From NCBI GenBank assembly GCA_938084685.1, contig CALKGE010000001.1:1116001-1180000 (forward strand): a stretch of 64,000 bases of DNA, written 5' to 3'. Each line of letters starts with the position of its first letter. Positions within the stretch are counted from its first letter, which is position 1. Positions 1-64,000 of the stretch are shown one piece after another. The stretch is from an uncultured Pirellulaceae bacterium. Lineage in GTDB: Bacteria; Planctomycetota; Planctomycetia; Pirellulales; Pirellulaceae. Under the pieces are notes generated by a model. The model was not told where the DNA came from, did not search any database, and saw only the letters and a program-made list of their open reading frames with translations. Position numbers and translations under genes: made by a program.

Positions 1-401
1 AAGCGACCTTCGATCCTGCCAGAAAATGGATTGGTCAGTCGTCGGGATGTGAACATGATCACATCGTCCGTGTCTCCAGTGAGGTTATCCAGGCCCAAAC
101 TGGTATTCACAAAATCATTGTCAATCCCTTCGATGATTTCGAAGTAGCCCATTCCAGCGCCGGCTGATGTGTTGGGGACGGCCTGCACCGTGATTCCCTG
201 AAAGTCAGCTCGCATCGTGTTGGTAATATTGCGCAACTGGGTAGATATTTGAACAGACGCCCGGCCCTTGGTTACAGATTTCGTGATTTGACGAAATGCT
301 TCGACCACACCAATGACCAGAACCAGGCCAAGAGTCGTGGCGACCATGAGTTCTACCAGTGTGAGGCCGCGACGTTTGAATAAACGATTTGGGTGATTCA
401 T
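1..401 (-). CDS. Pseudopilin, GspJ/PulJ-like, 3' end missing
   Basis: The gene starts at an ATG at 399-401 and runs off the left edge, so only the first 133 codons are seen. The N-terminus is a type IV prepilin signal: a short basic leader ending in RRG, then LTLVELMVATTLGLVLVIGV, with the Glu at mature position 5 needed for methylation and assembly. The processing residue after Gly is Leu rather than the common Phe. The visible mature part suits a minor pseudopilin of a type II secretion-like system, a class common in planctomycetes. It would be cleaved by prepilin peptidase at the inner membrane. The rest of the operon lies to the left. GspJ/PulJ is a guess within the minor pseudopilins; the prepilin call itself is firm. 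Confidence 0.75.
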   Translation of the reverse strand, partial: MNHPNRLFKRRGLTLVELMVATTLGLVLVIGVVEAFRQITKSVTKGRASVQISTQLRNITNTMRADFQGITVQAVPNTSAGAGMGYFEIIEGIDNDFVNTSLGLDNLTGDTDDVIMFTSRRLTNPFSGRIEGR

Positions 402-601
402 CAATGTTCCGGTTCGCGAATGCGTATGAGAAGCCGTATTGTGTTGCCCTTCTTCTCTAAATATTACTCAACTCCGCCTTCTCGGGGAACATGATTCCAA
501 AACTTCCTGTTACCAGGAGGGATTTTTTCCCAGAGGATATTCGTGAACTTATCGGCAAATAATATGGACACTACCGTCAATAATAGATTTAAATACGCGT
601 C

Positions 602-1636
602 ATGAAGCGTGGAATTGGAAAGAGCGAAGTACTTGTATTTCTTGTGCTACTGGTCCTGGGTGCCGGCTTGTTTTGGCCGTATCTGTTCGGGCGGCGAGCC
701 GAAAGTCGTGGAAATATGTGCGACTTTCGACTGACACAGCTAGGATTTGCCCTGCAGCATGCGGAAGCGACAGGACATCAGATTCCCTATTTCCGAACGC
801 TTTGGCAGTCCTCTCAATCGGTCGGAGAGCAGGGAGCTCAACAAAATCGAATTGTGGGTTGGCCGCTGATAGCCCTTCCGGCACTCGGATTGGAACCACA
901 AATTGAAGTCGAGGGTTACTCGATTCAATCCGATACGCGTACCGGAAAGTACAAGCAGCTGTTTGACAGTTTTGTAACGGACCATTCCCAGAACGCCCAG
1001 GCAAAACTTCGTGAAACCTATTTGCCCCAGCTGGTTTGTCCCGACAACCCTCCGGTTGAACTGGATCTGGGTAAGCCGCTTCCGGGAGGCTATACCTCCT
1101 TTGTAGCCAATGGTGGCCTTCCCGATGCCCCGCGGACAAATACCAGTGCTGTACTCGTAGATTATCCTGCCAATGGACTGTTTATGGATGATCCGCAATT
1201 GACCGGCGATGAAATGGACTGGAGTACCCATACGTTTCGATCGATTTCGGAAAAGGATGGCCTCGATTATACGTTGATGTTGAGTGAGAATATTGATGCT
1301 GGCAATTGGATCAATGGCCGGCCTGCAGAGTTACTGTTCCACTGGCGACCTGTAGATCCACTTCCCGATCAGGTAAGTGTGATCTCGGTGCTGCCAATGA
1401 ATGAACAGCGCGGCGGCGGGCGTGGGAAGAACGATATCCGTTTCGCTCGGATCTCCAGCAACCACTATGGGTATGCCAACGTAGTTTATGCGAGTGGACG
1501 GACGGACAGATTGCACGAGAATATCGATCCCCGTGTGCTGCAGCGGTTAATGATGTCGAGTGATCAGGAAGGTGTCTGGCCGGGAACGGTAATTCCTGTT
1601 TTCCCACCCGTGGCGATCGAAGGTGGCACCGATTAA
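602..1636 (+). CDS. DUF1559-family protein with N-terminal membrane anchor
   Basis: This 344-residue protein begins with one hydrophobic helix (residues ~8-30) and then shows the hallmarks of the planctomycete DUF1559 family: a conserved Cys followed by RLTQLGFALQ near residue 40, a central YTLMLSENIDAGNW block near residue 227, and a C-terminal HYGYANVVYASGR segment. Most relatives carry a canonical prepilin leader (RRGFTLIELLVVIAIIAIL type); here the leader is KSEVLVFLVLLVLGAG, without the Gly/Phe cleavage site or Glu5, so it is probably an ordinary anchor. The gene faces away from the pseudopilin gene on its left and converges with the epimerase gene on its right, overlapping it by 4 bases. 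Family function is unknown; a pseudopilin-like envelope role is inferred. Confidence 0.75.
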   Translation: MKRGIGKSEVLVFLVLLVLGAGLFWPYLFGRRAESRGNMCDFRLTQLGFALQHAEATGHQIPYFRTLWQSSQSVGEQGAQQNRIVGWPLIALPALGLEPQIEVEGYSIQSDTRTGKYKQLFDSFVTDHSQNAQAKLRETYLPQLVCPDNPPVELDLGKPLPGGYTSFVANGGLPDAPRTNTSAVLVDYPANGLFMDDPQLTGDEMDWSTHTFRSISEKDGLDYTLMLSENIDAGNWINGRPAELLFHWRPVDPLPDQVSVISVLPMNEQRGGGRGKNDIRFARISSNHYGYANVVYASGRTDRLHENIDPRVLQRLMMSSDQEGVWPGTVIPVFPPVAIEGGTD

Positions 1637-2607
1637 GTCAGAGAATCTCGGACGTCCCTGATGATCTGATCGATGTCATGCTCATTTGGATCTCCGATCA
1701 TGTCGCGGATCCTGGTCAGATCGGGTACTCGCCGACGAATGTCTTCAAATGACTCGTCATACGCTTCCGTATAGGTTTGAAATGCTATGGTGGAATCCGA
1801 GTTGCAAAGCTCAATCACGCGCTGAGCCAATTCCAGAATGGAAATAGGAGCATCACTGCCAATGTTGATCACTTTGCCGAAAGCTTCTTCGGTGTCCATT
1901 AATTTGGTAATCGCTCGAATGACATCAAAGACATGAGAAAAACAACGGATCTGCTTTCCGTCGTCGTGGACCTGAAGTGGGGCGCCAGCCAGTGCAGCCT
2001 GAACGAAACGAGGGAGTACCATGCCGTAGGCTCCTGTTTGCCGTGGGCCGACCACATTGAAGAACCTTCCAATAACAATCGGCAGGTTGTACTCTTTGAC
2101 ACAGGCCAGTGCGAGAAATTCATCAATTGCCTTTGAGACGCCATACGACCATCGTGGCCGGGTTGTCGATCCAAAGACCAGATCATCTTCTTCGGTCCAG
2201 ATCTCTTTGGGATTCTTTCCATACACTTCACTCGTCGAACTGAAGAACGTGGTGACCTTTTCCCCTCGTTCGATTCGTTGGCGAAGTGCTGCCAGCAGAA
2301 GCTGCGTTGGATAGATATTGCGTTCGATCGTTTCGATCGGCTGTTTGGCGATTAACGCCACGCCGACGGCTGCTGCCAGATGGTACACCTGGTCTTTGCC
2401 CTGAATAACTTCATGGAGAAGTGCTTCGTCGCCAATATCACCATGCACGAACGTCAGACGGTCATGCCCCTTGAGATGTGCGAGATTCGTCGGCGTGCCT
2501 GTGCTCAGATCATCGACGATCGTGACCTGATCTCCTCGTGTAAGCAGAAATTCCGTGAGGTGTGAGCCGATAAAACCAGCTCCGCCTGTAATCAGTATTT
2601 CACGCAC
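1633..2607 (-). CDS. NAD-dependent epimerase/dehydratase (extended SDR)
   Basis: This 324-residue extended short-chain dehydrogenase has the Rossmann NAD motif TGGAGFIGSH near its N-terminus, the Ser/Thr block SSTSEVYG, and the catalytic YGVSK. The C-terminal half has the nucleotide-sugar binding pattern (GRFFNVVGPRQ, then a VINIGSD segment). It most resembles UDP-glucose 4-epimerase, UDP-glucuronate decarboxylase and dTDP-glucose dehydratase relatives; the exact substrate cannot be read. I chose the GTG at 2605-2607 because GAGGAAA lies 6 bases upstream and the NAD motif then begins almost at once. A TTG at 2664 would add 19 residues with no Shine-Dalgarno. It probably acts in cytoplasmic sugar-nucleotide supply for surface glycans. 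Confidence 0.85.
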   Translation of the reverse strand: MREILITGGAGFIGSHLTEFLLTRGDQVTIVDDLSTGTPTNLAHLKGHDRLTFVHGDIGDEALLHEVIQGKDQVYHLAAAVGVALIAKQPIETIERNIYPTQLLLAALRQRIERGEKVTTFFSSTSEVYGKNPKEIWTEEDDLVFGSTTRPRWSYGVSKAIDEFLALACVKEYNLPIVIGRFFNVVGPRQTGAYGMVLPRFVQAALAGAPLQVHDDGKQIRCFSHVFDVIRAITKLMDTEEAFGKVINIGSDAPISILELAQRVIELCNSDSTIAFQTYTEAYDESFEDIRRRVPDLTRIRDMIGDPNEHDIDQIIRDVRDSLT

Positions 2608-2919
2608 GTTGTCTTTCCTCGAATCGCACTTAAGTGGCTTATGCGAAGCCAGCTGCACTGGCAAAAAGTCGTAGTTCTTATTATCGGAATTATTTGAGGA
2701 CCAAAATCAGGTTATTCCATCTGGCATACGACGATAAAACTGTAATAAACCTCCACGTTTACTACAAAAACCGGAGGTTCACTTACCCATTCGCACTTGG
2801 GAGCAAACGTTCTTGTTTTCTCGGAACCTAGGAATCGGTAAACTGTTAGTATTGGTGCAAGTTGCAATTTCGTGACTAAGACTCCCCTGATGAGGGAGAT
2901 TACGGAAATAGAGAAGCCT
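2608..2919. other. Divergent intergenic region
   Basis: This 312-base gap separates the epimerase gene (minus) from the TPR gene (plus) and must hold both promoters. I see no convincing -35/-10 pair. A 7-base inverted repeat, AACCTCC (2748-2754) and GGAGGTT (2773-2779), surrounds an 18-base loop and could be an operator or a weak hairpin. No credible small gene was found. Confidence 0.4.
2614..2620 (-). promoter_or_regulatory. Shine-Dalgarno deciding the epimerase start
   Basis: On the minus strand the sequence reads GAGGAAA, 6 bases before the GTG at 2605-2607. This supports the GTG start over the upstream TTG at 2664. Confidence 0.6.
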
Positions 2920-5670
2920 ATGTTCAATCGATTTACTATTAAACCTGTCGTTTTACTCGTTGCGCCCATGTTGGTGTTTACCACGCCATTGGCTGATATC
3001 TCCGCTCAGGATGCTCCGGAAATAATTGAGCTGAAGGAGGAATCTTCCGAGGATGCTCAGGATGTCTATGCCGATGGTGCGAGTTACCAGAACGGTGGCA
3101 AGTTTGAAATTGCTATCGAAGAATGGATCAAGTTTCGCGATAAATTCTCGGATGATCCGCTGGCTCCCAAATCCATCTACTATCTCGGAATTTGCTCGCT
3201 GCAGCTGAAAAAGTACGAGGATGCTGTGGCGGCTTTCAAGTTTACGGCGACACGCTATGCCAAGCATGACAACTCGGAAGCAGCATACTTCTACTGGGGG
3301 CGTACCAGGTACGCTCAGGGTTTAGGAACCGATGACGCTGAGAAACGTGCAGAACATCTCACAGCGGCTATCTCGGCCTTTGGGAAACAGCTGGAATTGT
3401 TTGAAAAGGGACAGCTGGCAGATCAGGCTTACTATCTTCGCGGAGAGTCGTTCTACAATCAGGGGGATAAGGAAAAAGCCATTGCAGACTATCGCTCGGT
3501 TGTCACCCTGTTTTCCAAATCAGGATTCAGGGAAGATGCTGTCTATGTATTAGGGGCGACACTGGAAGAGGAAGAGAAGTATAAGGAAGCGGGAGCAGCT
3601 TACGATCTATTCTTGAAGGAGTTTCCAGAGAGTAACCTGCGTACCGAAGTGCGAATGAGAAAAGCTGAAACGTTGCTGCAGAACGATCAGTTCGAAGAAG
3701 CGGCTCAGGTATTTTCCGAAGTGGCAGCCGTGGAAGGATTTCCGCATGCCACTCGCTCTCGTCTTCGACAGGCACTATGTCTGGTTAATCTCGAACAACT
3801 GGATGATGCCTCTACGATTTACCAGTCCGTCTTCGAAGCGACACAAGATGCAGGTCAAAAAAAGACCGCGGTGACTCAGCTCAACGTGCTATGTCGCAAA
3901 TACATTGAAAAGAAGCTCTATGACAAGTCACTCGCCCTCGCCCAGCAGATGGTGGAGAAAGCGGATACGGAAGATCTCAAAGTTCGATTCAAAATGGCTG
4001 TGGCCGATTCACTGGATGGACAGGCAAAATATGCGGAATCACGACCACAGTATTTGGCGATTGCGAAAGATCATGCCGAACATGCTTTGGCGCCGGATGC
4101 AATGTACTTCGCAGCGTTTGCCGCATTTCAGCTTAAACAGTATGACGCAGTTCTCGCAGACTCCACTGCCTTCGAGGCGAAATATGCGAAGCATGAATTT
4201 GCCAAGGACGTGAAGAAGCTTGTGGAAGAGTCGCGAGTACTCAAGAGTGTTGATCTGTTTAAGGACGAGAAATTCGCCGAAACGATTGCACTACTGACTG
4301 CTGTGGTAACGGACAATCCGAAAGGGAAACGGGCTGAAGAGAGTCTGCTGCTGCTGGCTCGAAGTCAAGCACGACTCGAGAAGTATGATGACGCCAAAGC
4401 GAGTATTGGCAAGCTGGTGGCTGGGTTTCCCGAGAGTAAATTATTGCCCGAAGCGATCTATCGACTGGGTGAGTATCACTTTGTAGGTGGTAACTTCGAT
4501 GGAGCGATCACTCATTTTACGTCGGTGATTGACAAGTATGCCGACACGGCCTTTGCCAAAGATGCTGTTGAAAGACGAGCGGATGTGAGATTTGAAAAAG
4601 GCCGTAAACAACTCGCCGATAAACAGGCCGATCAAGCGATTGCTACCTGGAATTCAATTCTCGCTGAGTTGGATGATTACCATTTAGCTCATGCCGTGCT
4701 GTATGAAGTCGCCTTTGCATTGCGTTCCCAGGATAAACATGAAGAAGCTCGCAAAGTCTTTACTCAGTTGGTCACTAAACATGCTGACAGTGATCTGGCA
4801 GCCGATTCGTTCTTCCGGTTGGGAGAGTATCTGTACGACGAAAAGGAATACGGCAAGGCGTTGGAGCAGTACACCAGGGCATTGTCCAGTTCCAGTGAGA
4901 GTGAACTGCAGGAACTGATTCTGCATAAACTGGGGTGGGCCAATTTCCGCAATGATTCCTTTGAAGCGAGTGGGAAATTTTTCGGTCAGCAGGTTGAGAA
5001 ATACGCCGAAGGGAGTTTGGCTGGTGATGGCAGATTTATGCTTGCCGAGAGTCTGTTCAAGCAGGGCAAGTTTCCCGAAGCGCTTGTCGGTTTCGAACCG
5101 CTTGTCGAACAGAAATTTGACAGCGATCATTTTTCAGTTTTGGTGTGGTTGCATGCCGGCCAGTCCGCTGCACAGACAAAGAAATTTGAACAGGCCCGCG
5201 GTTTGCTGCAACGAGTGATTGATTCGGAGTTGGAAGAAGCTGACGCCTATCGTCACGAAGCTCATTTTGAAATTGGTTGGGCCTATGATCGTGAGATGAA
5301 ATTTGAAGAGGCGTTGAAGAGTTTTGAGGCGGCGGGAAGAAATCGAGGGGCGGTCGGTGCCCGAGCTTTCTTCATGATTGGAGACGTTTACTTCAAACAA
5401 AAGAAATTTGATGACGCGATTAAGCAGTTTGACCGTACGCTGCTTCGGTTTGACACAGAGGATGCCAAACCTTGGCAGGCTTTGTCGGCTTACGAAGCGG
5501 GACGCTGCAAAGAAGTGCTGGCGGAAGAGGCCACAGATCAGGAAACCAGGAAAGAACTCGTGAGGCAGGCCATCAACTATTATCAGCAGATTGTTGATGC
5601 ATATTCAGAAACCGAGCACGTTGCCATGGCAAAGGGACGGATTGAGGAATTGATGAAATTGTTGCAGTAA
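2920..5670 (+). CDS. Large secreted tetratricopeptide-repeat protein
   Basis: This 916-residue protein starts at ATG 2920 with a signal peptide ending near SAQ/D (residue ~30). Longer in-frame starts (GTG 2872, ATG 2890) put extra residues before a clean signal sequence and were not used. The rest is a chain of TPR helices with repeated A..Y..G.Y..A...F and FP.S.....A.YRLGEYHF-type units, many resembling the tol-pal/YbgF (CpoB) and BamD style in which each repeat ends in a run of Asp, Ser or Lys before Leu. It is the first gene of a module with an ExbB/TolQ channel (41 bases downstream), ExbD/TolR and a giant TonB-like protein. By analogy with CpoB beside Tol-Pal, it could be the periplasmic scaffold of that motor; this is inference from context. 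Confidence 0.85.
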   Translation: MFNRFTIKPVVLLVAPMLVFTTPLADISAQDAPEIIELKEESSEDAQDVYADGASYQNGGKFEIAIEEWIKFRDKFSDDPLAPKSIYYLGICSLQLKKYEDAVAAFKFTATRYAKHDNSEAAYFYWGRTRYAQGLGTDDAEKRAEHLTAAISAFGKQLELFEKGQLADQAYYLRGESFYNQGDKEKAIADYRSVVTLFSKSGFREDAVYVLGATLEEEEKYKEAGAAYDLFLKEFPESNLRTEVRMRKAETLLQNDQFEEAAQVFSEVAAVEGFPHATRSRLRQALCLVNLEQLDDASTIYQSVFEATQDAGQKKTAVTQLNVLCRKYIEKKLYDKSLALAQQMVEKADTEDLKVRFKMAVADSLDGQAKYAESRPQYLAIAKDHAEHALAPDAMYFAAFAAFQLKQYDAVLADSTAFEAKYAKHEFAKDVKKLVEESRVLKSVDLFKDEKFAETIALLTAVVTDNPKGKRAEESLLLLARSQARLEKYDDAKASIGKLVAGFPESKLLPEAIYRLGEYHFVGGNFDGAITHFTSVIDKYADTAFAKDAVERRADVRFEKGRKQLADKQADQAIATWNSILAELDDYHLAHAVLYEVAFALRSQDKHEEARKVFTQLVTKHADSDLAADSFFRLGEYLYDEKEYGKALEQYTRALSSSSESELQELILHKLGWANFRNDSFEASGKFFGQQVEKYAEGSLAGDGRFMLAESLFKQGKFPEALVGFEPLVEQKFDSDHFSVLVWLHAGQSAAQTKKFEQARGLLQRVIDSELEEADAYRHEAHFEIGWAYDREMKFEEALKSFEAAGRNRGAVGARAFFMIGDVYFKQKKFDDAIKQFDRTLLRFDTEDAKPWQALSAYEAGRCKEVLAEEATDQETRKELVRQAINYYQQIVDAYSETEHVAMAKGRIEELMKLLQ

Positions 5671-5710
5671 TGTCTCTGCCCGGTTAATGCTCAGGTAGTC
5701 ATAGGAACAG

Positions 5711-6619
5711 ATGAAACCAGGATTAAAAATAATGAAACTCGGCTGGAAGAAACCAGTCGGCGTGATCGTACTGTTGCTGTTTGTCACGGCGATTTTTATT
5801 GGCAGTTTGCCAGTGGTATCGGCTCAGGATGAAACGGCTGGCCCAACTGCTGGCAGCGATGTGACCAGTGATCAGGCTGTGGGAGTTGAGGTGACCCAGG
5901 ACGGTGTCGTCGATAACGTCGAAGCCGAAGGGATCAATATTTTCTCGCTGATTGTTCAGGGAGGAGCATTTACGATTCCGATTGGATTGATGTCGCTGGT
6001 TACCGTGACGTTCGTGATCGAACGCTCCATGGCCTTGCGACGGGATCGGGTGATTCCAGCAGCATTGGTCGCTGAGTTGGGATTACTTGCCGAGGAGCAC
6101 GGACAATTCGATCCTCGAGCAGCCTATCGACTCTGTCAACGTTACCCATCTGCGGCAGCAAGTGTTATTCGTGCGATGCTGGTGAAGGTGGGGCGGCCCC
6201 AGGCAGAAGTCGAACGTAGTACTACCGAAACGAGTGAACGGGAAGCCGATCGATTGTACGCCAATGTTCGCTGGTTAAACCTGTCGGCGGCAGTTACTCC
6301 GCTTATGGGGCTGCTGGGTACAGTTTGGGGAATGATCCAGGCGTTTCATGACACGACGGGCTTACCCCAGGGGGTCAACAAGGCAGACTTCCTGGCAGAA
6401 GGGATTTATGTCGCGCTGGTGACAACGCTATGTGGATTGTTAGTGGCTATTCCAGCTGCAGTCTTTTCGCATTATCTGGAAGGGAAACTACAGACGTTGT
6501 TCCACGAAGTGGATGAGTTGTTGTTCAGCCTGATGCCACAAATTGAGCGATTTGAAGGTCGTATGAGGTTTACCTCAGTTGATGGCAGTGAGGATGCTGA
6601 CGAACCATCTTCCGAATAG
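5711..6619 (+). CDS. MotA/TolQ/ExbB proton-channel family protein
   Basis: This 302-residue protein has an N-terminal signal or first membrane segment (residues ~13-33), a short acidic periplasmic stretch, and then the ExbB/TolQ core: a helix at residues ~75-97 (GAFTIPIGLMSLVTVTFVIE), a cytoplasmic loop, and the two closely spaced C-terminal helices. The signature PLMGLLGTVWGMIQAF near residue 197 is diagnostic. ExbB/TolQ proteins form the pentameric inner-membrane channel that couples proton flow to force on a periplasm-spanning partner. An AGGAAC Shine-Dalgarno precedes ATG 5711. It is the second gene of the module and is followed 46 bases later by its ExbD/TolR partner. Whether it belongs to the Tol, Exb or a separate branch cannot be settled by eye. 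Confidence 0.93.
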   Translation: MKPGLKIMKLGWKKPVGVIVLLLFVTAIFIGSLPVVSAQDETAGPTAGSDVTSDQAVGVEVTQDGVVDNVEAEGINIFSLIVQGGAFTIPIGLMSLVTVTFVIERSMALRRDRVIPAALVAELGLLAEEHGQFDPRAAYRLCQRYPSAAASVIRAMLVKVGRPQAEVERSTTETSEREADRLYANVRWLNLSAAVTPLMGLLGTVWGMIQAFHDTTGLPQGVNKADFLAEGIYVALVTTLCGLLVAIPAAVFSHYLEGKLQTLFHEVDELLFSLMPQIERFEGRMRFTSVDGSEDADEPSSE

Positions 6620-6665
6620 GCAATACAACGAATGAATTCCGGCGTCAGTCGGAGAAAATGAACCA

Positions 6666-7076
6666 ATGGCAGTCAAGATAAAGAATAGTCGAGCGTTGGG
6701 CACTTTGAGCCTGACACCACTGATCGATGTGGTGTTTTTGCTGCTTGTATTCTTTTTGGTGGCGACTCGATTTGCACAGGAAGACCGTGAATTGGATGTG
6801 CTGTTGCCCTCAGCCAACACGGCTGCTGCCGTGACAGCTGAACCTAACGAAATAGCGATTAATATAACCCGAGATGGACATTACTTTGTTGGTGGTCAAA
6901 CTTTAGACGAAACAGGATTGTTGCTCGCTCTGAATGAAGCCGTAGCCTCCAATCCATTGGGACAGACAGTGATTATACGAGCGGACCAGCGAGTCCCTTT
7001 TCAATACGTAGCCAATGCCATGAATCTTTGTAATACCGCTGGGATTCATGACTATACAATTGCAACCGAAGAATAA
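6666..7076 (+). CDS. ExbD/TolR family protein
   Basis: This 136-residue protein has the standard ExbD/TolR plan: a short basic cytoplasmic N-terminus, one membrane helix containing LTPLIDVVFLLLVFFLVAT (residues ~16-34) with the proton-carrying Asp, and a periplasmic domain with the family's VIIRADQRVPFQYV segment near residue 105. The dimer sits inside the ExbB pentamer and transmits movement to the periplasm. It is translated between the channel gene and the giant toroid-domain gene (27 bases before its ATG), so the three products very likely form one complex. Confidence 0.95.
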   Translation: MAVKIKNSRALGTLSLTPLIDVVFLLLVFFLVATRFAQEDRELDVLLPSANTAAAVTAEPNEIAINITRDGHYFVGGQTLDETGLLLALNEAVASNPLGQTVIIRADQRVPFQYVANAMNLCNTAGIHDYTIATEE

Positions 7077-7103
7077 CGAGTCAGATTGAGGATCAGAGTT
7101 ACG

Positions 7104-10100
7104 ATGAATTCCCCATCGCAATTCGACGATATTCGCACTCAGGAGCATGTCAACGTGCGAAATAAAATTGTACGTCGCTACGTGCCTAGAACTCGTGTTG
7201 TTTTTGACGAACAACAGTGGCCAGTTAATATTGCACTGGTTGTACTTGGAGGTTTTTTGATTGGTGGTATTTTTGCATACCAACCTTTCGACCCGGAAGC
7301 CGCCTGGTATGCCAGTCCCTGGGTATCACTGGCTATTGTTCTGCTACTGATCTGTACGTCGATTCTGACGTTCCGCTACATCGATAACCGAAAATTTAAG
7401 CGGACCATGCAGTTCTCTGTCATTGTCTGTGCCATTATTCATCTCGTAATGCTGGTGTACGCACTGGAAAGTGAAGTCTTTTCCAAGGGTTGGCGCGGTG
7501 ACATTGCTCAAAAGCAGCTTGTTAAAAAGAAGCCCAAAAAACGACTGGAATATCATCCCAGTCACCAGCAGCAAAATGTCGAGAAGCCTGACTTTTTGAA
7601 ACCGGTTGAAACTGAGGTTCCAGATCCTGAACCTCCGGAGATGGATCAGCAACAGGAGACTGAAACGCCTGAACAGATCCAGCAACCCACGGTAGAGCAG
7701 ACCGAGCCACAACCGATGCCGGAGGTGGTAAAAAAACGGGAAGAGTCATCCCAGTCCACACCTCGTCAAGCAGATTCTACATCCAAACTTAGTCGTAACT
7801 CTGTTCAGCTCCCTAAGCTTAACAAGGTTTCCACGGATGTTGCTCAGCCTGCTGACAACCGTAAGGCGACGCAACCGCGCGTGACGGATGCACCTTCCCG
7901 CAATGTTGCGCGATCTCAGTCGGCAGATAACTTGCAGAAAATGACAGTGCCCGTGGAAGCAGATGTTCCGTTAAAGACGGAGGCGAATAATACACAGCGC
8001 GCGGAAAGCCAGACAGCGAAGGCAACCAATGACGCTCAGCAAAAATCGGCAGTCCGCCAGGAAACAAAATTAGCGGACTTACCCAAGACGCAGGTCACGC
8101 CGGTGCAGAATCAAACAGCTCAGACACAGGCAAAAGAAACTCCTCTGGAGGCTCCTAAAAATACTCTGGCACAGCAGCAACGGACGGCGACACCGGATCG
8201 GAGCGCTACCAATGTGGATCCGACGCCGACGCCAGTGCAGGTGACTGATACAGAGCCCGTGAAGCGGGAGTCACCGAGTCGCGAGCAGGCGACTGTTGCC
8301 AAGGTTCCCATACCAGCAGTCAATCCACGGTCGCAGCGGGTTCCACGCGAGGTGCCTCAGGTTGAACCGGTGGAGTCACCCAAAACTGCCGTTGCCCAGA
8401 ACGCTCCGCAGGTTCAGCCGCGCACCAACGCAACCGCTCAACGTGCCAATTCGGAGTCACCTCAGACTTCGCCGTCAAAAGCCCCTGCTACCAACCCCAG
8501 CCCCATGGTGGTGGCTGAGGCTGTGAATCGTCAGAATCGAACTCAGCCAAATCCTGCTGCAACAGCCGATTCAGCGGCACCGAGTCGTCGGCCGGTTGAG
8601 TTGGCTGCAGTCACACCACCTGCTCAGCCAGTGGAAAACGTGAAGTCGGGTCAACCGAATAAACCGGCTCCCACGCTTACGGCCTCGGCAGTGGAAACTC
8701 CACAGAAACAGTCAACTCCCACGAGAACTCAGAACCAATCCAATGCTCAAAACTCAGCGGATGCTTCCGTGAAGGTGGCTGCCGAGACCACCAATCGTGC
8801 TGTATCCAGCCGTGAACCATCCAACCCAAACGCTCAGTCCGCTCAACGCTCACCGGTAAATCGGCAACAGAGTGCAACGGCAAGCATTTCCAATCCGACG
8901 ACAACGGCCACTGATGTTCAGCGTCCCACTCAAGTCGCTCAGCAGGATCCCAGTCCGAGTGCTGCGAAAGGGAACGTTGCCCGGGCAGATACAAAGCAGA
9001 GCACCAGTCAGCTTCAGCAATTGACAGCAGTCAACAATAATCCGGCAGACACTGCGTCAGGGAGCAACCTGTCACAGCGGCAGGAGTCCCAGCAGACCAG
9101 TCAGTCAGATGCTGTTAATCAGCAGAATTCTCCCCAACGTTCGACAGCAGTGGCAGCCACGATGGCATCTCCCACCAACGCCGATACGCCAGCCAATGCG
9201 AATGCTGTGGCAGCGAATGATTCTCCGTCACTTGAACAGTCGCAACGAGCGACTTCACGGGCAGAGGCGGGGCAGTCGGGCGCCGCGACAGGACAGAACC
9301 TGGCTGCTCTATCTTCGGCTGCCGATAGCCAGGCTGATGTAGCTAACGCGGCGGCTGTGCGAGCAGAGTCAACGCGAAATCAGCCAGCCAACGCAGCCAA
9401 TTCCGCTGACGCATCGCTGGTGCAACGCAATCGTACTCAGTCCGATATTGCGTCGTCGATCCGCAGTCCCAATACGAACACGGAAGCAGGAGTACTGGCG
9501 TCCAACCAACCAGCCGAGCAAACGTTAGAGGCATCTGCTAGCACGAGTCAAAGTGCAGCCCGTGAAGCAACCACCGGCGAATTGAACGCGACGGCTGGTA
9601 TTGCTTCGGCTGACACTGGGGAACCTGATATCAAGTCAGAAGAGAGTTTCAGCAGGGCTTCGGGAGGCGGAGCCAAACAGCTGAGTAATGAATCGGATGA
9701 CGCGGAGCTGGCCAGAAATGTAAGCGGTAAGAACCTGGAAGCTTTGGCTACGAATGTCAAAGCCGAAGCAGCAGCTGCGCCGGAAGGTGCTGGTGGAGCT
9801 CCGGCAGCATCTGCGCTGACTTCCAATGACCAGCCAACCTCGAAAGCAGAATCCGGAGCACTCGCTTCCCTGGCCGGTGATCGTTCGGAGAATGAGTCAG
9901 ATGATGAAGAGGAAGAACGCTTGGGGCAAATAGCTCAAAGTGATATTGCACGAAACGATGATTCACGTAGTGGTCCAGACGGTGCAACGGCTCAATTGGA
10001 TGAAGATATGGCATCTACGGGAGAGGCTGTTGGTAGAACGGCAACAGTTGATAATGCAGTGGCGCTTAATGCACTTGATGTTGGTGCGGAAGCAGCAGCA

Positions 10101-12095
10101 CCTGAGGCAGGCGAGGGCGAGCCAGTTGCCGCTGCGGCTCCGGATGTGGGCGGATCGGCGGGAGAAGAAGCGGCCGTAGAACGAGCCTCCACCGGTGGAA
10201 CTGTTGATGCCACCGAGCAATTGGCCGAGGCAGGTGGAGTGGACGGACCGATGGCAGAGGATGTTCAGCGTGCATCGGGGGCTGTCAGTGCGAGTGATGC
10301 CGAACAGGGAGAAGCCACAGCTGGAGGAGGAACAGCTGCGCCGATGCGATCTAGCCGGGGAACCCCGCTCAACGCATTGGCAGATGTGCCGGAAGTCATG
10401 GTTGAGGGAGCGCCGACGTCTGGCGGAGCAACCACCGGAAGTGAATTGGTGGCTCAGTCAGACGTGGCAGCCGATGCCCCCGGAGGCATTCGGGCCCAAA
10501 CAGATACAGGAGATACAGGTGGGCCTGCTGGGGATACAACCGTAGAAGGTCAGGCAGAGGTTGCCGGCGCTAATATCGGGACACGTAATGAAAAATCGTC
10601 TGCGGCCGAAGGCGATGCAACTCAGGTTGCTGAAGCTGGTGGAAGCAGTGTTGGACGTACTGATCGAGGAGGTCCCGCTTTGGGAGACTTCGGCCCAGTA
10701 GCTGTCGATGTGCCAGATTCAGGAAGTCCCTCGCCGGGCGAGATGAAGGATACAGAATTGGCAGGTGGATATACTGAAGGCCCCGTTGCACAACCTTTTG
10801 CTGAGCCTGTGCCTGTCGATGTATCTGCTGAAGAGGGACTGGGAGGTCTTGGAGAACAGCTTGCAGCCGATGCAGGGATTACAGACAGGCGAGCGAGTGA
10901 AGCGAGTGCTACGATTCAATTGCGACCTTCACGATTCCAGCGTGAAGGAATGGTGGCACTACCCGCACTTAATACTCACGCAACGATTTCGAAGGAATCC
11001 TTTGAGGGACGACGGGAACGTGAAGGGGGTAATGGGGCCGCAGGACCAGAAACGGAAGAAGCCATTGAGAAAGGTCTGGCGTTCCTGGCTCGCTTCCAAC
11101 GCCGCGATGGAAGCTGGTCACTCCAGCAATTTGCAGCGTTTGACGGGGTCAGCGTCATCGATAGTGATACGGCCGCTACCGGACTCTGTCTGCTGGCGTT
11201 TCAGGGGGCCGGATATAACCATCAGCAGCATCAGTACAAAGATTTGTTGCAACGTTCTGTCAATTTCCTGCTTGGCCACCAACAAGCCAATGGTGACTAC
11301 TACATTGCACAAGGGACAGCCAGTAATCAGGTTGCCCGCTTGTACGGGCATGCCATTGCCACACTTGCCATGTGTGAAGCATATGGAATGACACAGGACC
11401 CGCGGATTAAAGATTCTGTACAGCAGGCGTTGAACTTCATCGTCGAATCGCAGCATGAGGAACGTGGGGGGTGGCGATACACGCCCGGTCGTGAGGCCGA
11501 CCTGTCGGTGACCGGTTGGATGTTGATGGCCATTGAAAGTGGTAAACGCGCAGGGCTGGAGATTCCCGAGGAAACGTACGATGGGATTCGGAATCTGCTG
11601 GATGCATCTCAAAATGATAAAAAGCCATTCATGTATGCCTATAATCCATACGCGCCCTCAAATGCACGACAGGGCCAGGGACGAATTCCTTCGAAAACCA
11701 TGACCAGCGTTGGCCTGCTGATGCGACTCTACACCGGTATGGATAAAGGGAGCGAAGCGGCAGAGGCTGGTGCTCTCTATTTTGGGGAAAACCTTCCGTC
11801 AATACGACGTACGAAAGATGCTTCCTTACGCGATACCTATTATTGGTACTACGCGACCCAGTTTATGTACCACATGGGAGGTGAACATTGGCAGCGGTGG
11901 AATGATCGCCTGCATCCATTGTTGGTCAATGGACAGGAGCAGGAGGGTGATCTGGCGGGAAGCTGGGATCCGCGACGGCCTGTGCCGGATCGCTGGGGAC
12001 CGCATGCTGGGCGATTGTACGTAACCACGATGAATCTGTTGAGCCTGGAAGTGCATTATCGCCATCTTCCACTTTATGGTGACCAGGAGAAGTAG
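7104..12095 (+). CDS. Giant TonB-like membrane protein with C-terminal prenyltransferase-type toroid domain
   Basis: This 1663-residue protein starts at ATG 7104, with GAGG 12 bases upstream; a TTG at 7086 is less likely. Three membrane helices lie at residues ~40-60, ~73-93 and ~101-121, which with a basic N-terminus predict a periplasmic C-terminus. A Lys/Pro/Glu/Gln stretch (residues ~135-210, rich in PEPP and PEQIQQP) recalls TonB. Residues ~210-1300 are low complexity: first Gln/Pro/Ser/Thr/Asn-rich, then Ala/Gly/Glu/Asp-rich. Residues ~1314-1655 are an alpha/alpha-toroid repeat domain of the prenyltransferase/squalene-oxidase type, with RRDGSW, SDTAATGL, HAIATLAMCEAYGMT and GGWRYTP. The cyclase DXDD acid motif is not intact (DSDT), so a terpene-cyclase reaction is doubtful. 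It directly follows ExbB and ExbD, making it their likely force-receiving partner. Confidence 0.85.
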   Translation: MNSPSQFDDIRTQEHVNVRNKIVRRYVPRTRVVFDEQQWPVNIALVVLGGFLIGGIFAYQPFDPEAAWYASPWVSLAIVLLLICTSILTFRYIDNRKFKRTMQFSVIVCAIIHLVMLVYALESEVFSKGWRGDIAQKQLVKKKPKKRLEYHPSHQQQNVEKPDFLKPVETEVPDPEPPEMDQQQETETPEQIQQPTVEQTEPQPMPEVVKKREESSQSTPRQADSTSKLSRNSVQLPKLNKVSTDVAQPADNRKATQPRVTDAPSRNVARSQSADNLQKMTVPVEADVPLKTEANNTQRAESQTAKATNDAQQKSAVRQETKLADLPKTQVTPVQNQTAQTQAKETPLEAPKNTLAQQQRTATPDRSATNVDPTPTPVQVTDTEPVKRESPSREQATVAKVPIPAVNPRSQRVPREVPQVEPVESPKTAVAQNAPQVQPRTNATAQRANSESPQTSPSKAPATNPSPMVVAEAVNRQNRTQPNPAATADSAAPSRRPVELAAVTPPAQPVENVKSGQPNKPAPTLTASAVETPQKQSTPTRTQNQSNAQNSADASVKVAAETTNRAVSSREPSNPNAQSAQRSPVNRQQSATASISNPTTTATDVQRPTQVAQQDPSPSAAKGNVARADTKQSTSQLQQLTAVNNNPADTASGSNLSQRQESQQTSQSDAVNQQNSPQRSTAVAATMASPTNADTPANANAVAANDSPSLEQSQRATSRAEAGQSGAATGQNLAALSSAADSQADVANAAAVRAESTRNQPANAANSADASLVQRNRTQSDIASSIRSPNTNTEAGVLASNQPAEQTLEASASTSQSAAREATTGELNATAGIASADTGEPDIKSEESFSRASGGGAKQLSNESDDAELARNVSGKNLEALATNVKAEAAAAPEGAGGAPAASALTSNDQPTSKAESGALASLAGDRSENESDDEEEERLGQIAQSDIARNDDSRSGPDGATAQLDEDMASTGEAVGRTATVDNAVALNALDVGAEAAAPEAGEGEPVAAAAPDVGGSAGEEAAVERASTGGTVDATEQLAEAGGVDGPMAEDVQRASGAVSASDAEQGEATAGGGTAAPMRSSRGTPLNALADVPEVMVEGAPTSGGATTGSELVAQSDVAADAPGGIRAQTDTGDTGGPAGDTTVEGQAEVAGANIGTRNEKSSAAEGDATQVAEAGGSSVGRTDRGGPALGDFGPVAVDVPDSGSPSPGEMKDTELAGGYTEGPVAQPFAEPVPVDVSAEEGLGGLGEQLAADAGITDRRASEASATIQLRPSRFQREGMVALPALNTHATISKESFEGRREREGGNGAAGPETEEAIEKGLAFLARFQRRDGSWSLQQFAAFDGVSVIDSDTAATGLCLLAFQGAGYNHQQHQYKDLLQRSVNFLLGHQQANGDYYIAQGTASNQVARLYGHAIATLAMCEAYGMTQDPRIKDSVQQALNFIVESQHEERGGWRYTPGREADLSVTGWMLMAIESGKRAGLEIPEETYDGIRNLLDASQNDKKPFMYAYNPYAPSNARQGQGRIPSKTMTSVGLLMRLYTGMDKGSEAAEAGALYFGENLPSIRRTKDASLRDTYYWYYATQFMYHMGGEHWQRWNDRLHPLLVNGQEQEGDLAGSWDPRRPVPDRWGPHAGRLYVTTMNLLSLEVHYRHLPLYGDQEK

Positions 12096-12171
12096 CGACC
12101 TCCCGAGCAGCGAGATAACAACGGTGTTTGTTCACCGATCAATTTAAAATTGAAAAACGTTAAAATTGAAA

Positions 12172-12207
12172 AAGGCCCGGTCGGATGCGGGAATCCAATC
12201 GGGCCTT
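12172..12207 (+). terminator. Hairpin terminator-like element after the ExbB/ExbD module
   Basis: AAGGCCCG (12172-12179) pairs exactly with CGGGCCTT (12200-12207), and the inner GGAT/ATCC can extend the stem. It lies 77 bases after the stop of the giant gene. There is no long T-run, so it is a weaker intrinsic terminator or an RNA-stabilising hairpin. Confidence 0.5.
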
Positions 12208-12273
12208 ATCATTTGTAACCGTAGAAAACTGGAGCACTTGTCCCCACTCGGGACTCTTATTTCAGCTATCATA

Positions 12274-12352
12274 CCCTGATAGCAATTCCTTAGATCCACG
12301 GCACATCGCCAACAATTTCCCACCAGGTTAGCTGGTGGTGATACTATCAGGG
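12274..12352. repeat. Nested inverted repeats (structured RNA or operator)
   Basis: An outer perfect 9-base inverted repeat, CCCTGATAG (12274-12282) and CTATCAGGG (12344-12352), encloses a tight hairpin of CCACCAG (12320-12326), loop GTTAG, and CTGGTGG (12332-12338). The arrangement is compatible with a folded RNA on either strand. No known riboswitch or RNA family was recognised. Confidence 0.4.
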
Positions 12353-12581
12353 AAGCTCGGCATGTTTCGCTGATAGATCTTTGTCTTACGATGTTATTAA
12401 TAAGCAAGTGGTGTGCCAAAACTAATGGGCTAGCAGGAAAAGAGACGAAATCGAATTATTCGCCTGACCATCGTTCGGTTTTTTATTTTGGCTGCGGGCG
12501 ATTTTTTCTTGAATTGTAATTTTTACATCGTCATGAGGTGATGGGAAATGTAAATATTACAACCCGAGTCTGCCTGGTATT

Positions 12582-13031
12582 TCAGTTTTGGCCGAGTGGC
12601 TGAGGTGATAGCAGGCTAAAGGCGATTGCTCCAAATACGGCTTCATTTTCGTCAAATTCCCTATCCTCAGCCTCAGCTACAAACAGGTAGCTAATCCCAT
12701 CTTTCTCGATGGCTGTGGCCGTAATGCAAAGAATGAAGTCCATAAAGTTGAAATACATACGGCTGCCTGTAAGTTCGAAATCGCCAGCCATTTGTCGGTA
12801 CGGTTCTGATTCTTCGTGATCCTCGTATTCCATGTGCATGGCACGGATGGTCTCCTCAACACGCTCCTCCAGGTTTTCAGAACCGGGAAAGATGAAGACA
12901 CTCCACTGAATCGAGCTATCATTTTCCAGCGATACGCTGCGGCAGTGTTTTAATTCGAGTTGCGTTTCACTTACTTTCCAGTTGTCGGGGTAAATAAATC
13001 GGATGTCAGCCTGTTCAAAAACATTAGGCAT
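12582..13031 (-). CDS. Conserved-looking hypothetical protein, 149 residues
   Basis: I do not recognise a named family. The protein starts MPNVFEQADIRFIYPDNWKV and has alternating beta-strand pattern, an acidic middle (EYEDHEESE) and a C-terminal segment ending FSLLSP. There is no signal peptide or membrane helix, so it should be cytoplasmic. The opening (a 'YP.NW' step before strands) and overall strand pattern recall small proteins that resemble the PsbP/DUF1795-like fold, but this is only a resemblance. It is transcribed alone, divergent from the TPR lipoprotein gene 147 bases away. Confidence 0.65.
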   Translation of the reverse strand: MPNVFEQADIRFIYPDNWKVSETQLELKHCRSVSLENDSSIQWSVFIFPGSENLEERVEETIRAMHMEYEDHEESEPYRQMAGDFELTGSRMYFNFMDFILCITATAIEKDGISYLFVAEAEDREFDENEAVFGAIAFSLLSPQPLGQN

Positions 13032-13178
13032 ACTTAGGTCTCAATGGGGAAAAGGGGGCCGGGTTTATATTGTTTGCATCTACGGATTTTGATACTGTCC
13101 ACAACGAACTGTTGACGAAGTCTTACTATCATTCTTACTGAAAAAACGGATCTGGCAATTGGCCAATGAATCAATCTG

Positions 13179-14078
13179 ATGAAAGCACTTTTTGACAGGT
13201 TATGGCTGAGCATCGCTACAGGTTCCCTGTCGCTGTGCATGCTGAGTGGATGTCAGTGGATCAACCTGCAGACTTCGGCAGGAGACTGGGGGGAATCCCG
13301 TTCGTTCATGCATGCCGGTGATGTGGCAATGAAGAGTGGTCAGTATGTGGCTGCGCTGGAGCAGTTTAATGAGGCGGCTGAGCTAACACCAGATGACCCC
13401 GTGGTTTTCGAACGGATGTCCGAAGCGAATTGGGAATTGGGGATACATACGCGTGCGATTAACCAGATGGCAAAAGCAGTTGAAGCATCGGATCATGATC
13501 CTCGGTTGTTATACAGACTTGCCGTTTTGAATTACGAGTACGGGGAATGGTTGCGAGCTCGCGAAGCTCTGGATTACGCCATAGACCGGGATCCTCAGTT
13601 CATCGACGCCAGGATCTTGCGAGCGGACATTAATTATCAGCAGGGGGTACCGTCCGACGCACTTGAAGATTTGCATTTTGTGCTCAGCAATATGGAAGCA
13701 GGTGACATTCAGCGTCAGGTTGAGCTGCAGTTAAAGGTTGCAGGCATCTATGTTTATCAACACCGTTTTCAAAATGCGCTCAGTGTTATCACCACCGTTC
13801 CGGTTACGAAAGTTGACAATGTTCAGGTGGTGCAGGTTTATCTGATGCATGCCACCGTATTACAGCAGCTGGGGCGACTTGAGGATGCTCGGGAAAAACT
13901 TGAGTTGGCGCTTAAGCTGGATGGTGATCACACGGAAATCTATTATCGACTGGCTGAAATTCATACGGCTGCGAATAATATGTCCGGAGCAGCCTTGGCG
14001 CTCGAACAAGCGTTGGCTTTGTCTCCCAATCATCAGGGGGTTATTCAGTTGATTAATCGGATTTCTGCTCAACGCTAA
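13179..14078 (+). CDS. TPR-repeat lipoprotein
   Basis: This 299-residue protein has a lipoprotein signal with lipobox LSGC (Cys near residue 25), followed by TPR units across residues ~45-295. Typical repeat steps are visible (GQYVAALEQFNEAAELTPDD, then WLRARE..LDYAIDRDPQFIDAR, then GRLEDAREKLELALKLDGD). It should be lipid-anchored in the envelope and mediate protein contacts. It may be transcribed separately from the following CNNM pair, since a good extended -10 lies just after its stop. The exact partner is unknown. Confidence 0.85.
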   Translation: MKALFDRLWLSIATGSLSLCMLSGCQWINLQTSAGDWGESRSFMHAGDVAMKSGQYVAALEQFNEAAELTPDDPVVFERMSEANWELGIHTRAINQMAKAVEASDHDPRLLYRLAVLNYEYGEWLRAREALDYAIDRDPQFIDARILRADINYQQGVPSDALEDLHFVLSNMEAGDIQRQVELQLKVAGIYVYQHRFQNALSVITTVPVTKVDNVQVVQVYLMHATVLQQLGRLEDAREKLELALKLDGDHTEIYYRLAEIHTAANNMSGAALALEQALALSPNHQGVIQLINRISAQR

Positions 14079-14103
14079 GTTACCTGAGTTTGTCAGACCG
14101 TTT

Positions 14104-14112
14104 TGTTATAAT
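14104..14112 (+). promoter_or_regulatory. Extended -10 promoter for the CNNM pair
   Basis: The bases TGTTATAAT at 14104-14112 match the extended -10 consensus TGnTATAAT perfectly, 54 bases before the GTG start at 14166. No clear -35 is needed for this class. This would give the two CNNM genes their own transcript. Confidence 0.5.
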
Positions 14113-14165
14113 GAGCGTCTGCTGGAATTAATGCCTGGTTCAAGAAAGAGGTATCTCGACCAACA

Positions 14166-15422
14166 GTGTGGGCTGAAGTCATGCCGTGGCTGATTGCCAT
14201 GGCAGTTCTCATCGTACTTTCCGGATTATTTTCGGCCAGTGAAGCTGCCTACTTCTATTTGCAGCGACAGGATCTACGTATTCTTGTGGCTGGCAATGCG
14301 TCCCAGAGGATGGCAGCCAGATTAATGGAGCAGCCGGACCGGTTGCTATCGGCAATTCTGTTTTGGAATCTCGCCATCAATATGATTTACTTCACGATTT
14401 CGGCTCGAGTTGGAATTCAGTTGGAATCTCATGAAGACGGTACAGGGTGGGGAGTTGTGTTTGCGATCGCGAGTGTCTTCCTGGTTATCTTTGTGAGCGA
14501 GATGTTTCCCAAGAGTTTTGCTGTGCTTCGTAGTCGCAGCTATGCGGGTCTGGTCGCCTTCCCTCTGGCTGTTGCTGTGCGTTGTGTGGATCCGCTGTTG
14601 CCGCTGTTACGCTTTACCAATCTCGTTTTGAAAAGGCTGTTTTTTCCCCAGATGAATCCCGAGCCGGATCTGGAGATCTCAGATCTGGAGCGTTCGGTGG
14701 AACTCTCCACACTCGATCAGGAGCTTGATGAACACGAATACCGGATGCTCAGAAATATTGTGCAACTGTCACAGTTACGGGCAGATGAATGGATGAGGCC
14801 GAGGCGCCAGTTTGTCACGTTTCAAGCTCCTGTGGTGATCGATGACCTCCGAGAGAAGTTTCCGCCCAGTGGTTTTGTATTAGTCACTAAACGTGGTACG
14901 GACGAACTTCAGTATTCAATTCATGCTGATGATTTACTGGACTTTCAACCAGGGCAATCCCAGATGGGCAAACGCCTGATCTCGGTACCCTGGTGCGCTA
15001 GTGTGGCCGATGTGTATGAAAACCTGCGAACGGCTGATCGGCAGGTGGCCAACGTGGTGAACGAACATGGGGAGACGATTGGAATCATTACGATTGACGA
15101 TATTGCGGATGCGGTATTTGTGGACACGCCGAGTCGTACGAGAAGGATTATTGATGAACACCCCATCCGTTGGTTGGAGGAAAATGTATGGCAGGTGATG
15201 GGACTGGCAACGATAAAACGACTCGAGAAACAACTTGATGTTGAGTTGCCGGAGACGCGGAGTGTAACCATGCTGGGCGTGCTGCAGGAAGTTTTGCAGG
15301 CCCTTCCGACCGAAGGCGCTACCTGCCGCTGGGGACCACTGCAGCTTGAGGTTTTGGAAGCAACAGAACGTGGTCGTTGTCGAGTCGAAGTACGGATAGT
15401 TGATCAGGAGGTGACTTCATGA
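14166..15422 (+). CDS. CNNM/DUF21 transporter with CBS pair and CorC_HlyC domain
   Basis: This 418-residue protein begins with the CNNM transmembrane domain (residues ~1-180), including SGLFSASEAAYFYLQR and the WNLAINMIYFTIS helix. A CBS-pair region follows (residues ~205-320, with ETIGIITIDDIADAVF), then a CorC_HlyC domain (residues ~335-412). The family transports or regulates divalent cations, chiefly Mg2+/Co2+ export, and was formerly annotated hemolysin-like. GTG 14166 was chosen with AGAGG 14 bases upstream; ATG 14181 is an alternative. The stop overlaps the next gene's ATG by four bases, so the two paralogues are translationally coupled and may form a heterodimer. Confidence 0.85.
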   Translation: MWAEVMPWLIAMAVLIVLSGLFSASEAAYFYLQRQDLRILVAGNASQRMAARLMEQPDRLLSAILFWNLAINMIYFTISARVGIQLESHEDGTGWGVVFAIASVFLVIFVSEMFPKSFAVLRSRSYAGLVAFPLAVAVRCVDPLLPLLRFTNLVLKRLFFPQMNPEPDLEISDLERSVELSTLDQELDEHEYRMLRNIVQLSQLRADEWMRPRRQFVTFQAPVVIDDLREKFPPSGFVLVTKRGTDELQYSIHADDLLDFQPGQSQMGKRLISVPWCASVADVYENLRTADRQVANVVNEHGETIGIITIDDIADAVFVDTPSRTRRIIDEHPIRWLEENVWQVMGLATIKRLEKQLDVELPETRSVTMLGVLQEVLQALPTEGATCRWGPLQLEVLEATERGRCRVEVRIVDQEVTS

Positions 15423-16372
15423 TTTGGGCGATCCTGATCCTCCTGATGCTCGGGTTATTGTTAAGTGCATTTTTCAGTGGAAGTGAAACAGGGTTTTATC
15501 GTGTGACACGCGTGCGTCTGGTTTTGGACGGACGTGATGGAGACTTTATTTCCCGACGACTATTGTGGCTGACAAACAACCCATCTGTATTTGTAGCTAC
15601 TACGTTGGTTGGTAATAATCTGGCTAATTATCTAACCTCGTTTGCCATTGTGTTAGCAAGTCAAACGATGTATCCCGATCACAATGCGGAAATTTTGGTG
15701 TCCGCTCTGTTTGCCCCATTTGTATTTGTCTTTGGCGAATTGCTTCCCAAAAGTACTTTCAATGAATCACCGAATCGCCTCATCCGGAGGATCGGGCCAC
15801 TCTTTCTGTTTTTTGTCGTCCTGTTTGCACCTGTGGCGTTTATCCTCTGGTGTTTCGCCATGCTATTACAGTTCGCAGTAGGTGAAACACCGCTGCGCGT
15901 GCAGCTAACGATGGCTCGCCAGTCCTTGCAACGCGTGTTTCATCAGGGGGAAATGGCAGGGTTACTCACCAATGGCCAACGTGATCTGACACGTCGACTG
16001 TTCGCCTGCAGTAATGCCACTGTCAATTCGCTCATGCGCCCCTTAACGCAGGTCAATATGATCAGTGTAGACAGTACGGTGGAAGAGGTTCAACGGGCAG
16101 CCAGATTGTCACAGAGTGTGACTCTTGTGGTTTATGAAAACCATCGAAAAAACGCAGTGGGATATATTTCCGTGATCGAAATGAAACTGCGTGAACAGCA
16201 ACAGATCGAACAGTACTGTGCCTTGCCTACGTTTTCTTCCGGCTGCCAGCTGACCGAAGCTGTTGCCGAGATGAGAGAAAACAGGCTTCCGGTAGCAGGA
16301 GTTGTCAATGCGCGGGGACAGACCATCGGAATCGTCTACCACGATGATCTTGTACAGACCATTATGAGGTGA
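15419..16372 (+). CDS. CNNM/DUF21 transporter with CBS pair, no CorC domain
   Basis: This 317-residue paralogue of the preceding protein has the CNNM membrane domain (SAFFSGSETGFYRVTRVRL; then LVGNNLANYLTSFAIV) and a CBS pair (residues ~195-315, ending GQTIGIVYHDDLVQTIM). It lacks the C-terminal CorC_HlyC domain. Because it overlaps its neighbour by ATGA and is shorter, it probably forms a heteromeric transporter in which only the first subunit contributes the CorC domain. Cation transport is inferred from the family. Confidence 0.85.
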   Translation: MIWAILILLMLGLLLSAFFSGSETGFYRVTRVRLVLDGRDGDFISRRLLWLTNNPSVFVATTLVGNNLANYLTSFAIVLASQTMYPDHNAEILVSALFAPFVFVFGELLPKSTFNESPNRLIRRIGPLFLFFVVLFAPVAFILWCFAMLLQFAVGETPLRVQLTMARQSLQRVFHQGEMAGLLTNGQRDLTRRLFACSNATVNSLMRPLTQVNMISVDSTVEEVQRAARLSQSVTLVVYENHRKNAVGYISVIEMKLREQQQIEQYCALPTFSSGCQLTEAVAEMRENRLPVAGVVNARGQTIGIVYHDDLVQTIMR

Positions 16373-16399
16373 TAGCAGCCGGGTTGGACGCTGCCCAGG

Positions 16400-18280
16400 C
16401 TATTCGTCAGCACTTTGCGTACGCCCCATGGCCACATCAAATTCGCCAATGGCGGGCATCAGCATTGCCAGAGTGGTGAAACCATAAATTACCGAGATGA
16501 CCATCACACTTGTCAGATGGTGTTCGATAAAGAAACTCGTGATGGCATGGAACGTGGCAAACGGAAGTAACAGCGTCGACCAGAAAATAGCAGACGATGG
16601 ATTGCGGAATCCCAGAGCGACATACAAGCCAACGCTGCCTCCCAGAATAAAGGCAAGAAATGGCGCCAGTTGCTGTTCAAAGGAACCGCTAAAGGAGATC
16701 ATGACCATGATGCAGGTGATGACTCCCAGAAACAGAAAGAACACGCTTCCCATACTGACACTGATCGCTGACTTGCTGCTTGCATAATTCAGGCCGCAAT
16801 GTATTCCAAGCATCGTGACAAAGAAGATCAGAACGGTCAGGCCGATCAACAGGAAGAGGAACCCTTCAAATTCAATGCCGCCACGAACGAGCAGGTAAAC
16901 CGACAGGAGAATCGGTAGCACGATCATCTCTTTGGTGACGTAGAACACTCCCCACAGTTTGCCGAAAACGAATTCAGCGGGGGAAATATCGGTGACCAGC
17001 AGCAGATCGAGTGCCTGTCCGTCTCGTTCATTGGTAATCGAATTGACCGCCAGAGCATTGATGATGACCAGACTGACCAGAAAAAGTGGTGCCAGAGATG
17101 TGGCTGCAGCAGGAAAGATGGAACTCAGTCCTGCTCTGGATACTCCGTTGGCAAGGTCGGTCAATGAACTGTTTAATCCCAGCACGGCCAGCCCGACCAT
17201 CAACAGGTAAGCAACGCGCACGATGACAATTTTCCGTCCGTACGCCCAAGTACAGATTTCTCGCCATAGCACCGGATTGTCCCATACCCTGCGAGATTCC
17301 GATCCAGACTCAGCATGAGTACCGGCGCGACGCATTGCATCGACGTGACTTGCCCGAGCTTGTTCTGCAATTTGCCGGATCTCTTCCTGAGAAAGCTGTT
17401 TGTCCAGAATCGAGCTGACATCCTCTTCCTGCTGTTGCTGCCGTCGCACTTCACGCGAAGGGTTCCAGACACGTACTTTGGCAATCGCGATGGCGTTGAG
17501 GATGATCGTCATGAGTACGGCAAACAGGGTAAAGCAGATGGCTGGATCGGAAAATGACCAGGCCCCATGCTCGCCAATGGTTGGCATGATCGCAGACGAG
17601 ATTCCTCGCACGGGACTTGCCCAGTTTGCAAATGTTTGGAGCAATGGGTTGGATGCCCCGAAGGCATAGAGTCCTTCCCACAGCCCTAGCCATAAGACGA
17701 TGGTGAGAGTGGTGATCGATAGCGTCTGGAAAGTCTTTTCACGCCAAAGTGCGTAAGTACTTCCCAGCGAGCCGGAGACCATCGTTGCGGCATAAGTGAT
17801 CATGACCACGCGGGTAACCTGATTGCCCGAAACTCCTCCGAACAACTGAACGGACATGAGTACCGGGATGGAGGCAAAGACGAGCAGTAGCGGGGAAAGG
17901 AGTGCTGAAAGAAGTTTTCCCAGAACCAGTTCCTGATTAGTGAGCCTTGTCAGTAGCAACAGGATGATGGTGCGTTTATCTTTTTCCTGACTGACAGCAC
18001 TTGCTGCTCCAAAGGCAGCCAGGAAAATCAGCAAGGCGAGTTGTAAGGGGGCAAGGATTTGGAAAAAAGTCGAGCCGAACCTGGCAAGGTCACCCAGGTT
18101 TTGTACAACCTGCGTACCTGCCAGAATCATCCAGGAAGTACTCATTAATATCAACAACGCTGTGACATAGACCGCGCGGTAAATATAATGCCGAGGTCGC
18201 CTCGGTAAGGAAAGTGCTTCTCGATTGAATACAGGACCGATCACGTGTGACTTTCTGAAGGATACGGTTGTTTGTCTCAC
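16400..18280 (-). CDS. ABC-2 type permease, fused double unit, no ATPase alongside
   Basis: This 626-residue integral membrane protein contains two ABC-2 permease halves of about six helices each, each with the EKDKRTIILLLLTRLT-like or ERDGQALDLLLVTDIS coupling motif that follows a hydrophobic block (near residues ~100 and ~420). A charged cytoplasmic linker with DISSILDKQLS-like sequence separates them (residues ~285-345). It would export a lipid, polysaccharide or protein with a separate ATPase, but none is adjacent. The longest start is GTG 18280; an internal GTG at 18244 (VIGPVFNREALSLPRRPRHY) matches the usual start of such planctomycete permeases and may be the real one. It converges with the CNNM gene, 27 bases away. 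Confidence 0.8.
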   Translation of the reverse strand: MRQTTVSFRKSHVIGPVFNREALSLPRRPRHYIYRAVYVTALLILMSTSWMILAGTQVVQNLGDLARFGSTFFQILAPLQLALLIFLAAFGAASAVSQEKDKRTIILLLLTRLTNQELVLGKLLSALLSPLLLVFASIPVLMSVQLFGGVSGNQVTRVVMITYAATMVSGSLGSTYALWREKTFQTLSITTLTIVLWLGLWEGLYAFGASNPLLQTFANWASPVRGISSAIMPTIGEHGAWSFSDPAICFTLFAVLMTIILNAIAIAKVRVWNPSREVRRQQQQEEDVSSILDKQLSQEEIRQIAEQARASHVDAMRRAGTHAESGSESRRVWDNPVLWREICTWAYGRKIVIVRVAYLLMVGLAVLGLNSSLTDLANGVSRAGLSSIFPAAATSLAPLFLVSLVIINALAVNSITNERDGQALDLLLVTDISPAEFVFGKLWGVFYVTKEMIVLPILLSVYLLVRGGIEFEGFLFLLIGLTVLIFFVTMLGIHCGLNYASSKSAISVSMGSVFFLFLGVITCIMVMISFSGSFEQQLAPFLAFILGGSVGLYVALGFRNPSSAIFWSTLLLPFATFHAITSFFIEHHLTSVMVISVIYGFTTLAMLMPAIGEFDVAMGRTQSADE

Positions 18281-18576
18281 ACTATCTTTTTCGGATTATT
18301 TGAATCCGTAAAGCCAAAGGCACTGGATGCTTTTGTTACGGAATTAACCGAAAAATAGTGGTTTTGGATTATCCGGGATGAGTAAATACATGCAAAACGA
18401 CTCCGGTCAACGCTTTCCTGAATCCCTGGGCAAAGTAGAATGGGGGTTCTGCTGGAGATTCCGGTAGACCCACCTGTACATCGCCCACCATTTACCCTGA
18501 CAATGCGTCAACGTATTCAGTGATGAAGACAATCGTCCGAGTCATGGTTGATCAGCCTGAGGGAGTTTTTCATTCT

Positions 18577-21264
18577 ATGAAACATTCGCATCTACTTATA
18601 CTGATCGCGCTGCTGTTTGGTTCAGTTTCTGAACTGCATTCTGCGCAGCCTTTGAAATCAGTTGATCTCCGTTTTGCTAATGCAAAGTCCGATGAGGTGC
18701 CCGATTTCCAGCGTCATGTGATTCCATTATTGAGTCGCCTGGGGTGCAATGGTCGAGCTTGTCATGGGTCGTTTCAGGGGCGAGGTGGCTTTCAATTGTC
18801 ATTGTTCGGATATGACTTTGCCGTGGATCACCAGGCGTTATTTGACGAGGACAGTCCACGTGTGAATGTTGATTCTCCGAATGAGAGTTTGATCATTGCC
18901 AAGCCTACCGACGAGTTCGAACATGAAGGTGGCAAACTATATGAAAAAGGTGGCTGGGAATATAACGTGATTCATCGATGGATCGCTGAGGGAGCTGAAT
19001 TCGATCCGGCTGCCACTTTGAAGTTGGTGGAAGTTGAAGTTACACCGGATGAGATCCGGTTTTCGAAAACTAATCAGCGGGTCCAGTTGAAAGTGGTGGC
19101 AGTCTGGGAGGATGGGACGCGCGAAGATGTCACACCGTTGGTGCGATACTATACCAATGATAATCTCATCGCAGATATTGATCAGGATGGTCTGGTAACT
19201 TCTGGCGAATCGAAAGGGGATACACACGTCGTTGTTTCCTACGATAAAGCGGTTATACCAATTCCAGTTTTGCGTCCGGTGACCAACCGCGTTGGAAAAA
19301 GATACCCGGTCGTAGAGACTCCAACACGTGTGGACGAACTGGTTGTGGAAAAACTCCGTAAGCTCGGAATTGTACCTTCCGATGTGGCATCCGATGCTGA
19401 GTTCTTGCGTCGTGTCTCGCTGGATATTTCCGGCAGCCTGCCGACCGCTCAGCAGGCTGCAGATTTTCTGGAAGATTCCTCTCCCAACAAACGAGCTCAA
19501 AAGGTGGAAGAGTTGCTCAATAGTCCCGGGTATGCATCCTGGTGGGCAACAAAGCTGAGTGACTTTACCGGGAATAATGATCAGCAGCTGATCAACACGT
19601 CACCCGTTCGCACGGGCCCTGGAGAAATTTGGTTTCGTTGGATCGAGCAGCGAGTACAGCAAAACATTCCTTACGATGAATTGGCTGCCGGAATCATTTT
19701 GGGTACGTCCATGGATAACGGACAATCCTACGAAGAATTCTGTGAAGAAATGACGAGTCTTCATAAAGAACGGGAGTTGGATGTATCGGGAATGAAGACG
19801 ATGCCCTATTACTGGGCTCGCCGCGAGTTTCGTTTACCTGCAGACCGGGCGATCAGTTTTGCCTATGCCTTTATGGGGATCCGTATTCAGTGTGCACAGT
19901 GTCACAAACACCCGTTTGATGTCTGGTCGAAAAAGGATTTTGCCGAATTTTCCAACTTCTTCACAGGGGTTCGCTTGTCGCCGATTCCACCAGGTCGGGA
20001 AGACCGCGCTCAGTACAACAAGATGGTCAATGAACTTGGTCTGCAGGAATTGCGAGGAGGAGACCTGAGGCGGAAGATTACCGCCGAAATGCGTAAAGGG
20101 GCAGTTGTTCCGTTTCCCGTGGTCCATACAATACCAGGCCGTCAGGTGGACGAGAATGGACGAGTGGTCCCTGGAGTCGTTAAAGAGGCGACCATCCTGG
20201 GGGATACCACTGTTACGTTCCAGCAGGGACAGGATTTACGTGAACCTTTGATGGAGTGGTTGCGAGCTCGCGAAAATCCATACTTTGCCAAAGCGTTTGT
20301 GAATCGCGTTTGGGCGAATTACTTTGGCCGCGGTATTGTTGATCCTCCAGATGACCTCAGTCTGGCGAACGCTCCAAGTAATCAAGCGCTGCTGGATTAC
20401 CTGACCCAGGGCTTTATCGACAACGGCTTCGATATGAAATGGGTTCATCGGGAAATTGTACTCAGTCGCACTTATCAGCAAACCTGGGTAGCTAATGAAA
20501 CGAATGCTCAGGATAAGACGAACTTTAGCCATCATTTGCCTCGTCGATTGCCTGCGGAAGTTACGGTGGATGCACTGCAGTTGGCGACCGCTTCAGATAC
20601 GGAATCGATGCGATTGCATCATGAGATGCAGGGACGAGCTATCGCAGTTGCGACCTCCAGTGAACGCTATTTACAGGGTGGGACTCCGGAAGCTTTTCCA
20701 TTGATGGTATTCGGACGTTCGACACGCGAAAGTAGTTGTGAGTGTGACCGATCGTCAGATGCGACGTTGTTGCAAACTGTGTTTCTCCAGAACGATAATG
20801 TGGTTTACAACCTGATGAACCGTCGGAATACCGGATGGCTTGAGCAGGTCGCTCAGCGTTACGATTTACCGTTTCAGGTGCAAACTCAGCCGCAACGGAA
20901 ACCACCGGAAAACTATGAGCAGACGATGAAAAGGATCGATGCTCGATTAAAGCAGTTGAGAGCGGATCCGGCTAGAAAGGCCGATTTCGAGGCGACCTTG
21001 AGAACTCGCAGGCGTATGATCAGCCAATTTGGGTTGCCCGAATACCTTAAACAGAATCAGCCTGTGAAAGAATCTGCATTGAGCCACGAGCAAAAACAGG
21101 AAATTGTGCAGCAGGCATACTTGCGGACGTTGACACGATATCCGAACGAGGCCGAGCTGACTCGCAGTATCGAATTTATTGATGACGCAGAAGACAAGCT
21201 CAATGGAGTACGAGGTCTTTTGTGGGCTTTGGTCAATACTAAAGAATTTGTGTTGAATCATTAA
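18577..21264 (+). CDS. DUF1549/DUF1553 protein with Ig-like domain
   Basis: This 895-residue secreted protein starts at ATG 18577 (GAGGGAG 11 bases upstream); longer in-frame starts at 18520 lack a clean signal peptide. A signal peptide of ~24 residues is followed by a cytochrome-like segment with CNGRACHG (residues ~58-65; three residues between the cysteines instead of the usual two), a bacterial Ig-like stretch (residues ~145-230), DUF1549 (residues ~250-470; the TSLHKERELDVS-to-CAQCHKHPFDVW block is near 415-445) and DUF1553 (residues ~540-890). Such proteins are abundant in planctomycetes and are nearly always followed by a DUF1501 protein, as here (63 bases downstream). Their biochemical role is not established; heme or metal handling during polysaccharide or lipid breakdown is a guess. 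Confidence 0.88.
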   Translation: MKHSHLLILIALLFGSVSELHSAQPLKSVDLRFANAKSDEVPDFQRHVIPLLSRLGCNGRACHGSFQGRGGFQLSLFGYDFAVDHQALFDEDSPRVNVDSPNESLIIAKPTDEFEHEGGKLYEKGGWEYNVIHRWIAEGAEFDPAATLKLVEVEVTPDEIRFSKTNQRVQLKVVAVWEDGTREDVTPLVRYYTNDNLIADIDQDGLVTSGESKGDTHVVVSYDKAVIPIPVLRPVTNRVGKRYPVVETPTRVDELVVEKLRKLGIVPSDVASDAEFLRRVSLDISGSLPTAQQAADFLEDSSPNKRAQKVEELLNSPGYASWWATKLSDFTGNNDQQLINTSPVRTGPGEIWFRWIEQRVQQNIPYDELAAGIILGTSMDNGQSYEEFCEEMTSLHKERELDVSGMKTMPYYWARREFRLPADRAISFAYAFMGIRIQCAQCHKHPFDVWSKKDFAEFSNFFTGVRLSPIPPGREDRAQYNKMVNELGLQELRGGDLRRKITAEMRKGAVVPFPVVHTIPGRQVDENGRVVPGVVKEATILGDTTVTFQQGQDLREPLMEWLRARENPYFAKAFVNRVWANYFGRGIVDPPDDLSLANAPSNQALLDYLTQGFIDNGFDMKWVHREIVLSRTYQQTWVANETNAQDKTNFSHHLPRRLPAEVTVDALQLATASDTESMRLHHEMQGRAIAVATSSERYLQGGTPEAFPLMVFGRSTRESSCECDRSSDATLLQTVFLQNDNVVYNLMNRRNTGWLEQVAQRYDLPFQVQTQPQRKPPENYEQTMKRIDARLKQLRADPARKADFEATLRTRRRMISQFGLPEYLKQNQPVKESALSHEQKQEIVQQAYLRTLTRYPNEAELTRSIEFIDDAEDKLNGVRGLLWALVNTKEFVLNH

Positions 21265-21327
21265 GATTGAATTAAAAGAAGACAGATCTGCAGTTGCAGA
21301 GTTGAATTAGATGCAAAGGAAGATTTC

Positions 21328-22632
21328 ATGACAGTCCATAAAACTTGTGATGGAGTAGTAAGACGGGATTTTCTGCGGGTAGGTGTTGCCGGGATGACCG
21401 GGCTTCATCTGGCAGGTTACCTGAGCCTGGCTCAGGCTGGCCAGTTGGCCGAAGCTCAGGGGAAAAACGCTATTTTCGTTAACCTCAGTGGCGGGCCGTC
21501 CCATCTGGATACGTTTGACCTCAAGCCGGATGCGCCTGCTGAGTACCGAGGTACCTTTAATCCGATCAAGACGAATGTGTCTGGTATTGAGATCAGTGAA
21601 CACCTTCCTCATCTTGCCAAGTGTGCCGACAAGTATGCGATTTTCCGTGGTGTAAGTCATACGCTGGGTGCCCATCGACTGGGGACTGAATATGTCAATA
21701 CTGGCAATCGTCCGTTGGCGTCGCTGGAATACCCAGGGTACGGTGCTGTGATTACGAAAGAGCTTTCCGAGCCTTCGGAAATTCCTCCTTTTGTAGCCAT
21801 TCCACGTAGTAGCCAGCGAGCAGGTTTTCTCGGAGTACGTTACGCTCCGTTGAATACCGGTCGCACTCCAACCATCGGTTCTCCGTTTTCAGTTCGTGGA
21901 GTTTCGTTGGGGCAGAGCCTGACGGTTTCCGAGGTGAAAAAACGTAAAGCCTTGCTGGATGATCTGGATACGACATTTGCCGGTGCTGAAGAAAACAGCC
22001 AGTTGGTGGAAGGGTTGGACCAGTTCAGTCAACAGGCGCATGCCATGATCACCTCCCCACGTTCTCGTCAGGCCTTTGATATCAGTAAGGAGTCGCCGGC
22101 GTTTGCCGAAAAGTTTGGAAATTCGCCGTTTGGTGCGAGTTGTCTGCTGGCAACACGGTTGGTCGAATCTGGCGTGAAATTCGTTACCTTGACCCATGGC
22201 GGATGGGACACTCACCGCGACAACTTTACTTCACTGAAAGATCGTCAGCTACCAAGCTTCGATCAAGGACTGGCGGCTTTGTTTGTTGGTCTGGAGGAGA
22301 AAGGGTTGTTGGAATCAACCGTGGTGTTTGTCACTGGCGAGTTCGGACGTACGCCAAAGATTAACAGTCGGACAGCGGAAGGTGGTCGTGATCACTATCC
22401 ACGCTGCATGTTTATGCTGCTCGCTGGCGGTGGGATTCGTGGTGGTCAGGTGATTGGCCAGAGTGACGATAAAGCCACGGCTCCTCTGAACGATGCGATT
22501 CTTCCGGATGATGTCGCTGCTACCTTCTATAAGGCTATGGGAGTGGATCACACGAAAGAGTATCACACTTCGACAGGACGGCCGATCATGATCGTTCGCG
22601 ATGGTACTCCTGTTGAACAGGCTTTTGCTTAA
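21328..22632 (+). CDS. DUF1501 family secreted protein (Tat)
   Basis: This 434-residue protein carries a twin-arginine signal (RRDFLRVGVAGMTGLHLAGY) at its N-terminus, so it is exported folded. The body matches the DUF1501 family, related to the alkaline-phosphatase/sulfatase superfamily, with NLSGGPSHLDTFD, THGGWDTHRDNF and GEFGRTPKINS blocks. AGGAAG precedes ATG 21328. It pairs with the DUF1549/DUF1553 protein upstream. The family is annotated sulfatase-like but has no confirmed activity in planctomycetes. A strong intrinsic terminator follows 30 bases after the stop. Confidence 0.9.
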   Translation: MTVHKTCDGVVRRDFLRVGVAGMTGLHLAGYLSLAQAGQLAEAQGKNAIFVNLSGGPSHLDTFDLKPDAPAEYRGTFNPIKTNVSGIEISEHLPHLAKCADKYAIFRGVSHTLGAHRLGTEYVNTGNRPLASLEYPGYGAVITKELSEPSEIPPFVAIPRSSQRAGFLGVRYAPLNTGRTPTIGSPFSVRGVSLGQSLTVSEVKKRKALLDDLDTTFAGAEENSQLVEGLDQFSQQAHAMITSPRSRQAFDISKESPAFAEKFGNSPFGASCLLATRLVESGVKFVTLTHGGWDTHRDNFTSLKDRQLPSFDQGLAALFVGLEEKGLLESTVVFVTGEFGRTPKINSRTAEGGRDHYPRCMFMLLAGGGIRGGQVIGQSDDKATAPLNDAILPDDVAATFYKAMGVDHTKEYHTSTGRPIMIVRDGTPVEQAFA

Positions 22633-22661
22633 ACTCGAATGCCCGCTTGTAACTATTAAAG

Positions 22662-22699
22662 AAACCTGTGACATGATGTGTCACAGGTTTTTTTATTTT
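22662..22699 (+). terminator. Strong rho-independent terminator
   Basis: AAACCTGTGACA (22662-22673), loop TGATG, TGTCACAGGTTT (22679-22690) is a perfect 12-base stem followed directly by a T-rich tract. It ends the DUF1549-DUF1501 operon. Confidence 0.9.
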
Positions 22700-22780
22700 T
22701 ATCCGGACAAATCATCGTCTTACTCTCTTTCCTTATAGAGGCAAATATTTCGATTGGAATAACTTGAAGGAGAAACAGAC

Positions 22781-23500
22781 ATGCGTAGTCAACGTAGGCA
22801 GCAGTACTATGGGATGGCGACAGGATTGTTCCTGTTATTGCTTGGAACCGTCGGGACGATCAATTTGGCAATGAGTGACCATGGGTCATCTCCGACGTTG
22901 TTAAGAAAGCCTCCCCCATTATCCGAGTTATCCGAGTTATCCGAGCTATCCGAGTTACCTGAATCCTCTGAATTATCTGGGGTGGAAACGGACGTTGGAG
23001 GGAGTATTGGCCAGACGGGAGGCCCTGGTGCGTCGCAGCATTCTGGTTTGTCTAAATCATCAGCCATGGTGGAATCCAGAGTCGTCAAGCATGTGGTGGG
23101 GCAGCGCTCACCAACTGCTGGACAGCGAAACAACGTTGTGGACCATCGTATGGCCGGCCTGAACAGCCTGAACAGCCTGAACAGCCTGAACGGCCTGAAC
23201 GGCCTGAACAGTAAGTCCAGTTTTCCAGAACAGGCAAAAACTGGTCAGACGAACGGGAATGTACGAAACGAGAAGGAAATGGTTCGAGGGTTTAAACCTC
23301 GGCTTCCTCCCTACTACAGCCAGCTTGTCACGCCTCAGCAGCGAGAGCGTATTTACTGGATTCAAAAACGGTACCACGTGGAACTGGAAAAACTGCGTCA
23401 GCAGATTGACAAGTATGAGCAGCAACGTGATCAATACATTTATGCCTGTTTGACTCCGGAACAGCAAATGCGCTTGATGCAGCTCCACGCCGGTAAGTGA
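22781..23500 (+). CDS. Secreted or anchored protein with SEL and LN repeats, unknown function
   Basis: This 239-residue protein starts after AAGGAGA at ATG 22781, with one hydrophobic segment (residues ~10-30) acting as signal or anchor. It then has a tandem SEL run (residues ~47-60) and a Leu-Asn repeat (LNSLNSLNSLNGLNGLNS, residues ~127-145). The C-terminus (residues ~175-239) is a charged amphipathic helix region (RERIYWIQKRYHVELEKLRQ, then LTPEQQMRLMQL), of the Spy/LTXXQ style. A periplasmic stress or coiled-coil role is plausible. Both repeats come from 9-base DNA repeats and would keep frame if they vary in number. It is transcribed alone after the strong terminator. Confidence 0.75.
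   Translation: MRSQRRQQYYGMATGLFLLLLGTVGTINLAMSDHGSSPTLLRKPPPLSELSELSELSELPESSELSGVETDVGGSIGQTGGPGASQHSGLSKSSAMVESRVVKHVVGQRSPTAGQRNNVVDHRMAGLNSLNSLNSLNGLNGLNSKSSFPEQAKTGQTNGNVRNEKEMVRGFKPRLPPYYSQLVTPQQRERIYWIQKRYHVELEKLRQQIDKYEQQRDQYIYACLTPEQQMRLMQLHAGK
22922..22957 (+). repeat. 9-base in-frame tandem repeat (SEL-type)
   Basis: Four copies of TCCGAGTTA (one with a single change, TCCGAGCTA) lie end to end and encode Ser-Glu-Leu each time. More degenerate copies follow (CCTGAATCCTCTGAATTA). Confidence 0.9.
23162..23211 (+). repeat. 9-base in-frame tandem repeat (LN-type)
   Basis: About five and a half copies of AACAGCCTG or AACGGCCTG, encoding Asn-Ser-Leu or Asn-Gly-Leu. Copy number could change without breaking the reading frame. 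Confidence 0.9.
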
Positions 23501-23701
23501 TGACCAGAGTTGTCTCGCTGACGTCGAGGTCTGCAATCTGTGGGAGTTTTTTCTGAGATTGGCTGAAAGTTACCAGAGCTCTTCAAGGTCTGGACAGACC
23601 ATGTAAGCTGGTTGGTGGAAGGTTTCGGCGAGCCTCTTTGTTGCTGGTGTTGGCGCTGCACCTGGCAAAGGGAGTGTCGGAGGTGGTTGCCCGACGACGT
23701 C

Positions 23702-23731
23702 CTGCAGACGCTCTGCAGACGCCCTGCAGAC
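23702..23731. repeat. 11-base tandem repeat (CTGCAGAC core)
   Basis: Three copies of CTGCAGAC recur every 11 bases (23702, 23713, 23724) in the short gap between two convergent genes. The period is not a multiple of three, so it is unlikely to be protein-coding. Confidence 0.7.
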
Positions 23732-23781
23732 ACTCGGCTGACGACTTGTTGGAAAAGTTGTTGGAAGGGTTGTAGGAAGGG

Positions 23782-24675
23782 TTAACCGAGGCGTTGGTCG
23801 ATCCACTGCGGAGTTACAAATTTTCGCATCAGGTTGTAGAAATGCTGGTGAAGTATTTGCTCGGTCTTTTCAGGGAGTTTTTCAGGCAGGGGAGAACCGT
23901 CAGCTGAGACGAAGCCTGACCACGTCAGTCTCAGGTCCCAGTCGTACAGTGTGGCAGATGCATTGATTCGTTCCTTGATCCGCAAGGCCCACATGCCGCC
24001 AAAAAGGTCACGATAGTCCAACCAGACTCGGTCTTCTTCCCGCAGAGCGGTCCGGTCTGGCTTGGGCAGTAAAAAGGCGACCAGCAAGGAAGCGACGGCA
24101 CAACTCAGGCCTGCTTCCATCGTCCACGAGTAATCCAACTGAGTCCAGGAAGGTAGATGAGGATTAACCAACAGGAATTGTGCTACACCGACCAGAATGC
24201 CACTTATCCAGAACCGGCTTAAAACAATGTTCAAAGCGGAAACCCCAATCAGCGTAAGCATGAACCAGGCTCGGATTCCCTGCGTATCGGCGAGTTGCCC
24301 TGGGTGCAGTAATACTGTTTCCAGTGCCGGCAGTACCAGAACCAGCCAGAGTGAAAAGACAATGAATTCCCACATTCTGTTCTGGGGTCGGCGTGCTCCC
24401 AGCAGTGACATAAATGGGCAAAATACCAGCGCATGCGCTGCAAATTGAATGGCCTCAATCCAATGCTGGTGCTTTGAGTGTGTGATACCAGTTGCGTTTG
24501 CTGCCTCTTCCGCTTCGATGACCGTTTCTGGTAGCAGAGTATGAGCCAGAGTGATACTCCAGATGGTTACCAGTAGCCAGCACCAGGGAGCAAACAGCGT
24601 GGTGGACTTGATCGATCGCAGGGCGACCAATAGTAATACGGTCGCGGCGACCGCTAAGAGTAATCCTAAATCCAC
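23782..24675 (-). CDS. Polytopic membrane protein, unknown function
   Basis: This 297-residue protein has about seven hydrophobic helices in its first ~210 residues, including MDLGLLLAVAATVLLLVALR at the N-terminus, followed by a ~85-residue soluble C-terminus with WLDYRDLFGGMWALRIKERI. I recognise no named family. The soluble tail could be cytoplasmic. An alternative frame downstream (23570-23806, minus) gives a Pro/Thr-rich stretch that might be a separate short product, but an 11-base repeat runs through it. The gene converges with the repeat-protein gene. Confidence 0.7.
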   Translation of the reverse strand: MDLGLLLAVAATVLLLVALRSIKSTTLFAPWCWLLVTIWSITLAHTLLPETVIEAEEAANATGITHSKHQHWIEAIQFAAHALVFCPFMSLLGARRPQNRMWEFIVFSLWLVLVLPALETVLLHPGQLADTQGIRAWFMLTLIGVSALNIVLSRFWISGILVGVAQFLLVNPHLPSWTQLDYSWTMEAGLSCAVASLLVAFLLPKPDRTALREEDRVWLDYRDLFGGMWALRIKERINASATLYDWDLRLTWSGFVSADGSPLPEKLPEKTEQILHQHFYNLMRKFVTPQWIDQRLG

Positions 24676-24791
24676 GCTGCTAATTTTCGTTAAAACGGAG
24701 AAACGATGAGTGATCAGTCAACTGCTGACCTCCTCTTTATATATACCCACGACGAGGATTCTTGTCATTGTGAAACTCACCCTTCTGGATT

Positions 24792-24877
24792 AACCTGAAC
24801 TATTAACCTTTATGTCATTCATCAGGATATGAAGCTTGACAGGTTTATGGTTGTTCAGGTTGTAATTGAATAACCTG
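24792..24877. repeat. Cluster of four AACCTG/CAGGTT motifs
   Basis: AACCTGAAC (24792-24800) and GTTCAGGTT (24853-24861) form a perfect 9-base inverted repeat, with further CAGGTT (near 24840) and AACCTG (near 24872) copies between and after. The cluster lies directly upstream of the LRR lipoprotein start and around its candidate promoter. Confidence 0.45.
24836..24866 (+). promoter_or_regulatory. Candidate sigma-70 promoter for the LRR lipoprotein
   Basis: TTGACA (24836-24841) is a perfect -35 and TGTAAT (24861-24866) is a 5/6 -10, but the 19-base spacer is longer than ideal. It overlaps a cluster of CAGGTT/AACCTG motifs, so repression here is possible. Confidence 0.35.
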
Positions 24878-24944
24878 CCGGATTTGTGACCGGCGAAACT
24901 AACTAATTGTCTTTTCTTCGAAATGTCGCAGGAATTTGTTTTCA

Positions 24945-26303
24945 ATGAGTCGGACTCGATTTGCTTTGATTTTCAGTTTGTTTCTGAATTTAGGGTTGTT
25001 TGCAGGTTGTTCTTCCCAAAAAGAAAGCTCTCATCAGGACCAGCAGTTCGCTGAAGTGGATCAGAGCGAAGGGGTGCCAAACGAATCTCTGGAAGTCGAG
25101 CAACCTGTTGCGGAGTCTAAACAGCAGGACGATCAGGAAGCGATTACCAAAATTGAGGACATGTATGGCGAGGTCTTCACCGACGACGAAGGATTCGTCA
25201 CGACGGTAGATTTCGCGGGCGCCTTTGGTGAGCAGGTTGACTTGACTGTGCTAAAAGGGGTGCCGAATACAGAGAAACTGGTGCTCAACGGAGCTGATAT
25301 TAGCGATGAGGATCTGGTTCATCTTAAGGAATTGAAATCGTTGAAGTCGCTCGACCTGGGAGAAACACGAGTTTCTGACACGGGGATGGAATCGTTGCTA
25401 AGTGTAACGACTCTGGAAGAAATCAATCTTCAGCGGACGGATGTAACGGACGCTGGTCTGAAGACGTTGTTGGGAATTCCAGGCCTCAATCGGTTCAAGC
25501 TGGTGCGATGCAAAATTTCCAATGACGGATTGGCACTCCTGAGCGATCGTACTGATATTGTATTGCTGGACCTGAAAGAGTGTATCAACATTTCGGACGA
25601 GGGTTTGAAGCATGTAGCTGGAATAAAGTCGTTGAAGTTTTTGCGAGTCTGGGGTTCTCAGATCACCGATGCCGGTATGGCTCATATCACTGGCTTGACG
25701 AATCTGGTTCACCTCGGCCTCGATGACACTCGGATAGGTGATGCTGGGCTCGAGAGTATTGGACAATTGAAAAATCTTCAAAACCTGGAAATGTACCAGA
25801 CGGCGATTACCAGTGATGGCATGAAGCATTTGGCCGGTCTGGAGAAAATGAAGAATCTCAAGGTGCGAGGTACGTTGGTCGGTTCAGAAGGGATGAAGGC
25901 CTTAGCATCCATGAAATCACTCAGTCGCCTGGATCTCAGTGAATCTCAGGTTGGCGACGAAGGTCTTGCAAGTCTCAAGGGGCTCACTTCGCTGACTGAT
26001 TTAAACCTCTGGGCAACTAATGTGACAGATGCAGGCCTGGAACACCTCACTCAGCTATCTGGATTGACCAGACTTAACCTCAATCAAACAAGCATTTCAG
26101 ATACGGGGCTTGAACACGTTGGCAAGTTAACCGGTCTGAAAACGTTGGTATTAACATCGACGCAGATAACAGACGATGGTATTCAGCATCTGCTCACGCT
26201 CAGAGAGTTACAGGATTTGAATTTAGAGTTTTGTAATAACCTGAGTGATACTGGAAAACAGGTGATCCGCGATGGATTACCTGACGTAGTGATTACTGAA
26301 TAA
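24945..26303 (+). CDS. Leucine-rich-repeat lipoprotein
   Basis: This 452-residue protein begins at ATG 24945 (AGGA 11 bases upstream; an in-frame TTG at 24936 is rejected) with a lipoprotein signal ending LFAGC (residue ~22). A Gln/Glu/Ser-rich spacer follows, then about 14 planctomycete-type LRRs (residues ~100-445) of the form L..L..LDL..T.V.DAGL..L. These repeats give a curved binding surface. It should be membrane-anchored on the periplasmic side or at the outer membrane. Partner unknown. Confidence 0.88.
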   Translation: MSRTRFALIFSLFLNLGLFAGCSSQKESSHQDQQFAEVDQSEGVPNESLEVEQPVAESKQQDDQEAITKIEDMYGEVFTDDEGFVTTVDFAGAFGEQVDLTVLKGVPNTEKLVLNGADISDEDLVHLKELKSLKSLDLGETRVSDTGMESLLSVTTLEEINLQRTDVTDAGLKTLLGIPGLNRFKLVRCKISNDGLALLSDRTDIVLLDLKECINISDEGLKHVAGIKSLKFLRVWGSQITDAGMAHITGLTNLVHLGLDDTRIGDAGLESIGQLKNLQNLEMYQTAITSDGMKHLAGLEKMKNLKVRGTLVGSEGMKALASMKSLSRLDLSESQVGDEGLASLKGLTSLTDLNLWATNVTDAGLEHLTQLSGLTRLNLNQTSISDTGLEHVGKLTGLKTLVLTSTQITDDGIQHLLTLRELQDLNLEFCNNLSDTGKQVIRDGLPDVVITE

Positions 26304-26377
26304 TCTGCAGACTTTGAAAATACGAGTATGAAACAACCCGAGACTCAGAAGGGTCCGGTGTCAAAGGTGGAAAAAAC

Positions 26378-29158
26378 ATGGCATTTAATTCAGGTCCAGT
26401 GGTGATTCGGATGGTGAAATGCAAGCTGAGTGTGATGGCATGGATGTGCGCGCTGGCGATACCTGTTTTGGCACAACCTGGTGCAGGTGATCCGGCGACC
26501 GCTCAAGATTCGGCACCCGCCGCTGTCGATTCGGGAATTCAGGATCCCGGGCCGGACAACAAACCAGTCAACGAACCAGTCGTACGGCGAATTGCGGTAC
26601 AGTCAGGTTTCTCGGCATATGTCCCTCGCCGCTGGGGCATCATCTCGTGTGAAGTCTGGAATCCGACCAATGAATCTCAGGATATGACGATTCGAGCGAA
26701 TTGGGAGACGGAGGATCTGGCGAAGAATGCGATTCAGTTTACGAGGAATTTTACGATTCCGGCATACACAACCCGCATAATTTCTTATCCAATTCGGATA
26801 CCTGATCATATGCCGACTCAGGCACGGTTCAAGTACGGAGCGTTGGTTCTGAACTCCCGGATTACCCGGATTGTCGATGGGCAGGAATTGGCCGTGTTGA
26901 GTCCGCTTCGGACACCACTCGACAAAGCTCAAATTAACACTGACTTTAATAAGCCTGCGCTGGGGTATTTGGGACCGGATGCCTCAGAATTTCTGGCACT
27001 GCAAAAGCGTCTGACGAACGAGGGTGTGGATGTTGAAGATATTGACAGTGTGACTGTGAGAATGCTCAAAGCGGTTAAGGAGGAGCAGGGGACGGGCGCG
27101 TCTGTCTTTCAGGCTCAGGGAACGGGGATTCCATCGTCATCACTCTCTTTAGACAGCTTGGATCAGCTGGTACTGGCTGATAAGCGGTTATTGCACGACG
27201 TAGCTTTGTTGGCGACGATACGGAACTGGGTTGCCAACGGTGGACGACTTTGGATCATGCTGAATGAAACCGGAGTGGAACTTGCTCAACGGCTTCTGGG
27301 TGATTCGATCAGTCTTACCAGTCTGGGAGTTGAGCAGTTAACTAATGTGGAGCTGACGTCTGTTCATTCCAATCAGGATCCTGTGGTGTTTGACTATGAC
27401 GAGCCAGTTAACAATGCGGTCGTTTATGCTGACGATGTGGAAGTGTATTACGAATTAAATGGATTACCGGCGGCATTTTGGAAAAAGTATGGCAATGGCG
27501 AGATCCTTTTTACAACGTTAGATGCACGTGCTCTCACTCACCCCAAACCGTTTTCTACTTCCTACGAGGTGTTGCCTTTGCAGCCTCTGCAGGACCTCGC
27601 ACTCCGCTTCTTCTCGCAGACCGAGAAAGCGATGACCGATGTTTCGGTGACCGATTTGGAATTGGAAGCCATGACAGCGGAAGAGGACGATATATCGGAT
27701 AACGCGATGGAAATGCGACGTGCCATGGAAGTTTATCTGGGTACGAGTCGCGTGGACGAGATGAGCAATTATCTTGTGTCCAAAGTGGGTTTCGAGATTG
27801 TTACGCGCGAGCACATCGCCACCGTGTTTGCTATTTTCTTTGCGATTCTTTGCGGTGTTGGCATCGTATTGTATCGCAAGGGGCGACTTGAATTAATGCT
27901 CGTCGCTGCTCCCGTTCTGGTACTTGGAATATGTACCTATTTGTACATTATTGGTACTTCAAAACGTAACACGCTGGAGAACCTGCTAGCCTCGATTCAG
28001 TTCATCAATGCTGACAATCAGTCACGGCAATTGGCTGTGCGAGGATTTGGTGCTGTCTACAGTGAAGAAACGGTGGATGAAAATATCGAGGTGTCTGACG
28101 GTACGATTTTCTGGCCGGATTTCGAAGAATTGACTGGGCAGAACATTCGCATGGTCTGGAATGATCTGGAATCATGGCACTGGGAGGGTTTGCAGATTCC
28201 CGGAGGTACGGTTCGTTCATTTCCGTTTGAAAAAACGGTGTCGTCTCCTGTGCCGGTTTACGTTCGGGCCGCATTTACTGAATCCGGGTTGCAGGGGAGC
28301 TATGAACTGGGGCCTCTCACTAATCTGGAACATGGTCTTCTGGTCAGTCCCAGCGGAGAAAGGGTCCCGGTTCAGTTTGTCGATGGTAATCTGATCATTG
28401 GTTCTCAAGAACTGGCCGACTCGCAGTTCGATACCTCATCGAGTCTTGTGGACGAGGAAACTGGAAACCGCATTGACTTTATTAATGCGCTGCTGAAGAG
28501 AGAACACGCTGACGTGGTACGGTATCCCCGTGTGCCCTCTATTTTTGTCTGGAGTGATCCATTGGAACTGGGCATCGAGTTTCCTGGAGAGCAAAAAGTG
28601 ATCGGTTCAGCCTTAACTGTGCTTCCGCTCCAGATCTCCAGGACGACGCCTGGACAGAGATTTCAAATACCGTCCATCCTGACATCGTTCCATCCCAGTA
28701 ACGATATTCGTGGGCTTGGTTCTTCAATTGCATACGATTTTGCCAAGGATCAGTGGAGTGATGAGAAAATAAACTCGTCACACCAAATGTGGTTGAAGGT
28801 TAAAGTTCCCACTGCCGTTCTACCGGCGACGATTACCAAAGCAATCGTGACGGTGGATATTCAGGCAGGGGAACGTATTGTGAATTCAGTAGGACGGATT
28901 ACCAACGACCAGGGAATTCTGGAACCAGTCATCCTTGATACTCGTAAAAGTCCCAATGGGCAGGAGGTCTTCATTTTTGATAATGCGGACCACTTGGCGA
29001 TTGATGAAGACGGTTACATTTTCCTGGGCATCAATGTTGGTCTGGAGCCACTGCCAGGCGAGACAATTCAACAGCAGCGTGAACGTGAAGGTAATTACAC
29101 CTGGCAAATTAATGATGTGGATGTGGCGATTGAAGGAATCGTCGAGACGGATCGCTAG
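26378..29158 (+). CDS. Membrane protein with amidotransferase-like N-terminal region, ABC-export companion
   Basis: This 926-residue protein has a signal peptide (~residues 1-32, ending ALAQ-like), a beta-rich N-terminal domain, then a region resembling the class-I amidotransferase fold of membrane companions (residues ~190-330; NWVANGGRLWIMLNE, GNGEILFTTLDAR). Two membrane helices follow (residues ~478-500 and ~505-526), then a large C-terminal beta domain. It sits 53 bases before an ABC ATPase and shares its operon, a layout like GldG-GldA-GldF type ABC systems. It probably couples exporter activity to an envelope substrate. It could instead be a substrate-binding or structural subunit. Confidence 0.6.
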   Translation: MAFNSGPVVIRMVKCKLSVMAWMCALAIPVLAQPGAGDPATAQDSAPAAVDSGIQDPGPDNKPVNEPVVRRIAVQSGFSAYVPRRWGIISCEVWNPTNESQDMTIRANWETEDLAKNAIQFTRNFTIPAYTTRIISYPIRIPDHMPTQARFKYGALVLNSRITRIVDGQELAVLSPLRTPLDKAQINTDFNKPALGYLGPDASEFLALQKRLTNEGVDVEDIDSVTVRMLKAVKEEQGTGASVFQAQGTGIPSSSLSLDSLDQLVLADKRLLHDVALLATIRNWVANGGRLWIMLNETGVELAQRLLGDSISLTSLGVEQLTNVELTSVHSNQDPVVFDYDEPVNNAVVYADDVEVYYELNGLPAAFWKKYGNGEILFTTLDARALTHPKPFSTSYEVLPLQPLQDLALRFFSQTEKAMTDVSVTDLELEAMTAEEDDISDNAMEMRRAMEVYLGTSRVDEMSNYLVSKVGFEIVTREHIATVFAIFFAILCGVGIVLYRKGRLELMLVAAPVLVLGICTYLYIIGTSKRNTLENLLASIQFINADNQSRQLAVRGFGAVYSEETVDENIEVSDGTIFWPDFEELTGQNIRMVWNDLESWHWEGLQIPGGTVRSFPFEKTVSSPVPVYVRAAFTESGLQGSYELGPLTNLEHGLLVSPSGERVPVQFVDGNLIIGSQELADSQFDTSSSLVDEETGNRIDFINALLKREHADVVRYPRVPSIFVWSDPLELGIEFPGEQKVIGSALTVLPLQISRTTPGQRFQIPSILTSFHPSNDIRGLGSSIAYDFAKDQWSDEKINSSHQMWLKVKVPTAVLPATITKAIVTVDIQAGERIVNSVGRITNDQGILEPVILDTRKSPNGQEVFIFDNADHLAIDEDGYIFLGINVGLEPLPGETIQQQREREGNYTWQINDVDVAIEGIVETDR

Positions 29159-29211
29159 TTTAATATCAACAAGGAATCTGGATTCAGAACGGTCTGGAGT
29201 AATGACGTACG

Positions 29212-30171
29212 ATGAGTGATGAAGTTGTAGTTATTGAGAATATGACCAAGAAATTTGGTGAGTTTACTGCTGTTGACCAATTGTCGATGACGGTTGAGCG
29301 AGGCAGGATTCTTGGATTTATAGGTCCTAACGGTGCGGGGAAAACCACCACCATCAAGATCCTGGTCGGTTTGGCCATGCCGACGTCTGGTCGTGCTACG
29401 ATCGCTGGTGCTGACTGCGTCACCGAGTCTCATAAGATTAAGAAACTTGTTGGGTATATGCCGGACAAGTTTGGACCTTATCCGAATATGCGAGTGCGGG
29501 AGTACCTCGACTTTTTCGGTGCCGCATTCCGGATCCCCAAGAAAGAACGCAAGGCGAGGATTCAGGAAGTTCTGGAAATCACGCGTGCTACCTACATGCA
29601 GGATCGCTACGTGGAGGCACTCAGTCACGGAATGCAGCAACGCGTTGGGATCGCACGGACATTGTTGCACGATCCGGAAGTATTGATTTTCGACGAACCT
29701 GCTAACGGACTCGACCCCGAAGCCCGAATCGAAATGCGAGATCTTCTTCTGCGGTTGGCCGATCTCGGTAAAACCCTGATCGTGACCAGTCATATCTTGC
29801 CCGAGCTGTCTCGTATTTGCGATGAAGTTGCGATTATCAGTGGCGGTAAACTGAGAGCGTCCGGAACGATGGCGGAAATCAATGAGCAACTGGGCCAGAT
29901 GAGAATGGTGGAAATCCACCTCGATGGATCTGAACGCATCGATGACGCTCAGGAGATTGTCCGTACCCATTCAGACATTGCGGAGATCGCTGGGAGCAAA
30001 ACTGAAGAACTTATTCGTTTCCGTGCTAATCTGACCGATGAGGCCATGGCAAGTCTGTTACGTTCGCTGGTGTCGGCGAATATTCCGGTCGCTCAGTTCC
30101 ATGAAGTCCAGACAGATTTGGAAGATGCTTTCTTGACGGTGACCAAAGAAGACCGGGCCAAGATGGTTTAA
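29212..30171 (+). CDS. ABC transporter ATP-binding protein (exporter class)
   Basis: This 319-residue ATPase has Walker A GPNGAGKTTT (residues ~38-47), the LSHGMQQRVGIAR signature (residues ~140-152) and Walker B VLIFDEP with the GLDPEARIEM D-loop. The C-terminal ~100 residues extend past the nucleotide-binding domain, as in GldA/NatA/CcmA-type ABC-2 ATPases. It lies between its likely membrane companion and an ABC-2 permease, so the operon encodes a complete exporter. Confidence 0.95.
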   Translation: MSDEVVVIENMTKKFGEFTAVDQLSMTVERGRILGFIGPNGAGKTTTIKILVGLAMPTSGRATIAGADCVTESHKIKKLVGYMPDKFGPYPNMRVREYLDFFGAAFRIPKKERKARIQEVLEITRATYMQDRYVEALSHGMQQRVGIARTLLHDPEVLIFDEPANGLDPEARIEMRDLLLRLADLGKTLIVTSHILPELSRICDEVAIISGGKLRASGTMAEINEQLGQMRMVEIHLDGSERIDDAQEIVRTHSDIAEIAGSKTEELIRFRANLTDEAMASLLRSLVSANIPVAQFHEVQTDLEDAFLTVTKEDRAKMV

Positions 30172-30196
30172 GAAAGGATCGCGAAAGCATAGTCAA

Positions 30197-31966
30197 ATGT
30201 TACATAATCCTATCGTACAACGTGAACTCATCGGCATGATGCGGACTCGCAAAGCCATTGTGATCCAGGCATCATTGGTCGTTTTGTTTACCGTGCTCCT
30301 GCTGCTTCGCTGGCCAGTCGATCCGATTGCTGACCTGACGGGGGTGAAATCCATGCAGGTCTTCAAGCTGTTTTCCTACGGGATACTGACAGCTTTGATA
30401 TTTCTGGTGCCGGTATTTCCAGCCACATCCGTGATCCGTGAACGGAACAGCGGGACACTGGCGCTGCTATTGAATTCTCCCATGAAGCCGATAGAGATTT
30501 ACTTTGGTAAGCTCGCTGGTGTCATGATGTTTGTCATGCAATTGCTGATTTTAAGTATCCCCTCTCTGGCTGCCTGCTACGTCATGGGAGGGATCTCCAT
30601 GCAACAGCAGGTCCTTCCTCTCTACGGGGTATTGATTCTGGCGGCACTGCAGTATTCCACCATGGGGCTGATGGTGAGTTGTCTTGCCGGTTCGATTGAT
30701 AGCGCGTTAAAGATTACCTATGGGCTTGTTCTTTTCATGTCTGTGGTTGTACTTGGACCACACCTCTTTTTGCAGGGAGAAACAGGAACGCTGGCGACCC
30801 TGGCCAGTTGGATTCGGTGCATTTCCCCCTTACCACCAGTGATGGATATCATTGGACATGGTGATGTTGGTGCACAAGGTATGGATACCAATGTCAATTC
30901 TGTTACCAACTACATTATTCTCTCTCTGGTGACCACTGCGATCTTCGTAATGGTTGCCCTGGTGCAACTCAATCGTAGAATCCTTGACCGGGCAAAGAGT
31001 GCCGGAGTGATGACGCATCAAATGAGTACGCTGATGCAACGTCTGCGTCTGATCTTCTACATGGGAATGGATCCGAAGAAACGAGCACCGTTAATCCCGG
31101 GATATGTGAATCCTGTCCTTATCAAAGAATTCCGTAGTCGCAGGTTTGGCCGTGTTCACTGGATTATCAGAACAATGGTTGCCTGCGTCGTCATTTCACT
31201 CTTTTTGGCAATTCAGTCAACTGTATTTACCGAGCAGTGGGGTGTCGACATCATCGGTGGAATCATGGTCGTCCTGCAGGTAGGGCTGGTTGTGATTATC
31301 ACTCCAAGTTTAGCGTCGGGATTGATCAGTTCGGAATTGGAATCGGGAAGCTGGCGATTATTGCTGTTAACACCTGTGAATTCCCGAAGAATCCTTGTTG
31401 GTAAGCTGCTCAGTGTGGCCGTGACCATATTCTTGATTGTCCTGGCAACCTTGCCTGGCTATATCGTGCTCATGGTGATTGACTTTACCCTGGTGACCCA
31501 GATTTGGCAGGTCTGCGTCTGTCTGCTAATGACCTGTATCATGGTGCTGGCCATTAGTTCGCTGGTGAGTAGCCTCTTTAGAACTACTGCTACCGCCACC
31601 GCGGTTTCGTTCTCCATTGTGATCATGATCTTTGCCGGGACGTTCTTGTTTTGGCTGGGTAAGGGATCTCCCTTCAACGTCGAAACAGTGGAAAAGGCCT
31701 TGGTCATCAATCCGCTGGCAACAGCCTTAACCATTATGGGAACACCCGGATTTGATGCAGCAGAATTTACGCTGTTAGCTCCTCAGGTAATCTGGAAAGC
31801 TGAAATGCAGGAATTATGGCCAGCGGTTCGTGTGCCGTTGGAAGCGATGGGAGTTCAACGTGTATCGATTCCGGTGTCCTGGAATTGGGTTGTCACGGGT
31901 GGAATATCGTTGATCTGTTTTGTCCTCTTGTACATTCGTGTCAAGTTTCTTACCCGACCTCAGTAG
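30197..31966 (+). CDS. ABC-2 type permease, fused double unit
   Basis: This 589-residue protein has two six-helix ABC-2 halves joined by a basic cytoplasmic segment (residues ~275-315). Each half carries the ERNSGTLALLLNSPMK or ELESGSWRLLLLTPVN coupling motif after its first helical block. The gene begins 25 bases after the ATPase stop and is the membrane channel for that ATPase. Substrate is unknown. The 16400-18280 permease elsewhere in the window has the same fused layout. Confidence 0.9.
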   Translation: MLHNPIVQRELIGMMRTRKAIVIQASLVVLFTVLLLLRWPVDPIADLTGVKSMQVFKLFSYGILTALIFLVPVFPATSVIRERNSGTLALLLNSPMKPIEIYFGKLAGVMMFVMQLLILSIPSLAACYVMGGISMQQQVLPLYGVLILAALQYSTMGLMVSCLAGSIDSALKITYGLVLFMSVVVLGPHLFLQGETGTLATLASWIRCISPLPPVMDIIGHGDVGAQGMDTNVNSVTNYIILSLVTTAIFVMVALVQLNRRILDRAKSAGVMTHQMSTLMQRLRLIFYMGMDPKKRAPLIPGYVNPVLIKEFRSRRFGRVHWIIRTMVACVVISLFLAIQSTVFTEQWGVDIIGGIMVVLQVGLVVIITPSLASGLISSELESGSWRLLLLTPVNSRRILVGKLLSVAVTIFLIVLATLPGYIVLMVIDFTLVTQIWQVCVCLLMTCIMVLAISSLVSSLFRTTATATAVSFSIVIMIFAGTFLFWLGKGSPFNVETVEKALVINPLATALTIMGTPGFDAAEFTLLAPQVIWKAEMQELWPAVRVPLEAMGVQRVSIPVSWNWVVTGGISLICFVLLYIRVKFLTRPQ

Positions 31967-31997
31967 TCATCGAGTTTAATCTTTGAAAAGTGGATTC

Positions 31998-33821
31998 ATG
32001 TTAGTTCGAATCAATCAGATCCTCGTCTTACCGATTCTGTTTCTTGGAATGCTTGGGATTCCTCAGGCAATCCAGGCACAGAAGAATATCATTCAGGATG
32101 ATTGGCCGATGTTTGCCGATCCGGTCATGGTGCATGAAGAGAAGATCCTGGTGGTCGCCGAGAAACTGATTCCGACCTGGATGGATGCTTTGACGTCTGG
32201 AAGTGTTGAGATTCGTATTGATGCGGCACAAACACTTCGCATTGCTGCTCTCAAAAAACTTCCGGGCCTCGACGTCGCCATTGATCCACTGATCGCTGCA
32301 GTTGCTGACCGGGAAAATTCTAAAACGATTCGCTATACAGCTGCTTCGGCATTGGTCCTGTTAGATGCGGTACAGGCCAAAGAGGTCTTTTTGGAGGGAA
32401 TTGAAGATGGCGAATTTGAGATGTCGATGGTTACCGAGGCGGCCTTAATCAGATGGGAAGCCGAGGAAATGCTGGAACGTTGGCGATCCAGGATGGGGGC
32501 AGGCAAAGCAGATGCGTTGCTCAGATTTGCATTTGCTGGACTTGCTCGAAACGGTACCGACGAAGACCGAGAGATGCTGGTGGCCTATTGTATGGATCAG
32601 TCCAACAGTCATTCGCTCCGTCTGGAAGCTGCCGAAGCGATTGGACGTTATGCTCAACGCCCCTATCTCACCGAGGCAGATGAGTTGAAGTCCGGCTCTG
32701 CTGTTGATTTGATCATTGCGGCCAGTTTGTCCAGTCCGACTCCTGCCGAGTCTGACAAAGATCAGGCCCTGCAATTGCTGCGACAACTTAGTGCATCTAC
32801 CAGTTACGTGGCTGCTGGAATTGCTGCGGAGGCGTTGCTTGAGAGTGATCGGCAGAGCGTGGTGGCAATGGCGGATGTGTTAGAAGCACATCGTAACCTG
32901 CGAGCCCGACGTGCCTATGTGACTGCATTGTACGAAACGATCACGGCAGACTCTCTGCCGACGTTGGCAAGCTATCTCGATGATCCGGATCCACAGTTGC
33001 GAATACAGGTTCGGCAATGGCTTATTGAACTGGCAGAACAGGAAACTCTACGTTCGAGTATTGTGAAAATAATGGAAGAGGCGGTGAATGCTGAGTCCTG
33101 GCGAATTCAGGAGCAGGCCCTGCAAATAGCCGTAGCGCTGGATCAGGAACAGGTGGCTCCAGTCGCGTTACAATTGCTCCGTTCCAAACGTGGCGAAGTG
33201 CTTGTTACGGCCGGGTGGGCATTACGTCGGCTGGCCGTGCCCGAAACTCTTGCACCAGCATTGGCGTACTGTGATAGCCTGAAAGTCGATTTTCTGGGAG
33301 AAAAACTGCCTCGTGACCTGGAGTATGCAATGAACGAGCAGTTCGCTCATCTTTATCAGATGTTCGGGCAGATGATGTATAAGCCAGCTTCGGAGTTACT
33401 ACAGCGGTTTACGCGTAAAGAACAAACATTGCGGTTTCGGCTGCGAGCGTCGGCTGCGTGGGCCTTAGGTAAGATTTGGGAAGGTGATCTGACGGGAAAC
33501 CCAGAAGTTGAAAAGCTGTTATATACTCGCTTAACTGATGAAGCACCGGTTCCTCCGGAAGATGTTTTAGTGAAACGAATGTGTGCTATTAGTCTAGCGC
33601 GAATCGGATCCGATAGCGACGAAACGATTGCCGCCCTGCGGAAATACCTGAAGGACACAGAACGTGGTGGGTTACCTTCCTTTAATCCGTTGCATACAGG
33701 TGCAGCATGGGCGCTGAATAAGTTGACCGGTGAGCAGTTTCCTGACCCTCTGCCCGAGGACTTCAACGAAGGTCCCTGGCTGCTCGAACCTTTTGATCCG
33801 CAGTTGCTTGAAAATAACTAA
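31998..33821 (+). CDS. HEAT-repeat secreted protein, last gene of ABC operon
   Basis: This 607-residue protein starts at ATG 31998 with a signal peptide ending near IQAQ (residue ~28); a TTG at 31983 is less likely. The rest is an alpha-helical HEAT/armadillo chain with repeated A...L..L..... units such as RIDAAQTLRIAALKKL, IRYTAASALVLLDA and LRASAAWALGKIWE. It follows the ABC permease by 31 bases and probably belongs to the same envelope machine as an adaptor or scaffold. Confidence 0.8.
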   Translation: MLVRINQILVLPILFLGMLGIPQAIQAQKNIIQDDWPMFADPVMVHEEKILVVAEKLIPTWMDALTSGSVEIRIDAAQTLRIAALKKLPGLDVAIDPLIAAVADRENSKTIRYTAASALVLLDAVQAKEVFLEGIEDGEFEMSMVTEAALIRWEAEEMLERWRSRMGAGKADALLRFAFAGLARNGTDEDREMLVAYCMDQSNSHSLRLEAAEAIGRYAQRPYLTEADELKSGSAVDLIIAASLSSPTPAESDKDQALQLLRQLSASTSYVAAGIAAEALLESDRQSVVAMADVLEAHRNLRARRAYVTALYETITADSLPTLASYLDDPDPQLRIQVRQWLIELAEQETLRSSIVKIMEEAVNAESWRIQEQALQIAVALDQEQVAPVALQLLRSKRGEVLVTAGWALRRLAVPETLAPALAYCDSLKVDFLGEKLPRDLEYAMNEQFAHLYQMFGQMMYKPASELLQRFTRKEQTLRFRLRASAAWALGKIWEGDLTGNPEVEKLLYTRLTDEAPVPPEDVLVKRMCAISLARIGSDSDETIAALRKYLKDTERGGLPSFNPLHTGAAWALNKLTGEQFPDPLPEDFNEGPWLLEPFDPQLLENN

Positions 33822-33906
33822 TCCAGCCCTTTAACGCCCTGCTTCTCCTTCGGCAGGAAGCATGAATTACTGACTTCTATCATCAGATTTGATGCTTCGA
33901 TTTTGG

Positions 33907-33918
33907 TATCCTAGGATA
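33907..33918. repeat. 12-base perfect palindrome upstream of PSCyt gene
   Basis: TATCCTAGGATA at 33907-33918 is a perfect palindrome, 42 bases before the next start codon. It could be an operator half-site pair; nothing else supports this. Confidence 0.3.
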
Positions 33919-33959
33919 TACAGATAGTTATCCGTTTATATGCTTTAGGGCCCAAGATC

Positions 33960-36900
33960 ATGCACCGTTCCCTGATTGCTGTCACGTTGTCAGCAACGTT
34001 TTTGGTAGACGTTCTGTTGGTGAATGCAGCCCCTCAGGCAACGGTGGACTTCGCTCGGGATATCCGCCCCATTCTTTCGGATACCTGTTTTCAGTGCCAT
34101 GGCCCGGATAAAGAGAATCTCCAGGCTGATTTACGTCTGGATCTGAAAGAGAGCCTTTATCGGCAGCATGACGGAGTGGCATTGGTCGTTGCAGGTGATC
34201 TGGAGAAGAGTTTGTTGTATCAACGGATTGTTTCCACGGATCCGGCAGAACGAATGCCACCTGAAGATGCCCAAGTGAAGCTTTCCGATGCGCAAATTCA
34301 ACGTATCAGGACGTGGATTGAAGAAGGAGCGGTCTGGAAAGACCACTGGGCATTCCAGCCACCACAGAAGTCGGAATTGCCCGCGACCGCAAAGGATCCC
34401 TGGGTTACCAACGAAATTGATGCTTTTGTTCTGGCTCAGCTCAAGGAAAAGGGAATCACCCCTTCAGCACTTGCTTCGAAAGAAACATTGATTCGTCGCG
34501 TTACATTGGACCTGACCGGCTTGCCACCTACTCAGCAGGAGGTCCAGGCATTTCTCGAGGATGATTCCCCCACGGCCTATGAACGGGTGGTGGATCGCTT
34601 GCTCCAGAGCAAGCGTTACGGTGAACGCATGGCAATGCAGTGGCTCGATGTTGCCAGATACGCGGATACCAACGGTTACCAAACCGATGGGGAACGTCAT
34701 ATGTGGCGTTGGCGAGAGTGGGTCATTGAATCTTTTAATTCGAACAAGCCGTTCAGTGATTTCACGGTGGAGCAGTTGGCTGGAGATCTGATTCCCAATG
34801 CCACCACCGAACAGATACTGGCAACTGGGTTCAATCGCAACCATCGCTCCAATTCGGAAGGTGGAATTGTCTTTGAGGAATATCTGGTGGAATATGCCGT
34901 GGACCGGGTTGATACCACAGCGACTGTCTGGCTGGGGCTTACGATGAGCTGTGCTCGCTGCCACGAACACAAGTACGACCCAATCTCACAAAAAGAGTTT
35001 TATGAGGTGATGGCGTTCTTTAATAACATTCCAGAACGGGGCCGCGTGATCAAGTATGGAAACTCATTTCCAATAATCAAAGCTCCCACGCGGCAAATGT
35101 CCATGCAGCTGACTGGCTATCAGGCCGAGATGGATCGATTAAGGAAACAGCTTGATGCCCGTGTCGAGCAAATTCAGGGTCGGATGCATGATCTGGGAGA
35201 GAAGAGTGAGCCTGGGAAACCAGTGATTCATCAGGACTTGATGATTCGTTTCGCCTGGGATGGTAGGCATCAACAGCAGACTTACGAAGTAGAAGGTAAG
35301 GCGGAAGACTACGATGTTATCAATACGGGAGAAATTGCGAAGGATTTATATCAGGCCAAGGTATCAGATCAGACAACCGCTCAATATTCAGAGGGAATGG
35401 ATGGACAGGCTTTGAATCTGGATCAGTCCTATCGGATTGACGGTGGAGCGATCATTCAGTTTGCCGGGCACCAACGTTTGACGCTAAGCACCTGGATTAA
35501 AGTGGATGAGCCTTCCAGTGGCACGATCATGAGCATGCTCAATCCGGATGACCGTCGCCCTCAGGGATTCAGTTGGAGTTTGGTGGACAACCGTGTCCAA
35601 GTTAACTTTGGTCCTCGTTGGCTGGATGATTCAGTGCGTATGAACACCACCGCGGCGATTCCGTCTGGTGAGTGGGTGCACATTGCGTTCACATCAGATG
35701 GGACTCAAATGGCGCGTGGCATGGGCATCTATATCAATGGTGTGAAACAGGAGGTAGACGTCCTGTTAGATATCTTCACCGGGACTTATAAGACCAACCC
35801 CACGCTGGTGATTGGTGCCGAAGGGGAGACAAAGCGTTTAAAGGGGTTGCTGGATGAAACAAGGTTTTATCTCCGAGATTTAAGCCCTCAGGAAATTCGT
35901 AGTCTGGCCATTGCTGAGACACCTGCCGAGATCGCTCAGGCGGCGAAACCCAATCGCGCTCAGCAGGAAAAATTGATGCATTACTATTTGGATCAGGTGG
36001 ATGATTCCAGCGATGGAGAAAACTACCGGGCATTGCGACAGCTCGAAGCGACCACACGACGTTTTGTTCAAACGATCCCCACATCGATGGTGATGCAGGA
36101 AAAGCAGCAGCGCGGCAAGACCCATCTGTTGATACGAGGTCAGTATGACAACAAAGGGGAAGAAGTCACGATGAATGTCCCTCGTTCTCTGATGGCAGGG
36201 GAAGATGGACGCGAGTTTAAATCTCGTCTCGATTTCGCAAACTGGATCGTTAGTGACGGGAACCCACTCACAGCGCGAGTGATCGTGAATCGCTTCTGGT
36301 ATCAGTTCTTTGGTAGCGGCATCGTGAAAACACTGGAAGACTTCGGTTCACAGGGGGCTCCACCCACCCATCCACGTTTGCTGGACTGGTTGGCTGTAGA
36401 TTTTCGTGAAAATGACTGGGATGTGAAAGCATTGGTGAAGTTGATCGTCATGAGCAGTACCTATCGGCAGAGTTCAACGGTCAGCCAACAGCAGTTGGCA
36501 CAGGATCCAGAGAACGTCTGGTTAGGCAGGGCCTCCCGATTGCGATTGCCAGCCGAGATCCTGCGTGATCAGGCGTTGGCAGTGAGTGGATTGTTGAATG
36601 GGAAGATTGGTGGACCGAGTGTTAAACCGTATCAACCTGCAGGGTTATGGAAAGAGATTGCCAGTCAGGCTTACGATCAGGACTCGGGTGAAGACCTGTA
36701 CCGTCGGGGAATGTACACTTTCTGGAAACGCACGGTACCTCCGCCGACCATGCTGACGTTTGATGCCTCCAGTCGGGAAATCTGCGTTCTCTCCCGTTCG
36801 CGAACCAACACGCCATTGCAGGCGTTGGCATTGCTTAACGAAGTATCCTATGTCGAAGCTGCCAGGAATCTTGCTCAGCAAATGATGCTTAAGCGGGAAA

Positions 36901-37154
36901 ATCAGAATGAGAGATTGCGCTGGGGATGGCGGCAGGTCACCAGCCGGGAACCAACTGCTTATGAACTGCAGGTACTGGCGCGTGCATTGCAGAGAAGCGT
37001 CGACCGATATGCTGCGGACAAGCAGGCTGCTCAGGAATTGATTTCCTATGGCGAAAGTCAGGCGGAGGATTCTCTGGAAGCTCACCAGTTGGCGGCGTAT
37101 ACGGTCGTTGCCAGCATGCTGCTAAACCTGGACGAAGTAATCAATAGAGAGTAG
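33960..37154 (+). CDS. Planctomycete cytochrome-c / DUF1549 / LamG / DUF1553 protein
   Basis: This 1064-residue secreted protein has a signal peptide (~23 residues), a cytochrome c-like PSCyt1 domain with CFQCHGPD (CxxCH near residues 43-47), DUF1549 (residues ~145-350, including CARCHEHKYDPISQ near 335), a concanavalin/LamG-type sugar-binding domain (residues ~470-640) and DUF1553 (residues ~760-1040). It is followed 3 bases later by a DUF1501 partner. Unlike the first such protein in the window (18577-21264), it has a standard CxxCH heme motif and a LamG domain. The family is typical of planctomycetes and is often next to glycan-degradation genes; its catalytic role is unknown. Confidence 0.92.
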   Translation: MHRSLIAVTLSATFLVDVLLVNAAPQATVDFARDIRPILSDTCFQCHGPDKENLQADLRLDLKESLYRQHDGVALVVAGDLEKSLLYQRIVSTDPAERMPPEDAQVKLSDAQIQRIRTWIEEGAVWKDHWAFQPPQKSELPATAKDPWVTNEIDAFVLAQLKEKGITPSALASKETLIRRVTLDLTGLPPTQQEVQAFLEDDSPTAYERVVDRLLQSKRYGERMAMQWLDVARYADTNGYQTDGERHMWRWREWVIESFNSNKPFSDFTVEQLAGDLIPNATTEQILATGFNRNHRSNSEGGIVFEEYLVEYAVDRVDTTATVWLGLTMSCARCHEHKYDPISQKEFYEVMAFFNNIPERGRVIKYGNSFPIIKAPTRQMSMQLTGYQAEMDRLRKQLDARVEQIQGRMHDLGEKSEPGKPVIHQDLMIRFAWDGRHQQQTYEVEGKAEDYDVINTGEIAKDLYQAKVSDQTTAQYSEGMDGQALNLDQSYRIDGGAIIQFAGHQRLTLSTWIKVDEPSSGTIMSMLNPDDRRPQGFSWSLVDNRVQVNFGPRWLDDSVRMNTTAAIPSGEWVHIAFTSDGTQMARGMGIYINGVKQEVDVLLDIFTGTYKTNPTLVIGAEGETKRLKGLLDETRFYLRDLSPQEIRSLAIAETPAEIAQAAKPNRAQQEKLMHYYLDQVDDSSDGENYRALRQLEATTRRFVQTIPTSMVMQEKQQRGKTHLLIRGQYDNKGEEVTMNVPRSLMAGEDGREFKSRLDFANWIVSDGNPLTARVIVNRFWYQFFGSGIVKTLEDFGSQGAPPTHPRLLDWLAVDFRENDWDVKALVKLIVMSSTYRQSSTVSQQQLAQDPENVWLGRASRLRLPAEILRDQALAVSGLLNGKIGGPSVKPYQPAGLWKEIASQAYDQDSGEDLYRRGMYTFWKRTVPPPTMLTFDASSREICVLSRSRTNTPLQALALLNEVSYVEAARNLAQQMMLKRENQNERLRWGWRQVTSREPTAYELQVLARALQRSVDRYAADKQAAQELISYGESQAEDSLEAHQLAAYTVVASMLLNLDEVINRE

Positions 37155-37157
37155 ATC

Positions 37158-38603
37158 ATGTTGCATTCCAAAAACAATCGTAAACAGGATCCGCTGACTC
37201 AGGCTGGGTGGCTGCACAACCGACGTCATTTTTTGATGGGCAGTGGTGTTTCCGTTGCCTCCGCGGCGATGAGTAGTTTGTTATCTGCTGATACTCCGAA
37301 AAAGTCAGCTGGATTACACATGCCTGCCAAAGCAAAACGGGTTATCTACCTCTGCCAAAGTGGTGCTCCCTCGCAGATCGATCTGTTTGATCACAAACCC
37401 AAATTGAAGCAGTGGACTGGCGATGATTTACCCGACAGTGTGCGCAATGGGCAGCGATTAACCGGGATGACAGCGGATCAGGAACGATTCCCGATTGCTC
37501 CCTCCATTTTTGACTTTAAACAGTATGGTCAGAGCGGAGCCTGGGTGAGTGAATTGTTACCGCATACATCTGCCATTGTCGACGATGTGACTTTCATCCG
37601 TACACTCCATACGGAAGCGATTAATCATGATCCGGCGATTACGCTGATGCAAACCGGAACCCAGATCGCAGGCCGCCCCAGTTTTGGTGCCTGGTTATCC
37701 TACGGTCTGGGAAGTCTTAATGATGATTTGCCTACCTTTATTGCCATGACGTCAGGTGAAGGAGGGCAGCCGCTTTATGATCGTTTATGGGGAGCCGGTT
37801 TCCTGCCTTCTCATCATCAAGGAGTGAAAATGAGGCGAACCGGGGATCCCGTACTTTTTCTGTCAAATCCACCAGGAGTGACCAGGAAAGACCGTCGGGC
37901 TTTACTTGATGATTTGTCTCTGCTGAATCAGAAACGTATTGAAGAGACAGGGGATCCTGAAATCGAAACCAGGATTTCTCAGTACGAAATGGCGTTCCGC
38001 ATGCAGGCCTCGGTTCCGGAATTGGCAGATTTTTCCGACGAGCCGCAGCATGTTCTGGAGCAGTATGGCGAGCAGGTAAATTCACCTGGATCTTATGCCG
38101 CCAATTGTCTGCTGGCGCGTCGTCTGGCCGAGCGGGGTGTCAGATTTATTCAGTTGTATCATCGAGGGTGGGATCAGCATACGTTCCTGCCCAAAGGAAT
38201 TCGAAAACAGGTTGCCGCAACCGATCAGGCATCGGCTGCCTTGATCAGGGACCTCAAACAACGTGATATGTTAAAAGATACTCTGGTCATTTGGGCCGGC
38301 GAATTCGGTAGAACGGTCTATTGTCAGGGGACATTGACCGATACGGATTATGGTCGTGATCATCATCCTCGGTGTTTTACCATTTGGGCAGCTGGCGGGG
38401 GTGTTCGGGAAGGACAAATCATCGGTAAGACCGATGACTTCAGCTACAACATTGAAGAAGACCCGATTCATATTCATGATCTGAATGCAACGCTGCTCAA
38501 TTGCCTCGGAATTGAACATACTCGGTTGACCTTTAAATATCAGGGTAGACACCATCGATTAACGGATGTGGGTGGTAACCTGATTGAGAAAATGCTGGCT
38601 TAA
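37158..38603 (+). CDS. DUF1501 family secreted protein (Tat)
   Basis: This 481-residue protein has a twin-arginine signal (NRRHFLMGSGVSVASAAMSS), so it is exported folded. DUF1501 blocks include YLCQSGAPSQIDLFDHKP near residue 63, the QLYHRGWDQHTFLPKG core and GEFGRTVYCQG, with GRDHHPRCFTIW. Three bases separate it from the upstream DUF1549 protein, so the two are coupled. Confidence 0.92.
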   Translation: MLHSKNNRKQDPLTQAGWLHNRRHFLMGSGVSVASAAMSSLLSADTPKKSAGLHMPAKAKRVIYLCQSGAPSQIDLFDHKPKLKQWTGDDLPDSVRNGQRLTGMTADQERFPIAPSIFDFKQYGQSGAWVSELLPHTSAIVDDVTFIRTLHTEAINHDPAITLMQTGTQIAGRPSFGAWLSYGLGSLNDDLPTFIAMTSGEGGQPLYDRLWGAGFLPSHHQGVKMRRTGDPVLFLSNPPGVTRKDRRALLDDLSLLNQKRIEETGDPEIETRISQYEMAFRMQASVPELADFSDEPQHVLEQYGEQVNSPGSYAANCLLARRLAERGVRFIQLYHRGWDQHTFLPKGIRKQVAATDQASAALIRDLKQRDMLKDTLVIWAGEFGRTVYCQGTLTDTDYGRDHHPRCFTIWAAGGGVREGQIIGKTDDFSYNIEEDPIHIHDLNATLLNCLGIEHTRLTFKYQGRHHRLTDVGGNLIEKMLA

Positions 38604-38694
38604 GTGGTAGTGATATCCGGATGTCGAGTTATGTGCTCTTGTCCCTGCCTGCTGTGGGGGAAGCGACTGCCAGCGGTGCTGAATGGAAGAACTT

Positions 38695-38700
38695 AGGAGG
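38695..38700 (+). promoter_or_regulatory. Shine-Dalgarno deciding the dehydrogenase start
   Basis: AGGAGG at 38695-38700 lies 6 bases before ATG 38707 and fixes the start there, eight codons inside a longer reading frame that opens at 38683. Confidence 0.8.
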
Positions 38701-38706
38701 AGTGTG

Positions 38707-39456
38707 ATGTCGTTTGACGGTAAGCATGTATTAATTACTGGTGGCACCAGAGGAATTGGTAAGGCGCTTGGTTTGAGACTGGCTTCAGAAGGAGCCGCAG
38801 TGTCACTCAATTACCTGTCACGTGATGACGATGCCAAGGCAACAGTTGAGCGAATCCTGGAAGTTGGTGGAAAGGCTGCAGCGGTCAAGGGAGACAATTC
38901 ACTTCCCGATTCAGCGGCAGCGGTTGCCACGGCGGCACGCGAGGCATTCGGCCCGATCGATATGCTTGTCTGTGCCGCCGGAATCAGTATTCCCGGCCCG
39001 GCGGATGAAATGACCTGGGAACGATGGAAGACGACCATGAATATCAATTTGGATGGTACGTTTAATATGGTCTACGCTGTCATTGAAGAGATGCAGGCAC
39101 GACAATTTGGCAGGATTGTTACATTCTCTTCGATTGCCGGGCTCAGACCGCGAATGAACCAGATGGCGTATTCAGCATCTAAAGCCGGCGTCATTGCCAT
39201 GACTCAGTGTATGGCGGAAGCCTGGGCAGGTGACGGCATCCGAGTTAATTGTGTCTGTCCGGGGTTAACGGAAACGGAAATGGCACACACGTTGAGTCCC
39301 GAGTACCACGCGATGGTGGTTGACGCGACGCCCTTGGGACGTATCGGAGAACCTGCCGAGTTGGCTTCCGTTGCTAGATTTTTGCTTAGTGAAGAGTCCA
39401 GTTTTATGACTGGACAGACCATTGTAGCTAGTGGCGGTCGTGTGATGGTTCCGTAG
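38707..39456 (+). CDS. Short-chain dehydrogenase/reductase (FabG-like)
   Basis: This 249-residue classical SDR has the cofactor motif TGGTRGIGKA, the NLDGT helix region, the catalytic Ser of TFSSIAG and YSASK. It should reduce or oxidise a carbonyl with NAD(P)H in the cytoplasm. It follows a DUF1549/DUF1501 pair and precedes an SMP-30-like lactonase, which suggests sugar acid or sugar alcohol oxidation rather than fatty-acid synthesis. Confidence 0.92.
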   Translation: MSFDGKHVLITGGTRGIGKALGLRLASEGAAVSLNYLSRDDDAKATVERILEVGGKAAAVKGDNSLPDSAAAVATAAREAFGPIDMLVCAAGISIPGPADEMTWERWKTTMNINLDGTFNMVYAVIEEMQARQFGRIVTFSSIAGLRPRMNQMAYSASKAGVIAMTQCMAEAWAGDGIRVNCVCPGLTETEMAHTLSPEYHAMVVDATPLGRIGEPAELASVARFLLSEESSFMTGQTIVASGGRVMVP

Positions 39457-39502
39457 GATTGAGTGGGACATTCTAAGAGAAAAACAGAGGGCAAGCAGCA
39501 TT

Positions 39503-40465
39503 ATGCAGATTTATGAAACTTCCGTGCTTTATGCACCCGAGTGCAGCCAATTGAGGTTTTTACCGGAAGGTCCGATCGCCTATGGGAATACGGGATTTAG
39601 CTGGGTTGCGATTCAGCATGCCGAGGATATTCCGCAGGGGTCACTGAATATCTTTGACTGGGAAACACAGACGAACAGGAATGTTAAGTTGCCGGGACGT
39701 CCCGGATTTGCCTTTCCGACCAAAGATTCCAACCTGTTTATCGCCGGTGTGGAACGTCAGGTGGTATTGGTTGATGTCGATTCCAGAAAAGTAACGGCTG
39801 TCAGTGAAGAGATTGACCAGCAAGTAAGCAACACGATCATTAACGATGGCATTCCGTTTTCTGAAGGTATCGTGTTCGGTGCTAAAGATCTCGAGTTTCA
39901 AACTAAAAAGGCTGGACTTTACTTTTGGCGAGCCAGTGATAGACAGCTTGTTTGTCTGAGACATGATCAGATTTGCTCAAATGGTAAAGTGATTTCCGGA
40001 ACTGGAATGAAACGTACTTTGCTGGATATCGATACTCCGACGCAGCAGGTTGTTCGTTACGAGTTGGATTGCGAGGCAGGCACATTGAGCCAGCCCGAGG
40101 TTGTCCTGGACCTGTCCGATCTGGATATCTTTCCGGATGGAATGGTGGCTACGCCGGATGGCAAGAGCGTAATTATCGCTTTTTACAACCCGAATGCGGC
40201 GGAATATGGAGTGGCACGGCAGTTCAGTCTGGCGTCTGGGGAAGTGGAGGCTGAATGGCGGTGCGAGGCCGCTCCGCGTGTTACCTGCCCGCTGCTGCTG
40301 AATACGGCAGATGGTGTGAAGTTGATTCTGACGACGGCGACCGAAGTCATGGACGCGGAAATGTTTGAGTCACACCCCCAGTCAGGGTGCCTGTTTGCCG
40401 GAGAGACGACATTTGAATCAGCTCCTGTTGATTACCGATTTCCTCGCGAGCAATTAGTAAGCTAG
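39503..40465 (+). CDS. SMP-30/gluconolactonase family protein
   Basis: This 320-residue beta-propeller has the three expected metal ligand positions: the Glu of LPEGP (residue ~21), the Asn of NDGIPFSEG (near 113) and the Asp of FPDGMVATPDG (near 212). There is no signal peptide. It probably hydrolyses a sugar lactone, completing an oxidation pathway begun by the adjacent dehydrogenase (46 bases upstream). The substrate is not predictable. Confidence 0.85.
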   Translation: MQIYETSVLYAPECSQLRFLPEGPIAYGNTGFSWVAIQHAEDIPQGSLNIFDWETQTNRNVKLPGRPGFAFPTKDSNLFIAGVERQVVLVDVDSRKVTAVSEEIDQQVSNTIINDGIPFSEGIVFGAKDLEFQTKKAGLYFWRASDRQLVCLRHDQICSNGKVISGTGMKRTLLDIDTPTQQVVRYELDCEAGTLSQPEVVLDLSDLDIFPDGMVATPDGKSVIIAFYNPNAAEYGVARQFSLASGEVEAEWRCEAAPRVTCPLLLNTADGVKLILTTATEVMDAEMFESHPQSGCLFAGETTFESAPVDYRFPREQLVS

Positions 40466-40630
40466 TCGGATCTGAACTTTGTGATTAAAATACCCTTTTG
40501 ATAAATGCTTAACGGTGGTGACGAAACCCACGTGATGTGTTAGCTTGAATGGACGCATATTTCTTAGTGGAGACTGCGGCTTGCAGTCTGATTTCTGTTA
40601 CCTGCCATTTAGTCCAATCTGGAGTAATTG

Positions 40631-41449
40631 ATGGTTGACCATCCGGAAGACGACGACCTGTTTGTTGATGATGAATGGGAAGAAGTTGATGATAACGACG
40701 AACTCGAAGACGACAACGACAAATCAGATATCGACGATGAGATCGATGACGATTTGGAAGATGCTCTGAACGAAGATGATGACGACGACTTTGAAGATGA
40801 CGTCGATGATGACGACGACATCGATGATGAAGGCGACGAATTCTGGGACGAGGATGATAGCTTGGACGATGATTCCTCGGACGATGATACCGACGTTGAT
40901 GATACCGACGTCGATGATGAAGACGACGAGGATGTCGAATACGAGTACGTTGAAGTGGATGACGTCGATGATGATGACGACGATGTCGAGTATGAATATG
41001 AATACATCGAAGTTGATGAAGATGAAGAACTCGACGGAGACGTAGAGTACGAATACATCGAAGTCGAAGAAGATGACGACGAGGATGAAGCAGAAGATGA
41101 GTCTGACGAAGTAGCCGAAGAATCTGAGGTGGAATCCGAAGCTGGTGAATCGGAGGAAGAGTCTGACGAAGAGCCCGAGGAAGAGGACGAACCTGAGGTT
41201 GATCTAGGACCTGACCACCCGGATGCCCTCGCCGCTCTGGAAGATATTGGTGCTCGTTTGATCAAGAATCAATTCGGTCGTGTTACTCGCATTCTGTTTT
41301 ACGACCGGCATCGCGATGGAGACCTGGATCAGATTCGCAACCTTCCCAGTCTCAAGGAAGTCTGGCTGTTGCATACTCCTCGCATCAAACGCCCTGCCGT
41401 GGAAGCCTTACGAGAACGACTGGAAGGTGTGGAAATCCATTACAGCTAG
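40631..41449 (+). CDS. Extremely acidic repeat protein with C-terminal LRR-like domain
   Basis: This 272-residue protein starts at ATG 40631 with GGAG 7 bases upstream. Residues ~1-195 are almost entirely Asp and Glu, with a Tyr/Val-bearing motif repeated three times (VEYEYVEV or YEYIEV, near residues 97-145). Residues ~200-272 form a folded domain (FGRVTRILFYDRHRDGDLDQ, then LPSLKEVWLLHTPRI), which looks like a small LRR-type cap. There is no signal or membrane helix. The acidic part could bind cations, act as an entropic bristle or mimic nucleic acid; this is inference. A clear intrinsic terminator follows. Confidence 0.75.
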   Translation: MVDHPEDDDLFVDDEWEEVDDNDELEDDNDKSDIDDEIDDDLEDALNEDDDDDFEDDVDDDDDIDDEGDEFWDEDDSLDDDSSDDDTDVDDTDVDDEDDEDVEYEYVEVDDVDDDDDDVEYEYEYIEVDEDEELDGDVEYEYIEVEEDDDEDEAEDESDEVAEESEVESEAGESEEESDEEPEEEDEPEVDLGPDHPDALAALEDIGARLIKNQFGRVTRILFYDRHRDGDLDQIRNLPSLKEVWLLHTPRIKRPAVEALRERLEGVEIHYS

Positions 41450-41484
41450 TAGCAATCACCTGATTGTTTTTCGCGCGACTCAGA

Positions 41485-41514
41485 CCTCTGTCTCAGACAG
41501 GGGTTTTCTTTTTT
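41485..41514 (+). terminator. Rho-independent terminator
   Basis: CCTCTGTC (41485-41492), loop TCA, GACAGGGG (41496-41503) forms an 8-base stem with one G-T pair, followed by a T-rich run. It ends the acidic-protein gene. Confidence 0.85.
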
Positions 41515-41550
41515 AAAAGCTTTGCTGCAGATATGCTAAGTCACCGTTCA

Positions 41551-42171
41551 TTAGTATTCCGGAGTCGACGATTCATCGGGACTACTGGGTGGTGGAATGG
41601 GAATAGCCTGAGCTACCATCGGCAGCGGACCCGCAACCTGGGCAACCATCGGAATCGTTGATTGTGATGGAGGTATGAAAGTACCATTTTTGTCCGGATC
41701 GATTTCCCCCACCTTCTTTTTCAGGTTGCGCCGAATGTCAATCATTTCAGCCCCGAACAAGCCCACTCGGACTCGGTGTTTACGAAGGAAATTCGTAACG
41801 CTTCCATTGATACACAGTAAAACAATCAGGTTTATTCCTGGGACGAGCATGCCGATCATTACCCCGGCGGCAGCCAGTTTGCTGCGCTGAATCAACTCCA
41901 TACGGACTGCACAGATGGTTACAACAGACCAACTGAGAAGAAAGATGAGCAGCGGAAACATGGATGGTTCAACCGTCTGTCCGTTTCTGGCTCCGGAGGG
42001 CTTAAGAACGGAGTAATATGCCAGAGCGACATTACTTCCTACAAACACAAGCAGTAACCACATCAGATATTTCTGCCACAACGCCACTTTCCAGAGCTGA
42101 CTTTCCTGCTCCGACCAGACGGCTTCGGTAGCAATGACAGCATCGGGTGACTGGTACGGATTCAATTCCAT
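41551..42171 (-). CDS. 'NPYQSP' N-terminal membrane protein, unknown function
   Basis: This 206-residue protein opens MELNPYQSP, a short N-terminal motif I associate with planctomycete membrane proteins. Three or so membrane helices follow (residues ~30-50, ~73-90, ~105-125) with a Pro/Ser-rich tail (IPIPPPSSPDESSTPEY). No enzymatic motif is seen. It is transcribed alone on the minus strand opposite the acidic-protein gene. Confidence 0.7.
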   Translation of the reverse strand: MELNPYQSPDAVIATEAVWSEQESQLWKVALWQKYLMWLLLVFVGSNVALAYYSVLKPSGARNGQTVEPSMFPLLIFLLSWSVVTICAVRMELIQRSKLAAAGVMIGMLVPGINLIVLLCINGSVTNFLRKHRVRVGLFGAEMIDIRRNLKKKVGEIDPDKNGTFIPPSQSTIPMVAQVAGPLPMVAQAIPIPPPSSPDESSTPEY

Positions 42172-42269
42172 TTCGATTTGCTCTGTGCAGGGTCGTGCAT
42201 CTAACCTGTTCTGATGCTGGGTTTGCTAGAATTCATTGTAGGTTGTTCAAAGGAGGAATGTAAATCAGC

Positions 42270-42494
42270 ATGTTGTATCAGTTATGGCAATTTGTAGGGC
42301 AGGCGGATCGATTCGCCCGTGGGCAGATGTTTTTCTATTTAGGCATTGGCCTGTTTGTTCTGGCTTTCGTAGTGCTCATCGTGGGAGTGATTTTGCAGAT
42401 TAAAAAAAGCCGTTCTCTAAATCAGGAAATTGAGCAAGCGAACATGGATGAGGGGCTGACTGAACCCGGGACTGATCCCGGTCAGACAGAGTAA
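42270..42494 (+). CDS. Small single-pass membrane protein
   Basis: This 74-residue protein has one membrane helix (FFYLGIGLFVLAFVVLIVGV, residues ~21-43) and a charged tail rich in Glu, Gly and Pro. AGGAGG lies 13 bases upstream, which is long spacing. I do not recognise a family. It could be an accessory of a larger complex. Confidence 0.6.
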   Translation: MLYQLWQFVGQADRFARGQMFFYLGIGLFVLAFVVLIVGVILQIKKSRSLNQEIEQANMDEGLTEPGTDPGQTE

Positions 42495-42546
42495 GTGTCA
42501 CTGCAGTGTTTTGTCTTGAGTCTTTTTTATTGCGGTCCTTCACATC

Positions 42547-43488
42547 ATGAAATATCTTCCCGGAGTTCTAGTTTTCCTATTCGTGGCAAATCCTTCGTTT
42601 GCTAAACGGCCATGGATTATTGACCCACACACACATTTTAAGGGAGAGCAGCAGGTTGCTTACGAGGCGACAAAGACTCAGTGGCACCCACAGAATTCAC
42701 TTGGTAAAGTTATCAAACCAGAGGATTACCGCAGCGTCGCAGATCGTTTGCAGCTCCGTTCTACCCTGGTTGTGGAGGCCTGTGATCAGGATAAACCTGA
42801 ATACAATGATTGGGTGCTGCAGCAGGTTGCCGAGTCAGAATTGTTGTGTGGATATGTGGCTCGGGCCGATTTGACCACAGCAGAATTCTTGACTCATCAT
42901 CGCCGTTACCAGAGGACAGGACTGCTCAATGGTTACCGCTTTCGTTTTGAAGAACTGAACGGTTATCTCAATGACAAGTTAGCTCGTCAGCACCTGGCGT
43001 TATTGGAACGTGAAGGATTGGTGGTTGATCTGCTTATCGAGTCATCACATGCAGATGACGTTGTGGCGTTGGCACAAGACTATCCCAGATTGAAAATTGT
43101 GGTGAACCATTGTTTCCGAGCCAAGATTGTGGATGGAGATATCAGTGACGAGCTCAAATCAGCCATCACTCGATGTGCTGCGTATCCCAATGTCTATTGC
43201 AAGATGTCCAGTATTAATAATTTTTCGGAGGTGGCGCCGTTCACTCAACCTGCACCCACCGAACTGGAGTATTACCTGCCCATCCTCGATCCCGTGTACG
43301 ATGCCTTCGGGCCGGATCGGCTTATTTTTGCCACCAACTGGGGTGTCAGTGCACACTTCGGTTCAGTTGATAATGTGAAAAATATTGTGCTGGCATTTCT
43401 CAGCAAAAAAGGCCAGCGTGTTATTGATAAAGTCATGTACCGCAATGCTATTTCGTTTTACAACATCAAACGCCGTCATCTTCGATAG
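42547..43488 (+). CDS. Amidohydrolase-family metal-dependent hydrolase, secreted
   Basis: This 313-residue protein has a signal peptide ending near SFAK (residue ~20) and the DPHTHF metal-binding motif close behind. A second histidine lies in KIVVNHC near residue 184. The usual Asp of the C-terminal metal motif (GSDWP in many relatives) reads ATNWG here, near residue 262, so metal binding may be altered. The family includes lactonases and decarboxylases of the amidohydrolase-2 group. It stands alone and converges with the alpha/beta hydrolase gene, 33 bases away. Confidence 0.8.
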   Translation: MKYLPGVLVFLFVANPSFAKRPWIIDPHTHFKGEQQVAYEATKTQWHPQNSLGKVIKPEDYRSVADRLQLRSTLVVEACDQDKPEYNDWVLQQVAESELLCGYVARADLTTAEFLTHHRRYQRTGLLNGYRFRFEELNGYLNDKLARQHLALLEREGLVVDLLIESSHADDVVALAQDYPRLKIVVNHCFRAKIVDGDISDELKSAITRCAAYPNVYCKMSSINNFSEVAPFTQPAPTELEYYLPILDPVYDAFGPDRLIFATNWGVSAHFGSVDNVKNIVLAFLSKKGQRVIDKVMYRNAISFYNIKRRHLR

Positions 43489-43521
43489 GGAGAATCGGCA
43501 GGGCATGTATCCGGTACCAGC

Positions 43522-45528
43522 TTATTCTTCTTCAGCGGATTCGAATTTTACCTTGTCCTTGCCGGCCAGGCGCACGAGATCAGGGATGTCATAAACCCGC
43601 AGAGCTCCATGGACGATGGAGTCGACCTGTCCTTGCACGTTTTGGCTGCCAGCCAGATCAGTCCAGCTTTTGGGAGCGTTCCTGATAGTGACAGAGGCGA
43701 ATAATTCCGGATGCATTGCAGCCGCATGTAACGCCACAATCCCTGCTTGCCCCACACCTACCAGATGAACGTCACGTGTCGTACCAGGTTTCAGAGCGTA
43801 GTGGGCGATAAACTTGGCACCGGCGATGGCGTCTTCCGTTCTTGGTCCGACAAGAGATTTTCCCTGCAGGTAGGCCAGGTAGAACAGTTTCCAGTCACCC
43901 AGCACGTCAGTACGGTTCCCCGTGCCCGTCTCTCCTTGCCCTCGCAAATCGATTGTGACAACAGCATAGCCGTCATTGACAAGATCTTCGATAGGGCCAC
44001 CCGGTTGACCGTCACCTGTTTTCCCCTGATCGGTAAGGTAGAGGTAGGCGGACTCCTGCGGAACAACAGGGTGAAATGTGAGGCCCGGCAGTGGGATTTT
44101 GGAATCCGTATGAAGGATCAGTTTGTCGATGTGGTACTCGTCCCGGTGAATACGTCCGATATCATCCATCTTAGGATTCGGAATCTCTTTGCCTGGCCGA
44201 ATCCCTGCAATCGCACCGATGGCTTTTCTCAGTTCGTTATCGCTGCGCTGCTCATTTTGTTGACGCCGCTGCAACGACAACTTTTCCGCTAGTTCAGCAT
44301 TCAGGTCAAAAACGGACTTTTCATTTTCAAGCGTCAGCACTTGTCCTTTTTCGGTGCAGTTGAGAGTGGAAAACTCCTGCAGGTCCTGTTCGAAATCACG
44401 GATGGGTACATGAGCATCTTTGCCCAGCAGCCAGCGTTGCATCCAGTGCCCGACCGTTGCCAGACTCTGTGGCTTCACTCCGTGCGTTCCTTCCACCTCG
44501 ACCATGTCTACCTGATGTGGAAAGCCCAGCACACCGTATACTCGTTTTGCCTGTCGGTAATTCTCCCACGCTCCTTTAATGTCAAAGTAGTCTCCGGTGG
44601 TGGAAGTGATAAGCGTCGGTTTGGGAGCTCGCATAATGACGTAGTCAGGATGATCCATTCCAAAGGCAAGTTGACCAAAGATGTTCTGTTCAGAATCCTG
44701 AGGGCCACGTGTTGCAATCAGGTGGCGAAAAGTTGTCAGATAGCAGGCCGGAGCTGCACAGGTAACTCGAGGATCAAGCGCCATGACATAGCTTGTCAGC
44801 GTTCCACCGCCACTGCAGCCGGTATAGCCGATTTTGGAAGTATCAATGTCGTCACGCGTATGGACGTAGTCGATGGCTCGGATGGCATCCCAAACACGAT
44901 ACGTGGCTGTATTCCTGCCAACTAGAATGGAACTTGTGCCGATGAGAAAATGCTCGGTCGTTGTGCCACTAAACAGAGGTTCAACGTTCGGAGTGACGAC
45001 CTGAGATCGTTCCCCCTGTCCTATGGGGTCGAATACCAGGGAGGCGATTCCCAGCGTAGCCATCCGGATACCAAAGCGCTGGTTATAATCAGCCAGTTTG
45101 GCGGTCCGGCTGTGTCCGCTGGAAACAATGACGACTGGAAAGGGCCCGTCACCGTGCGGTAGATACATATTGGCGGTCACATGATGATTGGGCTGGCTCT
45201 CGAAAATCACATTCTCAATGGTGTATTCTTTGAGCTCGGTTCGTTTCACGATTCGTGGATTAAGGTCTGTTCGCTCCGGGAAACCGCCCAACGCCTCAAC
45301 AAATCGTTCTCGCAGATCTGCCTGGTAGTCCTTAATGGCCTCAGAGGTCGTGAGCTTCCCCAGCGCTTGTTGCCTTTGGTCCAGCAGTTCATAGGCCTCT
45401 GCTTGAAGATGTTGATAGTAATTGGATGACGCTCGCTGCTCATCTGTCAGCACGCTGAGGTCTTCACTGTATGCTGACGAGGAAAGCAGGAGCAGAACAA
45501 GACATGAACGGAAAATGGAGTGGGACAT
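43522..45528 (-). CDS. Secreted alpha/beta hydrolase with a second, degenerate hydrolase domain
   Basis: This 668-residue protein has a signal peptide (~21 residues). The first hydrolase domain (residues ~90-380) has a nucleophile elbow GCSGGG (near residue 243) and the later Asp and EGTHGVKP His that complete a triad, matching planctomycete acetylxylan-esterase-like or peptidase-like hydrolases. A second alpha/beta domain (residues ~460-660) keeps the overall pattern (VVTIDLRGQGETGTG) but its elbow reads GVGQAG, with Gly where the catalytic Ser is expected. The second domain is therefore probably inactive. It is the last gene of the minus-strand run and follows the ceramidase-like gene by 38 bases. 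Confidence 0.8.
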   Translation of the reverse strand: MSHSIFRSCLVLLLLSSSAYSEDLSVLTDEQRASSNYYQHLQAEAYELLDQRQQALGKLTTSEAIKDYQADLRERFVEALGGFPERTDLNPRIVKRTELKEYTIENVIFESQPNHHVTANMYLPHGDGPFPVVIVSSGHSRTAKLADYNQRFGIRMATLGIASLVFDPIGQGERSQVVTPNVEPLFSGTTTEHFLIGTSSILVGRNTATYRVWDAIRAIDYVHTRDDIDTSKIGYTGCSGGGTLTSYVMALDPRVTCAAPACYLTTFRHLIATRGPQDSEQNIFGQLAFGMDHPDYVIMRAPKPTLITSTTGDYFDIKGAWENYRQAKRVYGVLGFPHQVDMVEVEGTHGVKPQSLATVGHWMQRWLLGKDAHVPIRDFEQDLQEFSTLNCTEKGQVLTLENEKSVFDLNAELAEKLSLQRRQQNEQRSDNELRKAIGAIAGIRPGKEIPNPKMDDIGRIHRDEYHIDKLILHTDSKIPLPGLTFHPVVPQESAYLYLTDQGKTGDGQPGGPIEDLVNDGYAVVTIDLRGQGETGTGNRTDVLGDWKLFYLAYLQGKSLVGPRTEDAIAGAKFIAHYALKPGTTRDVHLVGVGQAGIVALHAAAMHPELFASVTIRNAPKSWTDLAGSQNVQGQVDSIVHGALRVYDIPDLVRLAGKDKVKFESAEEE

Positions 45529-45566
45529 GGTTTTTACTGTCGTTTCAAGTATTGATGGAATCGATA

Positions 45567-47027
45567 TTATTTGGCTTGATGTAATTGCTGGTGCATTTGC
45601 AGCAGTTCGGCAGTGATTTGTCGTGAAGCATCGGTTTCAACCCAGTTGGTTCCCAACCAGGTTTCGTACCCGCCCAAACGATGCTGTTCGGGAGTTGGTA
45701 GATAACCGTACCAACCATTGGCGAGTTCTATCGTAAATGAATTCTCGAAGGGGGATTCAGCTTTGAGCTGCAGTCCGATCTCGACAAATGTTTCAAACGG
45801 GATAGCAGAAATACCGGTGTCGCCAATTTGCAATGCCTGCAAAGATGCGGTGATCGAAGCCGGAGCGTCTTTCAGTTTGGCAATTCTTGCCGCATAGAAT
45901 TTTTCGGTGGAATGCGAGAGCACCTTTCCGTCGGGAAGCTTCCGCACGGCCTCGAAATGTTTGAGCATAGCTTCGGTAGGCTGTCTCAGATTCAGCGAAA
46001 CGTCCTTTTGCAGAGCTCCTAATCCTACCCAGTCTTTATATTCTACGTGGGAGTATGCTTCGTGAACCTTCGTTGCCACGTTCTCAGCGACTTCCTTCAT
46101 CTTTTCATAGCGTTCATAACGCTTGCCACCAGGTTTCGGTTGAAAGTTGATATTGTTGATGTCGCCACTCGTGCCGTTGGAAAGGATGCCGACGAATTTG
46201 GGCTCCTGGTCAGTCGCCTTAATCTTCTGCTCGATGTAGCGAGCGAAATAGCCAAAGTAGTCTGCGGAAATGTCCCCGGACCTGACTCCGCCCACATAAT
46301 GCAGCGAGTAATTGGCAAGCAGTGCAATGGGACGACCGCTTGTTGCTTGAATAGAAAGGAATCGAATTTCGGGATCAACAGGGCCGGCCGCCATGGTGAG
46401 CGAGGGGTGGTTTCTGGGAGGATTCATTCTGACGCGGTCGACTCCTCCAAAGGGATTTGCCAGGATAGTCGCGTCATTGGCATGCCAGCGGCGATTGAAA
46501 ACTTCGCGTGGTTCTTCTGCAACTCCCCAACCGATTTGAGCAGGTTCCAGATGATTCCGAGCGCGTCGCACACCGTCAGAAATGCGCTGCGCCAGATACT
46601 TTCCGTAATCCGAGATTTCATCAGGCCAGAATACTGATTTAGGACCTCGCGGCGTGGCAGCAGAATGAGTATGCGTGGCGGCGATCAGCACATGACTGGC
46701 GGGTATGCCGGTATGTTTGGTGATTTGTTCTTTTGCAGCGTCAGCAATCTCTCGAGGAATTCCCAGGATGTCGGCAATGACGATGGCGATTTGGGTTGAG
46801 CCGTCATCAAGTACCACACATCGTGCGAACAGATCGTCATGAATGTGTGTAGCCGGAATAGGTCGGAAGCCACCAATGATGGAACTTCCCAATGGAGGAG
46901 TGATGTTAGCAGTGGCTGCTCCCGCCTTTAACTGACGCTCCTGGGCATCCTCATACGCTGAACCACTCGTGGAGAAACAAAACGTCAGAAGCGCGGCGAC
47001 TAAGAAAACACAATTACGGCTGGTCAT
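45567..47027 (-). CDS. Neutral/alkaline ceramidase-like secreted protein
   Basis: This 486-residue protein has a signal peptide (~24 residues) and a neutral-ceramidase N-terminal-type fold. Metal-binding and family blocks include LKAGAATANITPPLGSSIIG, AATHTHSAATPRGP and SLHYVGG. The serine region reads SNGTSGDINN rather than the GDVSPN of proven ceramidases, so ceramide hydrolysis is doubtful and another amide or ester may be the substrate. It lies in the same minus-strand run as the DUF1552 and DUF1592 proteins and is followed by an alpha/beta hydrolase. Confidence 0.8.
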   Translation of the reverse strand: MTSRNCVFLVAALLTFCFSTSGSAYEDAQERQLKAGAATANITPPLGSSIIGGFRPIPATHIHDDLFARCVVLDDGSTQIAIVIADILGIPREIADAAKEQITKHTGIPASHVLIAATHTHSAATPRGPKSVFWPDEISDYGKYLAQRISDGVRRARNHLEPAQIGWGVAEEPREVFNRRWHANDATILANPFGGVDRVRMNPPRNHPSLTMAAGPVDPEIRFLSIQATSGRPIALLANYSLHYVGGVRSGDISADYFGYFARYIEQKIKATDQEPKFVGILSNGTSGDINNINFQPKPGGKRYERYEKMKEVAENVATKVHEAYSHVEYKDWVGLGALQKDVSLNLRQPTEAMLKHFEAVRKLPDGKVLSHSTEKFYAARIAKLKDAPASITASLQALQIGDTGISAIPFETFVEIGLQLKAESPFENSFTIELANGWYGYLPTPEQHRLGGYETWLGTNWVETDASRQITAELLQMHQQLHQAK

Positions 47028-47115
47028 GGTTTTGGATCCGCTGAATAACTCGTCTAATGAACCTATATTCTATGCTACCGCATCTGACAGGCAGGAGGGG
47101 AACTTCATGCCGGTT

Positions 47116-47250
47116 TTACGGTTGGCGAGTAAAGAGTTCGCCGAAGACTGTTGCGAGGACCTGCTCGTCCGGCAGCTTTGTTTTAATATCGCGAGGTTGA
47201 TTTTCTTCACGGTCAACATGACGACTGCCCCACGAAAGACCTGTTGTCAT
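47116..47250 (-). CDS. Candidate 44-residue small protein
   Basis: An ATG at 47248-47250 opens a 44-codon frame (MTTGLSWGSRHVDREENQ... ending VFGELFTRQP) that stops at 47116. It lies on the same strand as, and in the gap between, the DUF1552 gene (46 bases before) and the ceramidase-like gene (88 bases after), so it would be co-transcribed. Codon third positions and the charged, soluble composition look protein-like. No strong Shine-Dalgarno is visible. On the opposite strand a 53-codon frame (from 47107, preceded by AGGAGG) overlaps it, so at most one is likely real. I favour the minus strand because of operon position. Confidence 0.4.
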   Translation of the reverse strand: MTTGLSWGSRHVDREENQPRDIKTKLPDEQVLATVFGELFTRQP

Positions 47251-47296
47251 AGGAACAGACTTCGTTGAAAGATTGAGGGTGCCACGATTTGTCGTT

Positions 47297-48604
47297 CTAG
47301 ATTTCAGCTAATGCTTCGGTTGCATCACCGAAGCTATCCAGTTTGACATTCATTTTGTTCATCATGGACAGGAACAGCCGGCACATCTGTCGATTTTCAT
47401 CGCCCATGTAATTCAAGTTTTGACCAGTCTTGATCTGACCGCCTGCGTTGCCCAGCATGACAACAGGCAACTCATTGGCATTGTGATGACCGCTCATCAT
47501 GCTTGAGCAAAGCATGAGCATGGAGTTGTCCAGCAAGGTTCGTTCACCTTCCTGAATGCTGTCCATACGTTTGGCGATGTAAGCGACCTGTTCCAGGAAG
47601 AATTGGTTGACTTTGAGCCAGTCCTCACTGTCCGTATGTGACAGAAGATGATGGATCATGTAGTCCACGCCAAGATGAGGGAACCGTAACGTGCCGTGGT
47701 CGTTGTTGAGTTTCAGTGTGCAGACTCGAGTGGTATCTGTCTGGAATGCCAGGATCAGGATGTCAGACATGAGCCGCATGTGCTCGACGATGTCCTGTGG
47801 GTAGCCGTCTGCGGGGCGAGCGATGTTGGGTTCAGTTAGTGTCGGTTTGAATCCTTGAAGTTCTCCCCGTTTTCCAGCCTGTTCGATCCGGGTTTCAACT
47901 TCCCGTACACTGTTCAAATATTCATCCAGCTTTTGCTGGTCTCGCCGACTTATCTTCCGTCGGAAATCTTTCGCATCTGCCAGTATGGCATCCAACACAC
48001 TTTGATCACCCTGCTGGGATGAATCTTTAAACAGCTGGTCAAATGCCAGAGCAGGGTAGACCTCCAATGGTGTTGGCGTCGTTGGACTGCTCCAGGAAAT
48101 ATGAGAGCTGTACAGCATGGAATAAAACTTGTGGACGGACGGATTGGCCTTTTCACATCCGAGCACCAGACTGGGGACTTTGGTGCGGTGACCGATACGT
48201 TGCGCTACTGCCTGGTCCACGCTGGTCCCTGAGCGGATCGTTCCTCCCGAAGCCAAAGGGGCACCGGATAACAGATTGCCTGTCTGCGAGCTGTGAATGT
48301 TTCCTTTCAATGCTTCCGCATTGTACAGTCCCTTGATGAAATTCAGCTTCTGCTTGTGAGGTTCCAGGGGAGTCAGTACCTTTCCCAGCTCCATTTCGGC
48401 GCCCTCACCTTTGGCCCACCACTCATGCGTGTGATAACCACAGCCGCTGAACAGGATTGCCATCCGCACAGGGGCTTCGCTGGAGGGCTCTTTCCCCTCA
48501 GGGGTATCACCCCAGACAGCCTGGGACTCCATCCAGGGCAGAGCCATGGAGCAACCAAGGCCGCGAAGCATGGTTCGACGTGAAAATATATGATGCTGAG
48601 TCAT
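47297..48604 (-). CDS. DUF1552 family secreted protein (Tat)
   Basis: This 435-residue protein has a twin-arginine signal (SRRTMLRGLGCSMALPWMES) and the DUF1552 body (HEWWAKGEGAEMEL, then NIHSSQTGNLLSGA, PSLVLGCEKA and a C-terminal SSMMSGHHNANELPV). It is paired with the upstream DUF1592-group protein, 57 bases away, as is usual in planctomycetes. It is the DUF1592 counterpart of the DUF1549-DUF1501 pairs elsewhere in the window. Function is not established. Confidence 0.92.
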   Translation of the reverse strand: MTQHHIFSRRTMLRGLGCSMALPWMESQAVWGDTPEGKEPSSEAPVRMAILFSGCGYHTHEWWAKGEGAEMELGKVLTPLEPHKQKLNFIKGLYNAEALKGNIHSSQTGNLLSGAPLASGGTIRSGTSVDQAVAQRIGHRTKVPSLVLGCEKANPSVHKFYSMLYSSHISWSSPTTPTPLEVYPALAFDQLFKDSSQQGDQSVLDAILADAKDFRRKISRRDQQKLDEYLNSVREVETRIEQAGKRGELQGFKPTLTEPNIARPADGYPQDIVEHMRLMSDILILAFQTDTTRVCTLKLNNDHGTLRFPHLGVDYMIHHLLSHTDSEDWLKVNQFFLEQVAYIAKRMDSIQEGERTLLDNSMLMLCSSMMSGHHNANELPVVMLGNAGGQIKTGQNLNYMGDENRQMCRLFLSMMNKMNVKLDSFGDATEALAEI

Positions 48605-48661
48605 AGGAAGGCCTCTGAGTTACGAGGTTATTGGGATATCTGAATTATAACGCGGCCCCCA

Positions 48662-51600
48662 CTAAGGTTGCGCGGGGAAATCACGTCCACGGATATATCG
48701 AAATTGTTTGCTGGTGACGATTTGATCGATGGCAACATGTATTTTGTAGTCGTGATCCTTTAATTCTTGAATGATCGTGTCGACAAGAGGTTTATCGGAC
48801 AATTGAAGTTCACGTCCGAGCGAATACCCTAACAGTTTTTTACAGAATTGACGCAGGAAGTCGTCCTGCCGTGTTGTGATCAGGTAGTCCCGCAGCCCAT
48901 TGATGCCATCGATCTCCGTGTCATCCACCAGCTTCGTGAGCGTATTAATCTTACTTGGACGCAGCCGTCCAAGAACGTCATACTGCTCCAAAGCAAAGCC
49001 ATAGGGGTCAATCAGCACATGACACGTGGCACATTCGGGCACGCTGCTGTGAAGCTCGATTAATTCGCGAGCCGTCTTACCCTCGGGAACGAGTTCCGGC
49101 AGCTGCGGTACATCGGCGGGTGGTTTGGGGAGTCGTTCACCCAGAAGTGTTTCGTAAACCCAGTTGCCTCTTAGAATCGGGCTCGTGCGACTTGCTCCCG
49201 AATTGATTGCCAGCGTGCTGCTCATGCCCAGGATCCCGCCGCGGCCGGCCTGTTTGACACGATCCACTTTCCGCCACTCGGGTCCATTAACGCCTTCAAT
49301 TCCATAATGCTTGGCCAGTGTTTCATCAAGAAACGTGTAATCGGCATTCAGGATATCCAGCACCGAACCGTTATTGCGGAACAGATCGTCAAAGAACATC
49401 AATGTTTCCTGATACATATGTTTTCGTAGTTTTGCAAATTCCGGGAAGAGTTCTTCGTTCTTGTCGTCATTTAAATCAAAATCTCTGATGTGCAGCCATT
49501 GGGCAGCAAATTCGGTTGCCATCCTGCCTGTCCGCGGGTCACGTAACATCCGCTGAGTCTGTTCGCGAATTTGCTCAGGAGTTGTAAGCTGGTTCTGACG
49601 AGCCAACTCGCGAAGGGTTTCATCAGGTTGTGAAGACCAGAGGAAGTAACTCAGACGAGTCGCAATTTCGCTGCCGGTAACAGCCGTGGCGTCGACGCCT
49701 GGCTGAGCATCCTCCTGTTTGAACAGGAAATTCGGGGATGTCAGAATTCGAGCAAGTGTGAGGCGACAGGCTGGTTCATGATTGAGTCCCACTTCGCGTA
49801 GCGAAGTGTAGAGTTGGTGAATCTCGGCACGTTCATCTGCTGATAAATCCCGTCGCCATGCCTGATGAGCGAAATCGAGAATGGCATTCAGATGGACAGG
49901 TTCTGTCGCAACGAGCTGCTTCTGGAAAGCAGCAACATAGGCTTTCACGTCAGGCTCAATCGGTTTTAATGCTTCCACGATGTCAGGACGGTCCTGCGTG
50001 GCAAATTGATAGATCTGTTCGTAGGCAACTTCGTATTGCAGAGGTTCCCGGGCAACAAACAGGAATTCATTCCAGAGGACATCAAGTTGTTCCCGTTGCT
50101 CGTCAGTCAGCATCAGAGTCGCCAAGTGGGTGTCTTCGCGGAACCAGAGTACTAAAGTCACAACTTCATCGACGGGCACCAGACGCACATAGGCTAATGC
50201 ACGTGGAAAGAGCTCACGAAATTCATGCAGATTCTGCACCATTTTGTCATGCCGTGGATTACCAGGGGCAGAAAGGATCGGTCGCGATACCAACAACTGC
50301 TGATGAACGACGTCGTCATTACTGAGGTGCAGTTGAACGGTAGCGTCTCGACCGTGATTAGGCTCTGGTAATCCTGACACTCTCAGGATTCGACCTTTGG
50401 CAAAATCGGCTGGGATGGTAATCGCTACGGACGAGGGAGCCTGGGACACCAGGTCAAGCCTGGGCACTTCTCCGGACAGAGGATGGACCCCAAATCGATC
50501 ATCGATCTCGACTTTCTCCTGCAGGCTGCCCGGAGCAATCGAGTTCACAAGCGTCAACAGTGCTCGTCGCATGCGATGCTGTTCGGACTCAGGTTCGTCT
50601 GGTGCTGCCTTGGTGACTAATTGTTGAATCTGATCTGCCAGGACCTTTCGCTTGGCAGAATCTGTCTCCTTTGCCCAGCGTTCCAGCAGCGTGCCTGGTG
50701 GCAGCGAGCTGATTTTAGTTGTGGGTTTGTTTAGCTCCGTCACTTGCCCTTGGGTAAAGTACCAGATGTTTGCGTTTCCCAATCGATCGGCATGTGGATT
50801 GCCATCCAGAATGTTATCTGCACAATCTTTGGCCAAATCCCATTCCCGTTTTTCACCGGTGATTTCTCGAATTGTCAAATCAACTCGTGTCAGATCGCAG
50901 ACATGTGAGTTGTCGCGTGGGCCAATGTACAAGCCAATCACTTCACCTTTGCGTACTGAAAGTTCCTTAGCCGGTAATGTCTTTGTTTCCCTTAAGCCGG
51001 CAGTACCGTGCCACAATTCTTCGATCTGCGCACCGGAACGGTACTGCAACCAGAACTCAGTTCCGTTGCCGCAGTTACTGTGAGCGTCAGCAACGAGTGA
51101 GGTGATGGAAACCTGCATATCAGCCGGTGCTTTCCAGAGCGCGGCAATGTACATCGTGGGAGTTGGGTGCATGGTGATACCATGAGGTGGTATATCACCC
51201 GGGATCTTCAACAGGTTGTCTGCCCGATTGGAGGTTACCATTGGCAACTCAGCTCCCCAGCCGTTGACAGCATCGTATCCGGCTACATTCCTGGCTTGCG
51301 TTTTGACGACTCCCTGAATTTCTACTTCGGTTGTTGCTCGAATGTCGACGAAGTCCAACCAGATCTGTAAGGAAGGAGCATCAATCTGGTGTTTGGTTGC
51401 CAGTGCATTTAGATCGACAGGTTTGCGAAGTTTGGATGCCTCGTCGGCAGCGACGAGAAAGTCAGATGTCCTGGCCAGAAAGTTTTTTTGGATCTCGGCA
51501 TACCGTTGGACAACACCCGGCAGGTTGGCAAGATAAATAGGTGGTTCCCCTTCTTTTTCAAGGCGAGCGTTCTTCCATAAGACATAATCGCTTTCGTTTC

Positions 51601-52747
51601 CGTCTCCAGCAGTGCTGGCTCCCAGATAGATAGTGACATCTTCGGTCAGATCGGTCGGAAATTGTCGTTCCAATTCGACGACCGGAAGAAGTGGATTAAC
51701 CGGGGCCTGCCATTGTGTGGGAACTCCAGCGCGTCCAATGTGACCAACGACGTTGAATTTCCAGAGCATGCTTTGCCAGGCATCCATCTCGGCTGCGAAT
51801 TGGTTTACACTTTCCGGTGTGAGGCTTCGAAGTCGTTGCCTGATGTAATTGAGCAGATGACCATGCTCGTCAGAAGATTGATGAAGTGACCAGAGTATTT
51901 GCAAGTAAACCGGGTTGAGGTTGTGCTGGTCAGCCACCTGTTCGATTGTCAGAGACGCTTCGGTGAGCGTCTCCCGCTGACGGGCGATCGCTTCCAGATA
52001 TCCACGCAGGTGAAGGTGGCCTTGTGAATCGATGGGGAGGTCTTTTGTGGTTCTGTTCGCGCTGCGGTAGAAATCTCTGATCTGTTCCATCATTTCATCG
52101 ACGACGTTACGCCGAGTGTTGTTGGTTGACCAACGCATTCCAGTTGGCGTAAAGACGGCATGCTGAGCAACCGCTTTTCCGGCATCCAGATATTTGCGGA
52201 TCAAATTGGGAGACATCGACAGTGCTCCACCCGTGTTAGTAAAACCTTCTCCGGCTGCACCGTCGACGGGGAATTCCCGAGTGGGATCCAGAGTGGAAAT
52301 GCCTGTCAAATCCTGAATGGTGTAGTCATATTCTGCATTGTTGAGTCGTCTCAGTATGACAGGGCCCGGATCGCCGGCATTTGCCTTCGCTTCGTACTCA
52401 AGTAGAGAGTGAGTCCATGTTTGCAGGCGTTTTCTTTGGGCATCTGAAGGTTGGTCGGATTCTTTGGGAGGCATCTGCCTACTGTCGAGCATCTCCGAGA
52501 TGCGAATCCATGGTTTGAGCTTTTGCTGGATACTGGCCACCGAAGTGAATTCACTCAGATCAAGATCCGCTTCGACAACATCGCCACTGTGACAAGCAAA
52601 GCAGTACTGCTTCAGCAGACCCTGAACCTCGCGCTCATATTCCGCCTGGAACGCTATAACCGGATTACTCTGAGCTCGAAGCGATGATGCGTTCTGGTTG
52701 ATAAAAGTGGGGAACACCAGAAGCGTGGCTAAAACGATTCGTTTCAT
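48662..52747 (-). CDS. DUF1587/DUF1592/DUF1588/DUF1585 secreted cytochrome-like giant
   Basis: This 1361-residue protein starts at ATG 52747; a longer frame from 52792 lacks the signal peptide at its very start. A signal of ~26 residues is followed by a cytochrome-like CFACHSGD (CxxCH, residues ~49-53), a DUF1587-type block (LRRLNNAEYDYTIQDLTG, residues ~108-125), a central beta-rich region with a possible ligand-binding lectin fold (residues ~540-640) and, in the last ~400 residues, DUF1595, DUF1592, DUF1588 and DUF1585 in order (IATRLSYFLWSSQPD; then INSGASRTSPILRGNWV; then LHSSVPECATCHVLIDPYG). It is followed by its DUF1552 partner. Confidence 0.92.
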   Translation of the reverse strand: MKRIVLATLLVFPTFINQNASSLRAQSNPVIAFQAEYEREVQGLLKQYCFACHSGDVVEADLDLSEFTSVASIQQKLKPWIRISEMLDSRQMPPKESDQPSDAQRKRLQTWTHSLLEYEAKANAGDPGPVILRRLNNAEYDYTIQDLTGISTLDPTREFPVDGAAGEGFTNTGGALSMSPNLIRKYLDAGKAVAQHAVFTPTGMRWSTNNTRRNVVDEMMEQIRDFYRSANRTTKDLPIDSQGHLHLRGYLEAIARQRETLTEASLTIEQVADQHNLNPVYLQILWSLHQSSDEHGHLLNYIRQRLRSLTPESVNQFAAEMDAWQSMLWKFNVVGHIGRAGVPTQWQAPVNPLLPVVELERQFPTDLTEDVTIYLGASTAGDGNESDYVLWKNARLEKEGEPPIYLANLPGVVQRYAEIQKNFLARTSDFLVAADEASKLRKPVDLNALATKHQIDAPSLQIWLDFVDIRATTEVEIQGVVKTQARNVAGYDAVNGWGAELPMVTSNRADNLLKIPGDIPPHGITMHPTPTMYIAALWKAPADMQVSITSLVADAHSNCGNGTEFWLQYRSGAQIEELWHGTAGLRETKTLPAKELSVRKGEVIGLYIGPRDNSHVCDLTRVDLTIREITGEKREWDLAKDCADNILDGNPHADRLGNANIWYFTQGQVTELNKPTTKISSLPPGTLLERWAKETDSAKRKVLADQIQQLVTKAAPDEPESEQHRMRRALLTLVNSIAPGSLQEKVEIDDRFGVHPLSGEVPRLDLVSQAPSSVAITIPADFAKGRILRVSGLPEPNHGRDATVQLHLSNDDVVHQQLLVSRPILSAPGNPRHDKMVQNLHEFRELFPRALAYVRLVPVDEVVTLVLWFREDTHLATLMLTDEQREQLDVLWNEFLFVAREPLQYEVAYEQIYQFATQDRPDIVEALKPIEPDVKAYVAAFQKQLVATEPVHLNAILDFAHQAWRRDLSADERAEIHQLYTSLREVGLNHEPACRLTLARILTSPNFLFKQEDAQPGVDATAVTGSEIATRLSYFLWSSQPDETLRELARQNQLTTPEQIREQTQRMLRDPRTGRMATEFAAQWLHIRDFDLNDDKNEELFPEFAKLRKHMYQETLMFFDDLFRNNGSVLDILNADYTFLDETLAKHYGIEGVNGPEWRKVDRVKQAGRGGILGMSSTLAINSGASRTSPILRGNWVYETLLGERLPKPPADVPQLPELVPEGKTARELIELHSSVPECATCHVLIDPYGFALEQYDVLGRLRPSKINTLTKLVDDTEIDGINGLRDYLITTRQDDFLRQFCKKLLGYSLGRELQLSDKPLVDTIIQELKDHDYKIHVAIDQIVTSKQFRYIRGRDFPAQP

Positions 52748-52873
52748 AGTTGGTCTCTCTGGTCTGAGTTGCGATGGTTGGCTATGCAGCACCTTCCCAA
52801 TGCAGATAATGATTTCGAAGCCTTTATTTTATCAGATCGAAACCGTATGCACCCTCGTCCGGATTGGCACTGT

Positions 52874-54157
52874 CTACTTCGAACCGATGTCACCGTTTTC
52901 AATGCGATAGAGATGCTTCTCTGTTCTTATGAAAAATGCTTTCTCTGCCACTGCAGGTGTGGCCACAAGAATGTCCTCAGTCAATTTGTTTTCATGAGTG
53001 ATCTTGAATTCACGTCCTGGCTGCAGGATGTACGAGGTTGCATCTTCATTGAATACGTAGATGCGGCCGTTGGCATAAATCGGTGACGCTGAATAAGCTC
53101 CTGGAAGTCTGGCCTTCCAAACCTGCTGGCCCGACTTGGCATCAAGGCACGTGATGATGCCCAAGCGGTTGATCAAGTACAACAGGTTATCTACAAGCAA
53201 AGGTGAACAACGGGGAGGCATGGCTGCAACATTTTTCCAGACAATGTGGCTGGCGGTCACATCTCCCTGGCCACCTAATCGAATTGCCCAGAGTTCAGGG
53301 TTATCCCGATCGACAGTCGTATACAACAGACCATGGCCAGCCACAGGCCGAGGAGCGTTTGAGAAACCGTGATGCCTGATTTTCCATAGTTCCTTACCTG
53401 TTTCAGGGTTATAAGCGTAGCAGCCCATCGCTCCGTTACTCACCAATTGCAATTGCCCGTCATGTTCAACCAGACTGGGCATGCTGTACGCTTTTCGTTT
53501 GTGGACAGGAACCTCGGAAAAGTCAGCGGAACGTTCTGTTTTCCATTCCGTTTGCCCCGTCTCCTTGTCGAGTGCGATGACATACTGGACGTCGCGTCCG
53601 TCGACGTTGACGATAAACAGATCGCCAAAGAGCATCGGTGAGCTGGCCGGTCCTGCGCCGTCTTCATGGTCACATTTCAAATCCCGCCTGGTCCAGACTA
53701 CTTCTGCAGTCTTTCGATTCAGGCAGGCAGTGCCATAGGTTCCGTAGTGTACGTAGACATGTTGTGCATCGATTGCTGACGTGGGAGTGGCATAGCTGTT
53801 GTCGGCAGCAATTCGTTGTGGGTTTTCGACTTCGAAGAGTTGCTTGTCGTGGATGATTTTTCCAGAGGTTTTGTCCAGACAGACGGCATACAACTTTTTG
53901 CCGTCTAATGTGGCAGTAGTTAACCAAATCTGATTTCCCCAGATTACGGGTGATGACCAACCACGGTCATGGATGAATGTTTTCCAGACTACGTTTTTCT
54001 GTTCACTCCACCGTTCCGGTAAATCAGGGGCATCGATGTGACCGTTGCCCTGAGGTCCCCGAAATTGATCCCAGTTCGACTGGGCCGAAGCGTTGTCGAC
54101 GAATAAGAAAGTGAGCAGGATCGCAGCTAGTGAAAGATGCCGGTGAAAAAGGGACAT
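52874..54157 (-). CDS. PQQ-type beta-propeller protein
   Basis: This 427-residue secreted protein has a signal peptide (~25 residues, ending NASAQ) and PQQ-enzyme/BamB-like propeller repeats, each with a W.....G.VIWGNQIWLTTA, TGKELWKIRHHG or SGQQVWKARLPGAY pattern. Such planctomycete proteins often accompany degradation operons and probably act as scaffolds or bind quinone-like ligands; no proven activity. It is the first gene of the six-gene minus-strand run (126 bases before the DUF1592 gene) and is divergent from the sialidase gene. Confidence 0.85.
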   Translation of the reverse strand: MSLFHRHLSLAAILLTFLFVDNASAQSNWDQFRGPQGNGHIDAPDLPERWSEQKNVVWKTFIHDRGWSSPVIWGNQIWLTTATLDGKKLYAVCLDKTSGKIIHDKQLFEVENPQRIAADNSYATPTSAIDAQHVYVHYGTYGTACLNRKTAEVVWTRRDLKCDHEDGAGPASSPMLFGDLFIVNVDGRDVQYVIALDKETGQTEWKTERSADFSEVPVHKRKAYSMPSLVEHDGQLQLVSNGAMGCYAYNPETGKELWKIRHHGFSNAPRPVAGHGLLYTTVDRDNPELWAIRLGGQGDVTASHIVWKNVAAMPPRCSPLLVDNLLYLINRLGIITCLDAKSGQQVWKARLPGAYSASPIYANGRIYVFNEDATSYILQPGREFKITHENKLTEDILVATPAVAEKAFFIRTEKHLYRIENGDIGSK

Positions 54158-54392
54158 GTTTATTTTCTTGACTTCCGTGTTGAACGTTACAGAATTCCCT
54201 TATCTTATCGAACTCGGTCAGCAAATGCAGCGGATGACCTGACGGGTTAGCATTCGCTATTACAGGGATACCGCAGACTTCAAGCATGTTGATGTATTAA
54301 GACAACCAATTTAACAAACTACTAACTTGCCAAATGACTGTGATCGGATAAGGTATTTGAGTTCCCTTTATCACCGAACAACACGGGAAAAA

Positions 54393-57300
54393 ATGATGAA
54401 AGTACAACACCTCTCCGTACTTCCAATGGCCACCATACTGCTTGCCATTGGAGCAGCGACGGCACTGCCTGCTCATGCTCAAAAACCCAAAGAAAGCGTT
54501 TACGAAAGCTTTGAAACGGTAAAGTCAGGGGAGTTTAGCGAGCTGCAGACTGCTTTGGGTCAATGGCGCGCCGAATCTGGAAGTACCGTGGTAAAGCCTG
54601 GCTATTTTAAGTCCGGAAATCAATGTTTGCAGCTGACCGGTGGTGAAAAGACAAGTGTGGTACTGGATGTTAACGTTGCCGTAGATGACCGAACAGAGCT
54701 GAGCTTTTGGGCTGAACGATGGACAGCCAGAACCCCTTTTTTATTTCGTATTGAGAAAAATGCAGGAAATGGTTGGCAGGAGATCTATAACGGTGATGGC
54801 AAAGTGCGCGTGGGACGTGCGTTTCTCAATCATGTCAAAATCCCACTCGCAGATCCGCAGTTGAAACAACTCCGTTTTACCTGCAGCAGCCCACCCAATA
54901 CCGGAGTCATGCTTGATGACATCAGGATCGCTCCGGCTAAGCCTCAAAAAATTGAGAGTGTGGAAATGGTTCCCTTTACACTCCCGGCGTTGGTTGGTGC
55001 GAAAGCGAGTCCCTTGTTCAAACTGCGTATTGAGACAAGCGGGTCAGTGAACCCGGTTTCTGTGGTAGGGGTAGAGGCCAGAGTGGTTGGCACTGACGTA
55101 CTGGATTCACTGTCCATTCGACACGACAGCGGTGATTCTGTGGGTATCACATTTCCAGAAAAAGTGAACCGGTTTTTACCGTGGACGTTCAGTCCAATTG
55201 AGTTGCACGAGGGAGAAAACATCGTCTGGCTCGAAGGGCAACTCGCGGCAGATACCAGTATCGATGGTCAGATAGGAATGGCTTGTCGGGCAGTCAAGTT
55301 CTCCAATGGAGAAAGGGTAACAACTGGCATTCGAGCGACCAGGCAGCGGAAGGGAGTGGCCTTGAGGACCGGGGGGGATGACGGAGTAAATACCTATCGG
55401 ATTCCAGGATTGGCCACGACTAAGGAAGGAACGTTGATCGGAGTCTACGATGTGCGTCGCTGCAGCGGTGGTGATTTACCCGGTGATATTGATGTTGGTA
55501 TGTCGCGATCCACCGATGGAGGCCAAACATGGGAACCGATGAGGATCATCATGGATATGGGAGATGATCCAGAGTGGCACTATGACGGAATCGGTGACCC
55601 GGCTGTTTTAGTAGATGAAGGAACCGGCACAATTTGGGTGGCTGCAACCTGGAGCCACGGGAATCGCTCCTGGCGAGGCTCCGGCCCCGGATTGACTCCG
55701 GAAGAGACTGGGCAGTTGATGCTGGTCCGTAGTGACGATGATGGAGAAACCTGGTCGAAACCGATCAATATCACAGAACAGGTAAAACGTCCTGAATGGT
55801 GTTTTATTCTGCAGGGGCCTGGCAAGGGAATAACGATGCGTGATGGGACGATTGTATTTGCCGCCCAGTATCAGGATCCTCCTGAGCAAAATCGACTTCC
55901 CCACTCAACGATCATCTACTCCAAAGACCATGGAAAAACTTGGGAGGCGGGAACTGGCGCTTTTGATGATACGACGGAATCTCAGGTCGTTGAGATTGAA
56001 CGCGGCGTGCTGATGCTCAATTGCCGTTACAATCGCAAATCGACTCGAGTGGTGATGGTTACCAGAGATATGGGGAAGACCTGGCAAAAACATCCAACTT
56101 CTGAACGAGCATTAATTGAACCACGAGCCTGTATGGGCAGTCTGATCGATATCGACCGTGAAGTGGATTCGATTGAAGGAGTTACACAGAGCCTGTCCAA
56201 CTCGAAATGGCTGCTGTTTTCAAATCCGAACAGCTTGAGCGGTCGTAATCATATCACGATCAAGGCCTCTCCAGACAATGGAAGTACTTGGCCGAAACAG
56301 CATCGGTTGCTGTTGGATGAACATGGCAGTGCGGGGTATTCCTGCATGTCGATGATCGACGATAAGACGGTTGGGATTCTGTATGAAGGAAGCCAAAGTC
56401 ATATGACGTTTCAGCGGATTCCGCTCAGGGATGGTCTTGAAATCGGTGACAAGTTGGGAATACGTCTGCCCCAGCCGTTCCGAAAACGCCTTCAGCTCCC
56501 GAATGTATTCAGTGATCATATGGTCTTGCAAGCCAATAGTGTGCTGCCTGTGTTTGGGACGGCTTTGAAAGGCCAGAGAATTTTTGTGACGTTGGGCGAG
56601 GAGATGCGGGAAGCGGTGGCAGACCAGGATGGGAAATGGCGAGTGGACTTTTCCCCTCGCGATTACTCGACCGACCCGATTGAATTAAGAGTCAAAGCTG
56701 GATTGGAACTTCGAGTCATAAAAGACATTCTGATTGGAGAAGTTTGGGTTTGTGCCGGACAGTCCAATATGGAGTGGATGTTACAGCAGTCCACTAACTG
56801 GAAAACTGAACTTGCTAATGCCTCGCATCCACATCTTCGGCTGTTACATCTGGCAGGTAACGCTCGTGGTCTGCCGGGGAGTTACTCAGTAGAAGATTTG
56901 GAAAGACTCTCGCCAGAGAACTACTGTCGTGGGCAATGGGAAGTGGCGACTGAGGAGACGGCCAGGAGCTTTTCGGCAGTGGGGTGGTACTTTGGCCGAT
57001 CCCTGCAGCAGCATCTGGATGTTCCTGTCGGTTTGATTTGCCCCGCGGTAGGAGGTTCACCTACCGAAGCCTGGATTTCACGTGAGGCGTTGGAGAAGGA
57101 CCCAGAATTGAATGGTCTGGTGGCTGGCAATTGGCTGGATAATGATTTACTAAGTGAGTTTTGCCGTTCACGCGGCGAACAGAACCTGTTGGTTCCGATG
57201 CAGGCTGGCGAGTATATTCCGACAGATGAACTGGGGCCTAATCACCCTTTCAAGCCCGGGTTTATGTGGGATGCCGGGATTGAACCTCTGATTCCTTTCG

Positions 57301-57956
57301 CGATCCGAGGTGTGATCTGGTACCAGGGAGAATCTAACGCTGAACGAGCGATGAGGGTCGGGCAGCACGAACGAATATTTGTACAGATGATTGAATCGTG
57401 GCGGAAGCATTGGGAACAGGGTGACTTCCCTTTTCTATATGTGCAGTTGCCAGCTATCGATCGTCCCCATTGGCCTGAGTTCAGAGATAGTCAACGTCGA
57501 ATTCTGCAGCAGGTGCCCAACTCAGGGATGGCGATTACCATCGATACAGGAGAAAAGACCGACGTGCATCCGGCTTTGAAGAAACCGGTGGGTGAGCGAT
57601 TGGCACGTTGGGCGTTGGGGACGACCTATCGCAAAGAATCCCATGCGGACTACTCTGGCCCGCTTTTTGAATCCATGGACATCCAGGGCAATACGCTGAA
57701 ACTTTCGTTTGCGCATACTTACGATGGATTGAAGTCTGCGGACGGTCAGCCCCTGCGACACTTCGAAGTTTGTGGCGCCGATGGCGTGTTCCATCCCGCC
57801 GTCGCCCAAATAGGTTCAGATAACACGATCCTGATTTCCAGTGAACAGGTAGCCGAGCCTAAGCACGCAAGGTATGCCTGGGTACCGTTTCCTTCGCCTG
57901 AAGTTAATCTGGTCAACAGTGCTGGTTTGCCTGCTTCACCCTTTACGACAGAATAG
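54393..57956 (+). CDS. Sialidase fused to sialate O-acetylesterase, secreted
   Basis: This 1187-residue protein starts at ATG 54393 with a signal peptide (~30 residues, ending AHAQ); longer in-frame starts at 54327 are rejected. Residues ~200-320 resemble the sialidase N-terminal (BNR-associated) domain. The propeller (residues ~330-690) has the YRIP Arg motif (~335), five Asp boxes (STDGGQTW ~373, SDDDGETW ~446, SKDHGKTW ~509, TRDMGKTW ~556, SPDNGSTW ~626), EPRACMGS and GYSCMSM with the nucleophilic Tyr, and GILYE. The C-terminal domain (residues ~710-1185) is a SASA esterase with GQSNM (~788), GVIWYQGESN (~990) and DVHPALKKPVGERLA (~1056). Both sets of catalytic residues look complete, so one polypeptide could deacetylate and cleave sialic acids. 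Confidence 0.88.
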   Translation: MMKVQHLSVLPMATILLAIGAATALPAHAQKPKESVYESFETVKSGEFSELQTALGQWRAESGSTVVKPGYFKSGNQCLQLTGGEKTSVVLDVNVAVDDRTELSFWAERWTARTPFLFRIEKNAGNGWQEIYNGDGKVRVGRAFLNHVKIPLADPQLKQLRFTCSSPPNTGVMLDDIRIAPAKPQKIESVEMVPFTLPALVGAKASPLFKLRIETSGSVNPVSVVGVEARVVGTDVLDSLSIRHDSGDSVGITFPEKVNRFLPWTFSPIELHEGENIVWLEGQLAADTSIDGQIGMACRAVKFSNGERVTTGIRATRQRKGVALRTGGDDGVNTYRIPGLATTKEGTLIGVYDVRRCSGGDLPGDIDVGMSRSTDGGQTWEPMRIIMDMGDDPEWHYDGIGDPAVLVDEGTGTIWVAATWSHGNRSWRGSGPGLTPEETGQLMLVRSDDDGETWSKPINITEQVKRPEWCFILQGPGKGITMRDGTIVFAAQYQDPPEQNRLPHSTIIYSKDHGKTWEAGTGAFDDTTESQVVEIERGVLMLNCRYNRKSTRVVMVTRDMGKTWQKHPTSERALIEPRACMGSLIDIDREVDSIEGVTQSLSNSKWLLFSNPNSLSGRNHITIKASPDNGSTWPKQHRLLLDEHGSAGYSCMSMIDDKTVGILYEGSQSHMTFQRIPLRDGLEIGDKLGIRLPQPFRKRLQLPNVFSDHMVLQANSVLPVFGTALKGQRIFVTLGEEMREAVADQDGKWRVDFSPRDYSTDPIELRVKAGLELRVIKDILIGEVWVCAGQSNMEWMLQQSTNWKTELANASHPHLRLLHLAGNARGLPGSYSVEDLERLSPENYCRGQWEVATEETARSFSAVGWYFGRSLQQHLDVPVGLICPAVGGSPTEAWISREALEKDPELNGLVAGNWLDNDLLSEFCRSRGEQNLLVPMQAGEYIPTDELGPNHPFKPGFMWDAGIEPLIPFAIRGVIWYQGESNAERAMRVGQHERIFVQMIESWRKHWEQGDFPFLYVQLPAIDRPHWPEFRDSQRRILQQVPNSGMAITIDTGEKTDVHPALKKPVGERLARWALGTTYRKESHADYSGPLFESMDIQGNTLKLSFAHTYDGLKSADGQPLRHFEVCGADGVFHPAVAQIGSDNTILISSEQVAEPKHARYAWVPFPSPEVNLVNSAGLPASPFTTE

Positions 57957-57962
57957 GGTTAC

Positions 57963-58892
57963 CTACTTGTCCTGAGGTAGAAACGGGAAAAGTTCCTTTA
58001 GCTGCTGGGTTGTTGGTCGCGAGCCGTACTCACAGACCTCAAAGGCTTCTGCGTACTTTACTTTGCTTCCTGCTTCCACACCGTAGAGTCTGATGAGTTG
58101 CTCACGGTACTTATTGGCTTCGTTCCCCTGGCGACGTGCCCAACGTTCATGCAACCATTCACGCCGCGCTTCAGGGTCGCTGGCCGGCGGGACAAGGGCA
58201 AGTCGTTCCGGACTTCCGCCAGCTCCCCCTTCAAAGGCTTGCGATACCAGGGCTGTCAGAGCATCCACTTTTTTGTCGAACACAGAATCCAGCGATACGA
58301 CAATATCCGGGTCAAATGGATAGGGTTTGGTAAAGCGGTCGCTGGAATAGAGGAAGACAGGATTCTTTTTGAGGTGCGGTACATCAGGGCAAAAGAATGG
58401 TACGGTCACCATAAAGGCTGCGTCCTGAACCAGAACGCCGGTGTAACGATGGTCGGGATGATAATCCCAGGGCCGATGAGAAATGACAATGTCCGCTTTC
58501 CATTCGCGGATAATCTTGCAGATCGTTTTACGATTCTCCAAAGTTGGCAATAACTCGCCATCGTGAATGTCCAACACTTTGGAATGAACTCCCAGTCGCT
58601 TTGCACATTCGGCAGACTCGGCAGTTCTCCGCTGAGCGAGTTCGCCGCCCGACATTCGCCAGTGTCCAATGTCTCCGTTGGTAACCGAGACCAGCAGGAC
58701 ATGGTGTCCGTGTTCTGCCCACAAGGCAGCCGTTCCACCTGACTTGTATTCGGCGTCATCCGGATGAGCTCCGAAGCAGACAATTCGAAGTTTTCCATCG
58801 TCGTTGGGAACTTGCAGGTCGGCACCGTTGATGACAGTATCAGTACACAAAGTGACTGCAAAGATGGCTAGTAGGATGGCAGGGTAACGCAT
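57963..58892 (-). CDS. PIG-L/LmbE family deacetylase, secreted
   Basis: This 309-residue protein has a signal peptide (~24 residues) and the PIG-L zinc motif GAHPDDAE (residues ~41-48) with the second HPDHR (residues ~150-154). The family removes N-acetyl groups from sugars such as N-acetylglucosamine. It is translated from the same transcript as the sulfatase upstream (39 bases away) and converges with the sialidase-SASA gene, which suggests a shared substrate such as a sulfated, acetylated glycan. Confidence 0.88.
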   Translation of the reverse strand: MRYPAILLAIFAVTLCTDTVINGADLQVPNDDGKLRIVCFGAHPDDAEYKSGGTAALWAEHGHHVLLVSVTNGDIGHWRMSGGELAQRRTAESAECAKRLGVHSKVLDIHDGELLPTLENRKTICKIIREWKADIVISHRPWDYHPDHRYTGVLVQDAAFMVTVPFFCPDVPHLKKNPVFLYSSDRFTKPYPFDPDIVVSLDSVFDKKVDALTALVSQAFEGGAGGSPERLALVPPASDPEARREWLHERWARRQGNEANKYREQLIRLYGVEAGSKVKYAEAFEVCEYGSRPTTQQLKELFPFLPQDK

Positions 58893-58931
58893 GGCGATTC
58901 CTCGGCGAGTTTGGAGAATGGTAAGAAGGTG

Positions 58932-60386
58932 TTATTTTTCCACGAAGCGACTGGCGGCCTGGTAGGCATTGTGTCCGGTTGAGTTTCCAGGCAGCACCTC
59001 TTCCTGTTCGGTGGGAATATGAGCTTTGTGTTGTTTGATTGTTTTGGCGTAGGAACGTTTGTTGATCACGTTGTTCCATTCATGGGGGTCGTTGCGGTGA
59101 TCATAAAATTCCTCCGAGCCGTCCAGATATTGGATATAGCGGAAATGCTCGGACCGCACAGCGAAGTTCCCTTTTCCAAAAGAGGAGATGGCGGGGTGCC
59201 CCCATGCGGCTTGCGGATCTTCTAGTAAAGGAACCAGTGAGTTACCTTCCTGAGTGTCGTCGTTCGGTAGGCCCGCTAGCTCCAGCAGGGTAGGAAACAG
59301 ATCCAGCAGTTCAGCGGGCTTGGTTGAAACCTGCCCAGCATGAAATCGTTTATCAACGACAATCAAAGGAACACGCGTACCATCCTCCCAAATCGTTCGT
59401 TTGGCCCAGCGTTGTTTTTCGCCGAGATGAAATCCGTGGTCAGAGAAAAGGACGACAATCGTATTCTCTTTATGTGGCGACCTGTCCAGAGCATCCAGAA
59501 CAATTCCCAGGCAGTGGTCGGCGAAAGCGACTGAGGCCAGATAGGATTGGACAGCATGTTCCCACTGCCCGGCGGAAACAACCCAGCTGTGTTCAGGCGA
59601 GACATGTTTTTCATTGGTCAGTGCGATTGCGTAGTCGCTGAGGTCGTCGCGGTCGTGTTGGTTGACGACTGGAAGACTGACTTCATCCCTGGGAAACAGA
59701 TCGAACCATTTCTTGGGAGCAAACATGGGAACATGAGGACGGTAGAATCCAACTCCCATAAAAAATGGCTTGTCTGAGTCCGCTGGAATTGACTTGAGTT
59801 TTCCGGCAGCCCATTGTGCGATCTTGAAATCAGGCATCAGTTCATCGCTCTCGGGAAACGCTCCCCAATCCCAGAGCGGATGACCGTGAGGTTGCGAGAT
59901 TTTTGTTTTGGGGCGTGGGCCAAAGCCGCCCATCGATCCTCCGTATTCCTGAAAAAACCGCTGGTCTCTGGTGTGGAAAATCTTTCCTGCGGCCAGCGTT
60001 TGATATCCATGTTTGGCAAAACGCTCAGGCATGGTGTCGAGGTTTTCCAGTTTCGGAGCCTGCTGCAGGTCTGGGGAAAGAAAATAAATCCCGGAAGTGT
60101 GAGGGTAACGTCCCGTCTGCATACTGGCGCGCGATGGATTGCATACGGGTGATTGGCAGTGGGCGTTGGAAAAGAGGGTCCCGCGATCAGCTAGCCGGTC
60201 AATATTGGGCGTTTTGGCCTGAGGGTGTCCACCCAGACAACCGGTCCAGTCATTGAGATCATCGATGGATATCAGCAGGACATTGGGTTTGTCAGCTGCT
60301 GAGGCAGATGGAGAGCAGTGGACGGTGATGAGAACTAGTAAGGCAAAAGCTGCGTGGGGCAGGGGGGCTCTATTCATTGTTTTCAT
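58932..60386 (-). CDS. Formylglycine-dependent sulfatase, secreted
   Basis: This 484-residue protein has a signal peptide (~31 residues, ending ASA) and the sulfatase motif CNPSRASMQTG (Cys near residue 82; C-x-P-S-R), whose Cys is converted to formylglycine. Metal-binding Asp residues appear in LISIDDLND and FSDHGFHLGE. It is close to iduronate-2-sulfatase and choline-sulfatase-like enzymes; the substrate cannot be assigned. A formylglycine-generating enzyme must exist elsewhere in the genome. It is followed by a PIG-L deacetylase in the same operon. Confidence 0.92.
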   Translation of the reverse strand: MKTMNRAPLPHAAFALLVLITVHCSPSASAADKPNVLLISIDDLNDWTGCLGGHPQAKTPNIDRLADRGTLFSNAHCQSPVCNPSRASMQTGRYPHTSGIYFLSPDLQQAPKLENLDTMPERFAKHGYQTLAAGKIFHTRDQRFFQEYGGSMGGFGPRPKTKISQPHGHPLWDWGAFPESDELMPDFKIAQWAAGKLKSIPADSDKPFFMGVGFYRPHVPMFAPKKWFDLFPRDEVSLPVVNQHDRDDLSDYAIALTNEKHVSPEHSWVVSAGQWEHAVQSYLASVAFADHCLGIVLDALDRSPHKENTIVVLFSDHGFHLGEKQRWAKRTIWEDGTRVPLIVVDKRFHAGQVSTKPAELLDLFPTLLELAGLPNDDTQEGNSLVPLLEDPQAAWGHPAISSFGKGNFAVRSEHFRYIQYLDGSEEFYDHRNDPHEWNNVINKRSYAKTIKQHKAHIPTEQEEVLPGNSTGHNAYQAASRFVEK

Positions 60387-60522
60387 TTTATGAAGAAGTG
60401 GTAATTCAATCTGTTCTGCTGGCGATACATCAATGGAATCTCAGCTGTGGACGACGAGTTCATCTTCTCGCGCATGGAAGTACCAGTCAAATATTGCCTG
60501 GGCATTCGATAACCGGGAATCT

Positions 60523-60822
60523 TTAGGTGCCGGAAGGAGAAGGATCGACAGGAACTCGATGGGGTGTGTGGCGAGTTGGGTTGCGACGCGAACCATAGAC
60601 GATAAAAAGCAGGCCGAGGAAACCGATTCCTGTTGCCATGAATCCCAGGTTCGAGTTGAAGATCATGTCTGCGGCAATCTCACCCGGCTTGGGAACTTCT
60701 GTATCTGGTTCAACGGTCATGGCCAGAGTGGTCAGACCTGATCTCATGGCGTAATTGTGATAGTTAACCAGTAACAAAGAGAGGAAGACCAGAAGTATTC
60801 CACTGATAAAAAGTTTGGGCAT
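60523..60822 (-). CDS. Small two-helix membrane protein, unknown function
   Basis: This 99-residue protein starts with MPKLFISGILLVFLSLLLVN (one helix, residues ~2-22) and has a second helix at residues ~55-75 (LGFMATGIGFLGLLFIVYGS) with a basic/proline tail. The ATG at 60820-60822 fits an N-terminal hydrophobic helix; a longer frame to 60927 is possible. No family is recognised. It lies between the sulfatase gene and the zinc-ribbon protein. Confidence 0.6.
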   Translation of the reverse strand: MPKLFISGILLVFLSLLLVNYHNYAMRSGLTTLAMTVEPDTEVPKPGEIAADMIFNSNLGFMATGIGFLGLLFIVYGSRRNPTRHTPHRVPVDPSPSGT

Positions 60823-61166
60823 GTCGCGTAATCCGATTGACCGTCGTGGGGACTCGATTCCGATGAGTTTGCATTCTATCATCTGGAGTTTCGGTAGATA
60901 CGAAACAGCTCGAACACTCGTAGGCATCCATCGGTTTTTTTGTCTGAAAATGCGCTTTGATAGGTGTTGGTATGTCGTTCGCCGTTGCTTGAATCAGAGT
61001 CGGCTTCCGGCTATTTTGAGTCAAGGAAAGTGGGTGCCTCGTCACGATGAGATGCTAGCTAAGAATGGGGAAGTATAAGAGCGAGAGGTTCAAAGAGTTC
61101 ATTCAAGTCTACTGTTCTTGCACCCCTCTATTTTTATTTCCCTGCCTGCGCTCTTTGAGTTTGGCC
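60823..61166. other. Intergenic region without recognised features
   Basis: No gene, repeat or convincing promoter is visible in this 344-base gap. Short frames on both strands do not look coding. Confidence 0.5.
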
Positions 61167-61790
61167 CTAACTAATGTCCGGACTCCGTAAGAGATCCTCC
61201 CTCCACGGATAGCGCTCAAGGTCTGGTATCGATGTTGGATCCCCACCTGATCGCAACATATGGATGAGCACTGCCGTGCCGTCTTCGAATGATGCAAGCT
61301 TCTTTAAAGTGTGTTTTTCTTCTGGGCACAAAATCATAATGTGCAAGCGTTCAGCTCTACTCCAAAAGAGCTTCAGAACTTTGCCGTTTTCGAATTTCAC
61401 ACGGATATAATTTTCTTTTACCCGGCCTAAGGAATTCCAGAACGAGACGATCTCGTCAAAATCACCTTCCAGAGGTCGGTGTTTACTTACCCCTCGGCGG
61501 GTCACCGAGTCACGAAAACTGTACTTAAAAGTAGTCGTCCCCTCCGGGAAAACATTATTATCCGTTCGTTCTTCCAGTAGGACTTCGAATAACTCGAATT
61601 TCCATACAAACAACTCAGCTCGCCAGTCACGGTAAAAAATTTTAATATATCCACACCCGCAGCCAACGGTATCAAACGGCATGGAGGGAATTATGCCATC
61701 ACACCGTTTACAGCGATAGAATAAGTCATAATCTTTTGGAACTTGCGGAGGGGATTTGTAACCAGATCCATACAATCTGTACTCTGTCAT
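61167..61790 (-). CDS. Zinc-ribbon-like protein, unknown function
   Basis: This 207-residue protein has a strong GAGGAGG Shine-Dalgarno before ATG 61790. Near the N-terminus it carries a zinc-ribbon pattern: CKRC (residues ~27-30) and CGCGY (~44-48). The rest is mixed alpha/beta with a basic middle (FSRDSVTRRGVSKHR-like) and a C-terminus ending YPWREDLLRSPDIS. No family is recognised; the style recalls small immunity-like or DUF proteins, but I cannot assign it. It follows the 22-residue-repeat gene by 74 bases on the same strand, so the two are probably one operon. Confidence 0.6.
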   Translation of the reverse strand: MTEYRLYGSGYKSPPQVPKDYDLFYRCKRCDGIIPSMPFDTVGCGCGYIKIFYRDWRAELFVWKFELFEVLLEERTDNNVFPEGTTTFKYSFRDSVTRRGVSKHRPLEGDFDEIVSFWNSLGRVKENYIRVKFENGKVLKLFWSRAERLHIMILCPEEKHTLKKLASFEDGTAVLIHMLRSGGDPTSIPDLERYPWREDLLRSPDIS

Positions 61791-61864
61791 TAGTCAACAA
61801 CCTCCTCTATATATCCATTTTGCAACAGCCATTCGGTGGTCTGCTTTCCAGCTACCTGCACCGC

Positions 61865-63028
61865 CTAACCAACAACTGGTGCAATGCCTCCACCGACATT
61901 TCGATATTTCTCAACGTTACACAGGATTCTTAGCTGTTTGTTGGTGATAGAGGTCAAGCTGCCTAGAGAAAGCCTGTCGAGCTTACTAAGGCTCTTCGCC
62001 TGCCGATCCGTGAGAGAGGTTATGCCGTTTAGATGAAGCGTGTTAACTAAACCCAGGCTTTCCGCCTGTCGGTCCGTAAGGGTCGTTAAGCCGTTTAATT
62101 CAAGTGTGGGAACCTTGCTGAAAATTTCCGCTTGCCGGTCAGTTAACGCGGTGATGCCGTTTAGATTAAGCGTGGGAGTTTGGAATCCTATGGTAGAAGT
62201 ATTCAGGCTATCTCCAGGAGGTCTACTCAGGATTTCTGCCTGCCGATCAGTGAGAGAGGTTAAGCCATTTAACTCAAGCACTCTTACCGTACTCAAGCTT
62301 TCTGCCTGCCGATCCGTGAGAGAGGTTATGCCTTCTAGATGAAGTGCCCAGGCTGCAAACAAGCTTTCTGCCTGCTCGGCGAAACCTTTTAGCTCAACAT
62401 AACGGAATTTACTCAGGCTTTTTACCTGTGGGTCAGTGAGAGAGGTTAAGCTGTTTAACTTGAGTGTCATGACGTTGCCGAGCTCTTCTGCTTGTCGGTC
62501 AGTGAGGGTCGTTAAACCGTTCAACCATATTTCGGGAACCCTACCCAGGCTTTCTGCCTGTGCATCAGAGAGAGAGGTTAAGCCATTTAAGGCAAGCTTT
62601 CTAACTTTACTCAAGCCCTCAGCCTGCCGATCAGTGAGGGTCGTCAAACCATTTAACTCAAGGAAGCCAACTTCACCCAAGTACTTTGCCTGTCGGTCGG
62701 AAATGGTGGATAAGCCGTTTAACTCAAGCACTCTTACCTTACTCAGGATTTCTGCCTGCGCATCAGTAAGAGAGGTTAATCCGTTTAGATTAAGTTTATC
62801 AACCTTACTCAAAGCCTCTGCCTGGTGGTCAGAAATGGTGGTTATGCCATTTAATTCTAGCGCGCTAACCTTTTTCAAGCATTTTGCCTGTCGATCCGTG
62901 AGAGAGCTTAAGCCGTTTAAATCGAGCTCTTTATACTGTTCAACGGATTTGAATTTTCGTGGCGATGCCCCCTCTGTCAACAATGGCGCGATGAAGCAGA
63001 ATGCCAGTACCTGTAAGGTTCTAATCAT
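61865..63028 (-). CDS. Secreted protein with ~14 atypical 22-residue leucine repeats
   Basis: This 387-residue protein has GGGAGGAAA before ATG 63028 and a signal peptide (~19 residues). Residues ~28-370 are about 14 copies of a 22-residue unit reading LTDRQAE.LSKV..L.LNGLTS, with the LNG triplet and Gln-Ala step strongly conserved. It differs from the LRR style of the lipoprotein at 24945-26303 by its shorter unit and by TDRQAE in place of DAGL. It should be a secreted solenoid with a repeated ligand-facing surface. The next gene on the strand is a zinc-ribbon protein. Confidence 0.8.
   Translation of the reverse strand: MIRTLQVLAFCFIAPLLTEGASPRKFKSVEQYKELDLNGLSSLTDRQAKCLKKVSALELNGITTISDHQAEALSKVDKLNLNGLTSLTDAQAEILSKVRVLELNGLSTISDRQAKYLGEVGFLELNGLTTLTDRQAEGLSKVRKLALNGLTSLSDAQAESLGRVPEIWLNGLTTLTDRQAEELGNVMTLKLNSLTSLTDPQVKSLSKFRYVELKGFAEQAESLFAAWALHLEGITSLTDRQAESLSTVRVLELNGLTSLTDRQAEILSRPPGDSLNTSTIGFQTPTLNLNGITALTDRQAEIFSKVPTLELNGLTTLTDRQAESLGLVNTLHLNGITSLTDRQAKSLSKLDRLSLGSLTSITNKQLRILCNVEKYRNVGGGIAPVVG
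61950..62940 (-). repeat. 66-base tandem protein-coding repeat
   Basis: The coding sequence of the solenoid protein is a tandem array of a 66-base unit with varying third positions, encoding the 22-residue LTDRQAE..LNGL repeat. One unit near 62160-62230 is expanded and one near 62350 is shortened. It is a protein-repeat array, not a DNA element such as CRISPR. Confidence 0.85.
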
Positions 63029-63440
63029 TTGGATTTCCTCCCAGGAAATTGCAGGGCTCTCCCTCTAAATGTAACCCAATCTTGTGGCATTCACCGAAAA
63101 ATTTTCCGCTCGGGTAGAGTCAGACGTTGCAATCGATTCGGCAGTCCAAGTGAGTACTTGAGGAGTTACTGGAGGTCGCACCTGATCCCTATTTATAACT
63201 CGCAACAGACCGTCGAAACCCGCCACGTTGTAGCAGGAATTTAAGAGAAAATGCTATCTGCAGCATGCGCTGGGGTACTGTCCGTCGAATGCAACAGGTA
63301 TTCGATGTAGACTCCCGAGAGGATGACGGAAAGAGTTTAAAGCGTCCAGCTTGCCCGACCCGTACAGGAAATCTGCTCCCTACCATCAAACTGCCCGTTG
63401 CTTAACCGTCTCGATCGATGGCACATACTGAATCTGTGCT
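63029..63440. other. Intergenic region without recognised features
   Basis: This 412-base gap holds the promoter of the solenoid-protein gene (minus strand). No convincing gene, terminator or promoter was seen. Weak reading frames on both strands lack coding character. Confidence 0.5.
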
Positions 63441-64000
63441 TCACTTTCCGATCGAAGTCAGCAATGCGTCTGTCAGTGGTTTGCCGTCGGCATGGGGGTA
63501 CTTGAGTCCCAGCAGTTTAGCGATTGTGGGAGCAATGGAAGTATTGTCTGCGCCTTGCAGTTTGATTCCTGATTGAATGCCAGCACCGGAGAGGATGCAC
63601 ATCGCATTCATCTTCTGGAGTTTCGCCAGAAATCCGTGAGAACCGAGTGACGTACGTGCTTCCAGGTAAGTTGCGACAAGCGTTTCCCCAGTCACGGCGC
63701 CAGAGACGGCATATCCATCTTTAGCGACCAGAATGGCATCAGGTACCTGGTTGTATTCACGTGGGTGTGGGAAGCCGACTTCCTGGAAACGATCTGGTAG
63801 TAGCACATCTGCCACTCCCTCCTGTCCCAAAAACATCTTCCTGACCTTGGCCGCATCCTCCGCAGCTTTTGCTGGATTGGTGCAGTACAAAAATCCAACA
63901 CCACCCTCGGGGACCACATGCACTTCCGCCTGCGTTAGCTTTCCGGCTTCCACCGTCAGTAACCCTTCGTTTCGCAACAGGACATTCGGTCGAATAGCTT
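63441..64000 (-). CDS. Alkaline-phosphatase-superfamily phosphodiesterase/pyrophosphatase, 5' end missing
   Basis: The reading frame continues off the right edge with no stop, so only the last 186 residues are seen; the start is outside the window. The end of the protein carries FPHPREYNQVPDAILVAKDGY, then NAMCILSGAG, GIKLQGADNTSIAPTIAKLLGL, which is the C-terminal pattern of type I phosphodiesterase/nucleotide-pyrophosphatase-like members of the alkaline-phosphatase superfamily. It would hydrolyse phosphodiester or phosphate bonds; a precise substrate cannot be assigned. The apparent internal start at 63977 is a TTG within the gene. Confidence 0.75.
   Translation of the reverse strand, partial: AIRPNVLLRNEGLLTVEAGKLTQAEVHVVPEGGVGFLYCTNPAKAAEDAAKVRKMFLGQEGVADVLLPDRFQEVGFPHPREYNQVPDAILVAKDGYAVSGAVTGETLVATYLEARTSLGSHGFLAKLQKMNAMCILSGAGIQSGIKLQGADNTSIAPTIAKLLGLKYPHADGKPLTDALLTSIGK

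Follow-up and report, generated by a model that had tools for sequence, protein, structure and literature searches.

Proton-driven motors of the ExbB-ExbD and TolQ-TolR kind drive TonB, TolA and gliding machines, and are predicted to drive transducers tipped with a vWA domain. In E. coli, Trp38 of ExbB contacts the Ser and His of TonB. The transmembrane (TM) helix of TonB and of TolA docks on ExbB or TolQ via Ser-x3-His (PMC12215075), and the D-box of TonB binds ExbD (PMC10907165). By inference, the vWA transducers also dock through S-x3-H, and a TPR gene is associated with them as well; their domain II has about 100 residues, compared to 40-245 in TonB and 110-335 in TolA (PMC12204202).

We analysed a stretch of 64,000 nucleotides (the window; contig C1, bases 1116001-1180000), part of the 3.43-Mb assembly of a marine planctomycete, in which genes for a TPR protein, an ExbB, an ExbD and a giant protein follow one another in an operon-like row on the + strand (Table 1). 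The original prediction of four genes in one row, separated by 27-46 bases, agrees with the list of open reading frames (ORFs), which holds all four with gaps of 40, 46 and 27 bases and gives the giant the 1663 residues claimed for it. The frame of the TPR protein stays open 5' of its ATG, and an in-frame TTG at 7086 is an alternative start of the giant. Read directly, the N-terminus of the TPR protein probably contains a Sec signal peptide, and the protein is predicted to be periplasmic. Promoter and terminator scans of the window gave results no better than those for shuffles. The unit is flanked by an epimerase gene on the opposite strand and, downstream, by genes for a TPR protein and CorC-like genes; a wider operon was rejected, as the flanking genes are common to only part of the sample of relatives. 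A 149-aa gene without a Pfam match lies 3' of the giant (12582-13031, - strand) and has relatives in 20 of 86 module loci.

Table 1. Features of the four-gene unit, in window coordinates.
Feature	Position	Strand	Evidence
TPR-repeat protein, 916 aa from ATG 2920	2920..5670	+	Many Pfam TPR families; TPR_16 best, 143 bits
ExbB/TolQ-type channel subunit, 302 aa	5711..6619	+	MotA_ExbB, 88 bits (Pfam)
ExbD/TolR-type subunit, 136 aa	6666..7076	+	ExbD, 100 bits (Pfam)
Giant, putative transducer, 1663 aa, ATG 7104	7104..12095	+	ORF; orthologues directly 3' of ExbD in 67/71 loci
TM helix 1 of giant	7218..7280	+	Hydropathy; AF2 helix 19-39 of N-terminal model
TM helix 2 of giant	7317..7379	+	Hydropathy; AF2 helix 52-72
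TM helix 3 of giant, TonB/TolA-like	7389..7493	+	AF2 helix 76-110; His conservation; S-x3-H enrichment
Conserved juxtamembrane segment, candidate D-box-like ExbD contact	7536..7640	+	Tyr 27/38, Pro 36/38
Low-complexity linker, about 1110-1130 residues	7662..11042	+	Composition, profile ends
C-terminal (alpha/alpha)6 toroid tip	11043..12071	+	AF2 pLDDT 89.2, pTM 0.90

Comparison of the unit with TonB-ExbBD and TolA-TolQR shows that they share an ExbB/ExbD motor with intact proton-path residues and a transducer that consists of a TM helix with a docking His (S-x3-H type), a periplasmic linker and a globular C-terminal tip. Conversely, the giant has three TM helices rather than one, its linker is 5-10 times longer, a toroid replaces the small C-terminal domain, a TPR protein is encoded in the operon, and Trp38 of ExbB is not kept; in Pfam, neither TonB_C nor TolA matched the giant. 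The locus has in common with the vWA-tipped transducers the combination of TPR, tolQ-like, tolR-like and transducer genes, the occurrence in the PVC group, an SHLS-type helix, and a C-terminal domain that is unrelated to those of TonB and TolA, whereas it differs in the tip (an alpha/alpha toroid), in linker length (about 1100 vs. about 100 residues), in having one ExbD instead of a heterologous pair, and in the position of the giant after ExbD (PMC12204202). Pfam gave no vWA match in the giant. We consider it likely that the four genes specify a dedicated ExbBD/TolQR-type machine that is driven by the proton motive force and has the giant as its force transducer.

Both motor subunits score far over the Pfam cut-offs. 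The equivalents of E. coli ExbB Thr148 (36/36), Thr181 (35/36), Ser34 (35/36) and Pro190 (35/36) are kept, as is that of ExbD Asp25 (37/37), which in the window is Asp21 (codon 6726-6728), and the profile matches and proton-path residues together place the two proteins in the ExbB/TolQ and ExbD/TolR families. The equivalent of ExbB Trp38 is not conserved, with Val, Leu or Ala found instead, which counts against a force transducer; because of this replacement, docking of the giant on ExbB may be similar, though not identical, to that of TonB.

The three N-terminal helices that had been predicted for the giant were recovered both by hydropathy and by AF2, which models the three hydrophobic segments as helices (pLDDT ~90), the third of them long. 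By the positive-inside rule, the N-terminus of the giant would be cytoplasmic and TM3 would lead to the periplasm. Direct reading of the codons shows the conserved His of TM3 at 7440-7442 and, at 7428-7430, a Cys instead of Ser. This docking His is present in 34 of 38 homologues, with Asn or Tyr in the other 4, and the residue at His-4 is often Ser in TM3 of the giants (LSLMVHL, FSVFIHL, LSLAIHV), compared to Cys-x3-His in the window. The four giants without the docking His, the Cys in the window and the presence of three TM helices are further points against a force transducer. An S-x3-H in a TM helix was found in 41 of 71 long and 25 of 30 short toroid proteins vs. 9 of 708 other TM ORFs nearby (1.3%), which amounts to an enrichment of about 45- to 65-fold relative to a background set that includes some spurious ORFs; a stricter count gave 50/82 and 31/50 toroid proteins vs. 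8/648 in the background. In distant homologues, TM1 and TM2 are separated by an insert of ~320 residues, and motifs of the TM3 kind (e.g., SLLLHLLL) persist in most of them; the deep-branching giants at L138, L142, L239, L242-L245, L247 and L248 have this ~320-residue TM1-TM2 domain, which the giant of the window lacks. The docking His of TM3, together with the intact proton-path residues of ExbB and ExbD, supports, at the level of sequence, the view that the giant is TonB/TolA-like at the motor interface. The position of the conserved juxtamembrane segment that follows TM3 corresponds to that of the TonB D-box; the AF2 N-terminal model, in which confidence is low at that stretch, contains no strand there.

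To determine the conservation of the unit across Planctomycetota, we combined a family- and order-level set with 80 loci from a GTDB species scan and with loci from more remote planctomycete families. Each distinct toroid ORF preceded by 4.6 kb or more of sequence was counted, and ExbB, ExbD and TPR genes were called with profiles from near relatives. Because the selection of loci relied on similarity to the toroid or the N-terminus and on the length of the ORF, independently of the presence of ExbB, the test of synteny is a fair one. At the family and order level, the order TPR-ExbB-ExbD-giant was found in nearly every genome with room for it. ExbD lay directly upstream of 67 of the 71 toroid ORFs with 1000 aa or more, and TPR, ExbB and ExbD were all upstream of 62 of them; the three genes were all upstream of 15 of 19 ORFs of 860-1000 aa, 3 of 11 of 720-860 aa, and 0 of 30 shorter ones. 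The four genes are thus kept together in relatives, as the original prediction expected, and a chance neighbourhood was rejected given this phylum-wide synteny. Only ExbD, of the three genes, adjoins the giant at L151, L156 and L175 (Blastopirellula marina), and none of the three lies upstream at L080, L083, L182 and L249; these loci with reduced or absent motor neighbours also count against a force transducer. Several genomes contain two module types (the window and L084, L055 and L099, L059 and L098). In both toroid and ExbB, the two types of a single genome differ more from each other than do modules of one type from different genera, from which it follows that motor and transducer were inherited together. 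The mirror-tree correlation between ExbB and toroid is r = 0.87, a value inflated by species phylogeny and therefore not relied on by itself.

Between the membrane helices and the tip lies the putatively disordered linker, in which A, S, P, T, Q, G and E abound and hydrophobic residues are scarce. Its predicted description as a TonB-like proline/glutamine stretch applies to the first half, whereas the rest is A/G/E/D/S-rich; its length had been predicted as ~1000 residues and is 1112 residues by profile ends. In the family, the linker length ranges from 203 to 1748 residues (median 717). Within the genus, its length is almost unchanged: an alignment of 1140 codons showed 0-1 gap columns for four genomes and 119 for a fifth, more distant genome, at an identity of 73-75% and with synonymous sites saturated, so that dN/dS is uninformative. 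Linker length seems to be more constrained than linker sequence at short range, and it varies widely between genera. The linker would span the distance to the outer membrane.

The last ~345 residues of the giant have a confident AF2 fold, for which squalene-hopene cyclases are the best structural matches (rmsd about 3 A and 17-18% identity at VIA Z 25-26; 290 residues at 3.3 A for Z 26.0), with matches over model residues 35-377, and many sugar-processing toroids (sugar epimerases, GH76 mannanases) follow close behind. The C-terminal alpha/alpha-toroid that had been predicted is therefore present, and the epithet 'prenyltransferase-type' holds for the fold only, the DxDD motif of the cyclases not being conserved. 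The best Pfam match of the giant is SQHop_cyclase_C, at its C-terminus (27.3 bits, barely over the cut-off of 26.1), and there is also a weak match to Pec_lyase. The alignment to the squalene-hopene cyclase profile misses the DxDD region of the cyclase and is uninformative alone on that motif; DxDD is missing from the toroid of the window and occurs in 5 of 95 module toroids, a chance-like number, at positions that are not conserved. Nor are DDxxD and thioester motifs conserved in the module toroids. Compared to squalene-hopene cyclases, the giant shares the (alpha/alpha)6 toroid fold and QW-like repeats, with a weak sequence relation, and differs in the lack of a conserved DxDD, in an identity of about 17%, in having a single toroid, and in the fusion of that toroid to a motor transducer. 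The conserved toroid residues cluster in loops that precede helices and are rich in aromatic residues (GGWRY..D.S, YYWYYATQ, GSWDP..D.WG...R.Y), a putative ligand-binding face.

Strong conservation of aromatic and polar loop residues, suggestive of such a face, and the fact that the toroid most resembles enzymes in its fold (cyclases, sugar epimerases, GH76 mannanases) are what could be expected if the toroid were a membrane-tethered periplasmic enzyme (a terpene cyclase, or a polysaccharide lyase- or glycosidase-like one) with which ExbB and ExbD are merely co-transcribed. We consider this very unlikely, given that the toroids lack conserved DxDD, DDxxD and thioester motifs, that co-transcription alone does not explain the phylum-wide gene order, and that S-x3-H helices are present even where a toroid protein has no motor genes beside it; a terpene cyclase was rejected as the primary reading on account of the non-conserved DxDD. 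At two loci, L147 (5019-7931, - strand) and L146 (5404-14211, - strand), the same N-terminal helices follow TPR-ExbB-ExbD and the C-terminus is non-toroid, without a Pfam match; that of L147 reads like a Rossmann/amidotransferase-like domain. With these loci in mind, the tip of the transducer may be exchangeable. In the toroid transducer ORF at L141 (6013-10653, - strand), the toroid is preceded by PD40 repeats and followed by a PDZ domain.

In the force-transducing machine that we favour, TM3 of the giant would dock on the ExbB pentamer and the juxtamembrane segment would be held by the ExbD dimer, so that movement of the motor would pull on the linker; the toroid would act as the head that binds a partner, located at the cell wall or the outer membrane, and the secreted TPR protein would be a periplasmic adaptor or scaffold. 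The four products would then physically form one machine. From sequence comparison and structure models, we file the unit as a putative new toroid-tipped, extra-long class of ExbBD/TolQR-driven force transducer, to which the nearest published kind is the vWA-tipped class (PMC12204202). A description of a toroid-tipped ExbBD client was not found in the literature searched, largely open-access papers, and the main text of the Planctopirus essential-gene paper contains no mention of TonB, Tol-Pal or 'biopolymer' (PMC10632474). A further tip class, on linkers of 200-1750 residues and kept across the phylum, would widen the known set of ExbBD/TolQR clients.

Given a force transducer, a Tol-Pal-like housekeeping job, i.e., tethering or remodelling of the outer envelope across the wide periplasm, is quite possible, if short of probable. 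It is favoured over import of a single nutrient because the module is phylum-wide and no substrate-specific genes are conserved beside it in the neighbourhoods of the module loci. The same machine could instead serve TonB-like uptake of macromolecules across the outer membrane, for example at crateriform structures, which join outer and inner membrane; planctomycetes take dextran up into their periplasm by an unknown, CCCP-sensitive mechanism (PMC5394234). We regard this import role as somewhat unlikely, considering that neither a TonB-dependent receptor nor glycan-utilisation genes are conserved beside the module, and that a canonical TonB with two TBDTs is found at another locus of the same genome, a location that also led us to reject an ordinary Ton system. 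In the Agl/Glt machinery of Myxococcus, TPR and TonB-like proteins of the periplasm operate together with a TolQR-like motor, and the module could belong to a comparable adhesion, fibre or gliding apparatus; fibres on the crateriform structures of planctomycetes (PMC5394234) would fit such a surface role as well. The absence of Glt-like companion genes beside the module and its conservation in many families make that role highly improbable. For the force transducer in general, the module provides candidate genes for the coupling of the proton motive force to the outer membrane in planctomycetes, and also for the process, sensitive to CCCP, by which whole polysaccharides enter the periplasm (PMC5394234).

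Motor and toroid genes also occur at other loci of the same genome and its relatives. On contig C13 of the same genome, a second ExbB-ExbD-toroid unit (L084, 5819-8910, - strand) has no adjacent TPR gene, and its toroid protein has 618 aa and an SVFAH helix. On contig C1, a vWA protein with a giant-like N-terminal helix (L257, 9419-10588, - strand) adjoins TPR, ExbB and ExbD genes and seems, by its sequence, to belong to the published class of vWA transducers; on the same contig, L087 (112-11808, + strand) holds another motor unit, in which a 2569-aa TPR protein, ExbB, two ExbD-like proteins and a DUF4159 protein are encoded in a row. Genomes contain as many as 18 toroid copies. The short toroid proteins, of about 500-740 aa (L249-L253 and others), often occur as tandem pairs, and many carry a P-x-W-x-x-S-x3-H helix and have no motor gene nearby. 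Because 25 of the 30 short toroid proteins contain S-x3-H, the stand-alone toroid proteins look like motor clients too. A still broader proposal, which we consider unlikely, is that giants and shorter proteins, many with S-x3-H, constitute one phylum-wide toroid-tipped, motor-coupled family, in which the giants would be proton-driven across a wide and variable periplasm, for instance in macromolecule uptake at crateriform connections between inner and outer membrane. In four genomes (G183, G155, G096 and G125), one in-frame stop codon is present in many of the toroid matches.

Follow-up and report, generated by a model that had tools for sequence, protein, structure and literature searches.

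Research on sialidases centres on gut and pathogenic bacteria. O-acetyl groups on sialic acids are protective, and stripping them first would let a sialidase clip off the sugar. Both activities are joined in SiaBb1 of Bifidobacterium bifidum, described in the cited accounts as a GH33 sialidase with a sialate-O-acetylesterase, which takes off 9-O-acetyl groups and aids the release of sialic acid from mucin (PMC10017367; PMC7232152; PMC10298468). As far as these accounts go, deacetylation followed by cleavage in one protein is a principle already established by SiaBb1; added to it here is a recurrent planctomycete GH33-CE20 family that includes sulfatase-bearing forms.

The window analysed is a stretch of 64,000 nucleotides from an uncultured Pirellulaceae bacterium (contig CALKGE010000001.1). 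An ORF check of the window placed the GH33-CE20 fusion gene on the plus strand at 54393..57956 (stop included), with an ATG at 54393 and a stop ending at 57956; the product has 1187 aa, and an in-frame TTG upstream of this ATG would give an alternative of 1209 aa. From N- to C-terminus the protein consists of a signal peptide, a jelly-roll, a BNR_assoc_N-like domain, GH33 and CE20 (Pfam SASA). The predicted Sec signal peptide, read from the sequence, covers residues 1-29 and ends in AHA (54393..54479, plus strand), and the protein is probably exported, its cellular location being judged from the sequence. An earlier note on this DNA had proposed a sialidase and an esterase joined in one secreted protein, and this was borne out by the single 1187-aa frame, the two complete catalytic sets and the predicted signal peptide. 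The AlphaFold2 model of the fusion protein had a mean pLDDT of 72.6 and a pTM of 0.52, with residues 911-966 under pLDDT 50, and for these reasons no use was made of how the two active sites face each other. Two convergent genes, named from profile matches, lie next to the fusion on the minus strand: a PIG-L family de-N-acetylase gene (57963..58892) and an S1-type sulfatase gene (58932..60386). The PIG-L gene is kept adjoining the fusion in two sister genomes (L080 and L081), and the sulfatase gene is also kept in two sister genomes; the encoded enzyme shares 34% identity with the sulfatase found N-terminally in the larger fusions.

At the N-terminal end, ahead of the propeller, lie two beta-sandwich domains that the earlier note left unnamed, one at residues about 38-181 and the other at about 184-310. 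The first (54504..54935, plus strand) was recognized from AlphaFold2 and structure matches as a jelly-roll of CBM/MAM-like fold; residues 30-193 were modelled at pLDDT 84.5, and the structure search, with Z reaching 13, showed resemblance to CBM4-2, CBM16 and MAM domains. No sequence match was found in the PDB (best E only 0.91). A named CBM family was considered for this domain and rejected, the best sequence E being 0.91 and the structure that of a generic CBM/MAM jelly-roll, and no binding specificity was therefore assigned. The second domain (54942..55322, plus strand) was identified by PF14873 and Foldseek as a BNR_assoc_N-like sandwich, in the same arrangement as in Bacteroidetes sialidases. 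PF14873 was sub-threshold in the window protein and above cut-off in 6/8 of the GH33-CE20 relatives scanned; Foldseek alignments with sialidases of 511-526 residues ran over 531-548 columns.

The GH33 sialidase propeller spans residues 323-682 (55359..56438, plus strand), as assigned by Pfam, phmmer, Foldseek and catalytic residues. Pfam BNR_2 matched residues 360-657 (5.6e-31), and in phmmer searches of the PDB the region 260-680 matched GH33 sialidases with E-values as low as 1.8e-130. The earlier claim of a complete sialidase propeller proved correct: the YRIP motif was located at residue 335, five Asp boxes ([S/T]xDxGx[T/S/N]W) at 373, 447, 510, 557 and 626, one of them starting with Thr, and the catalytic Tyr and Glu were also found, all as in canonical GH33. 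Catalytic roles were assumed for R336, D361, E529, R545, R618, Y649 and E665, R336/R545/R618 presumably forming the Arg triad, D361 the acid/base, and Y649 the nucleophile with E529; the PDB search aligned the protein with 4fj6. These residues were invariant, bar at most one gap, among 73-77 close GH33 rows (catalytic columns were scored in 74 rows, that of R618 in 77). Foldseek comparison of the AlphaFold2 model with GH33 structures gave TMt values of 0.79-0.84, with Tannerella NanH (7qy9) at 0.84. An Asp-box beta-propeller carrying an Arg triad, an acid/base Asp and a Tyr nucleophile with its Glu, as in GH33, was thus found, and this half is predicted to be a sialidase hydrolysing alpha-sialosides. 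A rhamnosidase or other non-sialidase propeller was considered and rejected, the GH33 matches being strong and the catalytic set complete.

The CE20 (SASA) SGNH O-acetylesterase domain occupies residues 699-1187 (56487..57953, plus strand; Pfam, phmmer, Foldseek and motifs). Pfam SASA matched in two stretches (1e-18), PDB phmmer matches to CE20 esterases reached 9e-79, and in Foldseek the esterase half of the AlphaFold2 model aligned with the CE20 enzyme 7kmm at a TMt of 0.81. The earlier note had also called this esterase complete, and rightly: GQSNM lies at 789 (S791) and DVHP at 1057 (D1057-V-H1059), and S791 and H1059 are kept in 39/39 fused CE20 rows, with position 1057 being Asn in 32 of them and Asp in the other 7. 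The SGNH fold, the GQSNM serine and the [D/N]xH histidine of CE20 are hence all present. A gap of about 170 residues relative to Fl8CE20_II stands in place of the ancillary domain that marks a CE20 subgroup; since eukaryotic CE20 members also lack this domain, according to the cited text (PMC12313940), membership of CE20 stands and that of the subgroup does not. Its nearest relatives of known structure are CE20 enzymes from bacteria (4.8e-80 for Fl8CE20_II, versus 9.9e-33 for SIAE, 8f9q). Fl8CE20_II has been linked to xylan in the account consulted (PMC12313940), and XacXaeA to xyloglucan in another (PMC8245568). Because these polysaccharides are the substrates of its nearest characterised CE20 relatives, deacetylation of sialate by the esterase half is something we can only infer; the fusion and the gene context suggest that O-acetyl would most likely be taken off sialic acid.

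Among relatives, 58 close places were obtained and 56 examined, the contig-end fragments G573:C386 and G513:C245 being left out; these 56 gave 57 GH33 rows, L080 contributing two. Trees were built without the duplicates L107, L091, L082 and L115 and without L015-L018 and L050-L079. GH33 and CE20 share a single frame in 35/56 close relatives, and a sulfatase is joined with GH33 in 20/56. In marine relatives the protein is larger still, with one or two sulfatases built into the chain, and some larger relatives have an additional SASA esterase domain. Six proteins of about 2150-2220 residues are sulfatase-GH33-CE20-sulfatase fusions, for which no description was found in the literature searched. 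The opposite order occurs in G196 (L135, 1227 aa), apart from the others in both trees; this fusion arose independently. Fused CE20 domains clustered with weak support (73). Separate GH33 and CE20 genes lie close together in G287 and G342, and GH33 was found near a stand-alone CE20 at 2/15 such loci (L033 and L040; flanks of about 1.5 kb). In 41 relatives of G342, GH33 was detected at 1e-60 in two, and none had a frame long enough for the fusion. The Opitutia/Opitutae cases are confined to two short MAG contigs (L002 and L003), so a binning error is possible for them.

NanA, NanM-symporter fusion or N-acylglucosamine 2-epimerase (AGE) genes, named by NCBIfam best match, adjoin 23/56 places (a count made without a random-locus control), and 16 of these 23 are fused (16/35 fused relatives). 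AGE lies inside the fetched stretch at 10/56 places; from the one to two or so AGE copies per genome of roughly 6 Mb, such proximity by chance is estimated at well under 1%. This context supports sialic acid as the substrate. The earlier remark that planctomycetes are not sialic-acid specialists runs against these neighbours and against NanA in planctomycetes, noted in 2009 as cited (PMC2693436). No nanA, epimerase or transporter gene was found beside the fusion within the window. The genome check that had been suggested was partly positive: in the window's genome (90% complete) NanA-like and NanM-like genes are present, the NanA-like proteins scoring below the NCBIfam NanA cut-offs, and the known epimerase families, NanE and AGE, gave no match. 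Nine genomes of the genus searched yielded three AGE matches, none better than 1e-4.

The intact frame, both catalytic sets, the conservation of the fusion and the gene context were observed, and with them we consider it likely that the window protein is an exported two-enzyme demodifier of sialoglycans that would deacetylate and then cleave; its activities, their order and the acetyl position we infer. The N-terminal sandwiches would probably hold the glycan, CE20 would hydrolyse O-acetyl esters, sialic acid being their most likely carrier, and GH33 would next free the unblocked sugar with the retaining Tyr/Glu mechanism usual for such enzymes. Same-chain sulfatase domains may, in many relatives, strip sulfate from the same glycan, the freed sugar entering a NanM-symporter/NanA/AGE pathway. 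The unblock-and-cleave step of the earlier note finds partial support in the canonical GH33, the esterase motifs, the recurrence of the two enzymes as a fusion or as neighbouring genes and SiaBb1 as described; this support does not extend to sialic acid as the esterase substrate. The plant-polysaccharide CE20 relatives, the PIG-L and sulfatase neighbours, the missing epimerases, the NanA-like scores below cut-off, the weakly supported cluster of fused CE20 domains and a broken copy in the sister genome G615 count against the sialoglycan-demodifier reading.

CE20 might instead deacetylate another sugar (Gal, GalNAc, Fuc or Xyl) of the glycan on which a GH33 sialidase acts, as its nearest relatives on xylan or xyloglucan would suggest (PMC12313940, as far as cited); the sulfatases and second SASA domain added in relatives make the whole protein seem aimed at a multiply decorated glycan, and the missing ManNAc epimerases in its own genome would suit a protein that uncaps the glycan more than one that supplies sialic acid as food. 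However, CE20 is the commonest GH33 fusion partner here (35/56), in two orders, CE20 relatives of the reversed fusion adjoin GH33 genes, and the ancillary domain is absent from the fused copies and, in the cited description, from mammalian SIAE (PMC12313940), so that this alternative appears unlikely. A propeller that prefers a different nonulosonic acid (of the KDN, legionaminic or pseudaminic type) in glycans of bacteria or algae would suit the named relatives, which are MAGs of free-living groups, with no result here showing an animal host. This analysis turned up nothing that points directly to such a substrate, the residues match those of Bacteroidetes GH33 sialidases (1.8e-130; TMt about 0.8), and relatives adjoin AGE genes, whose N-acylated substrate is unneeded in KDN catabolism; this preference is very unlikely.

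Decay of the gene in a genus that has lost sialic-acid catabolism would explain the G615 copy, in which an in-frame TGA interrupts GH33 and CE20 lacks a large internal portion, and the lack of a strong AGE match among the 9 genomes searched, but it is hardly credible given the intact window copy with all catalytic residues, an intact syntenic copy in G618 (1216 aa) and a longer relative in G617. Stop recoding was also considered for relatives and rejected: stop types vary (TAA in L007, TAG in L084, TGA in L080) and CE20 has an internal loss in L080, which makes decay or an error of assembly the likelier cause.

Returning to the deacetylate-then-cleave reading, an extension of it strikes us as decidedly doubtful: the larger relatives, built as sulfatase-sandwich-GH33-CE20-sulfatase and in some cases with another SASA esterase, would be single-chain dismantlers of sulfated, O-acetylated marine sialoglycans, with at least one sulfatase domain desulfating sialic acid itself (e.g. 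8-O-sulfated Neu5Ac) and so acting as a bacterial sialate-O-sulfatase, and the window protein would be a short version, its sulfatase specified by a nearby gene. The family consists of apparently exported planctomycete proteins, many adjoining nan-type genes, in which a sialidase and an acetylesterase share a chain, often with a sulfatase or two. Should they work as read, each would serve as a single-protein tool against heavily decorated sialoglycans; they would also suggest that planctomycetes in the environment live on sialoglycans of animal or other origin, and it would become testable which enzymes take sulfate and acetyl off environmental sialic acids.

Compared with solved Bacteroidetes GH33 enzymes (BTSA 4bbw, T. 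forsythia NanH 7qxo and 4fj6), the window protein has the propeller, catalytic residues and N-terminal sandwich in common, whereas those chains have about 520 residues and neither CE20 nor the extra jelly-roll. Fl8CE20_II (9h4u), PpCE20_II (9ega) and XacXaeA (7kmm) agree with it in the SGNH fold, the serine of GQSNM and the histidine of [D/N]xH but carry the ancillary insert absent here and are not fused to a sialidase; in the cited accounts they are linked to xylan or xyloglucan (PMC12313940; PMC8245568). Mammalian SIAE (8f9q), a compact CE20 that likewise lacks the insert and is described as acting on sialic acid (PMC12313940), is more distant from the window CE20 than the bacterial enzymes. 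In SiaBb3 of B. bifidum (GH33 + GH123) a sialidase is similarly joined to the next-acting enzyme on the same glycan, according to the cited text, the second activity being a beta-N-acetylgalactosaminidase instead of an esterase (PMC12856340). SiaBb1, likened here by description and not by sequence, resembles the window protein, as read from its sequence, in having both complete enzymes in a single secreted chain; it is a 189 kDa protein of a gut actinobacterium, with no sulfatase mentioned in the accounts cited, and it joins two activities, whereas the largest single-frame planctomycete forms join four catalytic domains.

The open reading frame at 54393-57956 (+ strand) starts with ATG and encodes 1187 residues, its stop codon ending at 57956. 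Its N-terminus carries a hydrophobic stretch (last residues AHA), read from the sequence as a predicted Sec signal peptide. Pfam placed BNR_2 at residues 360-657, and its SASA match, split in two, lies in the C-terminal half. By phmmer against the PDB, residues 260-680 aligned with GH33 sialidases (4fj6, 1.8e-130) and the C-terminal half with CE20 esterases (9h4u, 9e-79). Five Asp boxes are present. An AlphaFold2 model (16 aligned sequences, mean pLDDT 72.6, pTM 0.52) matched Bacteroidetes sialidases (TMt 0.78-0.84) and the CE20 structure 7kmm (0.81); its esterase part is less certain, with residues 911-966 below pLDDT 50. This evidence confirms the earlier note's observation of a sialidase and an esterase joined in one protein, and its description can be extended by two beta-sandwich domains at the N-terminal end. 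The first, modelled alone, is a CBM/MAM-like jelly roll (pLDDT 84.5), and the second is the counterpart of PF14873 and of the N-terminal domain of Bacteroidetes sialidases.

We take the GH33 catalytic set to be three arginines (R336, R545 and R618), the acid/base D361, Y649 with its partner E529, and E665, which steadies the first arginine. R336, R545, D361, Y649, E529 and E665 did not vary across 74 aligned close GH33 rows, apart from a gap in no more than one row for each, and R618 was invariant in 77 of 77. Both GQSNM and the [D/N]xHP histidine were found in 39/39 fused and 21/21 unfused CE20 rows. The residue two before this histidine was Asn in 32 fused rows and Asp in 7, consistent with the published CE20 triad, Ser-His-(water-Asp/Asn) (PMC12313940). 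The window CE20 differs from the xylan-linked Fl8CE20_II in lacking its ancillary domain of ~170 residues, as does eukaryotic SIAE (PMC12313940). Its overall sequence, however, is closer to Fl8CE20_II (4.8e-80) than to SIAE (9.9e-33), so the Pfam name 'sialic acid-specific' leaves the substrate unsettled.

Nine loci in a scan of 84,980 named genomes matched most of the window protein (best segment 55-65% identical). They belong to Rubripirellula, Planctomicrobium, other Planctomycetota and two Opitutia/Opitutae MAGs. Several relatives' frames extended far past the match, reaching 2155-2176 residues, because sulfatases flank the sandwich-GH33-CE20 core: Pfam placed one before the sandwich domains and a second after CE20. 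Such four-domain frames, of 2155-2216 residues as a group, lie at L001:4522-10986, L005:4522-11049, L006:2126-8626, L089:4389-10931, L090:4195-10740, L098:3790-10260 and L111:4104-10751 (L-numbers are fetched loci). Among 392 genomes sampled across the phylum, alignment ran through both halves in three (the window's own, G000, with G121 and G381), and G196 carried a reversed-order fusion (L135). Within the window genome's family, 91 of 241 genomes had a GH33 match at 1e-60 or better.

The close group comprised 58 places, of which 56 (the window and 55 fetched stretches) were examined. GH33 and CE20 shared one frame in 35/56, from 35 different genomes, and a sulfatase lay within the GH33 frame in 20/56. 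The complete sulfatase-GH33-CE20-sulfatase order was found in six of the 56 (L089, L090, L091, L098, L107 and L111) and in L006, outside this census; seven had complete sulfatase-GH33-CE20, and four an extra SASA esterase between GH33 and CE20 (L082, L094, L097 and L109). A SASA-GDSL-GH33 protein of 1244 residues (L102:263-3994, - strand) has two esterases ahead of the sialidase in one frame. Truncated copies excepted, the sulfatase domains carried CNPSR or CSPSR, replaced by CSSSR in the C-terminal sulfatase of L104, L111 and L129. Among solved structures, those nearest to the N-terminal sulfatase include an arylsulfatase and iduronate-2-sulfatase, and those nearest to the C-terminal sulfatase a mucin-desulfating sulfatase, SGSH and S1_8A; these do not fix the sulfatase substrate. 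CE20-sulfatase fusions without GH33 were seen in Chthoniobacteraceae MAGs (L012:716-4459 and L013:5905-9657). In-frame stops interrupt otherwise open sulfatase or GH33 domains at L007:5755-5757 (TAA), L084:1806-1808 (TAG) and L080:3613-3615 (TGA); L080 has also lost most of CE20.

On the GH33 tree, close relatives differ in architecture: the 11 labels need 28 changes, and shuffled labels 42.2 on average. Domains were therefore gained or lost repeatedly. Fused and stand-alone CE20 domains were split by one branch with weak support (73). The reversed fusion grouped elsewhere in the CE20 tree, with L136, L040 and L033, all near GH33 genes. GH33 and CE20 of the two Opitutia/Opitutae contigs (L002 and L003) nested among planctomycete sequences, pointing to transfer or to misbinning of these contigs.

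In L132 (genome G421), an apparent nan operon (9041-13880) comes after the GH33 gene. It encodes a NanA-like lyase, an 888-aa fusion of a NanM-like mutarotase with a sodium/solute symporter, and an N-acylglucosamine 2-epimerase (AGE). With these three proteins as queries against all fetched stretches, at least one was matched in 23/56 close places, a raw count and a lower bound because many stretches stop at contig ends. The fused places had such neighbours in 16 of 35, including the four-domain L098 and all seven complete sulfatase-GH33-CE20 proteins; beside these seven, NanA matches reached only ~31% identity, each with a NanM-symporter at 46-47%. Because their scores fall under the NCBIfam cut-offs, the NanA-like and AGE proteins are named by best hit and by their context.

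The earlier note proposed a search for nan genes in the genome. The assembly that contains the window (14 contigs, 3.43 Mb in all, completeness 89.75%) gives a less clear picture, with part of such a set: a NanA-like protein (L047; 37% identity to the L132 lyase, 44% to that adjoining L003) and a NanM-like protein (34%, 5.7e-41). Neither NanE nor AGE was found in this assembly. AGE-family matches occurred in 149/241 genomes of the family, and in only 3/9 searched genomes of the genus, all marginal; the sialidase may therefore be for uncapping, for cross-feeding or for a route not yet recognised. The genome also encodes a second GH33 (535 aa) and a BNR_2 protein with a stand-alone CE20 close by. 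Adjacent to the fusion gene and convergent with it is a PIG-L deacetylase and sulfatase pair (57963-60386, - strand), an arrangement kept in sister genomes G615 and G618; in G615 the fusion gene itself is broken. A 387-residue protein (61865-63028, - strand) composed of repeats such as LTDRQAE/LNGLT weakly matched leucine-rich repeat and TBD models.

The best-supported reading of the window protein is that CE20 would remove acetyl groups from a glycan and GH33 would then cleave the same tethered glycan. Such a division of labour is reported for Bifidobacterium bifidum SiaBb1, whose esterase domain removes 9-O-acetyl groups, with more efficient sialic acid release from mucin as a result (PMC7232152; PMC10298468); we infer the same division here. 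In the larger relatives the sulfatases would presumably clear sulfate off the same glycan. A bolder and less probable reading, that at least one of them would act on sulfated sialic acid, is prompted by the occurrence of that sugar in sea urchins and vertebrates (PMC9304399). A search of literature titles and abstract openings, with subscription literature mostly outside its scope, returned no description of a sialidase-sulfatase fusion. A planctomycete CAZyme survey covers multi-modular enzymes, and its main text contains none of the terms GH33, CE20, sialidase or sialic (PMC11131199). SiaBb1 is already known as a sialidase and O-acetylesterase fusion, like the window protein, and SiaBb3 joins a sialidase to GH123 (PMC12856340); the enzyme pair is the ordinary part, and the larger family around it the unexpected one.
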